Origin: Polyangiaceae bacterium | GTDB lineage: Bacteria; Myxococcota_A; Polyangia; Polyangiales; Polyangiaceae | Assembly (NCBI GenBank): GCA_019637265.1 | Contig: JAHBVY010000008.1 | Span: forward strand, 1 to 64,000 | DNA length: 64,000 nt | Direction of reading: 5' to 3' | Shown here: piece after piece, positions 1 through 64,000 of the stretch | How positions within the stretch are numbered: the first letter of the stretch is position 1 | Layout: every line of letters begins with the position of its first letter | Position numbers and translations under genes: made by a program | The notes under the pieces: model-generated | What the model was told of the DNA's origin: nothing | The model's input: the letters and a program-made list of their open reading frames with translations, nothing else | The model's database searches: none

Positions 1-153
1 AGAATTTGGAGACCGCCCACCTCAATGCCCTTGCTGCAGCATAAATGCCATGGTTTCAAACCGTTTGTCGCTCTAGGTGAGGCGTGCAGCACGAACAGCG
101 AGTGCACGTCGAGCTACTGTTGGCAAGACGAGTGCCAAGAGCGGTCTTGGTGA
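1..153 (+). CDS. C-terminal end of a Cys-rich secreted or surface protein (5' truncated by window edge)
   Basis: Frame 1 is open from the first base to a TGA at 151-153, giving about 50 residues. The last 22 read CSTNSECTSSYC...C, with cysteines spaced C-x5-C-x4-C-x4-C. That resembles the short Cys-rich modules (AC..dg.C.SG.C..g.C) common near the ends of myxobacterial secreted proteins. The protein start lies left of the window, so the rest of the architecture is unknown. No membrane anchor follows the Cys module. The call rests on Cys spacing and an open frame only; the alternative is that this is non-coding. Confidence 0.5.
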   Translation, partial: RIWRPPTSMPLLQHKCHGFKPFVALGEACSTNSECTSSYCWQDECQERSW

Positions 154-222
154 CCTTGGGTCACGGGTCTGCGCGAAGTGAAAGGTACTGTGTGAATAGG
201 GTGTGCACGCCGGGTAACGACT

Positions 223-254
223 AGGACGACAAGCGGCTTACCGTTTGTCGTCCT
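223..254 (-). terminator. 14-bp stem hairpin, possible terminator of the siderophore ABC operon
   Basis: AGGACGACAAGCGG (223-236) pairs with CCGTTTGTCGTCCT (241-254) around a 4-nt loop CTTA, with one G-T wobble. It lies about 140 nt downstream of the ATPase stop on the minus strand and upstream of nothing else. No U-tract follows in either direction, so an intrinsic terminator is only a guess. The arm CCGTTTGTCG also occurs at 61-70 as a direct repeat. The rest of 154-394 shows no coding potential. Confidence 0.35.
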
Positions 255-394
255 CGAAATCCGACAGCTCTCGCTGTGCGAAGGGGAGCAGCGCCGAGCA
301 GAGGACCAGAGAAAACCTCGCTCTGCATTGGGGCGGGTTCCCTGGTCCGTCTGGCAGCAACTGATCGATCGGCGTCAAACACCACCCGAGCCCC

Positions 395-1153
395 TCAGCG
401 GTAGTACACGGCGACTCGGTCGCCGTCGAGGTCGTGGACGCGGATGTCGAGGCCGTAGATGGCCTTCAGCACCTCGGGCTGGATGATGCGCTCCGGCGGG
501 CCTTGGAAGGCCACGGCGCCGTCCCGCATGGCCACGATGTGGTCGGAGTAGCAGGAGGCGAAGTTGAGGTCGTGGATCACGAGCACGATGGTCTTGCTCA
601 GCTCGTCCGCCGCGCGCCTCAAGTATTTCATCATAGAAACAGCATGGCGTAGGTCGAGGTTGTTGAGCGGCTCATCGAGCAGCACGTAGTCCGTGTCTTG
701 GCAGAGCACCATGGCCACGAAGGCGCGCTGACGTTGGCCGCCGGAGAGCTCATCCAGGAAGCGATCCTGAATGTCCTCGAGCGCCATGTGCGAGAGGGCG
801 CGCGCCACGTGGGCGTTGTCCTCCTCGGTGAGGCGGCCGCGTGAGTGCGGGTAGCGCCCGAAGCTGACCAGCTCGCGCACCGTGAGGCGTGAGGCCACGC
901 GGCTCTCCTGCCGTAAGATGGACAGCCGCCGCGCGAGCACCTCACCCGGCGTGGTGGTGATGTCCAGGCCATCCACCTTCACGGTGCCCGCGCTCATGGG
1001 GATGAGCCGACTCACCATGGAGAGCAGCGTGGACTTCCCGGCGCCGTTCGGGCCGATGATCGACGTGACGCCGCCCTTCGGTAACGTGAGGCTCACGTCC
1101 TGCACCACGGCGACTTCGCCGTAGCGCTTCGTCACTCCCTGGATCTCAATCAT
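395..1153 (-). CDS. ABC transporter ATP-binding protein, siderophore import (CeuD/YclP-like)
   Basis: A 252-residue cytoplasmic ATPase that would power uptake of an iron-siderophore complex through the two permeases encoded just upstream. Walker A is GPNGAGKS (residues 34-41), the signature is LSGGQRQRA, Walker B is YVLLDEP, and a switch histidine sits in VLVIHDLN. The opening MIEIQGVTKRYG and the overall length match the enterochelin/petrobactin ATPases of COG4604 better than FecE or FhuC. Its start overlaps the permease stop by 4 nt (ATGA), so translation is coupled. It is the last gene of a four-gene minus-strand operon. The substrate class (catecholate) is inferred from family resemblance. 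Confidence 0.9.
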   Translation of the reverse strand: MIEIQGVTKRYGEVAVVQDVSLTLPKGGVTSIIGPNGAGKSTLLSMVSRLIPMSAGTVKVDGLDITTTPGEVLARRLSILRQESRVASRLTVRELVSFGRYPHSRGRLTEEDNAHVARALSHMALEDIQDRFLDELSGGQRQRAFVAMVLCQDTDYVLLDEPLNNLDLRHAVSMMKYLRRAADELSKTIVLVIHDLNFASCYSDHIVAMRDGAVAFQGPPERIIQPEVLKAIYGLDIRVHDLDGDRVAVYYR

Positions 1154-2115
1154 CGCGCGGCTCCTCGCAGGAGTAAGATGATGAAGGTGATGCCGCCTGC
1201 GAACTCGATGACCACCTTCAGGTTGGCGTTCAGCGCGAGCACCTGCTCCAGCACGAGCTGCCCGCCGATCAGCGCGATGGCGGCGATGAACCAGGCGGCG
1301 GGCAGCAGGTGACGGTGCCGGAAGGAGGGCACCAGCGTGTGAGCGATGCTCGCCACCAGGAGCCCGAAGAAGGTGACCGGCCCCACCAGCGCGGTGGACA
1401 CCGAGATGAGCACCGCCACCACGATCAGGATGCGTGAGACCACGCGGCGGTGATCCACCCCGAGGGAGACGGCCGGCTCACGGCCGAGGCCCAGCACGTC
1501 GAAGGGGGCGAGCGTGCGGAGCCCCCACAGCGACACCACGAGCGTGGCCACGCCGGTCACGATCAAGAGCTCTTGGTCAGGGTTGTTGAAGGTGGCGAAG
1601 AAGCGATCTTGAAGGAAGGCGAACTCGTTCGGATCGATGACGCGCTGAAAGAAGCTCGACAGGCTGCGAAACAGCGTGCCGAGCACCACGCCCGCCAGCA
1701 CCAGGAGGTGCAGGCTCCGCTGCTGCTTGAGGAACAGCCAGCGGTGGAGCACGCCCGAGAACAGCACCATCAAGCACGCCTCCACCCCGAAGCGGAGCCG
1801 GGCGTCCAGCGCGAGCGCTGCTTGCGAGCCCATGAAGAAGATGAGGCAGGTCTGCAGCAGCACGTAGAGCGAGTCGAAGCCCATGATCGCCGGCGTGAGC
1901 AGCCGGTTCTCCGTCGCTGTCTGGAACAGCACCGTGGAGACCGCCACGGCGTAGGCCACGAGCAGCATCGTGAGCACCTTCTTGCCGCGAAAAGGCAGCA
2001 CAAAGTCCCAATTGCCCGAGACGTCCGTCGTCATGAAGGCCACGATCGCGAGCGCCACCAGGCCCGCCAGCAGCCACAGTACCCGCGCTGGTGAGAGCTG
2101 GGCCTCAGCCGACAC
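1150..2115 (-). CDS. Iron-siderophore ABC transporter permease (FecCD family), second subunit
   Basis: Polytopic inner-membrane permease of the BtuC/FecCD family, about 321 residues, with repeated hydrophobic helices from LWLLAGLVALAIVAFM to the C-terminal AGGITFIILLLRGA. The conserved cytoplasmic coupling region is visible around GREPAVSLGVDHRRV, and GPVTFFGLLVASIAH is the typical 'GpI.FiGL..PH' element. An open frame extends to 2226, but that extension runs inside the upstream permease and is not hydrophobic. The GTG at 2115, giving VSAEAQLSPARV, overlaps the previous stop by 11 nt and fits family length. It resembles COG4605 (CeuC/YclO). It would form a heterodimer with the product of 2105-3061. 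Confidence 0.87.
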   Translation of the reverse strand: MSAEAQLSPARVLWLLAGLVALAIVAFMTTDVSGNWDFVLPFRGKKVLTMLLVAYAVAVSTVLFQTATENRLLTPAIMGFDSLYVLLQTCLIFFMGSQAALALDARLRFGVEACLMVLFSGVLHRWLFLKQQRSLHLLVLAGVVLGTLFRSLSSFFQRVIDPNEFAFLQDRFFATFNNPDQELLIVTGVATLVVSLWGLRTLAPFDVLGLGREPAVSLGVDHRRVVSRILIVVAVLISVSTALVGPVTFFGLLVASIAHTLVPSFRHRHLLPAAWFIAAIALIGGQLVLEQVLALNANLKVVIEFAGGITFIILLLRGAAR

Positions 2116-3061
2116 GCGCGCGGCTCCCGAGCAAGAGGTAGAGGAAGGCCGCGCTGCCCAGCACGCCCGCCACGGTGCCCACCGGGACTTCGTAAGGGTA
2201 CCTGATGATACGCCCCAGCACGTCACAGGCCAGCACGAAGCCGGCGCCCACGATGCCCACCCAGGGGATGGAGCGGCGCGCGTTGTCGCCTACCCGGAGG
2301 CTCACCAGGTTGGGCACAATCAGGCCCAAGAACGGGATCATCCCGACGCTCACCACCACCGTCGCCGTCACCATCGACACGATCACGAGGCCCAGCGCCA
2401 TCACGCGCCCGTGGTTCAGCCCCAGGTTGGTCATGAAGCCCTTACCAAGCCCCGCGAGGGTGAAGCGGTCCGCGGTGACGTAGGCCACCAGGGTGAGCCC
2501 GAAGCCGAACCACAACAGCTCGTAGCGCCCGCGCAGCACGCTGGAGAAGTCGCCCATCGTCCAGGCGTTGAGCGACTGCAACAGCTCGAGGCGGTAGGCG
2601 AAGAAGGTGGTGATGGACTCGATGACGCCGCCCAGCATGAGGCCCACGAGCGGGACGATCAGCGGGGAGCGCAGCGGGATCTGCCGGAGCACCCACAGGA
2701 AGAGCCCCGTGCCCGCGAGCGCGAAGCCCGCCGCGACCGCCATCTTGCCGAGCACCGGCAGCTCCGGCGTGAGCACCATCACCGCGAGCACGCCCAGGCT
2801 CGCCGACTCCGAGGTCCCGGTGGTGGACGGCTCCGCGAAGCGGTTCCGCGCGAGCATCTGCATGAGCAGCCCCGCCACGCTGAGCGCGGTGCCCGCGAGG
2901 ATCAGCGCCAGCGTGCGCGGGATGCGGCTGATGAGCAGCAGATCATGCTCCGCCCCGCCCACGCCAGGGATGAAGGCGCGCCAGGTGACGTCGCCCACGC
3001 CCACCACGAGGCTGACCCAGGCGAGGACGACGACGAGCAGGGTCGCTGCGGCGAGGCGCAT
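2105..3061 (-). CDS. Iron-siderophore ABC transporter permease (FecCD family), first subunit
   Basis: A 318-residue permease of the FecCD family (COG4606-like), with about nine to ten hydrophobic segments. Family hallmarks are RIPRTLALILAGTALSVAGLLMQ near residue 45 and MIPFLGLIVPNLVSLRVGDN in the second half, the latter being the ATPase-coupling region. It starts with ATG only 3 nt after the stop of the binding-protein gene, so the genes are co-transcribed. Order binding protein-permease-permease-ATPase is that of the vct/ceu/ycl siderophore importers. Confidence 0.88.
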   Translation of the reverse strand: MRLAAATLLVVVLAWVSLVVGVGDVTWRAFIPGVGGAEHDLLLISRIPRTLALILAGTALSVAGLLMQMLARNRFAEPSTTGTSESASLGVLAVMVLTPELPVLGKMAVAAGFALAGTGLFLWVLRQIPLRSPLIVPLVGLMLGGVIESITTFFAYRLELLQSLNAWTMGDFSSVLRGRYELLWFGFGLTLVAYVTADRFTLAGLGKGFMTNLGLNHGRVMALGLVIVSMVTATVVVSVGMIPFLGLIVPNLVSLRVGDNARRSIPWVGIVGAGFVLACDVLGRIIRYPYEVPVGTVAGVLGSAAFLYLLLGSRARVG

Positions 3062-3064
3062 GCG

Positions 3065-4126
3065 TCAGGGAGACGCTTCGGCGGCCGCGGGCTCCGCCGC
3101 GGCGATGACTTTGTCGTAGGCTTCGCGGATCTGGCTGAGCAGCTTGGAGATGGCCTGGATGCCGCCGGCCGCGAGGTAGGCCGAGGTGGCGTCGAGGTAC
3201 ACCACCTGCTTCTTTTTCCACGCGGTAGTTTGGCGCACGAGCTCATTGTCCAGCAGCTTCTCCGCGCCGGCCTCGTTGCCCACCGCCACGTCGCGATCCA
3301 CGACGAACAGCCAGTCGGGGTTCGTCTTCTGAATGAACTCCGAGCCGATGGACTCACCGTGGCGCGAGGGGTTCAGGCCCTCCTTGGCGACGGGCACGCC
3401 AAAATCCGTGTGGATAGCGCCGAAGCGCGAGCCAGGACCATAGGCGCTGATCTTGCCGCCCGTGGTGAGGATGATGAGGCCGGTGCCGCGGTCCTTCGTC
3501 TTCTCCTTCAGGGCCGCGATGTCGGCGCGGAGCTTATCCGTCAGCTCCTTTGCCTTCTCTTGCTTGTCGAAGATGGACGCCAAGAGCTCGGTGTTCGAGA
3601 TCACCGTCTCGATGAAGCGCGTGTCGTCAGCGGGCAGGTCGATGGTGGTGGCGATCTTCGCGAGGTCAGGGTACTTGGGGCTCGAGCGGCTGCCCGAGAT
3701 CACCAAGTCGGGCTTCGCCTTGCTCACCGCCTCGTAGTTGGGCTCGAAGCGGGTGCCGAGCTTCAGGTACTTCTCGCCTTCGTAGGCCTTGAGGTGCGGC
3801 GGCAGGAGGTTGTCTGGCACACCGAGCACCTCCACGCCGAGCGCGTCGAGCATGTCGAGCGCGACCGGGTCGAACACCACCACGCGCTTCGGGTGCTTGG
3901 GGACGACCGTCTCCCCCTGGCCGTGCTTGATGGTCAGGGTTCCTGGCGCTGCGGGCGCGCCGGATGCGGGAGAGCCGGCCGCTTCGGCGGAGCCAGTGGC
4001 AGGGGTGGGCTCTTCCGTCGCTTCGCTCGATTGAGTGGCGCGGAACACCAGCAGGCCGATGACGGCCACGATGGCGATGCCTGCTACGGGGAAGAGCCAG
4101 GACTTACCGGATGGGGAGCTTGTCAC
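3065..4126 (-). CDS. Siderophore-binding protein of the ABC importer (CeuA/YclQ-like), membrane-anchored
   Basis: Substrate-binding protein of the COG4607 type. The mature part begins about residue 70 with KHGQGETVVPKHPKRVVVFD, the classic start of the periplasmic-binding fold for iron chelates, and continues through DLVISGSRSSPKYPDL and the long linker helix. A hydrophobic segment (LFPVAGIAIVAVIGLLVF) is followed by an Ala/Pro/Glu-rich linker. No lipobox cysteine is present, so the protein may remain N-terminally anchored rather than lipidated. The open frame runs on to 4213, but GTG at 4126 places the hydrophobic segment at residues 10-28 as expected; the start is uncertain. No Fur box was found upstream. 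Confidence 0.8.
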   Translation of the reverse strand: MTSSPSGKSWLFPVAGIAIVAVIGLLVFRATQSSEATEEPTPATGSAEAAGSPASGAPAAPGTLTIKHGQGETVVPKHPKRVVVFDPVALDMLDALGVEVLGVPDNLLPPHLKAYEGEKYLKLGTRFEPNYEAVSKAKPDLVISGSRSSPKYPDLAKIATTIDLPADDTRFIETVISNTELLASIFDKQEKAKELTDKLRADIAALKEKTKDRGTGLIILTTGGKISAYGPGSRFGAIHTDFGVPVAKEGLNPSRHGESIGSEFIQKTNPDWLFVVDRDVAVGNEAGAEKLLDNELVRQTTAWKKKQVVYLDATSAYLAAGGIQAISKLLSQIREAYDKVIAAAEPAAAEASP

Positions 4127-4421
4127 GTGTAGGATCCATTCGAGGTTGAGGTTCAGCGCGGGCGGCGCGAGCTGAGCGGCCACCGTTGCCTTGGTCTCGC
4201 GGGGACGCGTCACTCCAAACGCCGCTCGACCTCACACCCAAGCCACCGGGATCGGGGCGGTGACCTGGCCCCGCTGGTGTAGCCCACGAAGGCGCTCGCT
4301 CCTAGTGGGAAGGCGCGGTGTGGTTTGGGGGTTGGACGGCACCGCGCTCGGCGTCGCCGGGTGAGTGAGTCTTCGGGTGCGAGGCCGAGGCGCTCGGCGC
4401 CGCTCGTGCTACGTGGGCGCG

Positions 4422-5723
4422 ATGAGTGACGTGGACGAAGCGGCGCTGAGCGGCGGCGAGGAGCCGCGCGACGCGGGTGATGTCTCCGCGCGCGAAATCG
4501 CTCCAAGCGATCCGGGCGCGAGTGACGCCTCACCGGACGAAGCGGCCGCCGCCCCGAGCTCGGCGCTCGACAGCCGTCACGTCACCCAGCTTCAGATCGA
4601 GGGTCGCGACGTGTACTTGATCGGCACGGCGCACGTGTCGCCGAAGAGCGTGGCGGAGGTGCGCGCGGTGATCCGCGAGGTGCGACCCGACACCGTGTGC
4701 GTCGAGCTGGATCAGGGGCGCTACGACGCGATGATGGACGAGGGGCGCTTCCGCAAGCTGGAGGTGACGAAGGTGCTGCGTGAGCGGCGTGAGCGCCTCA
4801 CGCTCGCGAGCCTGCTCATGAGCTCGTACCAGCGCCGGATGGGGGAGCGGCTCGGGGTGAAGCCGGGCGCGGAGATGCTGGCGGCGGTGGAGGAGGCAGC
4901 GGCGGTGGGGGCCGAGCTGGTGCTGGCGGATCGCGACATCACGGCCACCTTGCGGCGCACCTGGGCGAGCCTCTCGTGCGCCAACCGGGCGCGCTTGATG
5001 TTGGGGATGAACGCGGCGTTCTTCGGGGGTGGCGGTGAGATCAGCGAGGAGCAAATCGAGGAGCTGAAGGATCGCGACGTGATCGGCGAGCTGATGCAGG
5101 AGCTGGCGCGCGAGATGCCGGAGCTGCAAGTGCCGCTGGTGGACGAGCGGGACCGCTACTTGATGACGCGGGTGGCCGACGCGCCGGGTGCCAAGGTGGT
5201 CGCCGTGGTGGGGGCGGCGCACGTCCCAGGGATGCTCGGGCATTTGGGGGTTCGGGCCAACCTCACGGAGCTCTCCCGGCTCCCGGAGCCGACGCGCATG
5301 AGCCACCTGCGCCCGTTCATCGTCCCTTGTTTGGTCCTCTTGGCGCTGTGCCTCGGGCTGTATCGTCATGGATATGAGTGGCTCTCACCGGCGCTGCTCG
5401 CGTGGTCGCTCCCCACGGCGCTGTTCGCGGCGCTGTTCGCGCTCATCGCTGGCGGCGGCCCCCTCACCGTGCTCGGCGCCGCCACGCTCGCGCCGATCAC
5501 CGCCCTGATCCCGCGCGGCGCGAGCGGGCGCCTCCTGGGCCTCCTCGAAGCGCGCCTGCGCCCGCCGTCGCTCGAGGCGCGGGAGGCGGTGCCCACGCTC
5601 TCGAGCTTCCGCGCGCTGCGCCAGAACGGCTTCACCCGTCCGCTGCTCGTGTCCATCCTGGTCAGCCTGGGCGCCTCTTTCGGCGCGCTGATCGGCTGCG
5701 TGTGGCTGTGGTGCCGCGCGTAG
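4422..5723 (+). CDS. TraB/PrgY-family protein with C-terminal membrane domain
   Basis: A 433-residue protein. After an acidic, Ala/Ser/Asp-rich N-terminal tail (about 45 residues) comes the TraB fold: YLIGTAHVSPKSVAEV with the conserved G-T-A-H, then RPDTVCVELDQGRYDAM with the conserved E, and later VVAVVGAAHVPGM carrying the second conserved histidine motif. The last 130 residues hold about four hydrophobic helices. TraB/PrgY proteins are named from enterococcal pheromone shutdown and belong to the TIKI/EreA superfamily of putative metalloproteases; the bacterial chromosomal role is unknown. ATG at 4422 was preferred to GTG at 4365 because the intervening residues are low-complexity Arg. It is a lone gene. 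Confidence 0.82.
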   Translation: MSDVDEAALSGGEEPRDAGDVSAREIAPSDPGASDASPDEAAAAPSSALDSRHVTQLQIEGRDVYLIGTAHVSPKSVAEVRAVIREVRPDTVCVELDQGRYDAMMDEGRFRKLEVTKVLRERRERLTLASLLMSSYQRRMGERLGVKPGAEMLAAVEEAAAVGAELVLADRDITATLRRTWASLSCANRARLMLGMNAAFFGGGGEISEEQIEELKDRDVIGELMQELAREMPELQVPLVDERDRYLMTRVADAPGAKVVAVVGAAHVPGMLGHLGVRANLTELSRLPEPTRMSHLRPFIVPCLVLLALCLGLYRHGYEWLSPALLAWSLPTALFAALFALIAGGGPLTVLGAATLAPITALIPRGASGRLLGLLEARLRPPSLEAREAVPTLSSFRALRQNGFTRPLLVSILVSLGASFGALIGCVWLWCRA

Positions 5724-5774
5724 CGCGTCGCGGCGCCTCTCGTCCAACCCCCCCTAAAAAAGAACTGCTTCAAG

Positions 5775-6194
5775 TCAGCTGTGCTGACGCTCAGCGGTGC
5801 GGGTCGCGACGGCGTCGAGCTCGGCGTCGTTCAACGCCGTCTCGCAGGTGGGGAACAGCTGGCGCTCCTCGAAGCGCACGTGCAAGGTGAGCAGCTCGGC
5901 GAAGTCGCGCGCCGCCACGGCGCTGCCCTCTGCCGCTTGCCGCACCAGGCTCCTCAGGGTGTCGTGCTCGCGCTGAGTGCGCAGCGCGAGCTCCGCCTCG
6001 CCGGCGCTTCGGAGCGCTGGCAGCAAGAGCTCCTCTTCGATGTGGAAATGCGGCTCGAGCTCCTGCTCGAAGCGCGCCGCGAGCGCCTCCCCCAGCGCGG
6101 CGCTCCACTCGGGCTCACGGCTCACGTGGCGCGCGAGCACCAGCGCCTGATGGTGGTCGGACGAGAGATCGCGGAGTCGGGGATCGCGTTTCAT
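5775..6194 (-). CDS. Hemerythrin-like HHE-domain protein
   Basis: A 139-residue four-helix bundle protein of the hemerythrin HHE family, probably binding a di-iron centre and sensing or buffering O2, NO or iron. Iron-ligand motifs appear in order: DHHQAL (residues 13-18), PHFHIEEE (about 48-55), REHDTL (about 75-80) and LHVRFEERQLFP (about 103-114). Family length is typical. It follows the two CorC-type genes with a 9-nt gap (stop of 6204 upstream gene precedes its start), so co-transcription from 8884 is likely. The exact ligand is not determinable from sequence. Confidence 0.85.
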   Translation of the reverse strand: MKRDPRLRDLSSDHHQALVLARHVSREPEWSAALGEALAARFEQELEPHFHIEEELLLPALRSAGEAELALRTQREHDTLRSLVRQAAEGSAVAARDFAELLTLHVRFEERQLFPTCETALNDAELDAVATRTAERQHS

Positions 6195-6203
6195 GGTGGG
6201 GGC

Positions 6204-7523
6204 TCAGCTCGAAGGCGGCGGCTCGCTGTGGCTAACCTCCGCGGCTTCGAGCGGGGTGACTTGGGCCTCCGCCACGCCGAGGCCGTCCACGCTCAGCACC
6301 ACGAAGCGGAAGCCTTGGTAGCTGACCGCGTCGCCCACCTCCGCCGGGCGGTTGAGCAGCGCGAGGATGAGGCCGCTCACGGTGTCGACCTCTGGGTGGG
6401 AGAGATCCGCGTCCGCCTCGTCGCCCACCTCGTCCAGCCGCGCGATGCCGAGCGCGCGCAGGCCGCCCTCCACCACCACGACCGGATCCGGGCCGCTCCG
6501 GCCATCGTCAATCTCCCCGACGACCTCCTCGAACAGGTCTTCCATGGTGATGATGCCGGCGGTGCCGCCGTGCTCGTCCATCACCACCGCGAGCTGCGTC
6601 TTCTCGCGGCGCATCATGCTGAGCACCGTGCCGAGCCGCGCTGTTTCCGGGAGGAAAGGCACTGGGCGCACGCGATCCTCCGAGAGCCGGGCGCCCTCGT
6701 GCAAGGCGGCGAGCAAGTCACGGATCAGCACCATGCCGACGATCTCGTCCAGGCCCTCTTTATAAACGGGGTAGCGCGTGTGCTGCTTCCCCTGCAGGCG
6801 CTCGCGCAGCACGTCCGGGCTGGCGCCGAGCGGGATGCCGGTCACGCGGACGCGCGGGACCATCACCTCCACCGCGGTGCGGGTGCCGAACTCGAACAGC
6901 TCGATCAGCACGTCCCCCGCCTCTTCCTCCAGCTCGCCTTGCTCCACGCTCTCTTCGACGATGAAGCGCAGCTCCGCCGCGGTGTGGTGTCGTAAGCCAC
7001 CCTGACGCCTGACCCCCACGGCGCGCAGCAGCAGCGCGCCGAGCTTGTTGAGGCTCACGACGAACAGGTACATGAGCGCCTTGAACCAGCGCATCGGGGT
7101 GCTGAGCAGGAGCACTGACTGTTCCGCGCGGCCCAGCGCCAAGGCCTTGGGCACCATCTCCCCGATCACGATGTGCACGTAGGTGCAGAGCCCGATCGCC
7201 AGCACCGAGGCCACGCCGTGCACGCTGATCCAATGCCCGAGGCCGATGCGCTCCAGGTAGGGCGCGATGGCGACCGCCACCGCGTGCTCGCCGTACATGC
7301 CGAGCCCGAGGCTCGCGAAGGTGATGCCGAGCTGGGCGGTGGCGATGTACTGATCTTGCTTGGTGGGGTCGCGCAAGATGGCGAGCACCGCCTTCGCGCG
7401 GGTGCTGCCCTCCGCGGCGCGGCGCTCGATGCTCGAGCGCGGCACCCCGATGATGGCGAACTCGGCGGCGACGAAGATGCCGTTCAGCAGCACCAAGAGC
7501 GCGATGATGAGCACCGTGAGCAT
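6204..7523 (-). CDS. CNNM/CorC-HlyC family transport-associated protein (DUF21-CBS-CorC), second copy
   Basis: A 439-residue membrane protein. The N-terminal half is a DUF21/CNNM transmembrane domain beginning LIIALLVLLNGIFVAAEFAIIGVPRSSI. A CBS pair follows (VMVPRVRVTGI... and VPFLPETARLGTVLSMMRREKTQLAVVMDEHGGTAGIITMEDLFEEVVGEI), and a C-terminal CorC_HlyC domain (about 350-425). Homologues are Mg2+/Co2+ efflux-linked proteins (CorC, PaeA, MpfA) and are often misnamed hemolysins. Its ATG shares one base with the TGA of the upstream paralogue (TGATG), so the two are translationally coupled and may work as a pair. Confidence 0.88.
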   Translation of the reverse strand: MLTVLIIALLVLLNGIFVAAEFAIIGVPRSSIERRAAEGSTRAKAVLAILRDPTKQDQYIATAQLGITFASLGLGMYGEHAVAVAIAPYLERIGLGHWISVHGVASVLAIGLCTYVHIVIGEMVPKALALGRAEQSVLLLSTPMRWFKALMYLFVVSLNKLGALLLRAVGVRRQGGLRHHTAAELRFIVEESVEQGELEEEAGDVLIELFEFGTRTAVEVMVPRVRVTGIPLGASPDVLRERLQGKQHTRYPVYKEGLDEIVGMVLIRDLLAALHEGARLSEDRVRPVPFLPETARLGTVLSMMRREKTQLAVVMDEHGGTAGIITMEDLFEEVVGEIDDGRSGPDPVVVVEGGLRALGIARLDEVGDEADADLSHPEVDTVSGLILALLNRPAEVGDAVSYQGFRFVVLSVDGLGVAEAQVTPLEAAEVSHSEPPPSS

Positions 7524-8884
7524 CAGCCGGGCTCCCCTTCGGCCGCTTCGGGAGGCGCTGGCTCAGCGCTCGTCTCCTCGCGGCTCGGCACGGCCACCCA
7601 AGTGACCTGCGCCTCCGAGGCGGCGTGCACCGTGAGCGTCAGCTCCGCCACGCTCACCGTGTCGCCCACCACCGGGATCCGCCCGAGGCGCTCGGTGACG
7701 AAGCCGCCCAAGGTGGAGGCATCTGATTCGGGCTCCTGACCTATCCAAGGGGTCGCCTCGCGCAGCGCCATGCCGCCGGGGAGCAGGGTGCGCCCGTCGG
7801 GTAAAAGTTGGGGCTCGGGGCTCGGCTCCTTCAGCTCGTCTTGCACCTCACCGAAGACCTCCTTCAGCAGGTCTTCCATCGTGATGAAGCCCTCCACGCT
7901 GCCGTGCTCGTCGACCACGATCGCCTTCGAGCGCCCGCGCTCTTGGAGGAAGCCCACCACCCGATCGGCGCGCAGTGTCTCCGGGATGAAAGGCACGGTG
8001 CGCACCAGCCGGGTGAGGGGAGGGAGCTTCACCTGGGCGCCGGGCGCGCAGCGCGCGACGAGCCCCGCGACGTCCTTGGTGCTGACGGTGCCGAGCACGT
8101 CATCCAGGCTGCCGCGGTAGACGACCAGCTGGCTGTAAGGGCTGCTCAGCAGGCGCTTCAACACCTCGTCCCCCGGGGTGCTCACCTCCAGCGTCGCGAG
8201 GCGGCTCCGCGGCACCATCAGGTCGTGCACCGTGAGCTCGCTGAGGCGCAGGCCGTGCTGCAGCTGGCGGTGGGCCTCGTCGCTGAGCGCGCCTTGCTCG
8301 CGCGACTCGGCGAGCAAGATGTCAATCTCTGCGGGCGAGTGCACGTGGTGGTGCGAGCTCGTCTTCATGCCGAAGGCGCGCAAAATGAGCAGCCCGCTGC
8401 CGTTCAGCACCGTGACCACGTGGCGCAGCACGAGCACCGAGAGCGCCATCGGCCGGTGGGTGGCGAGCGCCGTCTGCACCGGGCGCTCGAGCGCGTAAGA
8501 CTTGGGCACCAGCTCACCGATCACCACCTGGAGCACGGTGAGCAGCGCGAGCACGCTGACCGCCGCCCAGCTCGCGGCGGCGCCGTCCGTGAGGCCCGTG
8601 TGGCGTTGGAGCAGCGTTTGGATCTGAGGGCTGACCGTCGCCTGGCCCACCGCGCCCGCGATCAGGCTGGTGAGGGTGATCCCGATCTGACAAGCGGCGA
8701 TGTAGCGATCCACCTCGGTGGGGGACTCGAGCACCCGGAGCAGCCGCGCGGCGCGCTCGTTCCCGCTCGCCGCGAGCCGCGCGATCTGCGGCCGTGAGGC
8801 GGCCACCATGGAGAACTCCGCCGCCACGTAGAGCGCGTTCAGCACCAAGTTCAGTGTGACGACAACGACGGGCAGCAGGAGCAA
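7523..8884 (-). CDS. CNNM/CorC-HlyC family transport-associated protein (DUF21-CBS-CorC), first copy
   Basis: A 453-residue paralogue of its downstream neighbour with the same order: DUF21 membrane domain (LNLVLNALYVAAEFSMVAASRPQI), two CBS motifs (VPRSRLATLEV and VPFIPETLRADRVVGFLQERGRSKAIVVDEHGSVEGFITMEDLL) and a CorC_HlyC tail (about 360-435). The start appears to be TTG at 8884 because the hydrophobic first helix follows immediately; no ATG fits. The likely role is divalent-cation efflux or its control. Tandem paralogues of this family occur in many bacteria, suggesting heterodimers. Confidence 0.86.
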   Translation of the reverse strand: MLLLPVVVVTLNLVLNALYVAAEFSMVAASRPQIARLAASGNERAARLLRVLESPTEVDRYIAACQIGITLTSLIAGAVGQATVSPQIQTLLQRHTGLTDGAAASWAAVSVLALLTVLQVVIGELVPKSYALERPVQTALATHRPMALSVLVLRHVVTVLNGSGLLILRAFGMKTSSHHHVHSPAEIDILLAESREQGALSDEAHRQLQHGLRLSELTVHDLMVPRSRLATLEVSTPGDEVLKRLLSSPYSQLVVYRGSLDDVLGTVSTKDVAGLVARCAPGAQVKLPPLTRLVRTVPFIPETLRADRVVGFLQERGRSKAIVVDEHGSVEGFITMEDLLKEVFGEVQDELKEPSPEPQLLPDGRTLLPGGMALREATPWIGQEPESDASTLGGFVTERLGRIPVVGDTVSVAELTLTVHAASEAQVTWVAVPSREETSAEPAPPEAAEGEPG

Positions 8885-8966
8885 CGTCCGAGTGGCCTAT
8901 CACAGAACGCCTGCCGCGGTGAGCAGGATTGGGGCCCTCCGGGGCCCCGCGGAGTTGGCAGAGCGG

Positions 8967-10520
8967 TCAGGCGGGCGCGCTGGTGCGCATCCAGTGCTCG
9001 AAGGCGCCGAGCGCCGCCTTGGCGCCGTCTCCCGCGGCGATGACGATCTGCTTGTAGGGGGTGGTGGTGGCGTCGCCCGCGGCGAACACACCCGGCACCG
9101 AGGTCTGCCCTTTCACGTCCACCACGATTTCCCCCATGGGGCTCAGCTCCACGGCGCCCTTCAGCCAGTCCGTGTTGGGGAGCAGGCCGATCTGCACGAA
9201 CACCCCCGCCACCTCCAGCTGACGCAGCTCACCTGTGGCCCGGTCTTCGTAAGTGAGCCCGACGACCTGACGCCCGTCGCCGCGCACCTCCGTGGTGCGC
9301 GCCTCGGTGATGATCTCCACGTTCGGCATGCTGCGGAGCTTCCGCTGGAGCACGTCGTCCGCCTTGAGGTCGTTCATGAACTCGAGCACCGTGACGTGGT
9401 CCACCACGCCCGCCAGGTCGATGGCGGCCTCCACCCCGGAGTTGCCGCCGCCGATCACGGCGACGCGCTTGCCCTTGAACAGCGGCCCGTCGCAGTGAGG
9501 GCAGTAGGTGACGCCGCGGGTGCGGTACTCCTGCTCGCCCGGCACGTTCATGTCGCGCCAGCGCGCCCCCGGCGCGAGGATGAGGCTCCTGCCCCGCAGC
9601 ACGCCGCCGCTCTCGAGCTCGAGCGTGTGAGGCTCACCGGGGATCAGCCGGCTCGCGCGCTCGCGCTTGATGATCTCGATGGGGTAGCTGGCCAGCTGCT
9701 CTTCGAGGCCAGCCACCCACTTGGGGCCGTCCGTCTCCGCCACCGAGATGTAGTTCTCGATCGCCAATGTATCGAGCACCTGACCACCGACGCGCTCGGT
9801 CACCAGCCCCGTGCGCAGGCCTTTCCGCACGGCATAGACGGCGGCCGCGGCGCCCGCCGGGCCACCTCCGACCACCAAGATGTCGAAGGGCTCTTTGTTG
9901 GAGAGCGCCTCGGCGCGCCCCGCGACGGCGGAGCTGTCGAGCCTGGTCACCAGCTCATCGAGCTCCATGCGCCCTTGTCCGAAGCGCTCGCCGTTCAGGT
10001 AAATCGTGGGCACGCTCATGATCTGGAGCGCCTCCACTTCCTCGCGGAACAGCGCGCCGTCGATCGAGGTGACGCTGATGTTCGGGTTCTGCGACGCCAG
10101 GATGTTCAGCCCCTGCACCACGTCCGGGCAGCTCTGACAGTCCTGCGAGAAGAAGATCTCGAAGGCGAGCGGCCCCGGGAGCGCCTTGCCGCGCTCGAGG
10201 CTCTCTTGATCTACGCGCGGTGGGTGGCCGCTCACGTGGAGCAGGGCGAGCACCAGCGAGGTGAACTCGTGCCCCAGCGGGAGCCCAGCGAAGCGCACGC
10301 GCGGCGCCTCGTTCGGCAGGTGGATGGCGAACGAGGGCTTCCGGGGCGCGTCGTCCGTCTCCACCACCTCCACCAGCGTCGAGGCGCCGGCGATGTCGGC
10401 GAGCAGCGCGCGGGTGTCGGCGCTGGCTTGGCTGTCGTCCAGCGACGCCGAGATGCGGATCGGCCGCTTGAGGTGCTGGAGGTACTGGGTGAGCTGAGCC
10501 TTGAGGGTGTCGTCGAGCAT
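8967..10520 (-). CDS. ahpF: Alkyl hydroperoxide reductase subunit F
   Basis: A 517-residue flavoprotein disulfide reductase that passes electrons from NADH to AhpC. The N-terminal double-thioredoxin-fold domain carries the CQSC pair (residues 128-131, in [12 protein letters not shown]). The thioredoxin-reductase-like part has FAD-binding [15 protein letters not shown], the redox-active CPHC (about 341-344), NAD-binding [12 protein letters not shown] and the C-terminal FAD motif [15 protein letters not shown] strong ribosome site (aaggag) precedes ATG at 10520. It lies 227 nt downstream of ahpC on the same strand. Confidence 0.96.
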
Positions 10521-10627
10521 GGAGATCTCCTTCCAGCGCCCTCGCGTGAGGCGCCTTACCGCGCCCCCCGAGCCCTGATCGCGGTGTGACCGATCAGAGC
10601 TCAGGGAGACTCACTAGCTCTCGCGCG

Positions 10628-10690
10628 CCGCAGCAGGGCGCCGTTAGCGAACAGGGCGCGAACAGAGCGCCGTGGCGAACAGGGCGCCGC
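10628..10690. repeat. Imperfect tandem repeat between ahpC and ahpF
   Basis: Three to four imperfect copies of a 13-16 nt unit built on GCGAACAGGGCGCC (starts near 10647, 10659 and 10674, with a diverged copy from 10632). They fill the spacer between the ahpC stop and the ahpF start. Function unknown; possibly mRNA structure or simple expansion. Confidence 0.5.
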
Positions 10691-10747
10691 AGCGGACCAC
10701 CGCGAGCCATGGCGAGCTAGTCAGCCACGGCGCGCGCGGGCGTCGTC

Positions 10748-11311
10748 TCAGATCTTGCCGACGAGGTCGAGCGAGGGCTTCAGGGTCTTGGCTCCCTCTT
10801 GCCACTTCGCGGGGCACACCTCGCCGGGGTGGCTCGCGACGTACTGCGCGGCCTTCACCTTGCGGAGCAGCTCGCTGGCGTCGCGGCCGATGCCATTGTC
10901 GTGGATCTCGCAGAGCTTGATTTGACCCTCGGGGTTCACGACGAAGGTGCCGCGCAGCGCGAGGCCCTCCTCCTCGATCAGCACGTCGAAGTGGCGCGCC
11001 AGCGTCGCGGTGGGGTCGCCGACCAATGGGTAGCTCACCTTCTTGATGGCCTCGGAGGTGTCGTGCCAGGCCTTGTGCGAGAAGTGGGTGTCGGTGGACA
11101 CGCCGTAGATCTCGACGCCGAGCTTCTGGAACTCCGCGTAGTGGTCCGCCAAGTCTTCCAGCTCGGTGGGGCACACGAAGGTGAAGTCCGCCGGGTAGAA
11201 CACGAACACGCTCCACTTGCCGAGCACGCTCTCATTCGTCACGTCGACGAACTTCCCGTTGTGGTAGGCGGTGGCTTTGAAGGGCTTGATCTGGGTGTTG
11301 ATGAGCGACAT
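10748..11311 (-). CDS. ahpC: Alkyl hydroperoxide reductase subunit C (2-Cys peroxiredoxin)
   Basis: A 187-residue typical 2-Cys peroxiredoxin that reduces H2O2 and organic peroxides. The peroxidatic Cys47 lies in FTFVCPTE and the resolving Cys166 in GEVCPAKW, exactly the AhpC arrangement. N-terminus [21 protein letters not shown]... matches enterobacterial and myxobacterial AhpC, and length is standard. A ribosome site (GGAGGC) precedes the ATG. It is divergent from oxyR, with a 138-nt shared control region, and is followed by its reductase ahpF. Confidence 0.97.
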
Positions 11312-11384
11312 GGCGCCTCCTTGGTTTTGAGGGTTGGGGTTAGGTGGGGGGGAGGATGGTCACGAGCGGCGCATGAGTCGAGCA

Positions 11385-11405
11385 GAACGTTATGAAATAG
11401 CGTTC
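11385..11405. promoter_or_regulatory. Candidate OxyR operator between ahpC and oxyR
   Basis: The AT-richer core of the divergent intergenic region holds an inverted repeat GAACG-N11-CGTTC with an internal ATAG. Position and dyad fit an OxyR site controlling both genes, as in other ahpC-oxyR pairs. The match to the ATAG-based OxyR consensus is partial, so this is inference. Confidence 0.45.
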
Positions 11406-11449
11406 ACAAAAAGTGATGATTCGGGCGGGGCCGATGCTAGGCTTTTCTC

Positions 11450-12412
11450 ATGGACCTGAGCCAGGTGACCCTCACGCAGATGCGCTACGCGGTGGCCATC
11501 GCGGAGGCGGAGAGCTTCCGCCTCGCGGCCGAGCGCTGCCACGTGTCGCAGTCGGGCCTCAGCATGCAGGTCCAGAAGCTGGAAGACTTGCTGGGGGTGG
11601 TGCTGTTCGACCGCAGCAAGAAGCCGGTGATGCGCACGCCGGAGGGTGAGGCGGCGCTCGCGCAGATGCGCGCCATCTTGCGGGAGACGGAGCGGCTCGG
11701 GCAGATCTTGGCGGAGGAGGTGGAGCCGGCGGGCTACTTCCGGCTCGGGGTGATCCCGACCTTGGCCTCGACGGTGGTGCCGCTGTTCCTACGTCGATTC
11801 GTGGAGCGCTACCCGCGGGTGGCGCTGTCCATCGAGGAGCTGAAGACGGATGAGATCATCGGCCGCCTCCATGGGGATGTGCTCGACGCCGGGCTCGCCG
11901 CGACGCCGCTCTCGGAGGTGGGCCTGCATGAGGAGGCGGTGGGGCGCGAGCCGCTCCACGCTTACCTCCCGCTGGGGGATCCGCTGCTCAAGCGCCGCGC
12001 GCTGACCCAGGCGGAGCTCTCGGAGCGCGAGCTGTGGGTGATGCCGGAGGGGCACTGCTTCCGGAGCCAGGTGCTGGCGTATTGCCGCGCGGATAAGCGC
12101 GCTGGCCCCGCCAAGGTGCGGTTCGAGAGCGGCTCCTTCGAGACCTTGGTGCGGCTGGTGGACGGCGGCATGGGGGCGACGGTGCTGCCCGCGCTGGTGG
12201 TGGCGCGGCTCCCGGAGGCGGTGCGGAGCGCGCAGGTGCGGCCGCTGGTGAGCCCCGTGCCCACGCGTGAGATCGGCGTCGTGACGGCGCGGACGCGGCT
12301 CCGTCAGAAGGTGGTGGACGCCTTGTGCGGGGAGCTCCGCGCGGTGCTCACCGAGGCGCTCGGGGAAGCGAAGAAGGGCGAAGCGGTGCTCGACCCGCGG
12401 CCCGCGCGGTAG
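11450..12412 (+). CDS. oxyR: OxyR, LysR-type peroxide sensor regulator
   Basis: A 320-residue LysR-family regulator. The N-terminal winged HTH is residues 4-65 (FRLAAERCHVSQSGLSMQVQKLED). The effector domain contains the redox pair Cys203 and Cys212 in GHCFRSQVLAYCR, the same nine-residue spacing as C199/C208 of E. coli OxyR, and DGG-MGATVLPAL typical of the family. It would form a disulfide with H2O2 and activate ahpC/ahpF and probably katA. It is divergent from ahpC. Confidence 0.94.
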   Translation: MDLSQVTLTQMRYAVAIAEAESFRLAAERCHVSQSGLSMQVQKLEDLLGVVLFDRSKKPVMRTPEGEAALAQMRAILRETERLGQILAEEVEPAGYFRLGVIPTLASTVVPLFLRRFVERYPRVALSIEELKTDEIIGRLHGDVLDAGLAATPLSEVGLHEEAVGREPLHAYLPLGDPLLKRRALTQAELSERELWVMPEGHCFRSQVLAYCRADKRAGPAKVRFESGSFETLVRLVDGGMGATVLPALVVARLPEAVRSAQVRPLVSPVPTREIGVVTARTRLRQKVVDALCGELRAVLTEALGEAKKGEAVLDPRPAR

Positions 12413-12562
12413 GTGGTGCTCACTCCTCAGCTCGGGCGCGGTGCCGTCTAACCCCCTGATCCCCCTGCTCCCTTCGCTGAGCGCTGCTCAGATGAGGCGT
12501 CTAGAGGGCGTTGATTTCCACAAGGAAATGATGAGCGCCACGCGCAGTGGTCTTCGTGGGCC

Positions 12563-12967
12563 TCAGCGCGGCTCGAGCGTGATCGACGCCGAGTTGACGC
12601 AGTAGCGCTCGCCGGTCTCGGTGGGGCCGTCGTCGAACACGTGCCCCAGGTGACCCCCGCAGGCGCGGCACACGATCTCCACGCGGCGCATGCCATGGCT
12701 ATCGTCAGGTCTACGGTCTATCGGTCGTCCGTCCACCTCACGATCGAAGCTGGGCCAGCCGCAGCCCGAGTCGAACTTCATCTCCGAGGTGAACAGGTCG
12801 ACGCCGCAACCTCGGCAGCGGTAAGTGCCGGGCGTGCTCGTGTCCCAGTATTCCCCGCTGAAGGGCCGCTCGGTGCCGGCCTGGCGCAGCACGTGGTACT
12901 CCATCGGGCTCAGCTGGGCGCGCCACTCTTCGTCAGTTTTCTGTACCTTTCGCGCGTCGTCGCTCAT
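12563..12967 (-). CDS. msrB: Peptide-methionine (R)-S-oxide reductase
   Basis: A 134-residue MsrB that reduces methionine-R-sulfoxide in oxidised proteins. Zinc ligands are Cys51/Cys54 (CRGC) and Cys100/Cys103 (CRAC); the catalytic Cys123 lies in RYCVNSASI. FDSGCGWPSF, the substrate-site motif, is present. The domain fills the whole protein, with no MsrA fusion and no signal peptide, so it is cytoplasmic. A GAGGAG ribosome site precedes the ATG. It converges on oxyR, consistent with a peroxide-stress neighbourhood. Confidence 0.95.
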   Translation of the reverse strand: MSDDARKVQKTDEEWRAQLSPMEYHVLRQAGTERPFSGEYWDTSTPGTYRCRGCGVDLFTSEMKFDSGCGWPSFDREVDGRPIDRRPDDSHGMRRVEIVCRACGGHLGHVFDDGPTETGERYCVNSASITLEPR

Positions 12968-13284
12968 GGGTCGCTCCTCGGCGGCAAGCCGCTCAGTCCG
13001 AGAGGATAGGCCTCACCTGGTACCTGAGCGAGCCCCGCGCCCACGCGGATCGTCTTGGTACCGGTGTCAGGCGGGCGATCTCGGCTGAGGGGCGGCTCGG
13101 GATCTCGGGCCGCCTGAAATCTCAGGGCGTTTGGGTTTTGGGGGTTGGTGTCCATCGCGCGTCGTCGCGCGGCGCGCACCAGCGCTCATGTGCCAGAGGC
13201 GGCGGCTGCGCCGCAAAAACTGCGGCCTTCCGTTGCGCCGCCGTCACTTTCTGGCGAGGATGGCGCGCCGGTTTTGGAGCCATT
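12968..13284. other. Intergenic region between divergent msrB and amino-acid permease
   Basis: No credible gene. It must hold the promoters of both divergent genes. A copy of the C-rich dispersed motif (minus strand, 13131-13148, CCAACCCCCAAAACCCAA) lies here. No further structure was recognised. Confidence 0.6.
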
Positions 13285-15111
13285 ATGAGCCTCTTCCTCA
13301 AGAAGGACCTCGCCAAGGTCGTCGCCGAAGCCAACGACCCCAACGTCGCCGAGCGCCCCGCGGGCGAGCTCAAGCGCTCGCTCACCGCGTTTCACCTCAC
13401 GATGCTCGGCATCGGCGCGGTGATCGGCGCGGGCATCTTCTCGCTCACGGGGACCGCCGCGGCGCACCACGCGGGCCCCGCCATCGCCTACAGCTTCATG
13501 ATCGGCGGGATCCTGTGCGCGCTCGCGGGCCTCTGTTACGCGGAGCTCGCCTCGATGATCCCGGTGGCTGGGTCGGCCTACGCCTACGCCTACACCACGA
13601 TGGGGGAGGTCATCGCCTGGATCATCGGCTGGGACCTGATCCTCGAGTACGCCTTCGGGGCGGTGGTGGTCTCGATCGCCTGGTCAGCCTACCTGGTGCA
13701 GTTCATCGAGTCGATCAACGCGCTGTTTCCAAGTGTGAATTTACTCCCGGATGGCGCGCTGATCTTCACCAAGGGCCCGTGGGAGACGGTGAAGCTCTCC
13801 ACCGGGCAGGTGGTGCACGGCGTGTGGAACATCCCGGCGACGATCGTCGCCGCGGGCGCCGCCAGCGTGCTCTACCGCGGCATCACCGAGAGCGTCTGGG
13901 TGAACAACCTGATCGTGGTGGTCAAGGTCGTCATCGTCTCGGTGTTCGTGATCCTCGGCATCGGCCTCGTCACGGGGGACAACCTGATCGTGAACCCCGA
14001 GGCGTTCGGCCCGGGCAAGCTGGTGCCGGAGGCGATAGTAGACGCCAAGGGCGTGAGCCACTTCGGCTGGGGGCTGGGGGGCGTGCTCACCGGCGCGGGC
14101 GTGGTGTTCTTCGCTTACATCGGCTTCGACGCGGTCTCCACCACGGCGCAGGAGGCGAAGAACCCGCAGCGCGATTTGCCGATCGGCATCCTGGCGTCGC
14201 TCGCCATCTGCACCGTGCTCTACATCTTGGTGGCCATCACGCTGACGGGCGTGGTGCACTACACCCAGCTCGGCGTGGCGGCGCCCATCGGGCTCGGCAT
14301 CGACAAGATTGTGGAGCTTCGCGGCTGGGGCGACACCGCGCGCGCCACCTTCACGGCGACCGTCAAGTTCGGTGCGCTGGCGGGGCTGAGCAGCGTGATC
14401 TTGGTGATGATGCTGGGGCAGACGCGCGTGTTCTACGCGATGAGCGGCGACGGCCTGCTGCCGTGGTTCTCCAAGACGCACGTGCGCCACAAGACGCCTC
14501 ACATCGCCACCGCCATCACGGGTGTGTTCGTGGCGATCGCGGGCGGCTGCCTGCCGATGCACCTGGTGGGGGAGCTGGTGTCGATCGGCACGCTGCTCGC
14601 CTTCGTGTTGGTGTGCCTCGGGGTGCCGCTGCTCCGCCGCAGCAACCCGGATCAGCCACGGCCGTTCAAGCTCCGCTACCCCTGGGCCATCGGCATCTCC
14701 GGCGCCTTGGCGTGCACTTGGGTGATGTGGGGCTTGCCGAAGGACACCTGGCTGCGCCTCATCCTGTGGCTCCTGCTCGGCTACGCCATCTACGCGAGCT
14801 TCGGCATCCATCACAGCCGCGTGCGCCAGGGGGAGCCGCTGTCGCCTGGGTGGTACGTGGGTCAGCTGGCGGTGGTGATCACTGGGCTCTTGCTCACCTT
14901 CCCGCCCGGCGCGTTCGTCAGCAGCTCTGCTTATGCGCTCACCGCGGCGGTCGCGGCCGTGGCCTTCGGTGTCTCGGCGCTGGTGAACGGGCGCCGGCTG
15001 ATGCGCTCTCGAGCCGAGTGGCCCCACGCGCAGGCGGTGTGGATGGCGCTCGTGGTCGTCGGGAGCGCCTCGGTGGTGCGCGGCGTGGTGGGCGCGCTGG
15101 CGCTTGGCTGA
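13285..15111 (+). CDS. APC-superfamily amino-acid permease (CAT/YfnA-like)
   Basis: A 608-residue inner-membrane transporter with 12 or more hydrophobic helices. The start ELKRSLTAFHLTMLGIGAVIGAGIFSLTG is the CAT-family TM1 signature (GIGAIIGtGIF), and GFDAVSTTAQEAKNPQRDLPIGI is the characteristic TM6-loop motif. It probably imports cationic or small neutral amino acids; specificity cannot be read. ATG at 13285 with an upstream GGAG was chosen; the frame is open to 13138 but that part is not conserved in style. The length exceeds the usual 460-500 because of extra helices at the C-terminus (LRLILWLLLGYAIYASFGIH onward), common in CAT proteins. Confidence 0.88.
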   Translation: MSLFLKKDLAKVVAEANDPNVAERPAGELKRSLTAFHLTMLGIGAVIGAGIFSLTGTAAAHHAGPAIAYSFMIGGILCALAGLCYAELASMIPVAGSAYAYAYTTMGEVIAWIIGWDLILEYAFGAVVVSIAWSAYLVQFIESINALFPSVNLLPDGALIFTKGPWETVKLSTGQVVHGVWNIPATIVAAGAASVLYRGITESVWVNNLIVVVKVVIVSVFVILGIGLVTGDNLIVNPEAFGPGKLVPEAIVDAKGVSHFGWGLGGVLTGAGVVFFAYIGFDAVSTTAQEAKNPQRDLPIGILASLAICTVLYILVAITLTGVVHYTQLGVAAPIGLGIDKIVELRGWGDTARATFTATVKFGALAGLSSVILVMMLGQTRVFYAMSGDGLLPWFSKTHVRHKTPHIATAITGVFVAIAGGCLPMHLVGELVSIGTLLAFVLVCLGVPLLRRSNPDQPRPFKLRYPWAIGISGALACTWVMWGLPKDTWLRLILWLLLGYAIYASFGIHHSRVRQGEPLSPGWYVGQLAVVITGLLLTFPPGAFVSSSAYALTAAVAAVAFGVSALVNGRRLMRSRAEWPHAQAVWMALVVVGSASVVRGVVGALALG

Positions 15112-15690
15112 CGCGGTAGCTCCTCATCGTCCGCCGCGAAGTGGTCGGCTCTCAGCTGGCGGAGGGGCGTGCATCCCCGTTGATGGCCTGACGCGAGGCT
15201 ACCCTCACCTGCCGAAGGACGCTCCGATCGCTCGTGGTCGAGCGCCGAGCGTACTCAAAGGCGAGGTCATCGCGCGGTCCGTGTGACGTCGCGACCGCGT
15301 GGAAGCGCGATGGACGCGAGGGCACGTCGTCAGCGGCGCCCGTGGAGAGACGCTCGCGTCAAGACCGCGCGGAAGCACTCTGCCCGTGATCGGCGTGGGC
15401 ACTACGCAGCACATCGCCGCTTGTAGAGCCTGTGTCGCTTGCGGAGTGAGTAACCTCAGCAAGGCTGTCGATTGGCGACGGGGGCGTCGGGTTGGCCCGC
15501 GCGGGTTGAAGTCTGTTCACGCAGCCGCGTTGGCTCCAGCCAACAGCTCGCGTTGCGCAGTGCGATACGGGAGGTCCGGCGTGACGTGATCCCGTGACCT
15601 CAGCCTCTCCGCTCGGACGCGATCTTGCATGGCTGCAATGTGGCACATGGGTTGCTGTAGCTCCGGGGGGCATCGATCCAGAGGAATCCA
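15112..15690. other. Non-coding gap upstream of the ABC-phosphatase locus
   Basis: 579 nt without a convincing gene. Short open frames on both strands have no recognisable motifs, hydrophobic segments or ribosome sites. No tRNA fold was seen. The promoter for the locus beginning at 15691 should lie in the last 150 nt. Confidence 0.55.
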
Positions 15691-16836
15691 GTGAACAGCA
15701 TCATGCGAGAATTCAAGCGGTCGCCGAGCGGGCTCTTCTTGGCCGATAGCGAGGTGAACCTGTTGCGAGACGAGCTCCAGGTGCTCGCCGGTCGCGCGCT
15801 GGCTTTGCCGCTCGCTCAGCATGAGACGGTGAAGAGCGCTGAGGGGCTGCGCCCCGTGGTGGAGGAGGCCTGCGAGTTGCTTCGGGTGTCTGCAGATCGC
15901 CTGTCCTCGCTCGCCGCCCACATGGATCGGTTCTCCGAGGCGACCGCGGCCTTGAGGTCCACCGCTAACGACTCAGGGATGCCGTCCCCCATGCACCGGC
16001 TCCGCGACCCAGGGCAGGTCTCCGGGTTGTGCTTCCTGGCGCGCTTCGCGCTGTTGGGTTGCCTGGGCGACCTCGAGCGGCTGCTGCCCCGGCTCAGCGA
16101 TGCCGAGGATGAGGAGCCGATGTGGGAGGCGATCGAGGCTGCTCAGAGCGCGTCGCGTGAGGTGGTCAAGGCCATCAGCGGGGTCGACATGGCGCTGTGC
16201 GCGGCGACTGGCGCTAGCGAGGGGCAGCCGTTCTTCGTTACCTCGGTCAAGGAATCCCTCGAGACGCGCCACGCCTACATCACGCTGTACGAGAGCGTGA
16301 AGCCCACCCACCCGCCCACGGCAGAGGAGCTGGTCGCGCGGATTCGGAGCGCCTCCGTGGCGCTGGTCAAGCTCCGCGGTCGCCCCACCTACCCTTGGAT
16401 GCGCGTCCATGATCGGCGGATCATCCACCGCGTCTTCGGTCAGCTGCATGGTTGGCTCCGCGGCTACGTCGAGGGCGGCATGAGCGCGGCCCTGGCGCTG
16501 GACGGCGAGCGCCTGTGGCAAGAGTGCGCGAACCTCTCGGAGATCCTCCTCGGGGTGAACAACCGCCAGGAGCTGCGCGCCTTCGATCATCACCTCCTCG
16601 CGCACTTGCGCACCCAGCTCTCCATTGGTGGCGACGTAGAGAGCCTCCGACCGCACTTCGCGTTGGTCCATGGTCGTGACCGAGAGCTGGACAGCGCTGT
16701 GGTGGAGGGTGACGCGGTGCGGTCGCTCGAGTGTGTGGAGCGGGTGCTGGCCACGCTCGACGTCGATCCGGAGCTACAAGCGCGCTGTGCTGGTATGCTG
16801 GAGCAGGTTCATCAAAGGCTCGACGACGACGCCTGA
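15691..16836 (+). CDS. Uncharacterised helical protein, first gene of the ABC-phosphatase locus
   Basis: A 381-residue soluble protein with no signal peptide or membrane segment. It is rich in Leu, Ala, Arg and Glu throughout and should be almost entirely alpha-helical. Features include RHAYITLYESVKPTHPPTAEELVARI and MRVHDRRIIHRVFGQLHGWLRGYVEGG in the middle. No catalytic motif was recognised. GTG at 15691 is preceded by GAGG at the right distance; ATG at 15703 is an alternative. The stop lies 9 nt before the ABC-phosphatase fusion, so the two are almost certainly co-transcribed. A scaffold, sensor or chemotaxis-like role is possible, but nothing in the sequence proves one. Confidence 0.75.
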   Translation: MNSIMREFKRSPSGLFLADSEVNLLRDELQVLAGRALALPLAQHETVKSAEGLRPVVEEACELLRVSADRLSSLAAHMDRFSEATAALRSTANDSGMPSPMHRLRDPGQVSGLCFLARFALLGCLGDLERLLPRLSDAEDEEPMWEAIEAAQSASREVVKAISGVDMALCAATGASEGQPFFVTSVKESLETRHAYITLYESVKPTHPPTAEELVARIRSASVALVKLRGRPTYPWMRVHDRRIIHRVFGQLHGWLRGYVEGGMSAALALDGERLWQECANLSEILLGVNNRQELRAFDHHLLAHLRTQLSIGGDVESLRPHFALVHGRDRELDSAVVEGDAVRSLECVERVLATLDVDPELQARCAGMLEQVHQRLDDDA

Positions 16837-16845
16837 CGTACCTCC

Positions 16846-18171
16846 ATGGACAGTCAACCTCCCGTGCTCCTGCTCCGGAGCTATGGTCTAGCGTTCGATC
16901 ACCAGGTCGTGCTCTCGGACGTCACGCTCACTATCCCCCCGAGCGGCATCGTCGTCCTGATGGGGCCGTCGGGGACGGGCAAGTCCTCGTTGCTTCGCAC
17001 CCTGGCGGGTCTGAACGACGCTCAGCCCTCGCTGCGCACCTGGGGTGAGGCTCATTACCTCGACGGGCCGCTCTCTCAGCGCAACCGTCCGGTCATGGTG
17101 CTCCAGCACGCTCGTCTGCTCACCGCCTCCGTGCTCGAGAACATCGTGTGCACGCTGCCGAACCGTGACCTGCTCACCCGGGGCGAGCAAGTCACGCTCG
17201 TGAGCGAGCTGCTCGCGCGCTTCGATCTCGAGCACCTATCAGCCCAGCTGAGCAGCGACGCCATCGATCTTTCGCTCGGCGATCAGCGTGTCTTATCGAT
17301 CATCCGCGGCGTGGCGAGCGGCGCTGCCTTGGTGTTGGTCGACGAGCCCACCTTCGCGCTCGAGCCTGAGGCCGAGGAGCGTGTGCTCGATGTACTCATG
17401 CGCGCGGCGGCTGAGCGTGCGCTGCTGGTGGTGACCCACAACCAGCGGCATGCGCGCCGCTTGAGCGACGACATCGCGTTGCTCGCTGGGGGGCGCGTCG
17501 TGGAGCGCGGCGCGGTGCTGACCGCGCCAGGCACCGAGGCGGGGCGCGAGTTCTTGTCTACCGGCAACACCTCGTTGGCGAGCCCTGGCGCGGACCCGAG
17601 TGAGTTAGCCCCTGGCGTCCCGGCGCCGGCGCCGCTGCCGCGCTCAGCCTCGCTCGAGGGCCCCAGCGCGCCGCGTCATTTCTATTGGCTGGTCCCTGGC
17701 AGGCTCGCCGGAACGCCCCGTCCGGGGATCATCGATCCAGTGAGGAAAGATCTGGAGCGCCTCGCGAGTATTGGTGTCACGCTCCTGGTTTGTCTGGAGG
17801 AGGAACCTCCAATCTCCGAGGCTCTGCTGACTGAGTTCGGGCTCCGCTCGGTTCACATCGCCGTCGTCGACATGCAACCGCCTACCATCGAGACCGCCGA
17901 GGCGTTCTGCGCTCAGGTGACCAACGCGCTCACCGCGGGCGAGGTGGTCGCGGTCCACTGCCTGGCTGGGCTCGGCCGGACGGGCACCGCCCTCGCGCTC
18001 TATCTGGTCTCCCAGGGGGTTACATCCCTAGAGGCTATTGACACCATCCGCGCGCTCCGGCCTTGGTCCATCCAAACCGCAGAACAAGCGGACTTCATTT
18101 CGCGCTTCGAGCGCCTTCTTCACGGCGCGGGTCCGCCCGCGCAGCTCATCGGACCAGAAACCACGGAGTGA
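16846..18171 (+). CDS. ABC ATPase fused to a DUSP23-like dual-specificity phosphatase
   Basis: A 441-residue cytoplasmic fusion. Residues 5-225 form a complete ABC nucleotide-binding domain: Walker A GPSGTGKSS (40-48), Q-loop Gln87, a variant signature LSLGDQ (142-147), Walker B LVLVDEP (162-168) and switch His198. A Pro/Ala/Ser linker (about 226-276) leads to a phosphatase domain opening with WLVPGRLAGTPRPG (281-294). The general-acid loop is DMQPP (342-346) and the P-loop is HCLAGLGRTGT (371-381), with catalytic Cys372 and Arg378. LRPWSIQT follows, as in VHZ/DUSP23. No transmembrane domain exists here or in neighbouring genes, so this is not an ordinary importer ATPase. Gene 1 ends 9 nt upstream and the Roadblock-like gene starts 9 nt downstream. 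Confidence 0.9.
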   Translation: MDSQPPVLLLRSYGLAFDHQVVLSDVTLTIPPSGIVVLMGPSGTGKSSLLRTLAGLNDAQPSLRTWGEAHYLDGPLSQRNRPVMVLQHARLLTASVLENIVCTLPNRDLLTRGEQVTLVSELLARFDLEHLSAQLSSDAIDLSLGDQRVLSIIRGVASGAALVLVDEPTFALEPEAEERVLDVLMRAAAERALLVVTHNQRHARRLSDDIALLAGGRVVERGAVLTAPGTEAGREFLSTGNTSLASPGADPSELAPGVPAPAPLPRSASLEGPSAPRHFYWLVPGRLAGTPRPGIIDPVRKDLERLASIGVTLLVCLEEEPPISEALLTEFGLRSVHIAVVDMQPPTIETAEAFCAQVTNALTAGEVVAVHCLAGLGRTGTALALYLVSQGVTSLEAIDTIRALRPWSIQTAEQADFISRFERLLHGAGPPAQLIGPETTE

Positions 18172-18179
18172 ACCAACCT

Positions 18180-18584
18180 ATGTCTCTCGATCACGCCCTC
18201 GCCAAAGCGCAGTCCAGCATCCCCGAATGTGTAGCCACCGGTTACATCGACATGACCACCGGCATGCTGCTCTCCATCAAGACCGTCGACTCCCACCCTC
18301 AAGAGGTGCTCGACCTGCTCGCCGCCGCCACCGCGGACCTGTTCCAGGGTCAGAGCGTGACCGCGATCGAGAAGCTGTTCCGGCGCTCGCGCGGGCAGAG
18401 CGAAGATGGCAACCACTACTTCAACGAGATCCTCGTGTTCAGCACCAACCTGCTCCACGTGTTCCTCCGCTGTAAGAAGCAGCCGAGCCAAGCCGTGACC
18501 TTCGTGTGCCGTGCGTCGGCCAACGTCGGCATGGTGCTGGCCAAGTCGCGCATGTCCCTCGCAGAGATCGAGGCGGCGGTCTGA
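18180..18584 (+). CDS. Small Roadblock/LC7-like protein
   Basis: A 134-residue soluble protein. GYIDMTTGMLLSI near residue 20 and FLRCKKQPSQAVTFVCRASANVGMVLAKSR near the C-terminus follow the strand-helix-strand layout of the Roadblock/LC7 (profilin-like) fold, as in MglB; the assignment is by eye and moderate. The start is ATG at 18180, 9 nt after the fusion's stop; a longer open frame upstream overlaps the phosphatase and is not credible. Roadblock proteins regulate small GTPases or act as dimeric scaffolds, so a regulatory partner role for the ABC-phosphatase is plausible. No GTPase gene is adjacent. Confidence 0.7.
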   Translation: MSLDHALAKAQSSIPECVATGYIDMTTGMLLSIKTVDSHPQEVLDLLAAATADLFQGQSVTAIEKLFRRSRGQSEDGNHYFNEILVFSTNLLHVFLRCKKQPSQAVTFVCRASANVGMVLAKSRMSLAEIEAAV

Positions 18585-18724
18585 GCAAGCTGCCTCGATA
18601 GGCGGTCTGGATCGGCGGGTTGGGGGGGCCCGCTCATCGAGCGCGACGTGGCTAGCGGCCCGCGCGTCTCTCTAGGACGCGAACGATCCACGCAGACTTT
18701 GCGCTGGACGCGGTCCGTCGCAGT

Positions 18725-18737
18725 AGTAATGGTTACT
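18725..18737. promoter_or_regulatory. Palindrome upstream of the ferredoxin-reductase-globin gene
   Basis: AGTAA-TGG-TTACT is a perfect 5+5 dyad lying 130 nt upstream of the ATG at 18870. It is one of few AT-leaning dyads in the region. The regulator is unknown; an NO- or redox-responsive factor would fit the gene. Confidence 0.35.
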
Positions 18738-18869
18738 GACCAGGAGCCTACGTCGTTCTTGACGTCAGGTAGGCGATCCTTTGCGCCAACTGCGTGAAGG
18801 GCAGATGAGCGGACTGAATCGGCGTTGGTTACCGTCGATGCATCGAGCCGCTCCGGTCGAGGTGAAGCG

Positions 18870-20432
18870 ATGACGACGATCAGCTACTTGGGTTCCCGCT
18901 ATCAGGTCAGGAGCGGCGAGTCGGCGCTCGACGCGCTGGTGCGCGGCGGCGCGAACGTCCCGTTCTCGTGTCGGCGCGGCTCTTGTCAGACCTGCCTCAT
19001 GCGCGCCGTGGCGGGCGAGCCAGGGCCCGTGGCGCAACGCGGGCTACGCCAGGAGCTGGTGGAGACGCACCACTTCATGCCCTGCGTTTGTCACCCGACA
19101 GAAGATTTGACGATTGAGGCGCCGGACCTCTCTCAGCTGCTGCTCACCGCCATGGTGAGCGGCGTGAGGCGCCTGGATGATCGCGTGGTGCGTCTCAGCC
19201 TGGAGACGGAGCGCGTGCTCGAGTGTCGTCCCGGGCAGTACATCAACCTCTACCGCGAGGACGGTCAGTCGCGGAGCTACTCCGTGCGCGGCTTGGTGGA
19301 CGAAGACTACTTCGTGGAGGTGGACGTGCAGCGGGTGCCGGGCGGCGCCTTCAGCGCGTGGATCCACGAGGGGCTACAGGAGGGCGACACCGTCAAGGTG
19401 CAGGGGCCGCTCGGCGACTGCCACTACCGGCCTGAAGACGACGGGCGTCCGCTCATCCTGATCGGCACCGGCACCGGGGTGGCGCCGCTCCACGGCATCG
19501 TGCGCGACGCGCTCCGGCAGGGGCACACGGGAGGGATCTGGCTCTACTTCGGGGCGCGCGAGGCGAAGTGGCTGTACGCGCACGAGGAGCTCACGGCGCT
19601 CGCGGCGCAGGGCGTGAGCTACCGCGCGGTGGTGCTCGAGGGCGCGGGTGATCAGGGCGCTACCGAGCGAGGCGCCCTCTTGCAGGGCGACGTGGTCACG
19701 CGCGCCTTCGCGGAGCACCCGGACGCGAGCCGCGCCGTGGTGTTCTTGTGCGGTGACGCGGACTTGGTGCAGCGCGCGCGCTGCGAGGCGGTGCTCGCCG
19801 GCGCGCGCCGCGACAGTATCCGCGCGGATCCGTTCGAGAGCGAGGTGGCCGCGCCGCCGCGCGACACCCAGATCATCGAGGGCATCGAGCCGGATCCGGA
19901 GCTGTGGGAGGCGCTCGGGCGCGGCCCGAAGCTGCGCGCCATCTTGGAGGACTTCTACACGGAGGTGTACCAAGACGAGCGGTTGTCCCCCTTCTTCCAC
20001 AACGTGACGCGCGAGCGCGCGGTGGACAAACAGTATTCTTTCCTTGCGGATATGTTCGCCGGCACCAAGGACTACTTCGGGCTGAAGCCGTTCAACGCCC
20101 ACCACTGGATGGTCATCTCCGACGAGCTGTTCGACTATCGGGAGGCGATGTTCGAGCGTCACCTGCGCCGCCACCAGGTGCCGGAGCCCATGATTCGCCG
20201 CTGGGCGCACCTCCACGAGCTGTTCCGGCGTGAGATCGTGAAGAGCCGCGCGCGTGGCCTGTTCTTGGAGGGGGTGGAGTACCACCTGGATCGCTTCCAG
20301 GAGGAGGTCGTCACCGTGGCTGGCTTGTGCGATGGCTGCAGCGCCGAGCTCCTGGTGGGCGACACCTGCCGCCTGCACGTCCGCACTGGACAGGTTTACT
20401 GTCAGCGCTGCGACGCGGCGGCGGCGGAGTAG
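18870..20432 (+). CDS. [2Fe-2S] ferredoxin-FNR reductase-truncated globin fusion
   Basis: A 520-residue soluble electron-transfer protein. The plant-type ferredoxin domain (1-88) carries CRRGSCQTC (Cys34/39/42) and the fourth Cys at 72 or 74. The reductase has FAD motif RSYS (134-137), NAD(P) loop GTGTGVAPLHG (198-208) and FLCGD (291-295). A truncated-haemoglobin domain follows (about 350-460), with LSPFFHNV and the proximal-histidine region NAHHWMVISD (about 408-417). The C-terminus bears two CxxC pairs (CDGC and CQRC), likely a zinc knuckle. Together it can move electrons from NAD(P)H to a haem, consistent with an NO dioxygenase or O2 reductase analogous to Hmp. ATG at 18870 follows GAGGTGA. 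It sits 285 nt after the Roadblock-like gene. Confidence 0.88.
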   Translation: MTTISYLGSRYQVRSGESALDALVRGGANVPFSCRRGSCQTCLMRAVAGEPGPVAQRGLRQELVETHHFMPCVCHPTEDLTIEAPDLSQLLLTAMVSGVRRLDDRVVRLSLETERVLECRPGQYINLYREDGQSRSYSVRGLVDEDYFVEVDVQRVPGGAFSAWIHEGLQEGDTVKVQGPLGDCHYRPEDDGRPLILIGTGTGVAPLHGIVRDALRQGHTGGIWLYFGAREAKWLYAHEELTALAAQGVSYRAVVLEGAGDQGATERGALLQGDVVTRAFAEHPDASRAVVFLCGDADLVQRARCEAVLAGARRDSIRADPFESEVAAPPRDTQIIEGIEPDPELWEALGRGPKLRAILEDFYTEVYQDERLSPFFHNVTRERAVDKQYSFLADMFAGTKDYFGLKPFNAHHWMVISDELFDYREAMFERHLRRHQVPEPMIRRWAHLHELFRREIVKSRARGLFLEGVEYHLDRFQEEVVTVAGLCDGCSAELLVGDTCRLHVRTGQVYCQRCDAAAAE

Positions 20433-20572
20433 GGCGGCACCTGGGGGGGGAGCCTCTCGGTGCGCTGCCAAACCCCCAAAAAACCCTGAAACAACGCTGA
20501 CTGGCGCTCGTGCGTCAGCCCCAGGTCGGTTCGCTGCGGCACTTCGCCGCACGATTTTACGCCTGGCTCTTG

Positions 20573-20597
20573 TTGAAAGTGGTTTTCATTTTCATTA
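20573..20597 (+). promoter_or_regulatory. Candidate Fur box upstream of the HmuY-type lipoprotein
   Basis: TTGAAAGTGGTTTTCATT and the following TTCATTAA form an AT-rich island in very GC-rich DNA, with overlapping GAAA/TTTC and TCATT elements like the GATAATGATAATCATTATC Fur consensus. It is about 105 nt before the start codon of a predicted haem-binding lipoprotein, so iron repression is likely. Confidence 0.6.
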
Positions 20598-20702
20598 AGA
20601 ACCCGGTGTGGGTACCTCGCGTGCCCTGCCTGGTCGGCCTGGCCCGACTCAGCTCCCCCAAGGTCGCTCTCGAGATCGACCCCCAAGAGAGGATTGCTTG
20701 TG

Positions 20703-21995
20703 ATGTCACGTTCGTTCACTTCGCTCACCTTGCTGCGCTTCAGCCCCCTCGCCCTCGCCCTCACCCTCGCGGTGACGGGCTGCAGTGATGACGACGATCC
20801 CTCACCCTCCAATGGTGGTAGCTCCGGCAACGGCGGCACCGCCGGCAACGCTGGCACCGCGGGTGTGGGCGGCACGGGCGGCGTCGGTGGTACGGGCGGC
20901 GTCGGTGGTACGGGCGGCGTCGGCGGCACGGGTGGCACCGGCGCCGAGGGTGGCTTCTCTTCGGAGCCGCTCGTCTACACCGCGGTGATCGGCGCCGGGG
21001 ATGGCAGCGTGTGCTTCGACTTCGACGACGCGGAGCCGGTGGACTGTGAAGCCGCGAGCGACGTTTGGGATCTGCGCTTCGAGGTCGCGGGGCGCGCTTG
21101 GAACATCTGGACCAACGGCGGGATCTTCGGGACCGGGGATGGCGGCGCCTTCGGGCCCATGAGCCCTCAAGACGCGGCGGAGCTGACTCGGAGCAACCAG
21201 ATCCCAGGCATTTTCCGTGACTATCTGGGCGGCATCTTCGCTACCACCCCCTGGTACAGCTACAACGTGTACGGCACCCACGACATCACGGCCAACCAGC
21301 GGGTGTACGTGGTGGACACGGGCTCGGCGCATTACCGCGTGCAAATCCTCTCCTACTACTCCGGGAGCGGCGTGAGCGGCATGCTGCAGCTGCGCTACGG
21401 TGAGCTGGGCAGCGCCACCTTCGAGGAGGTGGAGATCGACGTGCGCGCCGGCGGCTTCGGCGTGCCCGCGGACGACCCGGCGAACAAGTTCACCTACCTG
21501 GACCTCGACACCGGGGAGCTGGTGGACATCGACGACGCCACCGCGCGCAGCACCAACACGGTGTGGGACATCGGGTTCAAGCGCTACGACGTGATCATCA
21601 ACGGCGGCGCCTCGGGGCCTGGCGGGGCCACCGCGGCGGTCGCCAACACGCAATCGGCGCTCTACGACGCGGACGGCGCGCCGATCCGCGCGGCGTTCGA
21701 CGCCAAGACGGAGACCGAGGCCGAGGCGGATTTCCTGGCGGTCACGAGCGCTGACGGCCTCAGCTTCGTGACCGACGTCGGCAACCCCTACATCATCAAT
21801 GACGGCGGTGAGCACAGCTGGTTCACCTTCGAGCTGGGGCCGAGCGGGCCGACCTTCTCCGCGCAGCCGGACGTCTGGTGGGCCATTCGCTCCGCGGCGG
21901 GGAACAGCTTCGCCAAGATGCACGTCACCGACTTGGACGCCGCGACCCACTCCTACACCGTGGAGCTCTTCGTCCAACACGCCGAGGCGCCCTGA
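20703..21995 (+). CDS. HmuY-family haem-binding lipoprotein with two HmuY domains
   Basis: A 430-residue lipoprotein. The signal peptide ends in lipobox LAVTGC (Cys27). A Gly/Thr/Val-rich tandem-repeat linker covers about 38-80. Two HmuY-type units follow; each has the family's W-D-hydrophobic strand and the N-G-G turn: VWDLRFEVAGRAWNIWTNGG (about 118-137) and VWDIGFKRYDVIINGG (about 288-303). HmuY proteins bind haem at the outer membrane of Bacteroidetes and related outer-membrane systems. A Fur box lies upstream. ATG at 20703 was chosen over the in-frame TTG-type start at 20694. The next gene encodes a multihaem cytochrome 16 nt downstream, so the pair may handle haem or electrons together. 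Confidence 0.82.
   Translation: MSRSFTSLTLLRFSPLALALTLAVTGCSDDDDPSPSNGGSSGNGGTAGNAGTAGVGGTGGVGGTGGVGGTGGVGGTGGTGAEGGFSSEPLVYTAVIGAGDGSVCFDFDDAEPVDCEAASDVWDLRFEVAGRAWNIWTNGGIFGTGDGGAFGPMSPQDAAELTRSNQIPGIFRDYLGGIFATTPWYSYNVYGTHDITANQRVYVVDTGSAHYRVQILSYYSGSGVSGMLQLRYGELGSATFEEVEIDVRAGGFGVPADDPANKFTYLDLDTGELVDIDDATARSTNTVWDIGFKRYDVIINGGASGPGGATAAVANTQSALYDADGAPIRAAFDAKTETEAEADFLAVTSADGLSFVTDVGNPYIINDGGEHSWFTFELGPSGPTFSAQPDVWWAIRSAAGNSFAKMHVTDLDAATHSYTVELFVQHAEAP
20871..20939 (+). repeat. 18-bp coding tandem repeat in the HmuY-type lipoprotein
   Basis: Three full units GGTACGGGCGGCGTCGGT (with C/T variation) at 20871, 20889 and 20907 plus a partial fourth encode GTGGVG repeats after the lipobox. 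Copy number is prone to slippage. Confidence 0.8.
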
Positions 21996-22011
21996 AGCGG
22001 TCCGTGTCCTG

Positions 22012-23904
22012 ATGAGCCGGGCGCCCCGAGCACTCACCGCGTCTCCGAGGCGCCCGCATTGGGTAGGTACACTGACTGTCCTCGCGCTCACCCTGAGCGC
22101 GGGGCCCGCCGCCGCGCTCACCGGCCTGGTGCGAGACGGGAGCACCGGCGCGGCGATCCCGGGCGCCGTGGTTCGACTCCAGGCGACCTCCACGCGCACC
22201 GTCACCGACGCTGACGGTCGCTTCGTGTTGCCCGATCCGCTCGTCTCTGGCGCGCGCGTGGTGGCGGGAGCGCCGGGCTACTACTACGCGGGCGCCCCGG
22301 TGTTGGACACCGGCGAGGTCGTGCTGGCGCTCGACGCGGTGCCGCATGATCCGAGCGCGCCGGTGCCGCTCATGGATCCGTCGGAGTGCGCCAGCTGCCA
22401 CTCACGGCAGCACGAAGAGTGGAAGGGCTCGGCGATGGCGCACGCCGGCACCAATACCTGGGTGGCTGACTTGTACGACGGCAGCGCGACGCCCGGCGGC
22501 ATGGGCGGCTTCGTCTACGTGCGGGACTCGGTGCTCCGTGAGACGAGCCCCGCCTCCGAGTGCGCCGCCTGTCACCAGCCGGAGGCCTGGGCGGAGGACC
22601 CGCTGCGCGCGCTGCTACCGGTGACGGACGAGAGCCCGGCGGTGACGCGCGGCGTGTCCTGCCTGGTGTGTCATCTCGTTCGTTCAGTTGACGAAACCCG
22701 CCCCAATTTCCCTGGGATCTACCCGGGGGTGGTGGAGCTGAACCGCGGCGCCATGGTGCGCTTCGGCACCCTGGGTGACGTGGATTACCACGCGCCGCAG
22801 CGGATGCGCGCCGCCTACCAGCCGCAGCTCTCGTCGGTGGTGTGCGGCGTCTGTCATCAAGATCGGGGCGACCCGAGCGGTCACCATCGCTTCGATGGTC
22901 CGCTATCCGAACCAACTTACCTCGAGTGGCTCGAGTCGCCCTACGGCGATCCAGCGAGCCCGCTGTTTCAGAGCTGCATGGACTGCCACTCGGATCCCGT
23001 GGACGAGCGCTCGGGCAGCTTCGTGCTCGACCACACGCCGGGGCGCCCGCTCGGCGATCTGCGCTCGCACCACTTCGAGGGGACCACCGCGCGTTTCCTC
23101 GAGGACGCGGTCACCGTCGGGCTCGAGGCGGAGCAAGCAGGCGACCGCCTGATGGTGCGGGTCGCGCTGACCAACCACAACACCGGGCACCACGTGCCCA
23201 CCGGCGTGACCATGCGCAACATGATCTTGCTGGTGAAGGCGGAGGGCGAGCAGGGCCCGCTCGAGCACCTGGGTGACGAGCGCTTGAGCGACCTGGCCGG
23301 CGTGGGCGACCCGAAGCTCGGTTACTTCGCCGGCCTGCCAGGGAAGCTGTATGCCAACGTGAACCGCGCGGCGGACGGCAGCTCCCCGGTGATGTTCACC
23401 GAGGCGACGGAGACGGTGTACGACAACCGCCTGCCGGCGCTGGCGACCGACCGCACGGAGTATGTTTTCCGTGTAGAAAATACTGCGGCCGGTCAGGCAG
23501 CGACCCGCGCGAGCCGTCGCGAGCAGGTGCGGGTCAGCGTCCAGGTGATCTACCGCCGCGCCTTCCGCGAGATCATCGACGCCAAGGGCTGGAAGGAGGA
23601 CGGCCGCGGTCGCCCGCTCGCCGACTTGGCGCCGCCCCACTTCGGCCACCTGATGGCCTCCGCGGACGCGACGGTCGAGGTGCAGAGCGCCGCGCCCTCA
23701 CGCCCCGGCTGGCTCGGCGGAGGCGGCTGCGCAGTGGTCCTGCCTGCGGTGGCCCTGCCTGCGGTGGCCCTGCCTGCGGAGGTCGCGTCTGGAGAGGTGC
23801 CCGCCGGGATCGTGGCGAGCCGCCGCGCTCGTGTCGGTTGGGTTGTGGGGTTTGGCGTGGCGCTGGGCATCGCCTTCAAGCGCCGCGCACGCTCCCGCCG
23901 CTGA
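22012..23904 (+). CDS. Exported pentahaem cytochrome c with MYXO-CTERM-like anchor
   Basis: A 630-residue exported protein. The signal region is TLTVLALTLSAGPAAA (about 19-34). A carboxypeptidase-regulatory-like beta domain (about 35-105, GLVRDGSTGAAIPGAVVRLQA...TDADGRF) precedes five CxxCH haem sites at residues 126, 184, 217, 278 and 322 (CASCH, CAACH, CLVCH, CGVCH, CMDCH). A later NHNTGHHVPTG motif may add axial histidines. The C-terminus has GGGGC (Cys573), a repeated ALPAV stretch, then a hydrophobic helix and RRARSRR, which resembles the MYXO-CTERM sorting signal. ATG at 22012 was chosen; the frame is open to 21799 inside the lipoprotein gene. Role: surface electron transfer, probably with the HmuY-type partner. 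Confidence 0.85.
   Translation: MSRAPRALTASPRRPHWVGTLTVLALTLSAGPAAALTGLVRDGSTGAAIPGAVVRLQATSTRTVTDADGRFVLPDPLVSGARVVAGAPGYYYAGAPVLDTGEVVLALDAVPHDPSAPVPLMDPSECASCHSRQHEEWKGSAMAHAGTNTWVADLYDGSATPGGMGGFVYVRDSVLRETSPASECAACHQPEAWAEDPLRALLPVTDESPAVTRGVSCLVCHLVRSVDETRPNFPGIYPGVVELNRGAMVRFGTLGDVDYHAPQRMRAAYQPQLSSVVCGVCHQDRGDPSGHHRFDGPLSEPTYLEWLESPYGDPASPLFQSCMDCHSDPVDERSGSFVLDHTPGRPLGDLRSHHFEGTTARFLEDAVTVGLEAEQAGDRLMVRVALTNHNTGHHVPTGVTMRNMILLVKAEGEQGPLEHLGDERLSDLAGVGDPKLGYFAGLPGKLYANVNRAADGSSPVMFTEATETVYDNRLPALATDRTEYVFRVENTAAGQAATRASRREQVRVSVQVIYRRAFREIIDAKGWKEDGRGRPLADLAPPHFGHLMASADATVEVQSAAPSRPGWLGGGGCAVVLPAVALPAVALPAEVASGEVPAGIVASRRARVGWVVGFGVALGIAFKRRARSRR
23739..23781 (+). repeat. 15-bp tandem repeat inside the sorting-tail region
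   Basis: Nearly three copies of CCTGCCTGCGGTGGC, from 23739, 23754 and 23769, encode LPAVA repeats between the Gly-Gly-Cys and the C-terminal helix of the cytochrome. Confidence 0.75.
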
Positions 23905-24042
23905 CGACGACTTGGGCACCGCGCAGCGCCGCGCGGCTCGAGACCAACCCCCCAATCCCCCTCCTGAGAAGCGCTTCATTCGGTCGCAGCAGCGCGCGTT
24001 GGCTGACGCGGGAGCGCAGGCCTTCGTGCGACGTTCGACGGT

Positions 24043-24066
24043 CTATCAGATTCTATGAATGCTATT
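24043..24066. promoter_or_regulatory. Candidate OxyR site upstream of katA
   Basis: CTAT occurs at 24043, 24053 and 24062, about one helical turn apart, in an AT-rich island 85-108 nt before the katA start. OxyR contacts four ATAG-type elements at 10-bp spacing, so this is a reasonable target for the OxyR encoded at 11450. The match is partial. Confidence 0.45.
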
Positions 24067-24150
24067 TCAATATGTTCGACTCGACTTATGAGCGCCGCGT
24101 GACCATGGTCTCCCTCGTCTCACGCTGATCACGAGACATCGAGGAGGACC

Positions 24151-25587
24151 ATGACCAAGACAAATAAGCTGACGACTGTCGCGGGGGCACCTGTCCCGGA
24201 CAACCAGAACACCCTCACCGCGGGGCTCCGCGGGCCGGCGCTGCTCCAGGACGTTTGGCTCCTGGAGAAGCTCGCGCACTTCCACCGCGAGGTGATCCCC
24301 GAGCGACGCATGCACGCCAAGGGCTCGGGCGCCTACGGCACCTTCACCGTGACGCACGACATCAGCAAGTACACCCGCGCGAAGATCTTCAGCGAGGTGG
24401 GCAAGGTGACGGAGCTGTTCGCGCGCTTCACCACCGTGGCCGGTGAGCGCGGCGCGGCGGACGCCGAGCGCGACATCCGCGGCTTCGCGGTGAAGTTCTA
24501 CACCGAGGAGGGTAACTGGGATTTGGTCGGCAACAACACGCCGGTGTTCTTCTTCCGCGACCCGCTGAAGTTCATCGACTTGAACCACGCCGTGAAGCGC
24601 GACCCGCGCACCAACCTCCGCAGCGCCAAGAACAACTGGGACTTCTGGACGGGCCTCCCGGAGGCGCTGCACCAAATCACCATCGTGATGAGCGACCGCG
24701 GCATCCCCGCCACTTACCGCCACATGCACGGCTTCGGGAGCCACACCTTCAGCCTCATCAACGCGGCGGGCGAGCGATTCTGGGTGAAGTTTCACTTCGT
24801 GTGTCAGCAGGGGATAAAGAACCTGAGCGACGCCGAGGCGGAGGCGGTGGTCGGGAAGGACCGCGAGAGCCACCAGCGCGATCTGTATGAGGCCATCGAG
24901 CGCGGCGATTTCCCGCGCTGGGAGCTGATGGTGCAGATCATGCCCGAGGCGGACGCCGCGAAGGTGCCTTACAACCCCTTCGACCTGACCAAGGTGTGGC
25001 CGAAGGCTGACTACCCGCTGATCCCGGTGGGCGTCATGGAGCTGAACCGGAACCCGGAGAACTTCTTCGCGGAGGTGGAGCAGTCCGCCTTCAACCCGGC
25101 CCAGGTGGTGCCCGGCATCGGCTTCTCGCCGGACCGCATGCTGCAGGCGCGACTTTTTTCATATGGAGATGCGCAGCGCTACCGCCTGGGCGTCAACCAC
25201 CACGCCATCCCGGTGAACGCGCCGCGCTGCCCGGTGCACAGCTTCCACCGCGACGGGCAGATGCGGACGGACGGCAACCTAGGCTCCACCTTGCACTACG
25301 AGCCCAACAGCTATGGGGAGTGGGCGGAGCAGCCCGAGTACCGTGAGCCGCCGCTCGCGATCGACGGCGCGGCTGACCGCTGGGATCACCGCGTGGACGA
25401 GGACTACTACTCGCAGCCGGGCGCGCTGTTCCGCCTGATGAGCCCCGAACAGCAGCAGGTGCTGTTCGACAACACGGCGCGCGCGATGGGCGACGCACCC
25501 GAGCCCATCAAGCGAAAGCACATCGAGCACTGCACGCTGGCGGACCCAGCCTACGGCGCGGGGGTGAAGCAGGCGCTCGGGCTGTGA
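24151..25587 (+). CDS. katA: Monofunctional haem catalase (small-subunit clade)
   Basis: A 478-residue cytoplasmic catalase that dismutates H2O2. The distal-site His lies in [15 protein letters not shown] and Asn in [12 protein letters not shown]; the proximal haem Tyr lies in [13 protein letters not shown]. The length and the motif [16 protein letters not shown] fit clade 3 small-subunit catalases. A strong ribosome site (GAGGAGG) precedes ATG at 24151. It is monocistronic with a candidate OxyR site upstream and joins ahpCF and msrB in the peroxide-defence theme of the window. Confidence 0.96.
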
Positions 25588-25775
25588 TTCGTCGCCGCGC
25601 TATGAGTTAGGTATACGAACTATCCATGGAGGGTCGCGCGGGCAGAAGGGCTCGCGCGGCTCGCGCGTGTGGGGAGTCAGGGGCTCCTCGGATTTTCGGG
25701 GGTTGGGGAGCGCTCGGTGACCCTGGTACTCACCATCCAGGCGGTGAGTAGAATGCGCGCGAGGATCCGAGCCTG

Positions 25776-26939
25776 ATGAAGATCGTCCACACCAGCGACT
25801 GGCACCTGGGTCGTCGCTTCAAGGGGATCTCCCGCGACGAGGAGCATCGCGCGGTGCTCGATCACTTGGCGGCGTACATCGAGGCCGAGCGGGTGGATTT
25901 GGTGCTGCACACGGGCGACGTGTTCGACGTGCGCTCGCCGCCGCCCGAGGCCGAGCGCCTCGCCAACGAGTTCTTCGTGCGCGTGCGGCGCGCCGGGGCG
26001 CGCTCCATCGTGATCGCGGGCAACCACGACGACCCGCGGCGCTTCGACGCGCGCGCCGAGCTCTCGAGCTACGCGGGGATCACGCTGCTCGGGCGACCCC
26101 GCCTTGGCGAAGACGGCGGCGCCCTGACCCTCACGCTCGGGTCGGGTGAGGTGGCGGTGGTGGCCGCGCTGCCGTTCGTCACCCCCGGCAGCTGGGTGGG
26201 CGCCGAGGACTTGGTGGAGAACGAAGCCAGCGGCTACGGCAAGTACGCGCGGCTGTTCCAAGCCGCCGCGCGCGAGCTCGGCACGCATTTCCGTGCGGAT
26301 GCGGTCAACCTGTTCATGGCGCACACCTTCCTGCACGGCGCGGTGTTCGGGGAGTCGGAGCGGCGGGTGCACGTGGGGAGCGAGTGGGCCGCCCTGGCGG
26401 AGGCCTTGCCGCCCGCGAGCTACGTCGCGCTCGGGCACATCCACAAGCCGCAGCAGGCGCCGGGGCTCGGCACCGCGCACTACGCTGGGTCGTCGCTCCA
26501 GCTCGACTTCGGCGAGGTCGGCCAAGAGAAGTCCTTCGTGGTGGTGCGGGCGGAGCCAGGCGCGCCGGCTCACATCGAGCGGGTGCCTTACCAGGGCGGG
26601 CTGCCCTTGATGGACTTCCGCGGCACGCTCACGGAGCTGGCGGATCGCGCGTCGGAGCTCGGTCAGGGGTGCTGGCTGCGCGTCACGCTGACGCTGCGCG
26701 AGCCAGAGGTCGACTTGACCCAGAAGGTGCGCGCGCTGGTCAAGAACGCGCTGGTGGTGCGGGCTGAGCTGCCGCGTCGCGTGGAGGTCGCGGCTCCCCG
26801 ACCCGCGAAGGGCGCCACGCCCCGCGAATACTACGCGGCCTACCACCTCCGCGCTCAGGGTCAGGTACCGTCACCAGAATTACTCGCCACGTTCGATGAG
26901 CTGCACCAAGCGGCAGAAGCGGGGCGTGATGACGTCTGA
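25776..26939 (+). CDS. sbcD: Exonuclease subunit SbcD (Mre11-type nuclease)
   Basis: A 387-residue calcineurin-like phosphoesterase. Metal-binding motifs are HTSDWHLGRR (residues 4-13), HTGDVFDVR (about 47-55), AGNHDDPRR (about 82-90) and later LGHIHKPQ. With SbcC it forms an ATP-dependent nuclease that cleaves hairpins and blocked DNA ends. It is followed, after a 150-nt spacer holding two palindromic repeats, by sbcC in the same direction. The C-terminal capping region (about 280-380) matches SbcD length. Confidence 0.93.
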   Translation: MKIVHTSDWHLGRRFKGISRDEEHRAVLDHLAAYIEAERVDLVLHTGDVFDVRSPPPEAERLANEFFVRVRRAGARSIVIAGNHDDPRRFDARAELSSYAGITLLGRPRLGEDGGALTLTLGSGEVAVVAALPFVTPGSWVGAEDLVENEASGYGKYARLFQAAARELGTHFRADAVNLFMAHTFLHGAVFGESERRVHVGSEWAALAEALPPASYVALGHIHKPQQAPGLGTAHYAGSSLQLDFGEVGQEKSFVVVRAEPGAPAHIERVPYQGGLPLMDFRGTLTELADRASELGQGCWLRVTLTLREPEVDLTQKVRALVKNALVVRAELPRRVEVAAPRPAKGATPREYYAAYHLRAQGQVPSPELLATFDELHQAAEAGRDDV

Positions 26940-26973
26940 GTGGCTGACTTCCACGCGCGCGGCTTCAATGCCT

Positions 26974-27076
26974 GGTAGGGGCGGGTTTCAGCTCCGCCCG
27001 AGCCACGCGCTGCATTTGAAGGGTCTATTCTCCCCATGCGAAGGTAGGGGCGGGTTTCAAACCCGCCCGAGCCACG
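26974..27076. repeat. Two 34-bp palindromic repeats between sbcD and sbcC
   Basis: Copies at 26974-27007 and 27043-27076 differ only in three central bases (GCT against AAC). Copy 2 contains GGGCGGGTTT-C-AAACCCGCCC, a near-perfect 10-bp hairpin; copy 1 pairs only in the outer six bases. They look like a dispersed REP-type intergenic element and could act as an attenuator between the two subunits. Confidence 0.8.
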
Positions 27077-27089
27077 AGGGGGCTCGCTC

Positions 27090-29702
27090 GTGAGGCCGGA
27101 GCGGCTGGTGATCGAGGGCTTTGCCTGCTTCCTACGGCGGCAAGAGCTGGACTTCACAGGGCTCGAGCTGTTCACCATCTCGGGGCCTACCGGGGCGGGG
27201 AAGAGCACCCTGCTCGACGGCGTGAGCTTCGCGCTGTTCGGCGACGTGCCGCGGGTCGGCACGCACGGCAGGAAACAGCTGGTCTCCGCCGGTTGTGATC
27301 GGCTGAGCGCGCAGCTCGAGTTCCGCGTGGGTGAGGCGCGCTACCGCGTGGCGCGCACCTTGACGCGCAAGGGCACCGCCAAGGTGCGCCTCGAGCAACA
27401 CGATGGTCAGGGGTACGGCATTTTGCTGGGGGATCAGCAACGCCGGGTGGATCCGCTCATCGTGGAGCTGTTGGGGTTGAACGCCGCCGCGTTCTATCAA
27501 GCGGCGCTCTTGCCGCAGGGGGAGTTCGCGCGCTTCCTCAAGGCGGCGCCCGCGGCGCGCCAGGAGATGCTGTCCTCGCTCCTGCGGCTCGACGTCTACG
27601 ATCGGATGCAGGCGCTGGCGACGCGGCGTCGCGATCGGCTCACGGCGCAGGTCGTCGAGCAGCGCCGCACGCTGGAGACGGAGTATCAGGGGGTGTCGGA
27701 GGAGGCCTGCGTGGCGCAGGCGGCGCAGATCGAGGCGCTAGAGCAGGGGATTTTGGGGGTTAGGGCGCAGCGTGAGGAGGCTGCGCGCGCCGTCTCGTCG
27801 CTCAGCGCCTGGCGCGAAAAGACAGTATTGCTCACTGAGTGTGAAGCGCTCGCGGCGTCGCTCGCTAGAGCGGAGCCGCAGATCGCCTCGAGCCGGGAGC
27901 GCCTGGCGCGCGCGGCGCGGGTGGAGCCGCTCGTCGGCTTGCTGGTGGAGGCCGATCGCGCGGCTTCGGCGCGCGAGCTGGCGTGTGAGCGCGCAGCGCG
28001 GGTGGCGACCGAGCGAGCCGCCGCGGAGGAGGCGCAGGCGGCGTCCGAGGCGAGCCTCTTGGTGGCGCAGGAGGCCGCGCGTGAGATCCCTCTGCTGCGT
28101 GAGCAGCTCGCGGCGCTGCATCGCGCTTCGGGTTTGACGCAAGAGCTCGTCACCGCTCGCGCCCGGCTCCGGGTGCTCGATCGGGAACGCCGTGCGTTGG
28201 TCAAGGCGGGGCAGGCGTCGGTGAAGAGCCGCGAGCAGGCGAGCGCTTTGCGTGAGGCGGCTCAGGCAGGGCTCGATCAGGCCGCCGCGCGCGAACGGGA
28301 CCTCGCCGCGGCGTTGGCGCGCGCCCGGCGTGAGCACGCCGCGAGTCACCTGCGCGGCGCGCTCACGCTCGGTGAGCCGTGCCCGGTGTGTGAGCACCCC
28401 GTGGCGGCGCTGCCCACGCTGGGTGAAGGGGCCAGTAGTCAGTCAGATGCACTGTCCGAGGTGGCGTCGCTGCGCGAGCAGCACGGCGCGGCCGAGCAAG
28501 CCGCGCGCGAGGCGGAGCGCGCCATCGCCTTGGCGGATCAGGCGCTGGCGGTGCTCGAGGAGCGCGCCCAGGCGGGCGAGCGCGAGCTCGCGCGCGTCGA
28601 GGCGGAGGCGGCGTCCTTCGCGGCGCGGGTGGCCGAGCTCGAGGCGAGCCTCCGGGCGGTGAGCCCGAGCGGTGATCCGGAGGCGGACGCGAGCGCCGTC
28701 ACTCGGCGCGTGGAGGCGCTCGAGGTGGAGCTCGACGCGCGCCGGAGCGCCGCCCAGCGCGCCCGTGAAGCGGCGCAGGCGGCGGCACAAAAGGCAGCCC
28801 ATTTGACGGAGATCGCAGCAGCGGCGACGGCGGAGGCCTCCCTGCGCGAGGGGGAGGTGACGAGCGCGCTGGGTCGAGCGGGCTTCGGTGATCGTGAGGA
28901 GGCTTCCCGCGCGCGCTTGACGGAGGCCGTGGCGCTCCAGCTGTCGGAGCAAGTGGCCGAGCATGGCGCGCGGCGCGGCGCGGTGGCCGAGCAGCTCCGG
29001 GCCCTCACGGCGTCGCTCGGAGCGCGGCGCGTCAGCGCCGAGGAGCTGAGGGAGGCGGAGGCGCGCGCGGCGTCGCTCCAGCAGGCGCTCGAACGGCAGC
29101 TCGGTGAGCTCAGCAGAGAGCAGCAGGCGCTGGCTCAGCTCCAAGGTCGCCTCGCGCGCGCCGAAGAGCTGCGCGCGTCGCTCGAGGCTGCGGAGGCCGC
29201 GCTCGTGTCGATCCGGCGCCTGACGAGCGACCTGCGCGCCAACGGCCTCAAGGCTTACATCTTGGAAGAGGCCTTCACGGAGCTGGTCCGCGGCGCCTCC
29301 CAGCGGTTGTTCAGGCTGACGAACGAGCGCTACTCGCTCGAGTTCGAGACGCAGCAGATCTGGGTGGTGGATCACGATCACGCGGGTGAGGCGCGCCTGT
29401 GTGACACCCTGAGCGGCGGGGAGACGTTCCTCGCCTCGCTGTCGCTCGCGCTCGAGCTGAGCGAGCAGGTGCAGCGCTCGGCGGGCGCGGTGCACCTGGA
29501 CAGCCTGTTCATCGACGAGGGGTTCGGTGCCCTGGACGAGGACACCCGCGCGCTCGTCACGGAGACGCTCCAGAACCTGGGCGAGGGGGGTCGGATGGTG
29601 GGCATCATCACGCACATCCCCGAGCTGCGCGACGAGCTCGCGCAGCAAGTGCGGGTGACGAAGCGCGACGGGTACTCGACGGTCGAGGTGGATCGCGGTT
29701 GA
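27090..29702 (+). CDS. sbcC: Exonuclease subunit SbcC (Rad50-type ATPase)
   Basis: An 870-residue SMC-like protein. The N-terminal half-ATPase has Walker A GPTGAGKST (about 32-40). A long Ala/Glu/Arg-rich coiled coil is interrupted by the zinc hook CPVC (about 431-434). The C-terminal half has the signature LSGGETFLASLSLALELSE and Walker B LFIDEGFGALDED. It partners with SbcD for hairpin and end cleavage. The start is GTG at 27090. An instance of the C-rich dispersed motif is embedded in the coiled coil (27748-27763). The length is shorter than E. coli SbcC (1048) but normal for many bacteria. Confidence 0.93.
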   Translation: MRPERLVIEGFACFLRRQELDFTGLELFTISGPTGAGKSTLLDGVSFALFGDVPRVGTHGRKQLVSAGCDRLSAQLEFRVGEARYRVARTLTRKGTAKVRLEQHDGQGYGILLGDQQRRVDPLIVELLGLNAAAFYQAALLPQGEFARFLKAAPAARQEMLSSLLRLDVYDRMQALATRRRDRLTAQVVEQRRTLETEYQGVSEEACVAQAAQIEALEQGILGVRAQREEAARAVSSLSAWREKTVLLTECEALAASLARAEPQIASSRERLARAARVEPLVGLLVEADRAASARELACERAARVATERAAAEEAQAASEASLLVAQEAAREIPLLREQLAALHRASGLTQELVTARARLRVLDRERRALVKAGQASVKSREQASALREAAQAGLDQAAARERDLAAALARARREHAASHLRGALTLGEPCPVCEHPVAALPTLGEGASSQSDALSEVASLREQHGAAEQAAREAERAIALADQALAVLEERAQAGERELARVEAEAASFAARVAELEASLRAVSPSGDPEADASAVTRRVEALEVELDARRSAAQRAREAAQAAAQKAAHLTEIAAAATAEASLREGEVTSALGRAGFGDREEASRARLTEAVALQLSEQVAEHGARRGAVAEQLRALTASLGARRVSAEELREAEARAASLQQALERQLGELSREQQALAQLQGRLARAEELRASLEAAEAALVSIRRLTSDLRANGLKAYILEEAFTELVRGASQRLFRLTNERYSLEFETQQIWVVDHDHAGEARLCDTLSGGETFLASLSLALELSEQVQRSAGAVHLDSLFIDEGFGALDEDTRALVTETLQNLGEGGRMVGIITHIPELRDELAQQVRVTKRDGYSTVEVDRG

Positions 29703-29890
29703 GATCGGCCGCGCGGCGCCCTGCTTGGCGCTGGCGGTTGCGGCTTGGTGCGCGAGCCTTTGCACCAGCGGCGCCACTCGCCAAACCCCCTAAAGAAACG
29801 TGAGGAACGCTGAATGTCGTCGCCCCGCCGAGCCAGGCGCTGCGGCAATTTGACCTTGGCGTTCAGGCAGCCTGAGGCAAGACTTCGCGC

Positions 29891-30394
29891 ATGAGGATCG
29901 TGCCTTCAGGGAGTTGGTGTTGGGCTGTGTTGACCTTGGCGTTGGGCGCCGTTGCTTGTGATCCGGCGCCTGCCGATACGGGCGCCAAGCCAGAGCCTCA
30001 GGCAGCGCAGGCCGCGCCGGCGGAGGCCACCCCGCAGGCGCCAGCCGCCGCTGAGCCAGCGCCGATGCAGATGCAGCACGGGCCTCGCGGTGGTGAGCCC
30101 ACCGGACCCGTGACGCGCGTCGCGAACGCCAACACCGTGTGCATGATGAACGATCAGGACATGGGCAGCGTGCAGATCCCGGTCGAGGTCGAGGGGCGCA
30201 CCTACTACGGCTGCTGCGATATGTGTAAGCAGCGCTTGAACAGCGACCCCAAGGCCCGTCAGGGGACCGATCCAGTCACCAAGAAGCCGGTGGACAAGGC
30301 CAGCGCCGTGCTGGCGAAGACGGCGGAGGGGCGCGTCCTCTACTTCGAGAACGAGGACAACCTGGCGACCTACATCGCGCGCGCCGAGAAGTGA
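29891..30394 (+). CDS. Small metal-binding lipoprotein with TRASH/YHS-like Cys motif
   Basis: A 167-residue lipoprotein. The signal peptide ends ALGAVAC (Cys23), followed by a low-complexity Ala/Pro/Glu/Gln tail with MQMQH. The C-terminal half holds VCMMNDQ, TYYGCCDMCKQRL and DPVTKKPVDKASA, then VLYFENEDNLATYI. This Cys-x(n)-GCC-x2-C and YFEN layout resembles TRASH/YHS metal-binding domains that bind copper or other heavy metals. The likely place is the periplasmic face of a membrane. No partner gene is adjacent; the downstream exporters run on the other strand. Confidence 0.75.
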   Translation: MRIVPSGSWCWAVLTLALGAVACDPAPADTGAKPEPQAAQAAPAEATPQAPAAAEPAPMQMQHGPRGGEPTGPVTRVANANTVCMMNDQDMGSVQIPVEVEGRTYYGCCDMCKQRLNSDPKARQGTDPVTKKPVDKASAVLAKTAEGRVLYFENEDNLATYIARAEK

Positions 30395-30422
30395 GGCCGC
30401 ATCGGCTGCTGATACGCTCAGC

Positions 30423-31055
30423 TCAGCGCAGCCAGTCGATGAAGCGCCAGGCGAACCACGCGGCGAGGAGCAGCAGCACGACCCCTACGCCACGCACCGC
30501 GCGGTCAATCGTTGCCGTGCGGAAATTGCCGCTGACACGGTGCAGCAGGTAAGACAGTCCAGCGAACCAGCCGCTGATGCCGACGAAGGCGCCCGCCGCG
30601 AACCACGGCGCCGAGCGAGCGCTGAGCTCCACCAGGCCGGTGGAGTACAGCGTGGTGGTGGCGCCGGTCCAGGTGGCGATCAGCGTCGGGTTCAAGAGCG
30701 TGACGCTGAAGCCGACGCCGAGGCTCTTGAGCGGCGACTCGACAGGAGCACTGTCGTCAGCCAGCTCGGGGCTCCGGTAGCGGAGGAAGACGACGGCGAG
30801 CGCGCCCAAGATGAGCGCCGCCACGACGCGCGACGTGGGCTCGATCCACGGGTATTGCGCGAGGTAGGTGGCGAAACCCCACACCGCGACGAAGGCGTAC
30901 AAAGCCTCCGCGGCGGCGCAGCCGAGGCCCACCCAAGCGCCGCTCTTGGCGCGCCCCGTCATCCCATGCTTCAGCACCAACGCCGCGATGGGGCCCGCGA
31001 CGGGGATCGACCCGAAGAAGCCGAAGGCGAAGCCGATGAGCAGGGCGAGTAGCAT
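30423..31055 (-). CDS. LysE-family amino-acid exporter
   Basis: A 210-residue inner-membrane protein with about six helices. IPVAGPIAALVLKHGMTGRAKSGAWVGLGCAAAEALYAF matches the LysE/RhtB N-terminal signature, and SVTLLNPTLIATWTG the conserved central loop (L-NP). It probably exports an amino acid or small metabolite; the substrate cannot be predicted. It converges on the metal-binding lipoprotein and lies 33 nt downstream of mntP on the same strand, so co-transcription is possible. Confidence 0.85.
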   Translation of the reverse strand: MLLALLIGFAFGFFGSIPVAGPIAALVLKHGMTGRAKSGAWVGLGCAAAEALYAFVAVWGFATYLAQYPWIEPTSRVVAALILGALAVVFLRYRSPELADDSAPVESPLKSLGVGFSVTLLNPTLIATWTGATTTLYSTGLVELSARSAPWFAAGAFVGISGWFAGLSYLLHRVSGNFRTATIDRAVRGVGVVLLLLAAWFAWRFIDWLR

Positions 31056-31088
31056 GGTGGCGGTGGGCAGAGCGCTGCGAGTCGAGCG

Positions 31089-31655
31089 CTAGGCCGTCAG
31101 GTGCTCCACCAAGATCTTGGTGCCGAGCGCGATCAAGGCGAGGCCGCCCGCGATGTCGAGTCGCTTCCCGAGGAGCGCGCCGAAGCGTCGCCCGGCGTAG
31201 AGCCCCAGCGCGCTGAGCACCGCGGTGGTGACGCCGATGGTGATCACGGAGAGGGCGAGCGGCGCGCCGAGCATCGGCAGGGTGATGCCCGCGGCCAAGG
31301 CGTCGACGCTGGTGGCGATGGCGAGCAGCGTCATCAGCTTCAGGCCGAACGGATCGCCTGGCTCAGGCTTCGTTTCGGGATCGCTGTGCGCGGCCTCCCA
31401 CAGCATCTTCCCGCCGATCCCGCCGAGGAGCACGAACGCGACCCAGTGGTCCCAGGCCTCTACCCACGCGCCCACCTGCGAGCCCACCACCCAACCGATG
31501 AGCGGCATCAGCGCTTGAAACCCGCCGAAGAACAGCGCCACTGTCAAAACCTGCCGCGGGAGCACGCGCGGCACTTCCATCCCTCGCAGAGCGGCGACGG
31601 CGGTCGCATCCATCCCGAGGCCAAGGGCCAAGAACAGGATGGAGGGGAACGACAT
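31089..31655 (-). CDS. mntP: Manganese efflux pump
   Basis: A 188-residue six-helix membrane protein of the MntP (DUF204) family. The two conserved acidic motifs, GLGMDATAVA in TM1 and ATSVDALAAG in TM4, are present and bind Mn2+ in homologues. Length matches MntP. It would protect against Mn overload. No yybP-ykoY riboswitch was recognised in the short upstream gap (31656-31693). Confidence 0.9.
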   Translation of the reverse strand: MSFPSILFLALGLGMDATAVAALRGMEVPRVLPRQVLTVALFFGGFQALMPLIGWVVGSQVGAWVEAWDHWVAFVLLGGIGGKMLWEAAHSDPETKPEPGDPFGLKLMTLLAIATSVDALAAGITLPMLGAPLALSVITIGVTTAVLSALGLYAGRRFGALLGKRLDIAGGLALIALGTKILVEHLTA

Positions 31656-31693
31656 CCGGGCGCACTTTAGTATGAATCCGCGAGGGAGCTTGC

Positions 31694-33453
<1,760 letters not shown>

Positions 33454-33456
33454 GCG

Positions 33457-33849
33457 CTAGCCGCCGATGACGCACGCCATGTAGGCCGCGTCCTCGTCCT
33501 CACACCGGTCGGAGGGGATGTCGACGCCGTCCGTGCTGGCGCACACCCACTCGGCCGCTGGGACTGCGAGGGCGCAGCGCAGGAAGGCATCCGTCTCGCT
33601 CCTGCACGGCGTGTTCTCGCAGACTTCACGCACGTCAGCCGAGTTGTCCGTACAGCTGTGGGTCGCCGCGATCTGCTGAATCTGCCGCGCCGCCGCCGCG
33701 CAGTCGGTCGCGCCGCCTCCGCCGGAGCCACCGCTGCCGCTCGAGCCGCCACCACCGCCCTTGCCCTTGTCGTCGTCGCTGCAGCCAAGGCTGAAGAGCA
33801 GCGCGGAGGAGAGGGTGATGAGGAGTGAAGCGCGGGGAATGAGTCGCAT
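33457..33849 (-). CDS. Small Cys-rich lipoprotein
   Basis: A 130-residue lipoprotein with lipobox SLGC (Cys23), then DDDKGKGGGGG and a Ser/Gly linker, then a Cys-rich part with six to eight Cys (ATDC, HSC, VC, TPC, RC, VC, RC, AC). Myxobacterial surface proteins often have this plan. It probably forms a disulfide-stabilised helical bundle on the outer membrane. Function unknown. The stop lies 3 nt from the frmA stop, so the genes converge. Confidence 0.75.
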   Translation of the reverse strand: MRLIPRASLLITLSSALLFSLGCSDDDKGKGGGGGSSGSGGSGGGGATDCAAAARQIQQIAATHSCTDNSADVREVCENTPCRSETDAFLRCALAVPAAEWVCASTDGVDIPSDRCEDEDAAYMACVIGG

Positions 33850-33858
33850 GGCGCGATG

Positions 33859-34767
33859 CTATCGCGGCTGCCGTGGCCTGCAAGCAGGGGCCGTGAGGTT
33901 CGGCCCTCGGCTCGCGGCGCGCCAGGCGGCGGGGGTGGCGCCGTGCTCGCGGCGGAACATGCGGATGAAATGCGTGGGGTCGGCGTAGCCGACGCGGGTG
34001 GCGATGCCGTCGATCGCCTCCTCTGAGTGCAAGAGCAGGCGCCGGGACTCCGCCATGCGACAGCTCACGATCCAGGCGCCCGCGCTGCGCCCAGTGGCGC
34101 GGGTGAGGGCGCTGGTGACGTGCGCGGGGGTGCGCCCCACCGCCTTCGCCACCTCAGTCAAGCTGAGCGGGCGCAGGCAGTGCTGTTCGATGTAGTGGAG
34201 CGCCGCGGCGACCACGCCACCCCCCCGCGTCGCCTCTTCACCTGAGGGCGCCCCCAGCGCGCGGTGCACCTCCGTCAGGATGAGTGACAAGAGGCTCTGC
34301 TGGGCGATCCCCGAGAGCGCGCTGGGTGGCTCCGCCGCCACCCGCTCGAGCTCGCTGAACAGCGCGAGGAGGTGCGGCCGGCGCGCTTCGGGGATGCGCG
34401 TCACGGCGGCAGCGCCCGCCCGCACGCGCTCGAAGGGCTCGAGCAGCGCCGCACCACCCGCCGCGACCAGGCAGGGGGCGCAGAAGCCGAGCCCCCACAG
34501 CTCCGGGTGGCTCAGCTCCAACATGCGGTGCGGCTCGCCCGCGGGGATGATCAGCACGTCGCCCGGCGAGAGCTGCCATTCGCCACGCAGCGCGACCCTC
34601 GCGGCGCCGCCCGTGTAGAAGGCGAGCGCCGCGTAGCTGTGGCTCACCGACGCGCGGGGCGGAGCTGATTCCATGCGGAAATTAGCCACGGACACCAGCG
34701 CCGCGCCGGGCTCCACGCCGCGTGCGTGCGGGCTCGCTAGCGACGGCGCGGAGCGTGAGCGCGGCAC
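33859..34767 (-). CDS. AraC-family transcriptional regulator with cupin-type sensor domain
   Basis: The N-terminal sensor contains SPGDVLIIPAGEPHRMLEL, the AraC-type cupin signature. The C-terminal double HTH begins SLTEVAKAVGRTPAHVTSAL and ends with the AraC motif AIDGIATRVGYADPTHFIRMFRREHGATPAAWR. An open frame runs to 34851; GTG at 34767 gives about 302 residues and starts before the first sensor strand, but the start is uncertain. It is divergent from the thioredoxin-reductase-like gene, which it may regulate. Confidence 0.8.
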   Translation of the reverse strand: MPRSRSAPSLASPHARGVEPGAALVSVANFRMESAPPRASVSHSYAALAFYTGGAARVALRGEWQLSPGDVLIIPAGEPHRMLELSHPELWGLGFCAPCLVAAGGAALLEPFERVRAGAAAVTRIPEARRPHLLALFSELERVAAEPPSALSGIAQQSLLSLILTEVHRALGAPSGEEATRGGGVVAAALHYIEQHCLRPLSLTEVAKAVGRTPAHVTSALTRATGRSAGAWIVSCRMAESRRLLLHSEEAIDGIATRVGYADPTHFIRMFRREHGATPAAWRAASRGPNLTAPACRPRQPR

Positions 34768-34924
34768 GCCGCTGAGCCTACCATGGCCTGGCGGTGACGC
34801 GCTGCGGGGGGCGTGGGTGGGTGGGGTGGCACCTGGGGTGTCCAACCCCAAAATCCAAAACCACGCCGATAGAGTCCAAAGTGGCGCGCTGCCCCCACCC
34901 GGCGGCGCGCCCTAGAGTGCGGAG

Positions 34925-35995
34925 ATGAAGCGGAAGGGCTCAGGTCGGGTGACGCGCCGAGAGTGGCTCCGAGGTGGGGCGGCGTTCGGGGCGATGCTGG
35001 CGCTGCCCGCGTGCGGGGGCCGCGGGGCAATTGAGACAGTCGATAGGACTAGTGACTTGGATTCGCGAAAGGACAGATGGATGTATGACGTGATCATCGT
35101 GGGTGGTGGGCCGGCTGGGCTCGCGGGGGCGCTGATGCTGGGCCGGGCGCGGCGCCGGGTGCTGCTTTGTGATGCGGGGGCGCGTCGCAACGCGGCGGCG
35201 ACGCGGATGCACAACTTCGTCACTCGCGACGGGACGCCCCCCGACGAGTTCCGGCGCGTGGCGCGCGAGCAGCTCGCCGAGTACCCGAACGTTGAGCTGC
35301 TCGACGCGCGGGTGCAGCAGGTGACGGGGGAGAAGGGCGAGCTCGAGGTCCGCGCCGGGGAACGAACTATTTCCGCGCGGAGATTACTCTTGTGCACCGG
35401 GATGATCGACGAGGTGCCGAAGCTGCCTGGGGCGGACGCGCTGTGGGGCAAGGCGATCTTTCAGTGCCCCTACTGCCATGGGTGGGAGGTGCGCGATCGT
35501 CCGTGGGGCTACCTGGCGCGTCCGGATGACCTGGGTCACTTGGTGCCGTTCGTGACGCAGCTTCGCGGCTGGACGGAGGACGTCACCTTGTTCACGAGCG
35601 GCGCCTTCGAGCTACCAGACGAGGCGCGCCGCGTGCTCGCGGGCGCGGGGGTGCGGGTGGAGGAGGCGCCGGTCGCCGGCTTGATCGCGGAGGGTGAGCG
35701 CCTGGTGGCGGTGGAGCTCGCGGGCGGTGGGCGGACGCCGTGCGAGGCGCTCTACGCGCACCCAGCGCAGCGGCAGACGGAGCTGATCCTCTCGCTCGGA
35801 CTCACCCTGGAGGCGGGCTTCGTCCAGGTGGACCCGATGCGGCGCGAGACCTCGATGCCTGGGGTGTACGCGGCAGGTGATCTGACCACACGGATGCAAG
35901 CGGCGCTGCCAGGCGCCGCCACGGCGATGCAGGCAGCCTCGATGATCCACGTGGACCTCGCGATGGAGCAGGCGCTGGAACGCGCGTCGCCGTGA
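34925..35995 (+). CDS. Thioredoxin-reductase-like FAD oxidoreductase, possibly Tat-exported lipoprotein
   Basis: A 356-residue flavoprotein. From residue 53, MYDVIIVGGGPAGLAGALML is the FAD site; RRVLLCDAG follows. The redox Cys pair is CPYC (in FQCPYCHGWEV), and VYAAGDLTT is the second FAD motif. The protein resembles small NAD(P)/FAD oxidoreductases of the TrxR family. The first 52 residues look like a Tat signal with lipobox: TRREWLRGGAAFGAMLALPAC. An internal ATG at 35081, preceded by AAAGGA, would give a cytoplasmic 304-residue enzyme. Which start is used decides location. Divergent AraC regulator upstream. Confidence 0.82.
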   Translation: MKRKGSGRVTRREWLRGGAAFGAMLALPACGGRGAIETVDRTSDLDSRKDRWMYDVIIVGGGPAGLAGALMLGRARRRVLLCDAGARRNAAATRMHNFVTRDGTPPDEFRRVAREQLAEYPNVELLDARVQQVTGEKGELEVRAGERTISARRLLLCTGMIDEVPKLPGADALWGKAIFQCPYCHGWEVRDRPWGYLARPDDLGHLVPFVTQLRGWTEDVTLFTSGAFELPDEARRVLAGAGVRVEEAPVAGLIAEGERLVAVELAGGGRTPCEALYAHPAQRQTELILSLGLTLEAGFVQVDPMRRETSMPGVYAAGDLTTRMQAALPGAATAMQAASMIHVDLAMEQALERASP

Positions 35996-36146
35996 CGCGG
36001 GCCCTGTCGTGACGATCCGTGATCGTGAAGCTCACCTGACCGACGCGTCAGCGCATGTTTTTTGGGGGGTTCGCCCCCGCTCTACGTCGTCGCGCGTCGC
36101 CGCGAATCACCCGTGACCACCGCAGCAGGTGCCGCCGCTCAAAACC

Positions 36147-36407
36147 TCACCCCCCCGCAGCCCCCTGCCGCGCGACGTGAGCCGCGCTCACCATCGCGCG
36201 CAGCGCGGCGTCCACCTCGGGCCAGCCTCGGGTCTTGAGGCCGCAGTCCGGGTTCACCCACAGCTTCGCGGTGGGGAGCACCTCGATCGCCTTCGTGAGG
36301 AGCAGGGTGATCTCCTCTTCGGTGGGGACGCGGGGCGAGTGGATGTCGTAGACGCCTGGCCCGATCGCGTTCGGGTACTCGAAGCGCGCGAAGCTCGTCA
36401 GCTGGCC
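36147..36407 (-). pseudogene. metE: C-terminal fragment of cobalamin-independent methionine synthase, fused in frame
   Basis: The last 86 residues of the serine hydrolase frame are Met[21 protein letters not shown], then [15 protein letters not shown] with the zinc-ligand Cys in PDCGLKTR. No MetE N-terminal or middle part is seen anywhere in the window. A full MetE is about 755 residues, so over 85% is missing. The upstream part of the frame is unrelated membrane sequence, and the join is at about 36400. The fragment cannot be catalytic alone. Confidence 0.88.
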
Positions 36408-37975
36408 CTGGCGCAGCAGCCAGGAGGCTGGCGCCAACGTGAGTGCTACGGACGCCAAGACCAGCAGGCGGTTGTCGCCTCGCGTCGCGTAGACCAGCGC
36501 TGCGATCGTCACGAGCCCAATGAAAACCCTGCGCTTCTCACGACGGTCTAGTGGGGCCTCGCTGAGATGCGCTCGGCACCTCCTCCGCTGGATGAGCACC
36601 GCGAGCGCTGGGAGGCTCGCTCCCATGAGCGCGAGCGAGCGTCGGTCCCCATAGAAATCTAGGATGCTGTTTAGCACGATCAGGGCGCTCACTAGGCCAA
36701 CGAGCGATGTCAGCCAACTCGCGAGGCTCTTCCTTGGGCCGCGCGCCATCTGCAGGAACAAGCCGCCGATTAGGGCGTAGATGATGAGCGGTATCGCTGC
36801 GAAGAAGACGTCGTAGGCGAACGCCTCGTCGTCCAGCGGTGGCAGGGACGGGCGCGCGTCAGTCACGGAGGACGCGACGAGCCCTGAGGCGATGGCGTCC
36901 ATCTGGCTTATCGTGGGACCGCGGTTAGACAGGACTACGATCGAGAGCTTGAGGCTAGGGACGTAGGCCAGGTGTGAGCTGTAGTTCATTGGGATCAGCG
37001 CGCCGTTGTGCCAATACCAATCAGTCTCGTGGCGGCGCTTGGTGACGATGCCGAGCCCGTAGTCGTCGTCGCGGACGCGGATGAGCGCCTGGTACAGCGC
37101 TGGTGGGAGCAGCGCTCCGCCGTGCAGGGCGGGGTTCCAGCGGTGCAGATCCTCGGCCGTGGAGAAGATGTTGCCTGAGGCGCCGCGTCGACCTGGGCCG
37201 CGCCGATCGAGCCAGAGCCACCCCGCGGCGTCGAGCGCGGTGGTGGAGAGCAGCAGCTCCCCATCGGTCATCCTAGCTGACTTGGGGGCATCCTCGAGTG
37301 AGATCCCCGTGTCCTTCATGCCCAAGGGCTCGAAGAACTCACGGCGCAAGAACGCCTCGTAGCTCATGCCTGAGATTTGGCTCACGATGAGCCCTGCGAT
37401 CCCGAACCCCAGGTTGGCGTACTGGTGCTTGGACCCAGGCGTGTGCTCGAGCTTCAGTGAAGCGACACACTCGAGGTAGCGGGCCGCGTTCTTTGGATCC
37501 ACGAGGTCGGTCTCATCGCAGACGTTGCTGCCAGCCGGTAGGCCGCAGGTGCTGCTGAGCAGGTGCTCCACGGTGCATGGCTTCCCTGCGAGCTCAAGCG
37601 ACCCTGGGGGCAGAGACAGGTAGCTCGCCGCGGGGGCGTTGAGTGAGAGCCGCCCTTGATCCACGAGGCGGAGGACCGCCACCGCCGCGAACTGCTTTGA
37701 GACTGACCCGATCCAGAAGAGATCATCAACTTGATAGGTGCGCGCCCCGCTTGGCCGCCGTTGTCAGCGAACTCGAACAACACGTCTTGGCCGCTAGCAG
37801 CGGAGACCACGCCAGAGAAGCGGTGCTCGCGCAGCACGGTCTCCCAGCCCTCGAGCGTGGCCCGCAGCGTTGCCGGGTCTTGAGCGTGAGCGGGCCGAGC
37901 TACGGCGAGCAAGCTCGCGACGACGATGAACAGCTTCACTGTCCGCTGGATTACGATCGATGGTGTCAGCGTCAT
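36147..37975 (-). pseudogene. Frameshifted beta-lactamase-like serine hydrolase with membrane domain and MetE tail
   Basis: Read across one frameshift, this is a signal peptide (VASLLAVARPAHA), then a class C beta-lactamase/PBP fold. SVSK, the SxxK nucleophile motif, is in frame 2; [10 protein letters not shown] carries the YxN motif; then comes [12 protein letters not shown]. Four to five membrane helices follow (36400-36870), then MetE sequence. The frame changes at about 37740-37760, before [15 protein letters not shown]. The downstream half alone would begin at a GTG (37682) after the nucleophile and be inactive. It could be decayed, or one base may be missing from the sequence. The gene is placed in an otherwise housekeeping stretch, consistent with insertion. 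Confidence 0.75.
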
Positions 37976-38068
37976 GTGGCGAGATGACTGTACCCGGATC
38001 TAGCAGCGTCACCGGATCGGTCAGTCCTGATGACCGTCCAGGAGTCGCGGCGCGCTGCTCGACCTCTC

Positions 38069-38680
38069 CTAGCTGATGCCCTGCGCCGCGAGGGCGCGCT
38101 GCACGCCGGGATCGGCCTCCATCTTCGCGCGGAAGCGCGCGAGCTGATCGAGCCCCGACAGATCGACGTTCGTTGGGCCGCTCCAGCGGAGCAGCACGTA
38201 GAGGTAGGCGTCCGCCACGGAGCGCGTGCCGGCGAGCCAATCCCGCCCGGTGAGGCCCTTGTCCGCGTACTCAAACAAGCCGCGAAGGCGCCGGCGCGCC
38301 TCGTCCTTGCTCTTGGTGATCGCTTGCTCGTCTTCAAGGTAGGAGGTGGCGCCGAACATGGGCTTGAAGGCGGGGTGCACGTCCGAGTTGCAGAAGCCGA
38401 GCCACGACCAGACCTCGGCGCGGCTCAGCGCGGAGCCGTCACCCTCAAACTTTGCCTCAGGGAAAGTAGCAGAGAGGTAGGCGAGGATGCCGGTGTTCTG
38501 CGTGAGCACGCGGCCATCCACCTCAAGCGCTGGCACCGCGCCCAGCGGGTTGACCGCCAGGAACTCAGGCGCCTTCAGCTCAGCGTGTGACAGCCTCACC
38601 GCCTCATACGTGGCCCCAGCCCACTCGAGCGTGATGTGAGCGACGAGCGGACAGGCACCGGGCATGTAGTAGAGCTTCAT
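38069..38680 (-). CDS. Glutathione S-transferase
   Basis: A 203-residue GST. The N-terminal thioredoxin fold begins MKLYYMPGACPLVAHITLEWAG, with a Cys/Ser-type active site near residue 10. The G-site motif is VNPLGAVPALEVDG and the SNAIL-type region is LTQNTGILAYLS. The C-terminal helical domain has ADAYLYVLLRW. It resembles the beta-class GstA of proteobacteria and would conjugate or reduce toxic electrophiles. ATG at 38680 was chosen; the frame is open to 39217 but that part is Arg-rich noise. Confidence 0.88.
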   Translation of the reverse strand: MKLYYMPGACPLVAHITLEWAGATYEAVRLSHAELKAPEFLAVNPLGAVPALEVDGRVLTQNTGILAYLSATFPEAKFEGDGSALSRAEVWSWLGFCNSDVHPAFKPMFGATSYLEDEQAITKSKDEARRRLRGLFEYADKGLTGRDWLAGTRSVADAYLYVLLRWSGPTNVDLSGLDQLARFRAKMEADPGVQRALAAQGIS

Positions 38681-38988
38681 CTGTATTTCCTCAATCAAGG
38701 GGCCGGTGCGGCACCGGCGCGGGAAGGTTTCAGGTGGAGGGGTTAGCGCAAAGGCCGCGAGCTGCCAACGGTCAGCTTGCCTTGCGCGAAAGCGGCGCCT
38801 TGGGCTCTTCGCCGCCAGATGCGCATCCATGAGGCGAAGTGCCTGCTGCGTCCGTGGGGCACACTCGGTGCCTGATGAGCGTCGCCTCGCGAGGCGGCGC
38901 TGTCGGCTGGCTTGAGCTGCGCGCAGCGCTCCGGTAGGGTGACGGCAGTACGCTGGGGGCAACAGTAGGTACACCAGGGAGACCGGAC
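38681..38988. other. Intergenic region between divergent GST and Sel1 genes
   Basis: No gene. A hairpin GCCGGTG-CGG-CACCGGC (38702-38718) lies 22 nt upstream of the GST start on the minus strand and may be in its leader. The rest should contain two divergent promoters; no operator was recognised. Confidence 0.5.
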
Positions 38989-39972
38989 ATGAGCCAAGCA
39001 GACGCTGATTTCGCGCGCGGGAACGACTTGCTCCAGAGCTTCGTGCGGGGCGACGCGATGATAGGGCTGATCGCTGACGTGCCAGCGGCGGAGCGACAAA
39101 TGCTCGAGGCGTTTTGGGCCGCGGCGCGTGGTGGCTCCGCGGAGGCGTTCCGTGCGCTGGGTGATTGTTACCTCGCGACCTTGAGGTCGCTGGGCGCGTT
39201 CGACGGGGTGGACGCAAGTCACGCCGCGGATCACGAGTGGTCCGCGGAGGCGGCGGCCATCGAGGAGGACTCGAACGAAGAGCTGCAGGCGGCGCTCCGC
39301 TGCTACTTCGAAGCGGGGCGCCTCGGAGATCGTGATGGGACCTTACAGTTTGCGCGAGTGAGCCGCCACTCGAGTTGGGACAATCAAGAGATCGCGCTCA
39401 AGGCGCTGAAGGCCTTGCCCAACCCCACGCCGGCGGAGACTTACCAAACGGGTCTCGTTCACCACTGGGTCGCTGAGCTGGAGGAGGCCCTGGCGTGTCA
39501 TCTGCGGGCCGCGGAGGCGGGGGATGGGGACGCGCAGTTCGAGCTCTCCCTGTTTTACGCCCAAGGCCTCGGGACAGACGCAGATGAAGAGAAGGCGCGC
39601 GAGTGGCTCGAGCGGGCCGCCGAGGGGGGCCACCCACGCGCGCTCTATAACGTGGGCGCTGCGTGGGCGAGCGGCTCGCGCGGCGAGCCCGACATGGATC
39701 GCGCAGCTGAGTATTATGATCGCGCCGCCGCGGCAGGCAACGGACGCGCCGCGGCGATGATCGCCGTGATGATCTTGACGGAGGAGCTGGTGGGCACTCG
39801 TGAGCAGGCCGTCAAGCGGCTCGAGCAGGCGGACGCGCTGGGCTTCCCGACCTGGGAGCTGTTGGACGCCGCAGGGGTCGACGACCCGCGCGAAGACTCT
39901 GACGACTCGGACGAGGACGACGAAGACAGTGACTCTGACGATGAAGAAGACAGCGATTCTGACGATGAGTAG
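38989..39972 (+). CDS. Sel1-like repeat protein with highly acidic C-terminal tail
   Basis: A 327-residue soluble protein. Sel1/TPR-like units are seen from about 165 to 285: AHLRAAEAGDGDAQFELSLFYAQGLG, then AREWLERAAEGGHPRALYNVGAAWASG and AAEYYDRAAAAGNGRAAAMI. Earlier repeats are degenerate (about 40-150). The last 27 residues are almost all Asp, Glu and Ser in SD repeats. Sel1 proteins bind partner proteins; the target is unknown. There is no signal peptide. The acidic tail may be a metal-binding or interaction segment. Confidence 0.85.
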   Translation: MSQADADFARGNDLLQSFVRGDAMIGLIADVPAAERQMLEAFWAAARGGSAEAFRALGDCYLATLRSLGAFDGVDASHAADHEWSAEAAAIEEDSNEELQAALRCYFEAGRLGDRDGTLQFARVSRHSSWDNQEIALKALKALPNPTPAETYQTGLVHHWVAELEEALACHLRAAEAGDGDAQFELSLFYAQGLGTDADEEKAREWLERAAEGGHPRALYNVGAAWASGSRGEPDMDRAAEYYDRAAAAGNGRAAAMIAVMILTEELVGTREQAVKRLEQADALGFPTWELLDAAGVDDPREDSDDSDEDDEDSDSDDEEDSDSDDE

Positions 39973-40013
39973 CTCTGGGGATCACCCGTCCACCCGCAGA
40001 GGCTCGCTCGGGG

Positions 40014-40667
40014 ATGAGTGAAGTGGGAGTGGAGCAGCTCACGATCGAGGTGTGGAGCGATATCATGTGCCCGTTTTGCTTCTTGGGTGATGAGCTGCTC
40101 ACACGGGCGCTCGCGTTGGACCCACGTGGGGAGCGAGTAATAGTCAGGTATCGGAGCTATCAGCTGATGCCGCAGCTGCCAGAGGAGCGCGCGGTGGACC
40201 TCATCGACCTCCTGGTGCGTGAGAAGGGGATCCCGCGGGAGCGGGCGCTCGCCATGAACGCGCAGATCGAGGCGCGCGGCGCGGAGCTTGGCCTCAGCTT
40301 CCACTTCGACCGCGTGAAGGCGGTGAACACGCGCCGCGCGCACCGCCTGAGCCACTTCGCCGCGCAGGCCGGCGCTCAGCGCGCGCTCATGCGACGCCTG
40401 TTCGAGGGTTACTTCACCGAGGGCCTGAACCTGGCGTCGCCCGCGGTGCTGACGCAGCTCGCGGAGGAGGCCGGGCTCGATGGCGCGGCCGCCACGGAGG
40501 TCGTGGTGTCCGACGCTTTTGACCACGCCGTGAGCGCCGATCAGCGCCGCGCAGCGGAGCTTGGGATCTCCGGGGTGCCGTTCTTCCTCTTGGGTGGTCA
40601 GCTAGCCGTCTCAGGTGCGCAGCCGCTCGAGGTGTTCCAGCGCGCGCTGGAGCGCGCGTGGGCCTGA
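40014..40667 (+). CDS. DsbA-family oxidoreductase (FrnE-like)
   Basis: A 217-residue thioredoxin-fold protein with the CPFC redox pair at residues 19-22 (SDIMCPFCFLG). The helical insertion and cis-proline loop GISGVPFFLLGGQLAVSGAQP match FrnE (COG2761), a cytoplasmic DsbA relative. No signal peptide. Predicted to act in thiol-disulfide exchange, and in some bacteria in stress tolerance. It is 41 nt after the Sel1 gene and could be co-transcribed. Confidence 0.9.
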   Translation: MSEVGVEQLTIEVWSDIMCPFCFLGDELLTRALALDPRGERVIVRYRSYQLMPQLPEERAVDLIDLLVREKGIPRERALAMNAQIEARGAELGLSFHFDRVKAVNTRRAHRLSHFAAQAGAQRALMRRLFEGYFTEGLNLASPAVLTQLAEEAGLDGAAATEVVVSDAFDHAVSADQRRAAELGISGVPFFLLGGQLAVSGAQPLEVFQRALERAWA

Positions 40668-40730
40668 GCCACCGAGCGACTGCGGTGCCGAGGGGTGACG
40701 CGCGAGGCTACCAACCCCCAAAAAAGAAGC

Positions 40731-42125
40731 ATGCACGCGCCGCTAGGTGACTGTTCCGACGCTGAAATAGTGTCGGGGGGTGGCGTGTGGGGACAGCGCC
40801 TTCGTGGGCTCACCATGGGCTTGCTCCTGACCGTCACCTTGGTTGGCGCTGAGTCCTTGGCCATCGGCGCGGTGATGCCTGAGGTGACCGCGGAGTTGAA
40901 AGACCGCTGGCTGTATGGGTGGGTGTTCTCGGCCTTCGCGCTGGGTAGCCTGGTGGGGATCACGTTCGCGGGCTACTTCGCCGATCGAACGCACCCCGCC
41001 AAGCCCTTCGTCGTCGGCCTCGGGCTGTTCTGCTTTGGACTGCTCGCGGGCGGGCTCGCGCCGTCGATGGGCGTGTTGGTGGTGGCGAGAGCGCTTCAAG
41101 GACTCGGCGCTGGTGCGCTGCCGGCGACTGCCTACGTGTGTATCGCCAGGGCTTACCCCGTGGCGTTGCGATCTCGCATGTTCGCGCTGCTCGCCACGGC
41201 GTGGCTCGTGCCTGGTGTGCTGGGCCCTTCGATCGCGGTGGTGGTGGGTCGGTACTTGGGCTGGCGCTGGGTCTTCCTCGGCTTGCTTCCGCTCGTGTCC
41301 GTGTTTGGAGTGCTCGCTGCGCGCGCCGTGTATCAGCGTGTCCCGCCGAGCGCGCCGCAGCCTGCTGAGCGCGCCGTCACACGAGACGCGCTGCTCCTCG
41401 CTGTTGGGGTCGCGGCGCTGCTCTCGGGCATCACGTCGGCTCAGTGGACTGGGCTCGTCGCGAGCGCCGTGGGCCTGGCTGTTGCGCTGCCTCCGTTCCT
41501 GCGTCTCACTCCGTCAGGAGTCCTGATGGGCGCGCCAGGGCTCGCGGCGGCGATCGCGTGCAGGGGCCTGCTCACCGCGTCCTTCTTCTCGGTCGACGCG
41601 TTCATGGCGCTCGCGTTGCTCGACGGGCTCTCGGCTCCACCATGGGTCGTTGGAGTGACGCTCTCGGCGACGACGCTGTTGTGGGTCCTTGGCGCTTGGG
41701 TTCAAGAGCGCTTGATCGATCGCGTCGGGCCTCAGCGTCTGGTACGCTGGGGCTTTGTCGGGATGAGTGGGCTGTGGGTGATCGCCTCGGTCGCGATGGG
41801 AGCGCGCCTGCCCTTCCCCATCGTGGCGGTGGTGTTCGGGCTCGCTGGCATCACGATCGGCCCCGCCTACGCTGCCCTCTCGGTAACCACCCTGAGCCTC
41901 GCCGAGCCCGGCGCAGAAGGCCGCGCGACCGCCGCGCTGCAGCTCACCGAAGTGCTAGGCATCGCGCTCGGCACCGGTGTGACCGGCGCCATCGTCGCCT
42001 ACGGAGACCGAGCGAGCTTCGATGTCTCGAAGGCGCTGATGATCGCGTTTGGGCTATCCGCCTCATGGGCGCTGCTCGGAGGCGTCGTCTCGCGAGGGCT
42101 GCCGGGGGCGTCGCGATTGGGCTAA
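40731..42125 (+). CDS. MFS transporter, multidrug-type
   Basis: About 464 residues with 12-14 hydrophobic helices. The loop 2-3 motif GYFADRTHPAKP and the motif-C-like LVPGVLGPSIAVVVG in TM5 fit drug:H+ antiporters (DHA2-like). Start at ATG 40731 was chosen, preceded by a purine-rich AAAAAAGAAG; a GTG at 40695 would add 12 residues. It probably exports a drug or metabolite; the substrate is not predictable. It follows the DsbA-family gene with a 63-nt gap that contains a copy of the C-rich motif. Confidence 0.83.
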   Translation: MHAPLGDCSDAEIVSGGGVWGQRLRGLTMGLLLTVTLVGAESLAIGAVMPEVTAELKDRWLYGWVFSAFALGSLVGITFAGYFADRTHPAKPFVVGLGLFCFGLLAGGLAPSMGVLVVARALQGLGAGALPATAYVCIARAYPVALRSRMFALLATAWLVPGVLGPSIAVVVGRYLGWRWVFLGLLPLVSVFGVLAARAVYQRVPPSAPQPAERAVTRDALLLAVGVAALLSGITSAQWTGLVASAVGLAVALPPFLRLTPSGVLMGAPGLAAAIACRGLLTASFFSVDAFMALALLDGLSAPPWVVGVTLSATTLLWVLGAWVQERLIDRVGPQRLVRWGFVGMSGLWVIASVAMGARLPFPIVAVVFGLAGITIGPAYAALSVTTLSLAEPGAEGRATAALQLTEVLGIALGTGVTGAIVAYGDRASFDVSKALMIAFGLSASWALLGGVVSRGLPGASRLG

Positions 42126-42175
42126 CTGCGCTTGAGTCACGAGCCGCCGGCCAAGCAAAGTCAGCACGAGCTCGC

Positions 42176-42640
42176 TCACCTGCCCCTGCGCCAGGCGCGG
42201 TACTCTTCCAAGATTTGCTCGAACCCATCCATGGGTGGGAAGGTGTCGAAGGAGCGCACGGCGCCGGTGGTTACCCAGGGGAGGCGCGTCTTCGTGAACG
42301 TCTCCATGAAGGGTGCGAACCAGGTGGCGTCGTCGAGCAGGGTGGGGCGCAGGTTCACTGCCTCCGGTAGCGCTGCGGGCCTGGTGAACATCCAGGTCAT
42401 GCAGTTTCCGCAGAAGAAATGCGGGAGCTCCGGGTCGCGTAGGCCGCCTAGGACGGGGCTCCCTTGCGTGACCTCGAAGCCGGACGCGGGGCAGATGGCG
42501 GTGAGGGAGTAGGCGCTGGATGACATCCGCTGGCAGCCGGGGCAATGGCAAGCGCACTCGATGAGCGGCGGCGCGGCTAAGCGGATTCGCACCGCGCCGC
42601 AGCGACAGCCGCCTTCGAGGGGGAGCTCAGGGATGGGCAT
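42176..42640 (-). CDS. GFA/CENP-V-family zinc protein
   Basis: About 154 residues. The GFA fold zinc ligands are GGCRCGAVR (two Cys), CACHCPGCQRMSS (Cys residues), then HFFCGNCMTW. The family contains glutathione-dependent formaldehyde-activating enzyme (Gfa), but most members are uncharacterised and may simply bind glutathione. ATG at 42640 fits the family's start before PIPELPLEGGC; an upstream start at 42676 is possible. A strong palindrome lies about 80 nt upstream, suggesting regulation by a TetR-type factor. It converges on the MFS gene. Confidence 0.85.
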   Translation of the reverse strand: MPIPELPLEGGCRCGAVRIRLAAPPLIECACHCPGCQRMSSSAYSLTAICPASGFEVTQGSPVLGGLRDPELPHFFCGNCMTWMFTRPAALPEAVNLRPTLLDDATWFAPFMETFTKTRLPWVTTGAVRSFDTFPPMDGFEQILEEYRAWRRGR

Positions 42641-42717
42641 GTCGCGTTGTAACACACCACCGAGCACGGGCGTCACGACGTCGCGCGACTCGCGCAGAGC
42701 AAGCCGGAGCCAGATGA

Positions 42718-42734
42718 TTAGTTAGTCTAACTAA
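42718..42734. promoter_or_regulatory. Perfect palindrome TTAGTTAG-T-CTAACTAA, probable TetR-type operator
   Basis: An 8+8 perfect dyad in an AT-rich island 78 nt upstream of the GFA start. Length, spacing and T/A-rich arms match TetR/AcrR operators. No TetR gene is in the window, so the regulator is elsewhere or lost. Confidence 0.6.
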
Positions 42735-42839
42735 CTGTAGGGCGAGGAGGGGAGGGGGTTGGTTTGTGATGAGCACGCCCCGTGGTGCTCACTAGCGCTT
42801 GATGTACTGTCTGATGAAGACAACATTCCACTTGACGGT

Positions 42840-43054
42840 TTAGCTCGAGAAGCCCTTGCGCTCCGAGCGACTGTCTCCGAGGCTGATCGCTCCGGCGTAC
42901 TTCAAGAGCGAGGGGGGGCGGTTTCCTTCGCGAGCAACGCTGGCCGTAGGAGTTCTGCGACCACCTGCGATTGGGTGTGTCGGGTGCGTGCGCATCGCTC
43001 CTCGAGGAGCTGGGCGATGTCTTCGGGGAGATCGATGGTCACGGAGACGCTCAT
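42840..43054 (-). pseudogene. Ribbon-helix-helix antitoxin-like gene with a frameshift
   Basis: ATG at 43054 opens MSVSVTIDLPEDIAQLLEER, a ribbon-helix-helix pattern (strand VSVTIDL, then two helices), continuing to LRPALLAKETA, and then stops early at 42902. A one-base shift in a run of seven C restores a C-terminal extension, SLLKYAGAISLGDSRSER, typical of VapB-like antitoxins, ending at 42840. No toxin gene follows or precedes. It is therefore either a decayed orphan antitoxin or a sequence error in the C run. It was too short and broken to be an obvious gene. Confidence 0.6.
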
Positions 43055-43191
43055 GGGACGGCAGTCTAGCTTCGGCGCAAGCGATGAGCCAGCAGTCTGG
43101 GGATGCCTGCGCTACCCTCGGTCGATGCTTGGCTCGGACTCGGAGGCCGCGCGCGTTGAAGAGCGCTGGACTGAACTCGTAGTGACGCGCG

Positions 43192-46100
43192 GTGTTGCTC
43201 GTGGACGCTGAGCCGATCAAGGCCCGCGCGGAGAGTGCTTCGGCGCGGTTTCGGCGCTGGAAGGAGCGGCTCTTGGATTTATCCATGAGAAATAGGCTCC
43301 TCAACTTCCGGGTGGGCGCGAAGGGCGCGCTGCCGCTCGAGGTGCCGGACCTGGTGCGCTTCGGGGAGCTCTTCGCGAGCGACGCGCGCTTCCACCTGTG
43401 CCCAACGGACGCGCCGCTGGGTGAGGCGGCTGACGCGGCGTTCGTACGCTCCATGGACGAGACGACGCGTACGCGGCTCTCGCTGGATCTCGATCGCAAG
43501 CTGCTCCACGTGCAGCTGCCTATCGATGAGTTCGAGCAGCGCGCGCGACACGTGGTCCGCGCCGCGCGGAGCGATCTCGAGGAGGGCGGCGCGAACACGC
43601 TCTACCTCGCGCTGGGCATGCTGCGGTGGTTCGAGGAGGAGAGCGGGCCAGCGCGATACGCGCCGCTCCTACTCTACCCAGCGACGCTCGAGATCGATCG
43701 CATGCGGAAACAGGCGCGGCTCGCGCGCCTGGCGGAAGACCCGCTCGCCAACGTGACCCTCATAGAGAAGCTCCGGCAGGACTTCGGGGTCGATCTCTCG
43801 GCGCTCGCGGCGTTCGATACCGACGACGGCGGGCTCGACGTCGCGTCGCTACTTCAGAGCGTGCGCCTAGCGATCGCAGCAAAGCCTCATTGGGAGGTGC
43901 TGGAGGTCGGCGCGATCGGCCTCTTCACCTTCACCAAGTTCCTGATGTGGAACGACCTCGCCGAGAACGAGGCGCGGTTCCTCCAGAACCCGATCATCCG
44001 CCACATCGTCGAGCGTGAGCCGATATTGGTCAATCAACCCGACCTAGTGGAGCCGGCGGCGCTCGACTGGGAGCTCGCGCCCGCGTCGCTCCCCACCGTG
44101 ATGGACGCTGACTCGACCCAGCTCTCGGCGGTGGTGTCGGCGCTCAAGGGGCGGAGCTTCGTGCTTCAGGGGCCGCCCGGCACCGGCAAGTCACAGACGA
44201 TCACCAACCTCATCGCGGCGGCGCTGGCCGAGGGGAAGAGCGTGCTCTTCGTCTCTGAGAAGATGGCGGCGCTGGAGGTGGTCAAGCGTCGGCTCGAGGC
44301 GACCCTGCTCGGTGACTTCTGCCTCGAGCTCCACAGCCACAAGTCGCAGAAGAAGGACGTGATCGCCTCGCTGTGCCGCTCCTTGGATCGGGCGACGCGC
44401 ACGGAGCCTGGGCCGTGGGAGGAGCGCGGGGAGGAGCTCGCGGCGCTGCGTCAGGGCCTGGGGGCGCATGTGAGGGCGCTCCACACGCCGCGACCCAATG
44501 GTCAGCCTTTTTATCTGATGAGCGCGCGCCTGCTCGAATTAGAACAAATAGCTGACCTTCGGGTGCCAGCGCCTGGCGTGGAGGCGATGAGCGCGTCCGA
44601 GCTGCGCGCGCGGAGCGAGGCCATCGCCGCCCTCGCCGTGGCCGGTGCGGAGGTCGCGCCGGCGGCGAGTCACCCGTTTCGCCACGCGACGGTGGCGGCG
44701 TGGAGCGGGGCGATGGAGGAGGCGGTGCTCGAGGCCGCAGCGGCGGGCGAGCGCGCCATCCCGATCGTGCTCGCGGCGGACGGGCGGCTCTGGGGCCTCT
44801 TGGGTCTGCCAGCGTCCGCGCGGAAGCCGAGCGAAGCGCGTGCCGTCTGTGAGTACGTGCTCGCGGCGCTGGAGGGGCCGGTGCCGCCCGCCGCGCTGCG
44901 TGAGGGTTGGAGTGGGGTGGCGGAGGCGGCGCGGGCCTACGCCTCGCTCTCAAGGGCGCGGGACGCCGAGTGGGCGGAGCTCTCCGCGCGCTGGACAGGG
45001 GCGCTGTTCACGCTGGATCTCGAGGCGCTCCATCGGCGCTACGTGGCCTGGGCGACGGCGTTCATCTTGTTTCGCTGGCTCTTCCTGTTCACGGCGCGTC
45101 GCGCGCTCGCGAAGGTGGCGAGCGGCGGCCTGGGCGCGGCGACGTCGATCCGGAGTGATCTGGCTCGCGCGGTCGAGCTCCGGCGTCAGGAGTCAGCGCT
45201 GAGCCAAGCGGGGCAGCGCTTGGAGCCGGAGCTGGGACGCGCCTGGCGGATGCCCGACGGAGCCGAGGCGCTCTGTGTCTTGGTCGCGCGCGGGGATCGC
45301 GTGGCCGCGGCGATCGTTAGGATTTCGAACGGACAGGATTTGCCGGGACGTCTCTTGGGTGCGGACAGGGTGTCGCTCCTCGAGGCCGCGCGACACGCCG
45401 ACGAAGCGCGCGGCGCCTGGGAGGGAGCGCGCGCGCGGCTGAGTGAGCTGCTCGTGCTCCAGGGGGCGCCCGGTGAGGGAGAGGCCGGCGCCGATGAGGC
45501 GTGGGGGCAGCTCGCTCTCGGCTGGCGCCAGGAGATCCGGCGCCTGCGGCCGTATTGTCATTACCGTGCGGTAATGATTCAAGCGGAGTCGGCTGGGCTC
45601 GCGGCTTGGGCGGCGCTGCACCACGTGGGGCAATGCAGCGCGGCCGAGCTGCCGGCGCTCTTCGAGAAGAACGAGCTCGCGCGCTGGGTCGCGGCGACGC
45701 GCGACGCGGACGAGGCGCTCCGCGGCTTCGACGGAGCGGCGCACCATCACCTCGTGGAGCGCTTCGCCGCGCTCGATCGGGAGCACATCGAGCGCTCACG
45801 GGCTTGGGTCGTCTCGCGGCTCGAGGCGAGGCTGCCTGGCCCACGCGCCGGGGCGGTGGCGAGCTCCGAGCCTGGTATTTTGCGGCGTGAGCAGCAGAAG
45901 AAGACGCGCCACCTCCCCGTGCGTCGGCTGCTTCAAGCCATCCCCACCTTGCTCCCACGCCTCAAGCCGTGCCTGCTCATGAGCCCGCTGTCGGTGGCGC
46001 AGTACCTCAGCGCCGAGGGCCCGCCCTTCGATCTGGTCGTGTTCGACGAGGCCTCACAGATTGGCACTCATGACGCCATTGGGGCGCTCGCGCGCGGCAA

Positions 46101-48015
46101 GCAGATGGTGGTGGTGGGCGACTCCAAGCAGCTCCCGCCGACCTCGTTCTTCCAACGCGCGGCGCAAGAGGACGAGGTGCTCGATGAAGATGAGGTGGTG
46201 GAACTAGAGAGCGTGCTCGACGAGGCGCTCGCCAAGAACCTGCCGGAGCAGACGCTCGGCTGGCACTACCGAAGTCGCCACGACGCGCTGATCGACTTCA
46301 GCAATCGTCACTACTACGAGGGGCGCCTCAACATCTTTCCTGCGGCGAGTCAGCGCGCGGAAGGGCTCGGCGTGGTGTGGCACGCCGTGCCTGACGGCGT
46401 GTACCTCTCGGGTGAGGCGCGCACCAACCCGCGAGAAGGTCAGGCACTGGTACAATACTTGGTGAGCGCGCTCAGGCGCCACCCGCCCGGCTCACGCACG
46501 TTCGGCGTGGTCACCTTCAGCATGGCGCAGCGGACGCTGATTGAAGATTTGCTGGAGGAGGCGCGCACCCTGCACCCGGAGATCGAGCCGCACTTCTTCG
46601 GTGATGAGGGCACGTTCGTGAAGAACCTGGAGAACGTGCAGGGCGATGAGCGTGACGAAATCCTCTTCAGCATTGGCTACGCCAAAGATGAAGCGGGCAA
46701 GCTGCGGATGCACTTCGGCCCGCTCAGCAACGTCGGTGGGGAGCGGCGCTTGAACGTCGCCGTCACGAGAGCGAGGCAGCAGCTCCGCGTGTTCTCGACG
46801 CTCACTCACGACCAGATCGATCTCGCGCGCACTCAGGCGGTGGGTGCACAGCACCTACGTCAGTTCTTGGAGTACGCCATGCGCCGCGGGAGTGAGGCAG
46901 CGCCGGCAGAGCTCGAGGCGAGCGAGCTCCCGTCGGCCTTCGAGCGCGATGTGCAGCGCGCGCTGACGGAGCGCGGCCACCAGGTGCACGCGGCGATCGG
47001 CTGCGGGGCTTACCGCGTGGATTTGGCGGTGGAGCACCCGGAGCGTCGCGGGGAGTACCTGCTCGGAGTCGAGCTCGACGGCCCCTCTTACGCTTCCGGG
47101 CAGACTGCGCGTGATCGCGATCGCCTGCGCGCGCAGGTGCTCGGCTCGCTCGGCTGGCGCATGCACCGGGTGTGGTCGGCAGATTGGTGGTTCGATCGCG
47201 AGCGGGAGCTCGAGCGCCTCCACGCCGCGCTTCAAGCGTCGCTCGAAGCCCACGCGCAGCGCAGCGCCTCCGCGGTTCCCAGCGTGGTCCCGGCACCCAG
47301 CGAGGCTAGCGTATCTCCAACGGCACCGAGCGCGCCCGAGCCTGCTCCCCACGCCGTGAGCGATGCATTACCGCCAGGAAACGAGCCAGACGCCGCTGCG
47401 CGATCTCGGGCGGTGGAGCTACCTTCAGCTGGCGCACCCAGCGCCACGGCCCCGCTCAGCGATCCGCGGATCACCCCTTACCGCCTCGTCGCCCTCGAGC
47501 CGCTCAGCTCCGATCTGTACTCCACGCGAGCAGCCGCCCCGATCCGTGAGCGCGTCCTCGCCGTCGTGCGCGGCGAGGGGCCCATCCACCAAGATGAGCT
47601 CATGCGCCGCGTCCTCCGCTGCTTCGGCGTCGATCGCCTCACCGCCCGTCCTCGCCGCCACTTGGAGGAGGTGCTAGCCGGGCTGGAGCGCCGCGCGGAG
47701 CTCCGCCTTCGCGGTGAGTTCATCTGGCGAACAGACGTCGATCCGGAGCGCTACACGATAGTTCGAGGAACTGATGAATCAGGGTACACCCGGTCCATCG
47801 ATCAGATCGCTCCGGAGGAGCTCGCGGCGGGCGCCGCCTTGATCCTGAGCGACAACCTCGCGCTCCCGCGCGTCGCGCTCGTCCGCGAAACAGCGCGCCT
47901 CTTCGGCTCTGGCGTGGGCAGCGCCGTCACCGCCTCCATCGAGGCCGCGCTCGCGCTGCTCGAAGCGCGCGGTCTGTGCGCCAGTGAAGGTGACCGGATC
48001 CGTTGGCGGGGGTAG
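43192..48015 (+). CDS. Giant DUF4011-helicase-Vsr/DUF3320 protein (Hhe-like, candidate phage defence)
   Basis: A 1607-residue protein. The DUF4011 N-terminus is FRRWKERLLDLSMRNRLLNF (about 20-39). A superfamily-1 helicase has Walker A GPPGTGKSQT (about 327-336), VLFVSEKMAALEVV, Walker B VFDEASQI (about 950), GDSKQLPP and the C-terminal motif VQGDERD. A Vsr/REase-like nuclease follows from about 1253 (VDLAVE, then GVELDG). A low-complexity linker leads to a DUF3320-like tail (about 1470-1600). The same architecture is known as the single-gene Hhe antiviral system. Start GTG at 43192. It sits after an antitoxin remnant. Confidence 0.85.
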   Translation: MLLVDAEPIKARAESASARFRRWKERLLDLSMRNRLLNFRVGAKGALPLEVPDLVRFGELFASDARFHLCPTDAPLGEAADAAFVRSMDETTRTRLSLDLDRKLLHVQLPIDEFEQRARHVVRAARSDLEEGGANTLYLALGMLRWFEEESGPARYAPLLLYPATLEIDRMRKQARLARLAEDPLANVTLIEKLRQDFGVDLSALAAFDTDDGGLDVASLLQSVRLAIAAKPHWEVLEVGAIGLFTFTKFLMWNDLAENEARFLQNPIIRHIVEREPILVNQPDLVEPAALDWELAPASLPTVMDADSTQLSAVVSALKGRSFVLQGPPGTGKSQTITNLIAAALAEGKSVLFVSEKMAALEVVKRRLEATLLGDFCLELHSHKSQKKDVIASLCRSLDRATRTEPGPWEERGEELAALRQGLGAHVRALHTPRPNGQPFYLMSARLLELEQIADLRVPAPGVEAMSASELRARSEAIAALAVAGAEVAPAASHPFRHATVAAWSGAMEEAVLEAAAAGERAIPIVLAADGRLWGLLGLPASARKPSEARAVCEYVLAALEGPVPPAALREGWSGVAEAARAYASLSRARDAEWAELSARWTGALFTLDLEALHRRYVAWATAFILFRWLFLFTARRALAKVASGGLGAATSIRSDLARAVELRRQESALSQAGQRLEPELGRAWRMPDGAEALCVLVARGDRVAAAIVRISNGQDLPGRLLGADRVSLLEAARHADEARGAWEGARARLSELLVLQGAPGEGEAGADEAWGQLALGWRQEIRRLRPYCHYRAVMIQAESAGLAAWAALHHVGQCSAAELPALFEKNELARWVAATRDADEALRGFDGAAHHHLVERFAALDREHIERSRAWVVSRLEARLPGPRAGAVASSEPGILRREQQKKTRHLPVRRLLQAIPTLLPRLKPCLLMSPLSVAQYLSAEGPPFDLVVFDEASQIGTHDAIGALARGKQMVVVGDSKQLPPTSFFQRAAQEDEVLDEDEVVELESVLDEALAKNLPEQTLGWHYRSRHDALIDFSNRHYYEGRLNIFPAASQRAEGLGVVWHAVPDGVYLSGEARTNPREGQALVQYLVSALRRHPPGSRTFGVVTFSMAQRTLIEDLLEEARTLHPEIEPHFFGDEGTFVKNLENVQGDERDEILFSIGYAKDEAGKLRMHFGPLSNVGGERRLNVAVTRARQQLRVFSTLTHDQIDLARTQAVGAQHLRQFLEYAMRRGSEAAPAELEASELPSAFERDVQRALTERGHQVHAAIGCGAYRVDLAVEHPERRGEYLLGVELDGPSYASGQTARDRDRLRAQVLGSLGWRMHRVWSADWWFDRERELERLHAALQASLEAHAQRSASAVPSVVPAPSEASVSPTAPSAPEPAPHAVSDALPPGNEPDAAARSRAVELPSAGAPSATAPLSDPRITPYRLVALEPLSSDLYSTRAAAPIRERVLAVVRGEGPIHQDELMRRVLRCFGVDRLTARPRRHLEEVLAGLERRAELRLRGEFIWRTDVDPERYTIVRGTDESGYTRSIDQIAPEELAAGAALILSDNLALPRVALVRETARLFGSGVGSAVTASIEAALALLEARGLCASEGDRIRWRG

Positions 48016-48079
48016 GCAAGCCACCGAACGACTGCGGCGTCGCGCGGCGCGCGGCGGCTGTACCAACCCCCCGATCGAG

Positions 48080-49612
48080 CTACTTCTTCGTCGCCTGGGT
48101 AGCCTGACTCTTGCTGACCGACAGCGGCAGCGAGAGATCGCCCGAGAGCACGCTGTAGACCTGCTCGACGCGCAAGACGTGCGCGTGGCCGCTGCCATCC
48201 ACGCGCATCTGCGCGGTGAGCGCGTCGTAGGAGAAGCCCTCCACGCCGCGCAGGTGCCACGCGGGGATCACCACGCTGAGCTCGTCGCCGTTCGCGAAGG
48301 TGTGGTAGCCGGGCGAGTCGAGGTACATGTGCATCGGCGCGGTCGGTGGCAGCATGCTCTCGTCGCTCTGCGAGGGGACGGAGAAGCCGGCGGGGGAGCC
48401 TGTGTCCTCGACCAGCACGGCCCAGTGCACGTGGTAGAAGCCGCCGTCATTGCTGTAGTCTCCGTCGCGGGTCTCGTCCCAGAGCGGTGTGTCGTCGAAG
48501 TCGGGGTGCGAGGTCACGGCGAGCACGACGATGCCTTCGATGCCCTTGAAGCCGAGCGCTGAAGGAGGGATCGTGGTGGGGAACACGTAGCCGAGCACCG
48601 GCGCGCCATCGACGCTGCCCACGGGCTCTGGCTCGACGCTGCCGATAGCGCCGCTCACGCGCATCGAGAGGATGAAGCTGTCTTGCTCGGCCGAGTAGCG
48701 CGCGACCGCAGCTTGCACATCGAATGGATCGCTCAGCTCGCTCGGGATCTCGGTGACCGTGCGTGAAGGCCAGCTCGAGGTCGGCGCGCTGCTCGCTCCC
48801 GTGAGCGCGGTGGAGAGGGCGCCCCCGTCGACCGCGGAGATCAACCCGTGCACCGCGACGAACGGCGTCTCTCCGCTTGTGTCGACCTGCATGTACGCGA
48901 CCACGCCGCCCACCTGAAGGTCAAAGCGACGCCCTATCCGATCGCTCGGGACGATCACGCGGATTTTGTCAGCCTGCTCGACGATCGTGAAGCCTGGAGA
49001 GTCGAGGTACATCGGCATCGGCGCGGTCGGCGGGAGCACCGAGCCCTCGCTCACTTGGCGCGAGGCGAGCCCAGCGGGGGCGCGCGCGTCCTCGACCAAG
49101 ACCACCCAATGCGCGTGGTAAATCGCGCCGTCGTCGTCGTAGTCCGCGTTGCCGTCTTCGTCCCAGAGCGGTGTGTCGTCGAAGTCAGGGTGCGAGGTCG
49201 CCGCGAGCGCGACGGTGCCCTCCACGTCGTCGAAGCCCACGTCGGTCGGGCGGAGGTTGGTGAGGAACACGTAGCCAAGGACGGGCGCGCCGTGGACCTG
49301 CCCCGCGGGCGTCGGCTTCACGCTGCCGGCGTCCCCTTGGACGTGCATTTCGAAGACCACGCTATCGCTCGCGGCGTCGTAGCGCACGTCGAGCGCGCGC
49401 GCGTGAAGTGACGCCTCGTTCGCATAGGGGAGCTCCGATCGAGGCTCCTCAGGATCTTCATCGCTGCAGCCGATCACCAGGGCCGCGCTCGCTGCGAGCA
49501 GCATGAGCAAGCACAGGGCGATCGACGCTCGCTGGCTCGCGCGGCCTCGCGCGCGGGGCTCGGCATGCTCCTCGGCGGTTTGTCGGCGTCTTTTTCGGAA
49601 TGACTCGATCAT
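48080..49612 (-). CDS. Lipoprotein with two tandem copies of an uncharacterised domain
   Basis: A 510-residue lipoprotein (lipobox VIGC, Cys49). Two ~220-residue repeats share GAPVLGYVF, then HPDFDDTPLWDE, an Asp-rich turn (DEDGNADYDDDG or DETRDGDYSNDG), YHxHWxVLVED, and PPTAPMPMYLDSPGF (PPTAPMHMYLDSPGY in copy 2). The Asp turns may bind Ca2+. I do not recognise the family. ATG at 49612 follows AGAGGAGCT and was chosen over 49633. Two inverted 20-bp operator-like sequences lie upstream, so it is probably regulated. Confidence 0.78.
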   Translation of the reverse strand: MIESFRKRRRQTAEEHAEPRARGRASQRASIALCLLMLLAASAALVIGCSDEDPEEPRSELPYANEASLHARALDVRYDAASDSVVFEMHVQGDAGSVKPTPAGQVHGAPVLGYVFLTNLRPTDVGFDDVEGTVALAATSHPDFDDTPLWDEDGNADYDDDGAIYHAHWVVLVEDARAPAGLASRQVSEGSVLPPTAPMPMYLDSPGFTIVEQADKIRVIVPSDRIGRRFDLQVGGVVAYMQVDTSGETPFVAVHGLISAVDGGALSTALTGASSAPTSSWPSRTVTEIPSELSDPFDVQAAVARYSAEQDSFILSMRVSGAIGSVEPEPVGSVDGAPVLGYVFPTTIPPSALGFKGIEGIVVLAVTSHPDFDDTPLWDETRDGDYSNDGGFYHVHWAVLVEDTGSPAGFSVPSQSDESMLPPTAPMHMYLDSPGYHTFANGDELSVVIPAWHLRGVEGFSYDALTAQMRVDGSGHAHVLRVEQVYSVLSGDLSLPLSVSKSQATQATKK

Positions 49613-49642
49613 GGGTAGCTCCTCTCGCCGCACGGCGGCGCT

Positions 49643-49712
49643 AATGGTTTAGAATCGAAACTATTAGAGCCGCCCTTGGAGTCCGTCAAGGAAGTTTCGA
49701 TTCGATACCATT
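49643..49712. repeat. Inverted pair of 20-bp operator-like sequences
   Basis: AATGGTTTAGAATCGAAACT (49643-49662) is repeated inverted at 49693-49712 with two mismatches. Each contains a GTTTnGAnTCnAAAC-type dyad (49647-49661 perfect; 49694-49708 one mismatch). They lie 31-100 nt upstream of the lipoprotein start and look like two binding sites for one dimeric repressor. Confidence 0.65.
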
Positions 49713-49990
49713 CGTGGCGATGGACCCGCGCCTGGTGTCAGGGCGAGCTCAACCAGTGCCGCGGGTCGGCGGCGACGAGCCCACGAACGGAGCGTCGAGC
49801 GTCACGCTGAACCGGGTGCTCGAGGGTGGTCGAACGTGGGATGGTGGGGCTGCGGGTCGCGAACGAACGCACCGCCTCCCACGGAGGGCTCCGGCCTGAG
49901 CTAGGCAAACCCCCCGATCGATCCTTGGATCGGCTCGCCATGGCTTTGGCGCTGGTTTGTTCGGCGTCGCTCGGTGAGCGCCGCCTGTTT

Positions 49991-50019
49991 AATGAAAACA
50001 AGAATCATTTGCATTTTTC
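49991..50019. promoter_or_regulatory. Candidate Fur box upstream of the ABC exporter pair
   Basis: AATGAAAACAAGAATCATTT followed by GCATTTTTC forms an AT-rich island. Read on the minus strand, GCAAATGATTCTTG resembles overlapping Fur 7-1-7 elements (TGATAAT). It lies about 150 nt before the start codon at 50170 and suggests iron control. Confidence 0.6.
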
Positions 50020-50169
50020 AAGGGGCTGGGGCAAGACTTCGTGTCGAAGGGACCGATGGGGCCCCTATGATTCCAGTAAGTAAATCTGACCGAACTCCGA
50101 CCTCGTGCTCGCTCTAGAGTAGTTGCCGCGAGGAAATAAGAGCGAGATGCTCAGCGACCAGGAGACGAG

Positions 50170-52025
50170 ATGACGACGGAAGCGCTGACAGAGGGTACGC
50201 CCGAACGTTCGCCTGATGGCGACGTGGCGGTGAGCCCGAGGGCTCCAGACCCGAAGGCCTTGGATCTGAAGGCTCAGCAGCGGGCTGACGCTCAGGCGCT
50301 CGCGGACCTGGTGCGCCCGGTGTCGGCGCGGCTGCTCGCGGGGCGCGCGCTCGCCGTGGTCTCCGGGAGCCTGGCTGTGGTGCCTTACGTGGCGCTGGTG
50401 CAGATGGGTCAGCTGCTGCTCGACGCGGCTCGTGAGGGCCGCGCTGCCGACTCGAGCGGTGTGTCCCGTTGGCTGAGCATCTTGGTCGGCGCCTTCTCGC
50501 TCCGGCTGCTGATTTACTTCGCTGCCCTGCTCATCACGCACCTGGCGGACATCAAGCTGGGGCACCTCATCCGTGGGCGCATGGTCGAGCGCTTCTCGCG
50601 GGTGCCGCTCGTGTGGTTCACCCAGGTGAACTCCGGGCGTGTCCGCAAGGCGCTCCAGGATGACATCGTCACGATCCACAACCTGATCGCGCATCGGCCG
50701 GTCGAAGCCACGAACGCGGTCGTGATGCCGCTCGGGCTGATGGCCTACGCGTTCATCCTCGACTGGCGGCTCGGGCTGCTGACGATCGCGACGCTGCCGC
50801 TCTACGCCGCCGCCATGGCGCTGGCGATGCGGGGGATGGGCGAGAAGACGGTGCAGATGGACAAGAAGCTGGGCGACGTCTCGGCGCGCATGGTCGAGTT
50901 CGTCACCGGCATCACCGTCGTGAAGGCGTTCGGTCGGGTCGGGCGAGCGCACCGCGCCTATCAGGGCGCCGCCGAGGAGTTTCAGCGCTTCTACTACGAC
51001 TGGGTGCGGCCGCTGATCACGGTGAGCTCGCTCGGCACCTCGCTCTTGGCGGTGCCGCTCATCTTGCTGATCAACTTGGGCGGCGGCGCGCTCTTGGTGC
51101 ATGGGGGTGTGGTCAGCGTGGCAGACGTCCTCGCGACTTCGCTGATCGCGTTGCTCATCCCGTACGGCCTCGAGGTGCTGATGAACTCGATGTGGGCGCA
51201 GCAGATGGCCGGAGCCTCCGCGCGGCGCCTGATCTCCTGGAGGTGCCCGTGCTGCCCAGCGCAGCCGAGCGCGCGCAGCCGAACGGGCATGATGTCCTCT
51301 TCGAGGGTGTCAGTTACTCATACGGAAAAGAGCCCGAGGCGGAGCTCGCGGTAGGCGATGTCTCCTTCACCCTCCGCGCCGGGACCATCACCGCGCTGAT
51401 AGGACCCTCGGGGTCGGGTAAGTCCACCCTCGCGTCCTTGCTCGCGCGCTTCGACGATCCGCGCTCCGGGCAGATCCGGATCGGCGGCGCGCCGCTCAAC
51501 CGAATCGAAGCGCTCTACTCGCAGGTGGGCTTCGTGCTTCAGGATCCGCAGCTCCCGTCGATCAGCCTGCGTGACAACATCGCGCTTGGGCGCCCTGATG
51601 CCACGGACGAGCAGATCCGAAGGGCGGCGCGCGCGGCGCACATCTGGGACGAGATTGACGCGCTGCCTGACGGATTGGACACGGTGTACGGCGCGGGTAC
51701 GGGGCTCTCCGGCGGGCAGGCGCAGCGCATCGCGATCGCGCGGGCCATCCTGGTCGACGCGCCGGTGCTCGTCCTCGATGAGGCCACCGCGCTCACCGAC
51801 CCGGAGTCGCAGCACCAGATCCAGCAAGCGCTCGCGGACCTCGCGCGTGGGAAGACCGTGCTGCTCATCGCGCATCGGCCAGAGGTGATCCAGGGCGTGG
51901 ACCAGATCGTGCTGCTCGAGCGAGGGCGCGTCGTCGCGACCGGTGCTCACGATGAGCTGCTCAGTCAACCGAGCTACGCGGCGCTGTGGCGCTCAGCGAG
52001 CCGTGAGCAAGGAGCCACCCCATGA
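50170..52025 (+). pseudogene. ABC exporter subunit (TMD-NBD), interrupted by a frameshift
   Basis: The N-terminal part (frame of 50170) has six membrane helices, then MNSMWAQQMAGASARRL at about 51230. The C-terminal part continues in another frame: LLEVPVLPSAAERAQ, then an intact nucleotide-binding domain (GPSGSGKST, LSGGQAQR, VLVLDEAT, IAHRP). A one-base loss near 51230-51245 explains the break. If real, the gene is dead or the NBD could be made separately. If a sequence error, it is a normal ~617-residue half-transporter. Its stop overlaps the next start (ATGA), so the partner is co-translated. Upstream Fur-box candidate. Confidence 0.8.
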
Positions 52026-53806
52026 AGCTGCCGCTCGTGGACATCATCCCGCGCCTTCGGCGCATGATCTCGAAGCCAGAGGCGCTCACCACGGCGCTCT
52101 TCGTCGCGGTGCTGAGCGGCGTGATCGAGGGCCTCGCCCTCGCGGCGCTCTTACCGGGGGTAAGCTCGCTCGCCTCGGGTGGCGTCGTGTGGGGCCTCAA
52201 GGCGAGCGGCTGGCTGTGGGTGTTCGCGATCCTCGCGGTCACGTCCTGCGGCGTGAGCTACCTGCGTGAGCAGCGCACCTACGCGGTCGCGCTGGATTTC
52301 CTCAGGAGCATTCACCGCCTAGTCGGTGATCAGGTCGCCAAGCAGCCGCTCGGCTGGTTCGCGCGGCCGCTCGCCGGGCGCCTGTCGCGGATGGTGTCGA
52401 GCGAGCTGATGAGCGCGGGGGAGATCTTCGCGCACATGATTGGTCCCCTCGTCGCGCGGTTCGTCGCCGCCATCGTGATCGCGATCGCCGCTTGGCTGTG
52501 GAGCCCGCTGCTCGGGCTGGTGCTCACGCTCGCGGCGCCGGTGTTCGTGCTCATCACGCTCGCTTCGACGCACCTGATGCGCAGGGGCAGCGCCATCCAC
52601 GAGCCGAAGGAGGTGGCGCTGGCGGGTCGCATCGTCGAGTACGCGCAGTGTCAGGCTGCGCTCCGCTCGTGTGGGCAGAGCAAACGATTCGAGCCACTGA
52701 CGAATGCGCTCGAGGAGACGCGCGCCGCGAAGACGCGCGCGCAGTGGATTGAGACCGTGGGTCTGCTCCTGAGCGGCGCCATGAGCCAAGGCGTGGTCGT
52801 GCTCTTGATCACCGTCACGGGCTCGCTCGCGACCAGCGGCACCCTCGAGCCCATCCCGGCGCTGGCCTTCATCGGGCTCGCGCTGCGCTTCACCTCGACG
52901 CTGTCGACGCTCACCGAGAGCGCGATGGCGCTCGAGTCGCGCCGCCCGCTGCTCGACGCCATCGACGAGGTGCTCACCGCTTCGCCGCTGTCCGAGCCTG
53001 ATGTGGCAGGCAAGCTAGCGGAGCCCGGCAGCCTCGAGCTGGACGGGGTGACCTTCGCTTACGCGGCGCGTGGCGAGGGCCAGGATTCGAAGGCAGCGGT
53101 GCTGAAGGATGTCTCCCTGTCGGTTCCAGCAGGCTCGATGGTCGCCCTGGTTGGCCCCTCGGGGAGCGGCAAGACGACGATCGCCCGCTTGCTCAGCCGC
53201 TTCTATGACGCCCAGTCGGGCGCCGTGAAGGTCGGTGGGCTGCCGGTCACCGAGCAGACCAGCGAGCAGCTGATGGCGCAGCTGTCGATGGTCTTTCAGG
53301 ATGTCTATTTGTTCGACGACACGCTGGAGGCCAACGTGGCTGTAGGCCGCGAAGGCGCTAGCCCGGAGGAGATTCGTGAGGCCGCCAAGCTAGCTGGGGT
53401 CACCGAAATAGCCGCGCGGCTACCCGGTGGCTGGCAGGCGCGCGTGGGGGAGGGAGGGCGCGCGCTGTCGGGGGGCGAGCGTCAGCGTGTCGCGATCGCG
53501 CGGGCGCTGCTCAAGCGGGCGCCGATCGTGCTCCTGGACGAGGCCACCTCGGCGCTCGACGTGGAGAACGAGGCGAACGTCACCCGGGCGATCGAGCGGC
53601 TGCGTCAGCAGGCGACGATCTTGATCATCGCGCACCGCTTGCACACCATCGCGTCAGCCGATCAGATCGTCGCGCTCACGGACGATGGCCGGGTGGAGGC
53701 GCAGGGCACTCACGACGAGCTGCTCGCCGCTGGCGGCACCTACGCGCGCTTCTGGGAGCGCCTGAATCAGGCGCAAGGGTGGCAGATCACGGAGGGAGGT
53801 GGCTGA
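52022..53806 (+). CDS. ABC exporter subunit (TMD-NBD), heterodimer partner
   Basis: A 594-residue half-transporter. Six helices (about 20-310) are followed by a full nucleotide-binding domain: GPSGSGKTT (about 378-386), Q-loop MVFQD, LSGGERQR, IVLLDEAT and IAHRLH. It pairs with the upstream subunit as type IV exporters do (YbtPQ/IrtAB-type heterodimers handle siderophores or haem). Iron-linked function is suggested only by the Fur box at 49991. ATG at 52022 overlaps the previous stop by 4 nt. Confidence 0.87.
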   Translation: MKLPLVDIIPRLRRMISKPEALTTALFVAVLSGVIEGLALAALLPGVSSLASGGVVWGLKASGWLWVFAILAVTSCGVSYLREQRTYAVALDFLRSIHRLVGDQVAKQPLGWFARPLAGRLSRMVSSELMSAGEIFAHMIGPLVARFVAAIVIAIAAWLWSPLLGLVLTLAAPVFVLITLASTHLMRRGSAIHEPKEVALAGRIVEYAQCQAALRSCGQSKRFEPLTNALEETRAAKTRAQWIETVGLLLSGAMSQGVVVLLITVTGSLATSGTLEPIPALAFIGLALRFTSTLSTLTESAMALESRRPLLDAIDEVLTASPLSEPDVAGKLAEPGSLELDGVTFAYAARGEGQDSKAAVLKDVSLSVPAGSMVALVGPSGSGKTTIARLLSRFYDAQSGAVKVGGLPVTEQTSEQLMAQLSMVFQDVYLFDDTLEANVAVGREGASPEEIREAAKLAGVTEIAARLPGGWQARVGEGGRALSGGERQRVAIARALLKRAPIVLLDEATSALDVENEANVTRAIERLRQQATILIIAHRLHTIASADQIVALTDDGRVEAQGTHDELLAAGGTYARFWERLNQAQGWQITEGGG

Positions 53807-53857
53807 CGTCCGAGGCGTTCGGCGATCCGCGGTGGCTCTCATATAGTCTGTGTGTGA

Positions 53858-55645
53858 CTACCAGCTCGCGCGCAGCAGGGTGCGCTCGGCGGCTGCCAGG
53901 TACACGTGGAGCGCGAGCCAGGCGCGCGCAGGGCCGGTGCGAGAGGTGAGCTGGGTGAGCACGCGCGCGGCGCTCGGTGCCATGGCTCGCTCGAGCCGAG
54001 CGGCTTCGCGCAGCACCTCGCTCATGGCGGCGGTGGGGAGGCTGCGGGCACCTGCTAGCGTCATGCGCTCGGCGCGGCGGCGGAGCGGCACGAACAGCGC
54101 GGGGATGGCGTGCGGGGCCCACGCAGGTGGGCTCGCGCCTGAGGGAAGCTCGGGGTTGGTGCGCTCCTGGGCGTGGTCTTGCGGGATCTGTGCTTTGCCG
54201 ATGCGGTCGTAGTCGAGCGAGAGCCAGCCTAGGTCGTCAGGTTGTTGGACATTGGGCTCGCCTGAGTCGGGCGTAGCTGAGGGTGCGTGCGCCCCCTCGT
54301 CAGTCGCCGGTGTGAAGCGCAAGGCGATGGGCTCGAGCGCCGCGCCCGACTCGTGGAGCCGCAGGCACAGCTCGAGCGGCGGCGCGTGCTCCGCCAAGCG
54401 GGTGAGGTTGTCGCGCGCGGCGAAGCGCAGATCGTCCACCGCGATGACGAGCGGGATGAGGCCCTCGCCGCGCACGAGCCAGAAGCGCTCATCGCTCAGC
54501 GCGATGATCCCACGTAAAAAGATCAATCGACTGTCTTCATGACGATCGGCACGCGCGAGTTGATCCGTGAGCGGCACGTCGAAGAGCGGCGCCATCAGTG
54601 AGGCGTCGTGCGCCGTGGCCGAGCAGACCACGTTCTTGCCTGCGCCGAGTCGCCCATCGTCCGAGACCTCCGCGCGCAGGAACAAGAGGCCGCGCTTCAC
54701 GGCTTGGCGATGCGTCAGCGAGACCTCGCCGAAGCGCAGCTGTGCGCCGTACGCGTCGCGTGCTCGCTCGATGTCTCCGGGGAGCACCTCCTGCGCGGAG
54801 TAGACGCGGCGACCATCGGTGAAGTAGCTGACCACCCCCGCGTAGCCCTTCTTCAGCACCGGAGAGCTGGCGATGCCCATCAGCTTCAGTCCGGAGCGAG
54901 GCGAGTAGCGCCGCCGCGCGGCGCCTATGAAGCTCGTGTCCCCAGCGCGTAGACGATCGGCGATGAGCAGCAGCTCGGCGAGCTGGGCGCTCGCCTCACC
55001 GAGGCGAAACGTGGGGCGCCGCTCGCGCAAGTCGCGCGCGGCCTCGAACACCGCGAGCACCGCCGACTCGAGGCGGACTAGCCCCGCGAGGCGACAGGCG
55101 TGCGCCGTGCGCAAGAGCTCCCCCAGGCGCAAGGTGCCCATCTGCGCCAGCCCCACTTCGAGCACCACCTCACCACAGCGCCAGGCCTCGGCCGCCGCCG
55201 CGCGCTGCGCCGGCGAGAGCCGCGCATCGTCAGCTGCGTCGTCAGGCGTCGTGCGCTGTGCGTCGCTAGAGCCTCCAGGCGCCGCGCTCCGAGCCGACGA
55301 GAGTCGCGCGCGCTGTGCATCGCCTGGCGCCGTGTCCCCATCAGGAGCGTCCCCATCAGGAGCCTCTCCATCGAGTGCTGAGCCCTCCGCGATGAGCGGC
55401 AGCACGCTCACCACCGCCAGCACATGGAAGCAGCGCGGCGAGAGTAGGCAGGTACACTGAATATCACTGGCCGCGGCGATCTGTGCAGTGAAGCTGACCG
55501 TCTCCGCGCCGGTGCTGACCGCACCCGCTCGCCACTCCCACCCCTCGGCGACGCGCGGGTCGGCGTCGAGCTTCTTCGCCGCGCGCGAGGCCACGCTCGC
55601 GGTGATGCTGACCAGCGCGCTGGGGGTGATGTGAGGGCGGCTCAC
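53858..55645 (-). CDS. SWIM zinc-finger protein, last gene of the MoxR-VWA cassette
   Basis: A 595-residue soluble protein. The SWIM motif is CTC..CFH: Cys64, Cys66, Cys72 and His74 in IQCTCLLSPRCFHVL. A Pro/Asp/Ala-rich linker (about 95-150) follows, then a long alpha/beta region without known motifs. SWIM domains bind DNA or proteins. The start is GTG at 55645, overlapping the DUF5682-VWA stop by 4 nt (GTGA). It is the most downstream member of the four-gene set. Confidence 0.82.
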   Translation of the reverse strand: MSRPHITPSALVSITASVASRAAKKLDADPRVAEGWEWRAGAVSTGAETVSFTAQIAAASDIQCTCLLSPRCFHVLAVVSVLPLIAEGSALDGEAPDGDAPDGDTAPGDAQRARLSSARSAAPGGSSDAQRTTPDDAADDARLSPAQRAAAAEAWRCGEVVLEVGLAQMGTLRLGELLRTAHACRLAGLVRLESAVLAVFEAARDLRERRPTFRLGEASAQLAELLLIADRLRAGDTSFIGAARRRYSPRSGLKLMGIASSPVLKKGYAGVVSYFTDGRRVYSAQEVLPGDIERARDAYGAQLRFGEVSLTHRQAVKRGLLFLRAEVSDDGRLGAGKNVVCSATAHDASLMAPLFDVPLTDQLARADRHEDSRLIFLRGIIALSDERFWLVRGEGLIPLVIAVDDLRFAARDNLTRLAEHAPPLELCLRLHESGAALEPIALRFTPATDEGAHAPSATPDSGEPNVQQPDDLGWLSLDYDRIGKAQIPQDHAQERTNPELPSGASPPAWAPHAIPALFVPLRRRAERMTLAGARSLPTAAMSEVLREAARLERAMAPSAARVLTQLTSRTGPARAWLALHVYLAAAERTLLRASW

Positions 55646-58600
55646 CGATTGCCCCCGCGGATGACGTCGCGCACCCAGCCCGCCAGCTCGAGCGGGCTCA
55701 GCGCAGCGATGGGCATGCCCGCGGCCACCAGTTGGGAGGCGATGGCGGCCCCGTAGCGCGGAGCCTGCTTCTCACCGAGCGCTGCCAGGCCGAGCAGCGT
55801 GCTGCCGCCTTCTACGAGCGCGCGCACCTCGGCCACCAAGGCGCTGACCGGGCCACCCTCTTCAAAGTCAGATACCATGACGATGATGCTGCGCTGCGGC
55901 ACTCGCAGGAGGTCTCGCGCGTAGCGGAGGCCCTTCGCGAGCAAGGTGCCGCCGCCGATGCGCACCGAGAGCAAGAGCTCGAGGGGATCTTTCACGTGGT
56001 CACTCAAGTCCACCACGCGGTCATTCACGGTGATGAAATGCGTCGTCACCGCTGGCAGCGCCCCTAAAATCCCCGCCATCATCGCGGCGTGGATCACGGA
56101 GGGCTCCATGGATCCGGAGACATCCACCACCAGCACCAAGTGCCAATCCAGGCTCTGCTTCGCGCGCGTGCGGAACACGAAGTGACGGGGCAAGAGGCGC
56201 ACGGCGCCTTCATGGACATGAGCGCTGTCCAAATTGGCGCGCACGGTGCGACGTAAGTCGAGCGGACCGGTCGGGCGCCGCGTCGCGCGGGGAGTCGCCA
56301 AACCCACGAGCGCGGGGCGCGTCTGGGTGCTGAGCTCCTGCACCAGCGCGTCCACCACGCGCTGCGCGAGTCGCTTCAGGGGCTGAAGCTCAGCCTCCGA
56401 GAGCCCGCCCTTGAGCGACAGGATCTGCTCGAGCAGGCCAATGGACGGTGTGACCTGCTCCGGGTCGAGCAGCGTCAGCGCGGCGCTCTCCCCCGCGGCC
56501 GCCGCGCGCCCGAGCACCTCCTCACGCACGCGTTCACCGAACAGCTGCGCGAGCTCATCGCCCCACTCCCGCGCCGTGGGGTACTCCGAGTCCGTACCGG
56601 CGCGCGATTCTTCGCCATGACCGCCGTAGAGCTCATCGAGCGCGATCCCATAGCGCGTCACCAGCGGCGCTCGGCACTCGCGTGACCTCCCGAGCATCAG
56701 GCGCAGGCGGTCATGTAAACCGATCTGTTTCGGGGGGATCGGGGGGTTTGGCATCTCGCTGCGTGTCGCTGATAGGGCGCTATCATCGGGCGTCACCGCG
56801 CGTGTGCGGTGCGTTGCTTCCGCTGGGTGGGGCTCCGTAGGGCTCAGATCCAGCGCTTCGAGCGCAGCCAAGCCTGCGCGATCGGCGTGAGCGAGCGCCT
56901 CGAGCTCCTCTGGGTCTAGATCGAGCTCCAGGCTGGTGAGCGGCGCGCCGAGCGCTTCGAGGAGGCGCGCTCGGGCAGCCGTGGAGAGCACGTCGAAGCC
57001 CGCGCGCAGCGACGGCAGGCGCGCCAAGAAGCGCTCGTCCGTGAGGCTGTCTATACCCTCCAGCACCGCCGTGATGAACCGCGGATCGCCCTCGAAGCTC
57101 GCACCCGAGAGCAGCAGCGCGCCACGGATCAAGCCCGCGCGCTCGGTCGAGGCGGTCACGTCACCATCCAGCCCGTGTTCGAACCACGACACGAAGGTGG
57201 TGAAGAAGCGGAGGCTGGCGTCTGGACCAAGTGCGTCGTTGGAGGGTTCGCTAGCGTCCTCTTCAGGTGCGTCGTCGGTGCTCGCCGGGGTGTGCGCGCT
57301 GGCGTCCTCTTCAGGTGCGTCGTTGGAGGGTTCGCTAGCGTCCTCTTCGGGCGCGTCGTCGGCGCTCGCCAGCGCAGCGTCCTGAGCGATCAGCGCGCCC
57401 GCCGCGTGCCCCGCGCCTCGCATCAGCGGGCTACCCTCCGCCGCGAAGGTGCTCAGCGTGTGACGCAGTGAGGCGAGATCGCGCCCGCCGAGCAGCCCTA
57501 TCAGCTCCGCCAGGGCGCGCACGTCATCGTCATTATCACTGCCTAATAGCCCCATCGAGGCCGCGAGCGCCGCGAGCTCCAGCGCTTCACGCGCGGTCGC
57601 CGCGTCGGCGGTGACCGAGTCGCCCGTCATCGTGGGTAGCTGCCGCTCGGCGAGCCGAGCGCAGACGAAGAGCGCCTGGGTGAGCTGCGGCACGCTCGCG
57701 CTCGCCGTGAACAGCTCCGGGAGCCGCGCGAGCAGCTCACTCACTAGCGCTTCGAGGCCCGCCTCCACCGCGCGCGTGAACAGCCCGAGCCAAGCCTGGG
57801 CGGTGTTCTCTTCGCCATCGCCGAGGCGCGCGAGCGCGCGGCGGAGCCTCCCGGTGGCTGCGGCTTCGGGCGTGGCGCCGTACATGCCACCGAGCTCGAG
57901 GTGAGCGCTGGTCTGCGCCGTCCAGCGCACGCGCGCTCGTGTGGTGAGGGTGGCTACCTGCGCGCGGGCTCCGGTGAGCCCACCCCCCAGCGCTTCGGTG
58001 TAGGCCACGTCACAGGCGCCGAGCTGACCCAAGAACACCAGGCGCCGCCGATCGAGCTCCGAGCGGTGTGGATCCAGCGTGAGGTCCTTGCCGTCCTTGT
58101 CCCGTGGCCCCGGCAAGCGAAGCTCCGCGGCGAGCGCTTCGGTCGCCACCACGAGGCCGGAGCGCGGCGCCGCGGCGGGCAGCGATCCGCGACGATGCCC
58201 TACCAGCACCACCTCCAGCGCTCGCGCGAGCACGCGGCCGCGCCCGAGCGGCTCACCCTGCGCCATGGCGCACCCGACCGCCTCCAGCAGCTCGCGTCGG
58301 CTGGGCCCCCGCTGGCCACGCAGCGCCGCGAGGTCGTGCGCCATCCGCGCGGCTTCAGTCAGATCAGCGAACGAGGCCACGTGGCGCCTCGCGCGGAGCT
58401 CGCGGGCGATCTCCACCAAGAGCTGCGGCAGCACCTCCTCCAGCCCCACGCCGCGGCGGAAGCACTCGTAAGCGAGCTGTACCAGCCGTGGATCCTCGAT
58501 GCCCGCCGGGTAGCCCGAGCGCGCGTCGAGCAGCTCGAAGTCGTAGGGCACCATCGCGCCCACGGGTGAGGCCTCACGGTCAGCGCTGATTAGTAAATCT

Positions 58601-59361
58601 GATTGACTGTCACTGGTCTCGGTGGGCTTGCTGGGGCCGGGCTCACAAGAGCGCTCAGCTAGGGCGTCCTCCTCATCGCTCATGGGCGGCGCTTCCAAGA
58701 GCGGCGTTTCGAGCAGCGCGTTGGCATGGAACGCCCCGATGATGGCGCACACCCGCGCGCCGGGCTCAGCCAGCGCGCGCCGCACGCATCGCCGCATGTG
58801 CGCCTCGCGCAGCCGATCTTCGAGGCGCACGCCTCCGCCGCGCAGCGCCTCGGCGCGCAAGAGCCAACCGAAGGCGAGCGCCGCGCGCCTGAGCGCCTCT
58901 GGCTCGGCGGGCGCGCGCGCCTCCACCAGGGTGTCCCAGTCATGGGCAGTGAAGCTGCCTGAATCGGGGAGGGCGCTCTCGTATGGCGTTGCCAGCTCGA
59001 CGACGGCGCGCGCGGCCACGGGGCGATCGATCGCCTCCACCGGAACGCCGCGCCCGAGCGCCCAACGGATCGCCACCAGCTCCGGCGAGAAGTCGGCGAA
59101 GGGGTAGAAGGCGAGGCCACCCGGACCCGTCGCCGAGAGCGCCACCGGCGCTTCGAGATCGGGCGCGCCGAGCCAGGGCAACCAAGCGCCCAAGTCCGCG
59201 GGCAGCTCGATCAACACGCGCGTCGGGGCGAAGGCCTCGAGCAGTGTCGGCATCACCGCGGCCAGCGCCGCCGAGTGGTGGCGCACGCCGATCAGGTGAG
59301 GCGCCTGAGAGGCGGTCAGCGCGTCAGGCGCCGCGCGGGGATCCAGCTCGGCCAGCTTCAC
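55642..59361 (-). CDS. DUF5682-VWA fusion protein
   Basis: A 1239-residue protein. The N-terminal DUF5682 domain (TraB/ChaN-like) begins HLIGVRHHSAALAAVM and contains VLIELPADLGAWLPWL. The middle is helical and holds a repeated acidic linker (DAPEEDASEPSNDAPEEDAS, about 670-715). The C-terminal VWA domain has the MIDAS motif DVSGS (about 1078) and further VSDFEEGG. In actinobacterial clusters DUF5682 and VWA are usually separate genes, so the fusion is notable. The start was set at GTG 59361, which overlaps the MoxR stop by 4 nt (GTGA); the frame extends to 59400. Confidence 0.85.
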   Translation of the reverse strand: MKLAELDPRAAPDALTASQAPHLIGVRHHSAALAAVMPTLLEAFAPTRVLIELPADLGAWLPWLGAPDLEAPVALSATGPGGLAFYPFADFSPELVAIRWALGRGVPVEAIDRPVAARAVVELATPYESALPDSGSFTAHDWDTLVEARAPAEPEALRRAALAFGWLLRAEALRGGGVRLEDRLREAHMRRCVRRALAEPGARVCAIIGAFHANALLETPLLEAPPMSDEEDALAERSCEPGPSKPTETSDSQSDLLISADREASPVGAMVPYDFELLDARSGYPAGIEDPRLVQLAYECFRRGVGLEEVLPQLLVEIARELRARRHVASFADLTEAARMAHDLAALRGQRGPSRRELLEAVGCAMAQGEPLGRGRVLARALEVVLVGHRRGSLPAAAPRSGLVVATEALAAELRLPGPRDKDGKDLTLDPHRSELDRRRLVFLGQLGACDVAYTEALGGGLTGARAQVATLTTRARVRWTAQTSAHLELGGMYGATPEAAATGRLRRALARLGDGEENTAQAWLGLFTRAVEAGLEALVSELLARLPELFTASASVPQLTQALFVCARLAERQLPTMTGDSVTADAATAREALELAALAASMGLLGSDNDDDVRALAELIGLLGGRDLASLRHTLSTFAAEGSPLMRGAGHAAGALIAQDAALASADDAPEEDASEPSNDAPEEDASAHTPASTDDAPEEDASEPSNDALGPDASLRFFTTFVSWFEHGLDGDVTASTERAGLIRGALLLSGASFEGDPRFITAVLEGIDSLTDERFLARLPSLRAGFDVLSTAARARLLEALGAPLTSLELDLDPEELEALAHADRAGLAALEALDLSPTEPHPAEATHRTRAVTPDDSALSATRSEMPNPPIPPKQIGLHDRLRLMLGRSRECRAPLVTRYGIALDELYGGHGEESRAGTDSEYPTAREWGDELAQLFGERVREEVLGRAAAAGESAALTLLDPEQVTPSIGLLEQILSLKGGLSEAELQPLKRLAQRVVDALVQELSTQTRPALVGLATPRATRRPTGPLDLRRTVRANLDSAHVHEGAVRLLPRHFVFRTRAKQSLDWHLVLVVDVSGSMEPSVIHAAMMAGILGALPAVTTHFITVNDRVVDLSDHVKDPLELLLSVRIGGGTLLAKGLRYARDLLRVPQRSIIVMVSDFEEGGPVSALVAEVRALVEGGSTLLGLAALGEKQAPRYGAAIASQLVAAGMPIAALSPLELAGWVRDVIRGGNR
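57231..57370 (-). repeat. Tandem 56-bp repeats coding the acidic linker
   Basis: Near-identical 56-bp copies at 57231-57286 and 57315-57370 (84-bp period), encoding DAPEEDASEPSNDA-type repeats within DUF5682-VWA. Confidence 0.75.
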
Positions 59362-60641
59362 GTCTCGAGCAAGCTGCGCAGCTCGTACAGCGTCTGCCAC
59401 ACCCGCTGCTGGGCATCGGCGCGCTTCCTCACCACACCATCCCAGTAGGCGAGCAGCCTCGCCTGATCCTTGGCTTCATCCTTGGCAACAACACCTGACA
59501 AGTAGCCGGGGACCAGCCCGAGCAGATCACGATCGCTCGGCAAGAACGCGGCGGAGAGCCCGAGCGACGCGGCGACGCCCACCGCCTCCGCCGTGCTCAT
59601 GATCGCCGCCGGCTTGTCCACCGCGTAGCCCTCCTCCGTGCGCCCTAGCCGCAGATCGCGGAACACGGTGACGATCGCCTCGATCACGGCCTCGTCCACC
59701 TCCATCGGCGCTGCAGCGCGCTCGAGCACCTGGCTCGCGCGCGCCTTCACCAAGGCGATTTCGTCCTTCGCGTCGGCGATGGGCGGCACCACCTCGAAGT
59801 TGAAGCGCCGCTTGAGCGCGGCGCTCATCTCGGAGACGCCACGATCCCTGAGGTTCGCCGTGGCGATCACGTTGAAGCCCTCGCGCGCCGCTTCCACGTG
59901 CGCTGCCTCACCGGAGAGCTCCGGCACCGCCAGGCGCCGGTCGCTCAAGATGGAGACCAGCGCGTCTTGCACCTCCGGCAGGCAGCGCGTGATCTCCTCG
60001 ATGCGCGCGATGGATCCAGCGCGCATGGCCGTCAGGATGGGTGACGGCACGATCGCCTCGGGGTGCGGCCCCTTGGCGAGCAGGGCCGCGTAGTTCCAGC
60101 CGTAGCGCAGCTGATCTTCCGTGGTGCCCGCGGTGCCTTGCACGGTGAGGGCCGAGGTGCCGCTGATCGCCGCCGCCAAGAGCTCCGAGAGCATCGACTT
60201 CGCGGTGCCCGGCTCGCCCACCAAGAGCAGGCCGCGCTCGCCAGCCAGCGTGATCACCGAGCGCTCCACGAGCGCCCGGTCTCCCACGAACTTCGGCGTG
60301 ATCACCCTGCGCGTGGCTTCGTCAGCTAGGCTACCTGGCGGCTTCGCGCTGTCCTTCGCGCTCACGGCGCCCTTCGGGAGGCTGAGCAGCTCACCGCTGG
60401 ACCCCATCACGAACATCACCACCGCCGCGGCGGTCATGCGAAACCCCTTGGGCTTGCGCCCCGGATCCCAACGCTCGAGGAAGGCCAGCTCATCTTGGTA
60501 GAGCACTTCGGGCGGCGGCGACTGCACGCGCGCGCGTGCCTCACCCTGCGCCTGCGAGCCCTGCGCCTGCGAGCCGCCCTGCGCCCGCGAGCCCTGCGCT
60601 TCGCGCTGCGCCGCTCCGCCTCGCTTCTTGGGAGTCGTCAT
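59358..60641 (-). CDS. MoxR-like AAA+ ATPase
   Basis: A 427-residue AAA+ protein. An N-terminal Gln/Ala/Gly repeat (about 16-40) precedes the ATPase. Walker A is GEPGTAKS (142-149). The Walker B-like acidic segment is IARIEEITRCLPEVQ. Sensor 1 is VIATANLRDRG and the Arg finger is ALKRRFNFE. MoxR ATPases work with VWA proteins as chaperone-like remodelling machines; the neighbouring VWA gene fits. ATG at 60641 overlaps the upstream stop by 4 nt (ATGA). Confidence 0.9.
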   Translation of the reverse strand: MTTPKKRGGAAQREAQGSRAQGGSQAQGSQAQGEARARVQSPPPEVLYQDELAFLERWDPGRKPKGFRMTAAAVVMFVMGSSGELLSLPKGAVSAKDSAKPPGSLADEATRRVITPKFVGDRALVERSVITLAGERGLLLVGEPGTAKSMLSELLAAAISGTSALTVQGTAGTTEDQLRYGWNYAALLAKGPHPEAIVPSPILTAMRAGSIARIEEITRCLPEVQDALVSILSDRRLAVPELSGEAAHVEAAREGFNVIATANLRDRGVSEMSAALKRRFNFEVVPPIADAKDEIALVKARASQVLERAAAPMEVDEAVIEAIVTVFRDLRLGRTEEGYAVDKPAAIMSTAEAVGVAASLGLSAAFLPSDRDLLGLVPGYLSGVVAKDEAKDQARLLAYWDGVVRKRADAQQRVWQTLYELRSLLET

Positions 60642-63600
60642 GACTTCTTCTTCGCCCCACGCTTGGCGGGCTTCTTCTCGACGTCCTCGAAGCCGGGCTT
60701 GTCACCCGCCATCCAGCGCGCCCACGCCGCCTGGAACGCCTGGTGCGCGGGCACGCTCAAGAGCGACTGCACCTCATACGTCCCAAGCTCGTACAGCTTG
60801 GCGCGATACGCCTCCATCGGGACCCTACCCGCGCCCTTCTCCCACGCGCCGGGCAAGAACACGTCGCGCCCCGCGCGCTCGCGCTTGCCCTCGATGAGCA
60901 GCTCCTGCTTCACCAGCGCGTTGCACGCCTGCTGATAACGCGCTGGCTTCCAGCCATTCACCTCGCAGATCAGCTTTTTATTGGGGTTTGGCAAGGTCAG
61001 CATCTGAAGGTAGAGGGCCGCCGCATCCGCGTCCACGCCCAGCTTTGCAGCGCTCGTTGTCACGAGCTCCTTCGCGGACTGCTGCGGGTTCAGCTCATAG
61101 CCGCCGGCTTCCACTTCCGTGTCTTCGATCCTCGCGATGAGCGCCTCACACGCGTCTGACATCAAGTAGGCAGCCCGGCGCGCGACGTGTTGCACGTGCA
61201 GGCCGCCCTCTCCATCGCTCGAGGAGTCGAAGTAGGGCTGCACCTCCGCTCGGTGTGTGCGGAGGCGCGCCGTGCGCACGTGGAGCGCCACGGAGTACTT
61301 CGCGGTCAGCGCGATCACGGTGCCGTTATCGCGTCCAGTGCGCTGCTCCTTGTCCAGGGTGACCTCGATGGGTTTGCCGCCGACGCGCTCGAACAGCGCG
61401 CGCGACGCCTTTTCGTCCGTGGTCCACAGGTTGCCCAGGTCGACCAGCAGGGCTGGGTCCTCGAGCAGCGCCCGCACCCGGCGGTAGAGCGCGGGGAGCG
61501 CGCTGCGGTACGCGTCGCCCACCGGCAACTGCGTGCTCAGGAAGGGCACCAAGAACGCGACCGACTCGATCACCTCGCGACCGAACGCGTCGTCGCTCGA
61601 GCCGAGCAGGGTAGCGTCGCCTACCTGAGGGAGCTTGGCCGGCAGCGTGAGCCGTGAGCACTGAGCGTCACCGGCGGTGAGCAGCAGCATGAGCGACCCA
61701 CGCACGCCGAGCGGCAGCGCGTTCGCGTGTTTGTCAAGCAAGGTGACTAAATCTTCGCGCAGCGCCACCGAGTCGCCGAACAGGCGCTGCGCGGTGCGCG
61801 TCAGGCTCGCTGCCACGCTGTCTTCCGCGTCGGCGGGCGCCCAGAAGGCGGCGGGCGTGGTGACGCCACCCGCGCCGGCCACCAGCTCGAGGCGCTGCTC
61901 GTCCGGGAGCGCCTTGAGCAGATCTCGCGCGCGCTTGGCGTCCGCGACCTTGAGGCCCACTTCTGCGCGGAGCTCCTTGCCGAGGAAGTCGTGCTGCCAA
62001 TCGTTCAGGTGGGGCAGGCCCATGAGCACCAAGGTCGCTTCAGCCACTGAGAGCGTGGTCGCCTGCGCCACCTTCTCGGGCGCGCCGCTGTCCCACGGCG
62101 CGGGCCCGCGCGCCGCGAGCTCGCGCAAGAGCTCCGCCACGAAGGCGCGATCGTCCTCCACCGTGAAGCTGCGCTGCGCTTCCAGCGTGGCGTCTTTGGG
62201 GACGCGCAGCTGGCCTTCGAGCAGGACGTGCACGGTCTTGAGATCGTCGTATTGGTAGGCGTCCATACGAAGCAGCCAGCGCGCGCCGTCCACGGAAGCT
62301 ATCCAGGCTTTCTTGTCCTTGGGGCGCGTGAGCAGCGGGGACTTCTCCGGCACCTTCAGCTTGGCGTGGGTGTAGCTCCGCCCCATCAGCCCGCTCGCCG
62401 CGAACCCCTCGAGGAGCGCGACGAGGGTCTCTCGGTGCGCGTCGTCGCGGGCGCGTGACGCCACGAAGCAAGCCAACCTCGCGAGCGAATCCAACGCGCG
62501 CTCCCAGGCAACGGACGAATCCGAGAGCCTCTCGATGGGGCCGCCGTCGAACGCCCGCGCCACGCGCGCCATGTCTGGCACGATGTACCCATTGCCCCAC
62601 CCATCTGTTGGTAGCTGCGGCAGCGCGGCCTTCACCGCGGCGCAACTCGGCCCCGTGCCACCCCCTTCGCTGCTGCCTTGAAGCCGCGCGAGCTCTTGCG
62701 CCGCGCGCGCGGCCTGCACCACCACTCGCGCGGCGCCCGCGCGGATCACCTCGTTCGTCAGCTGCGGCAGGTGCTGCTTCAGCGCCTCCAGCGCGGCGCC
62801 GGGTGGCGCCTCACGATCGTCGTCCAGCTCCTCGTCGCTGAGCGCTTCACGCGCAAGGGTGAGCAGCAAGGTGGTCGCTTCGTCGCTGATGCCGCGCAGC
62901 ACCTCGCTCGCTGCTCCATCGCGCACGCCCAGGTAGTGGAGCCAGGCGCCGCGCGGGATCACCCGGAAGCCCGCGGTCTTCAAGCCGCCCACGCCGAAGA
63001 CGCAGGTTCTGCCTCCCCCTCCGCCGACGAGCACCGCGACCTCCTCATTGGAGGCGTGCCAGGCGTGCCAGGCGCGCACCCCGACGGGCTTCGAGAGCCC
63101 TGGCCAGTCAGCGAGCATGTCTACATGCGGGCCCATCCAGCGCACGCCGTCGATGCGCACGAGCTCCTGATCGCGACCGCCGTAGCGGTCCGCCGCATAC
63201 ACACGCCGGTAGTAGCCGACCAGGCCGTCCTTGAGGCCAAACAGCGATCCTCGAGCGTTCGGCAACGGCTGCAGGAACACGGTTTGGATTTGGTAGCCAT
63301 CCGTCGCCTCCGAGGCCTCACGCACGAAGTCGGGCCACGACGCGCGCCCCTTGCGGCCGGTTCGAGGATCCAGCTCCAGCAGCCGGAACCGCTCGTAGGT
63401 GCTGTGTTTGCTCCAGAACCGCTCACCATCGCTGACGAACGCCGAGTGCGGCACCTTCTTGGGGGTGTCCCCCGCGTGGAGCGCAGGCCCCTCGCCGAGC
63501 GTCACCCCGCCACCTGGGAGTGGCACAGCATCATGGATCCCATTGCCGCGGTAGGCCTGCTCCGTCTCGAACGGAGCCTTGGGCTTGCTCGCCCACACGG

Positions 63601-64000
63601 CGTAGAGCTGACCACCGTCCCGGTACTCGATGAACAGGTCGCCATCGAGGTACATCAGCCCCGTGAGGTCCTTGGCTGCCCCGGGCAAGTCGTAGTCCTT
63701 CAGGCGCTTGGGCCCATCGAACACGATGGCCTTGCTCCCCGCGCGCAAGATGGGGTGCGCGAGCGTCCCGTGCTGCTCGACCTCCGCGCTCGGGCCGAGC
63801 TCGGCGAGCGCCGCCTCGAAGTCAGGCCAGCTGAGCTCATCGTAGACGCCGCCGCGCAGGGAGCGCGCGAGCGCCGCGCCGGGGCTCACGCGAGCGAGCG
63901 CCTCCACCACCTCCGGGAACTCAGTGAGGTACTCTGACTTGAGCTGCGTCAGCGCCGTCACCTCCGCCATGAAGTCGGGCAACGCGGCGCCGCTCAGCGC
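60638..64000 (-). CDS. Large uncharacterised protein of the MoxR-VWA cassette (partial at window edge)
   Basis: At least 1120 residues; the frame is open to the right edge, so the start lies outside the window. The N-terminal half has beta-propeller-like stretches (DGDLFIEYRDGGQLYAVWA, YGGRDQELVRIDGVRW). The C-terminal half is helical with a winged-helix-like LYLQMLTLPNPNKKLI...VNGWKPARYQQACNALVKQELL and a basic tail (AKRGAKKKS). Similar proteins are annotated as DNA-binding in actinobacterial MoxR/SWIM/VWA clusters. It is the first gene of the four. Confidence 0.7.
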   Translation of the reverse strand, partial: ALSGAALPDFMAEVTALTQLKSEYLTEFPEVVEALARVSPGAALARSLRGGVYDELSWPDFEAALAELGPSAEVEQHGTLAHPILRAGSKAIVFDGPKRLKDYDLPGAAKDLTGLMYLDGDLFIEYRDGGQLYAVWASKPKAPFETEQAYRGNGIHDAVPLPGGGVTLGEGPALHAGDTPKKVPHSAFVSDGERFWSKHSTYERFRLLELDPRTGRKGRASWPDFVREASEATDGYQIQTVFLQPLPNARGSLFGLKDGLVGYYRRVYAADRYGGRDQELVRIDGVRWMGPHVDMLADWPGLSKPVGVRAWHAWHASNEEVAVLVGGGGGRTCVFGVGGLKTAGFRVIPRGAWLHYLGVRDGAASEVLRGISDEATTLLLTLAREALSDEELDDDREAPPGAALEALKQHLPQLTNEVIRAGAARVVVQAARAAQELARLQGSSEGGGTGPSCAAVKAALPQLPTDGWGNGYIVPDMARVARAFDGGPIERLSDSSVAWERALDSLARLACFVASRARDDAHRETLVALLEGFAASGLMGRSYTHAKLKVPEKSPLLTRPKDKKAWIASVDGARWLLRMDAYQYDDLKTVHVLLEGQLRVPKDATLEAQRSFTVEDDRAFVAELLRELAARGPAPWDSGAPEKVAQATTLSVAEATLVLMGLPHLNDWQHDFLGKELRAEVGLKVADAKRARDLLKALPDEQRLELVAGAGGVTTPAAFWAPADAEDSVAASLTRTAQRLFGDSVALREDLVTLLDKHANALPLGVRGSLMLLLTAGDAQCSRLTLPAKLPQVGDATLLGSSDDAFGREVIESVAFLVPFLSTQLPVGDAYRSALPALYRRVRALLEDPALLVDLGNLWTTDEKASRALFERVGGKPIEVTLDKEQRTGRDNGTVIALTAKYSVALHVRTARLRTHRAEVQPYFDSSSDGEGGLHVQHVARRAAYLMSDACEALIARIEDTEVEAGGYELNPQQSAKELVTTSAAKLGVDADAAALYLQMLTLPNPNKKLICEVNGWKPARYQQACNALVKQELLIEGKRERAGRDVFLPGAWEKGAGRVPMEAYRAKLYELGTYEVQSLLSVPAHQAFQAAWARWMAGDKPGFEDVEKKPAKRGAKKKS

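Follow-up and report, generated by a model that had tools for sequence, protein, structure and literature searches.

An ABC ATPase–phosphatase fusion encoded beside a predicted roadblock protein in Myxococcota

The phosphatase DUSP23/VHZ and its bacterial stand-alone relatives (PDB 2img, 4erc, 25xa) are single-domain enzymes of about 150 residues. The protein studied here carries a phosphatase with the same fold, D..PP loop, HCxxGxGRTG P-loop and Q-containing C-terminus, but fused behind an ABC ATPase. The importer ATPases PstB and ArtP share with its ABC half a complete ABC fold, the Walker A and B motifs and the Q and H loops (structural Z about 25). In contrast to them, the fusion has no permease, a degenerate signature and a C-terminal phosphatase, and belongs to a separate clade. 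In C-P lyase, the ABC domains of PhnK and PhnL also serve a soluble enzyme and not a permease, and PhnK is a structural match to the ABC half (Z 24.2). However, PhnK and PhnL are separate subunits that form a canonical ABC pair on a metabolic enzyme, whereas the fusion is a single chain with a phosphatase and a signalling context.

On the signalling side, the MglA/MglB polarity switch of Myxococcus combines a roadblock-fold protein with an MglA-family GTPase, as do some of the fusion loci; the GTPase of the latter is larger and multi-domain, and MglA/MglB have no ABC-phosphatase. Streptomyces conservons (CvnA-D) are operons in which a roadblock protein and a Ras-like GTPase accompany a histidine kinase (PMC13343842, PMC4316618). 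They share with some fusion loci the roadblock protein, the Ras-like GTPase and two-component proteins, but belong to another phylum and have the DUF protein CvnC in place of ABC-phosphatase, PATAN-like, metallophosphatase and kinase-like parts. A survey of prokaryotic Ras-like GTPases (PMC4316618) left out GTPases longer than 240 aa; it mentions PATAN proteins as neighbours, and the word “phosphatase” occurs nowhere in it. In the literature searched, we found no description of a fusion between an ABC ATPase and a phosphatase of the Cys-based type.

A family of ABC–phosphatase fusions

In the window (the whole stretch of 64,000 nucleotides that was analysed), the fusion is encoded by an intact open reading frame, from ATG to TGA, within a compact operon: a 381-aa protein ends 9 bp before it, and the gene for a 134-aa protein follows at a distance of 8 bp (Table 1). 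The joining of an ABC domain to a phosphatase, proposed in an initial annotation made from the sequence, is real, and the motifs sit at the residues listed there. Misassembly, mentioned in that annotation as a way in which the proposal could fail, and a frameshift artefact are both ruled out by 36 fusions in independent genomes across Myxococcota, some of them single-contig (G103, G224 and G059). These 36, far more than chance would produce, were collected from 379 genomes sampled across the phylum, 24 of which carry the fusion, and from a first set of 97 related genomes, where several full-length fusions were found at 37–49% identity.

Table 1 Features of the fusion and its neighbours in the window
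Feature	Coordinates	Strand	Basis or remark
Helical protein of unknown family, 381 aa	15691..16836	+	Upstream homologues at fusion loci L035, L088, L091
ABC nucleotide-binding domain + DUSP23/VHZ-like phosphatase fusion, 441 aa	16846..18171	+	Pfam, profile, AlphaFold2, structural alignment; 36 homologous fusions in Myxococcota
ABC domain, residues about 5-240, PstB/ArtP fold	16858..17565	+	Pfam ABC_tran; VIA-align
Walker A GPSGTGKS, residues 40-47	16963..16986	+	G45, K46, S47 invariant (32 aligned fusions)
Degenerate ABC signature LSLGDQ, residues 142-147	17269..17286	+	Second Gly in 5/25 full-length homologues
Walker B LVLVDE, residues 162-167	17329..17346	+	D166, E167 (32 aligned fusions)
H-loop His198	17437..17439	+	32 aligned fusions
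Interdomain linker, residues 241-272, Pro/Ala-rich	17566..17661	+	AlphaFold2 block pLDDT about 83-91
DUSP23/VHZ-like phosphatase domain, residues 273-426	17662..18123	+	Pfam, profile search, structure
General acid Asp342 (in DMQPP)	17869..17871	+	Invariant in 32 aligned fusions
P-loop HCLAGLGRT, residues 371-379, nucleophile Cys372, Arg378	17956..17982	+	Invariant in 32 aligned fusions
Roadblock/LC7-fold protein, 134 aa	18180..18584	+	AlphaFold2 + Foldseek
[2Fe-2S] ferredoxin / FAD-NAD reductase / bacterial globin, C-terminal Cys-rich motif	18825..20432	+	Next gene of the window's module

The fusion is an old and conserved family. In a phylogeny of 72 ABC domains, those of the fusions fall on one side of a branch with SH-aLRT support of 100, and 27 other ABCs, taken from the same or other genomes, lie outside it. 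The few members of this clade without a PTP domain are L046 and L020 (a contig-edge case), L107 (a tandem-ABC paralogue) and L041. In the last (L041:7371-9585, minus strand), the ABC domain is 44% identical to that of the fusion in the window, its frame overlaps an adjacent one for a PAS-histidine kinase-receiver protein, and it faces a globin-reductase gene; this is possibly an ABC-kinase fusion carrying a frameshift. Among the best 5000 matches in 72,556 plasmids, none covered 80% of the fusion. A pattern scan of GTDB genome contigs returned only four ABC proteins, unrelated to it. Anti-phage defence was also considered and rejected, as PADLOC gave generic ABC-type ATPase matches only and nothing for the neighbours.

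In the AlphaFold2 model of the whole chain (pLDDT 92.9, pTM 0.89, with 32 homologues as input), residues 5-240 align to PstB (9k3x_C, Z 25.2) and ArtP (2olj_A, Z 25.1), and Pfam ABC_tran matches residues 23-169 (2.7e-18). The annotated completeness of this domain was borne out for Walker A, Q87, Walker B and His198, so that the motifs expected of an ABC fold (Walker A/B, Q and H loops) are all in place; Q87 is kept in at least 90% of 32 aligned fusions. The signature, the element that completes an ATP site from across the ABC dimer, is a different matter. LSLGDQ does occur where it was annotated but is not the canonical LSGGQ-type motif of an ABC transporter, and it is poorly conserved, Gly145 surviving in 5 of the 25 full-length fusions in the alignment. 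Furthermore, a seven-member clade lacks both the signature and the helical subdomain, the ABC part that contacts permeases, while Walker A/B and the phosphatase are retained.

A variant architecture, in which a PATAN-like domain, two ABC domains and the phosphatase form a single chain, was observed at L095:5607-9254, L100 (about 6734-8959) and L106:9871-15762. Walker A is present in the first ABC only in all three. In L095 and L100, the first ABC has a poor signature and LSSEQ occurs in the second only. Such an arrangement is consistent with a single composite ATP site, and also with pairing between ABC domains.

Concerning the C-terminal half, Pfam DSP-type models match residues 276-417, with PTP-SAK at the top (5.6e-25) and Tc-R-P following (2.4e-20). 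The annotated kinship with DUSP23/VHZ was confirmed by profile and by structure. A profile built from the phosphatase halves of 14 homologues retrieved from the PDB the bacterial DSP 25xa (2.9e-41) and human DUSP23 2img (2.8e-31); the general acid and the P-loop are in register in both alignments. Residues 273-426 superimpose on 2img with a VIA-align Z of 24.5 and an rmsd of 1.6 Å over 148 residues (38% identity). The catalytic Asp, Cys and Arg of a DUSP23-type enzyme were found as annotated (D342 in DMQPP, C372 and R378 in HCLAGLGRTGT), and D342, H371, C372, G375, G377 and R378 are all invariant in 32 aligned fusions. Hence, the DUSP23-like half is predicted to be an active Cys phosphatase. 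Because its catalytic residues and those of the ATP site are invariant or at least 90% conserved, the chemistry of the phosphatase and the binding of ATP are both under selection. As to the segment between the halves, its Pro/Ala-rich composition was correctly described, but the model predicts a fairly well ordered block and not a loose tether.

Roadblock, GTPase and globin neighbours

The gene directly following the fusion, absent from the initial annotation, is the strongest clue to function. Its product has no Pfam match; in this it differs from MglB, since Robl_LC7 does not recognise it. A search of the PDB by sequence gave no convincing match either, and the fold was resolved by structure prediction. 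The AlphaFold2 model (pLDDT 92.4) retrieved with Foldseek the roadblock protein 3kye (1.4e-7), as well as MglB (3t12) and LAMTOR with TM about 0.7, and thereby assigns the protein a roadblock/LC7 fold. Beside distant fusions its homologues keep 60-71% identity, much more than the fusion itself.

In the 379-genome set, this roadblock gene is present in 24/24 genomes with a fusion and in 6/355 without one (Fisher 1e-32, a value that, like the other co-occurrence p-value given below, ignores phylogeny; the genomes concerned are, however, scattered patchily among many families). It lies within the locus of 33 of the 36 fusions, on the same strand every time, and directly downstream in 25 of them, at 22-283 bp. 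As loci L087-L123 were mostly retrieved through the roadblock gene, the unbiased measure of coupling is the 24/24 that came from the search started with the fusion.

An MglA-family GTPase gene is found in 12 of the 36 fusion loci. The GTPase profile matches MglA 3t12 in the PDB at 1.2e-48, and these GTPases keep the GKT, PGQ and NKxD motifs. The genome of the window encodes five GTPase homologues, all at loci away from the fusion. In several of the 12 loci, the GTPase is fused to, or adjoins, a kinase-like domain. The order found in L042 characterises one clade and includes, on one strand, genes for a histidine kinase, a response regulator-DUF4388 protein, two successive roadblock proteins, a PATAN-like protein, a GTPase with the kinase-like part, a calcineurin-like metallophosphatase and the ABC-phosphatase.

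The region behind the MglA-type GTPases (L042:5679-6452, plus strand, and homologues) is a domain of about 255 aa with K-T, DxHPSNF and YIDDD motifs. Searches of Pfam HMMs and of the PDB returned no match for it, and kinase-like is a putative, motif-level description. Many loci encode, upstream of the fusion, a further shared domain of about 260 residues, which is also part of the three ABC-ABC-phosphatase proteins; support for its relationship to PATAN/DUF4388 is weak to moderate.

No ABC permease was found among 257 neighbouring genes of 37 loci. Ten multi-TM neighbours in other loci and one in the window belong to other families or have no family assignment. The absence of a permease, initially noted for one locus, therefore holds family-wide, including near homologues with the same domain order, and the two halves were not encountered as separate genes of a known ABC transporter.

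The gene that follows the roadblock gene in the window encodes a ferredoxin-reductase-globin chain, whose domain order is unusual compared with flavohaemoglobin. This protein was detected in 18 of the 379 genomes; 15 of these 18 have the fusion, as against 24/379 overall (Fisher 3.6e-18). Its gene adjoins the fusion in the window, L096, L098 and L105. At E<=1e-20, the protein is missing from 9 of the 24 fusion genomes, and it is often encoded at another locus.

Further genes were noted on both sides of the module in the window. Some kilobases before it (8967-12412), an AhpF-like reductase and an AhpC-like peroxiredoxin are encoded with a divergent LysR regulator in an OxyR-like layout. On the other side (20694-23904), an HmuY-like protein follows a Gly-rich repeat stretch and overlaps a long open reading frame with carboxypeptidase-regulatory-like and multihaem cytochrome matches.

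Proposed function and alternative readings

As the roadblock gene is always present, a GTPase gene often and a permease never, the fusion and its partners are most likely an internal signalling switch and not a transporter. The initial suggestion of a soluble signalling device fits the conservation of the family, the lack of a permease in the 37 loci and the signalling partners encoded there (roadblock, MglA-type GTPase, PATAN-like, histidine kinase/response regulator and kinase-like proteins). In our preferred reading, which we consider probable, the fusion provides the phosphatase component of a cytosolic roadblock/GTPase module, and its ABC half binds ATP and regulates the phosphatase. Such a multi-protein module would be centred on the roadblock/LC7 protein and, in many relatives, would also contain the MglA-type (Ras/Arf-like) GTPase. 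The DUSP23-like half would dephosphorylate a partner, presumably a protein of the same module. The ABC half would bind ATP without being a transporter motor, and would position or regulate the phosphatase via ABC-type pairing or via contact with the roadblock or PATAN-like protein. Phosphatase output would then depend both on the nucleotide state and on the GTPase/roadblock complex. We infer the physical complex, the substrate and the direction of regulation.

Within this module, the ABC domain may act as a nucleotide-binding regulator or as a dimeriser of a soluble phosphatase, and an ATP-driven conformational change that gates the phosphatase, as put forward in the initial annotation, is plausible. 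A full ABC hydrolysis cycle is not needed throughout the family, since most homologues have a degenerate signature and one clade has lost it together with the helical subdomain. More tentatively, the ABC site could have been diverted from transport to serve as an ATP-occupancy switch that directly gates the fused phosphatase inside a Ras-like GTPase/roadblock complex, possibly with gas or redox input from the globin. If this were true, the fusion would be part of a soluble bacterial machine linking ATP state, GTPase state and protein dephosphorylation. Overall, the strict roadblock pairing across the phylum and the frequent MglA-type GTPase point to bacterial G-protein signalling systems of an undescribed class, with built-in phosphorylation control. 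The fusion also offers an unusually clean test of whether an enzyme can be switched allosterically by an ABC domain attached to it, as it is a soluble 441-aa chain with clear catalytic residues and has natural variants without signature, without Walker A or with two ABCs.

The variability of the ABC half raises the alternative that it is a nucleotide-bound scaffold without meaningful hydrolysis, the phosphatase being controlled by the roadblock/GTPase partners only. The scarcity of the signature Gly, the seven-member clade and two proteins that keep an intact phosphatase without Walker A (L043 and L123) argue for a scaffold. However, the invariant K46 and D166, together with at least 90% conservation of E167 and H198 in the 32 aligned fusions, speak for selection on ATP chemistry, and Walker A in the first ABC with LSSEQ in the second, in L095 and L100, resembles one preserved composite ATP site; we regard a pure scaffold as somewhat unlikely. 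Another alternative is a redox or gas switch, in which the ferredoxin-reductase-globin protein would sense NO or O2, or remove it, and the phosphatase would respond through its oxidisable Cys. Co-occurrence of globin and fusion, their adjacency in four loci and the AhpC/AhpF genes with their LysR regulator are all in line with this; yet, given the fusion genomes without the globin, its frequent location at a separate locus and the fact that redox control itself is something we infer, such a switch is unlikely.

Two further readings depart from protein signalling. With an ABC fold nearest to PstB and ArtP and PstB as the best NCBIfam match, though at 126.7 bits, far under the cut-off of 343.2 bits, the fusion might be an ordinary ABC transporter subunit with its permease elsewhere in the genome and a regulatory phosphatase appended. 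A transporter with a nearby permease is ruled out for the 37 loci, and the fusion ABC clade is distinct from the transporter ABCs of the same genomes. The degenerate signature, the loss of the permease-contacting subdomain in one clade and an obligate partner that is a roadblock protein likewise make a transporter subunit most improbable. The substrate of the phosphatase might also be a nucleotide, an RNA end or another small phosphate compound. Some DSP-fold enzymes use non-protein substrates, and the PTP-SAK model, the top Pfam match, takes its name from the “Swiss Army Knife” proteins of RNA repair. However, PTP-SAK matches in 9 of 14 ordinary control genomes and is therefore a generic DUSP23-like model, so that the RNA-repair reading was rejected as an effect of its name. 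As the closest solved structures are those of DUSP23/VHZ, and as neither the fusion, which consists of ABC and DSP domains only, nor the scanned neighbours contain an RNA-repair domain, a small-phosphate substrate is improbable.

A final variation concerns the two proteins without Walker A, L043:173-2311 and L123:9364-10932 (both on the minus strand). There, the phosphatase lies behind an ABC-like region and is followed by a photoactive-yellow-protein domain. In L043, this domain has a match to PDB 1gsx (5.3e-20), and the motif APCT with the chromophore Cys is retained; L123 is similar. Both are possible light-sensing phosphatases.
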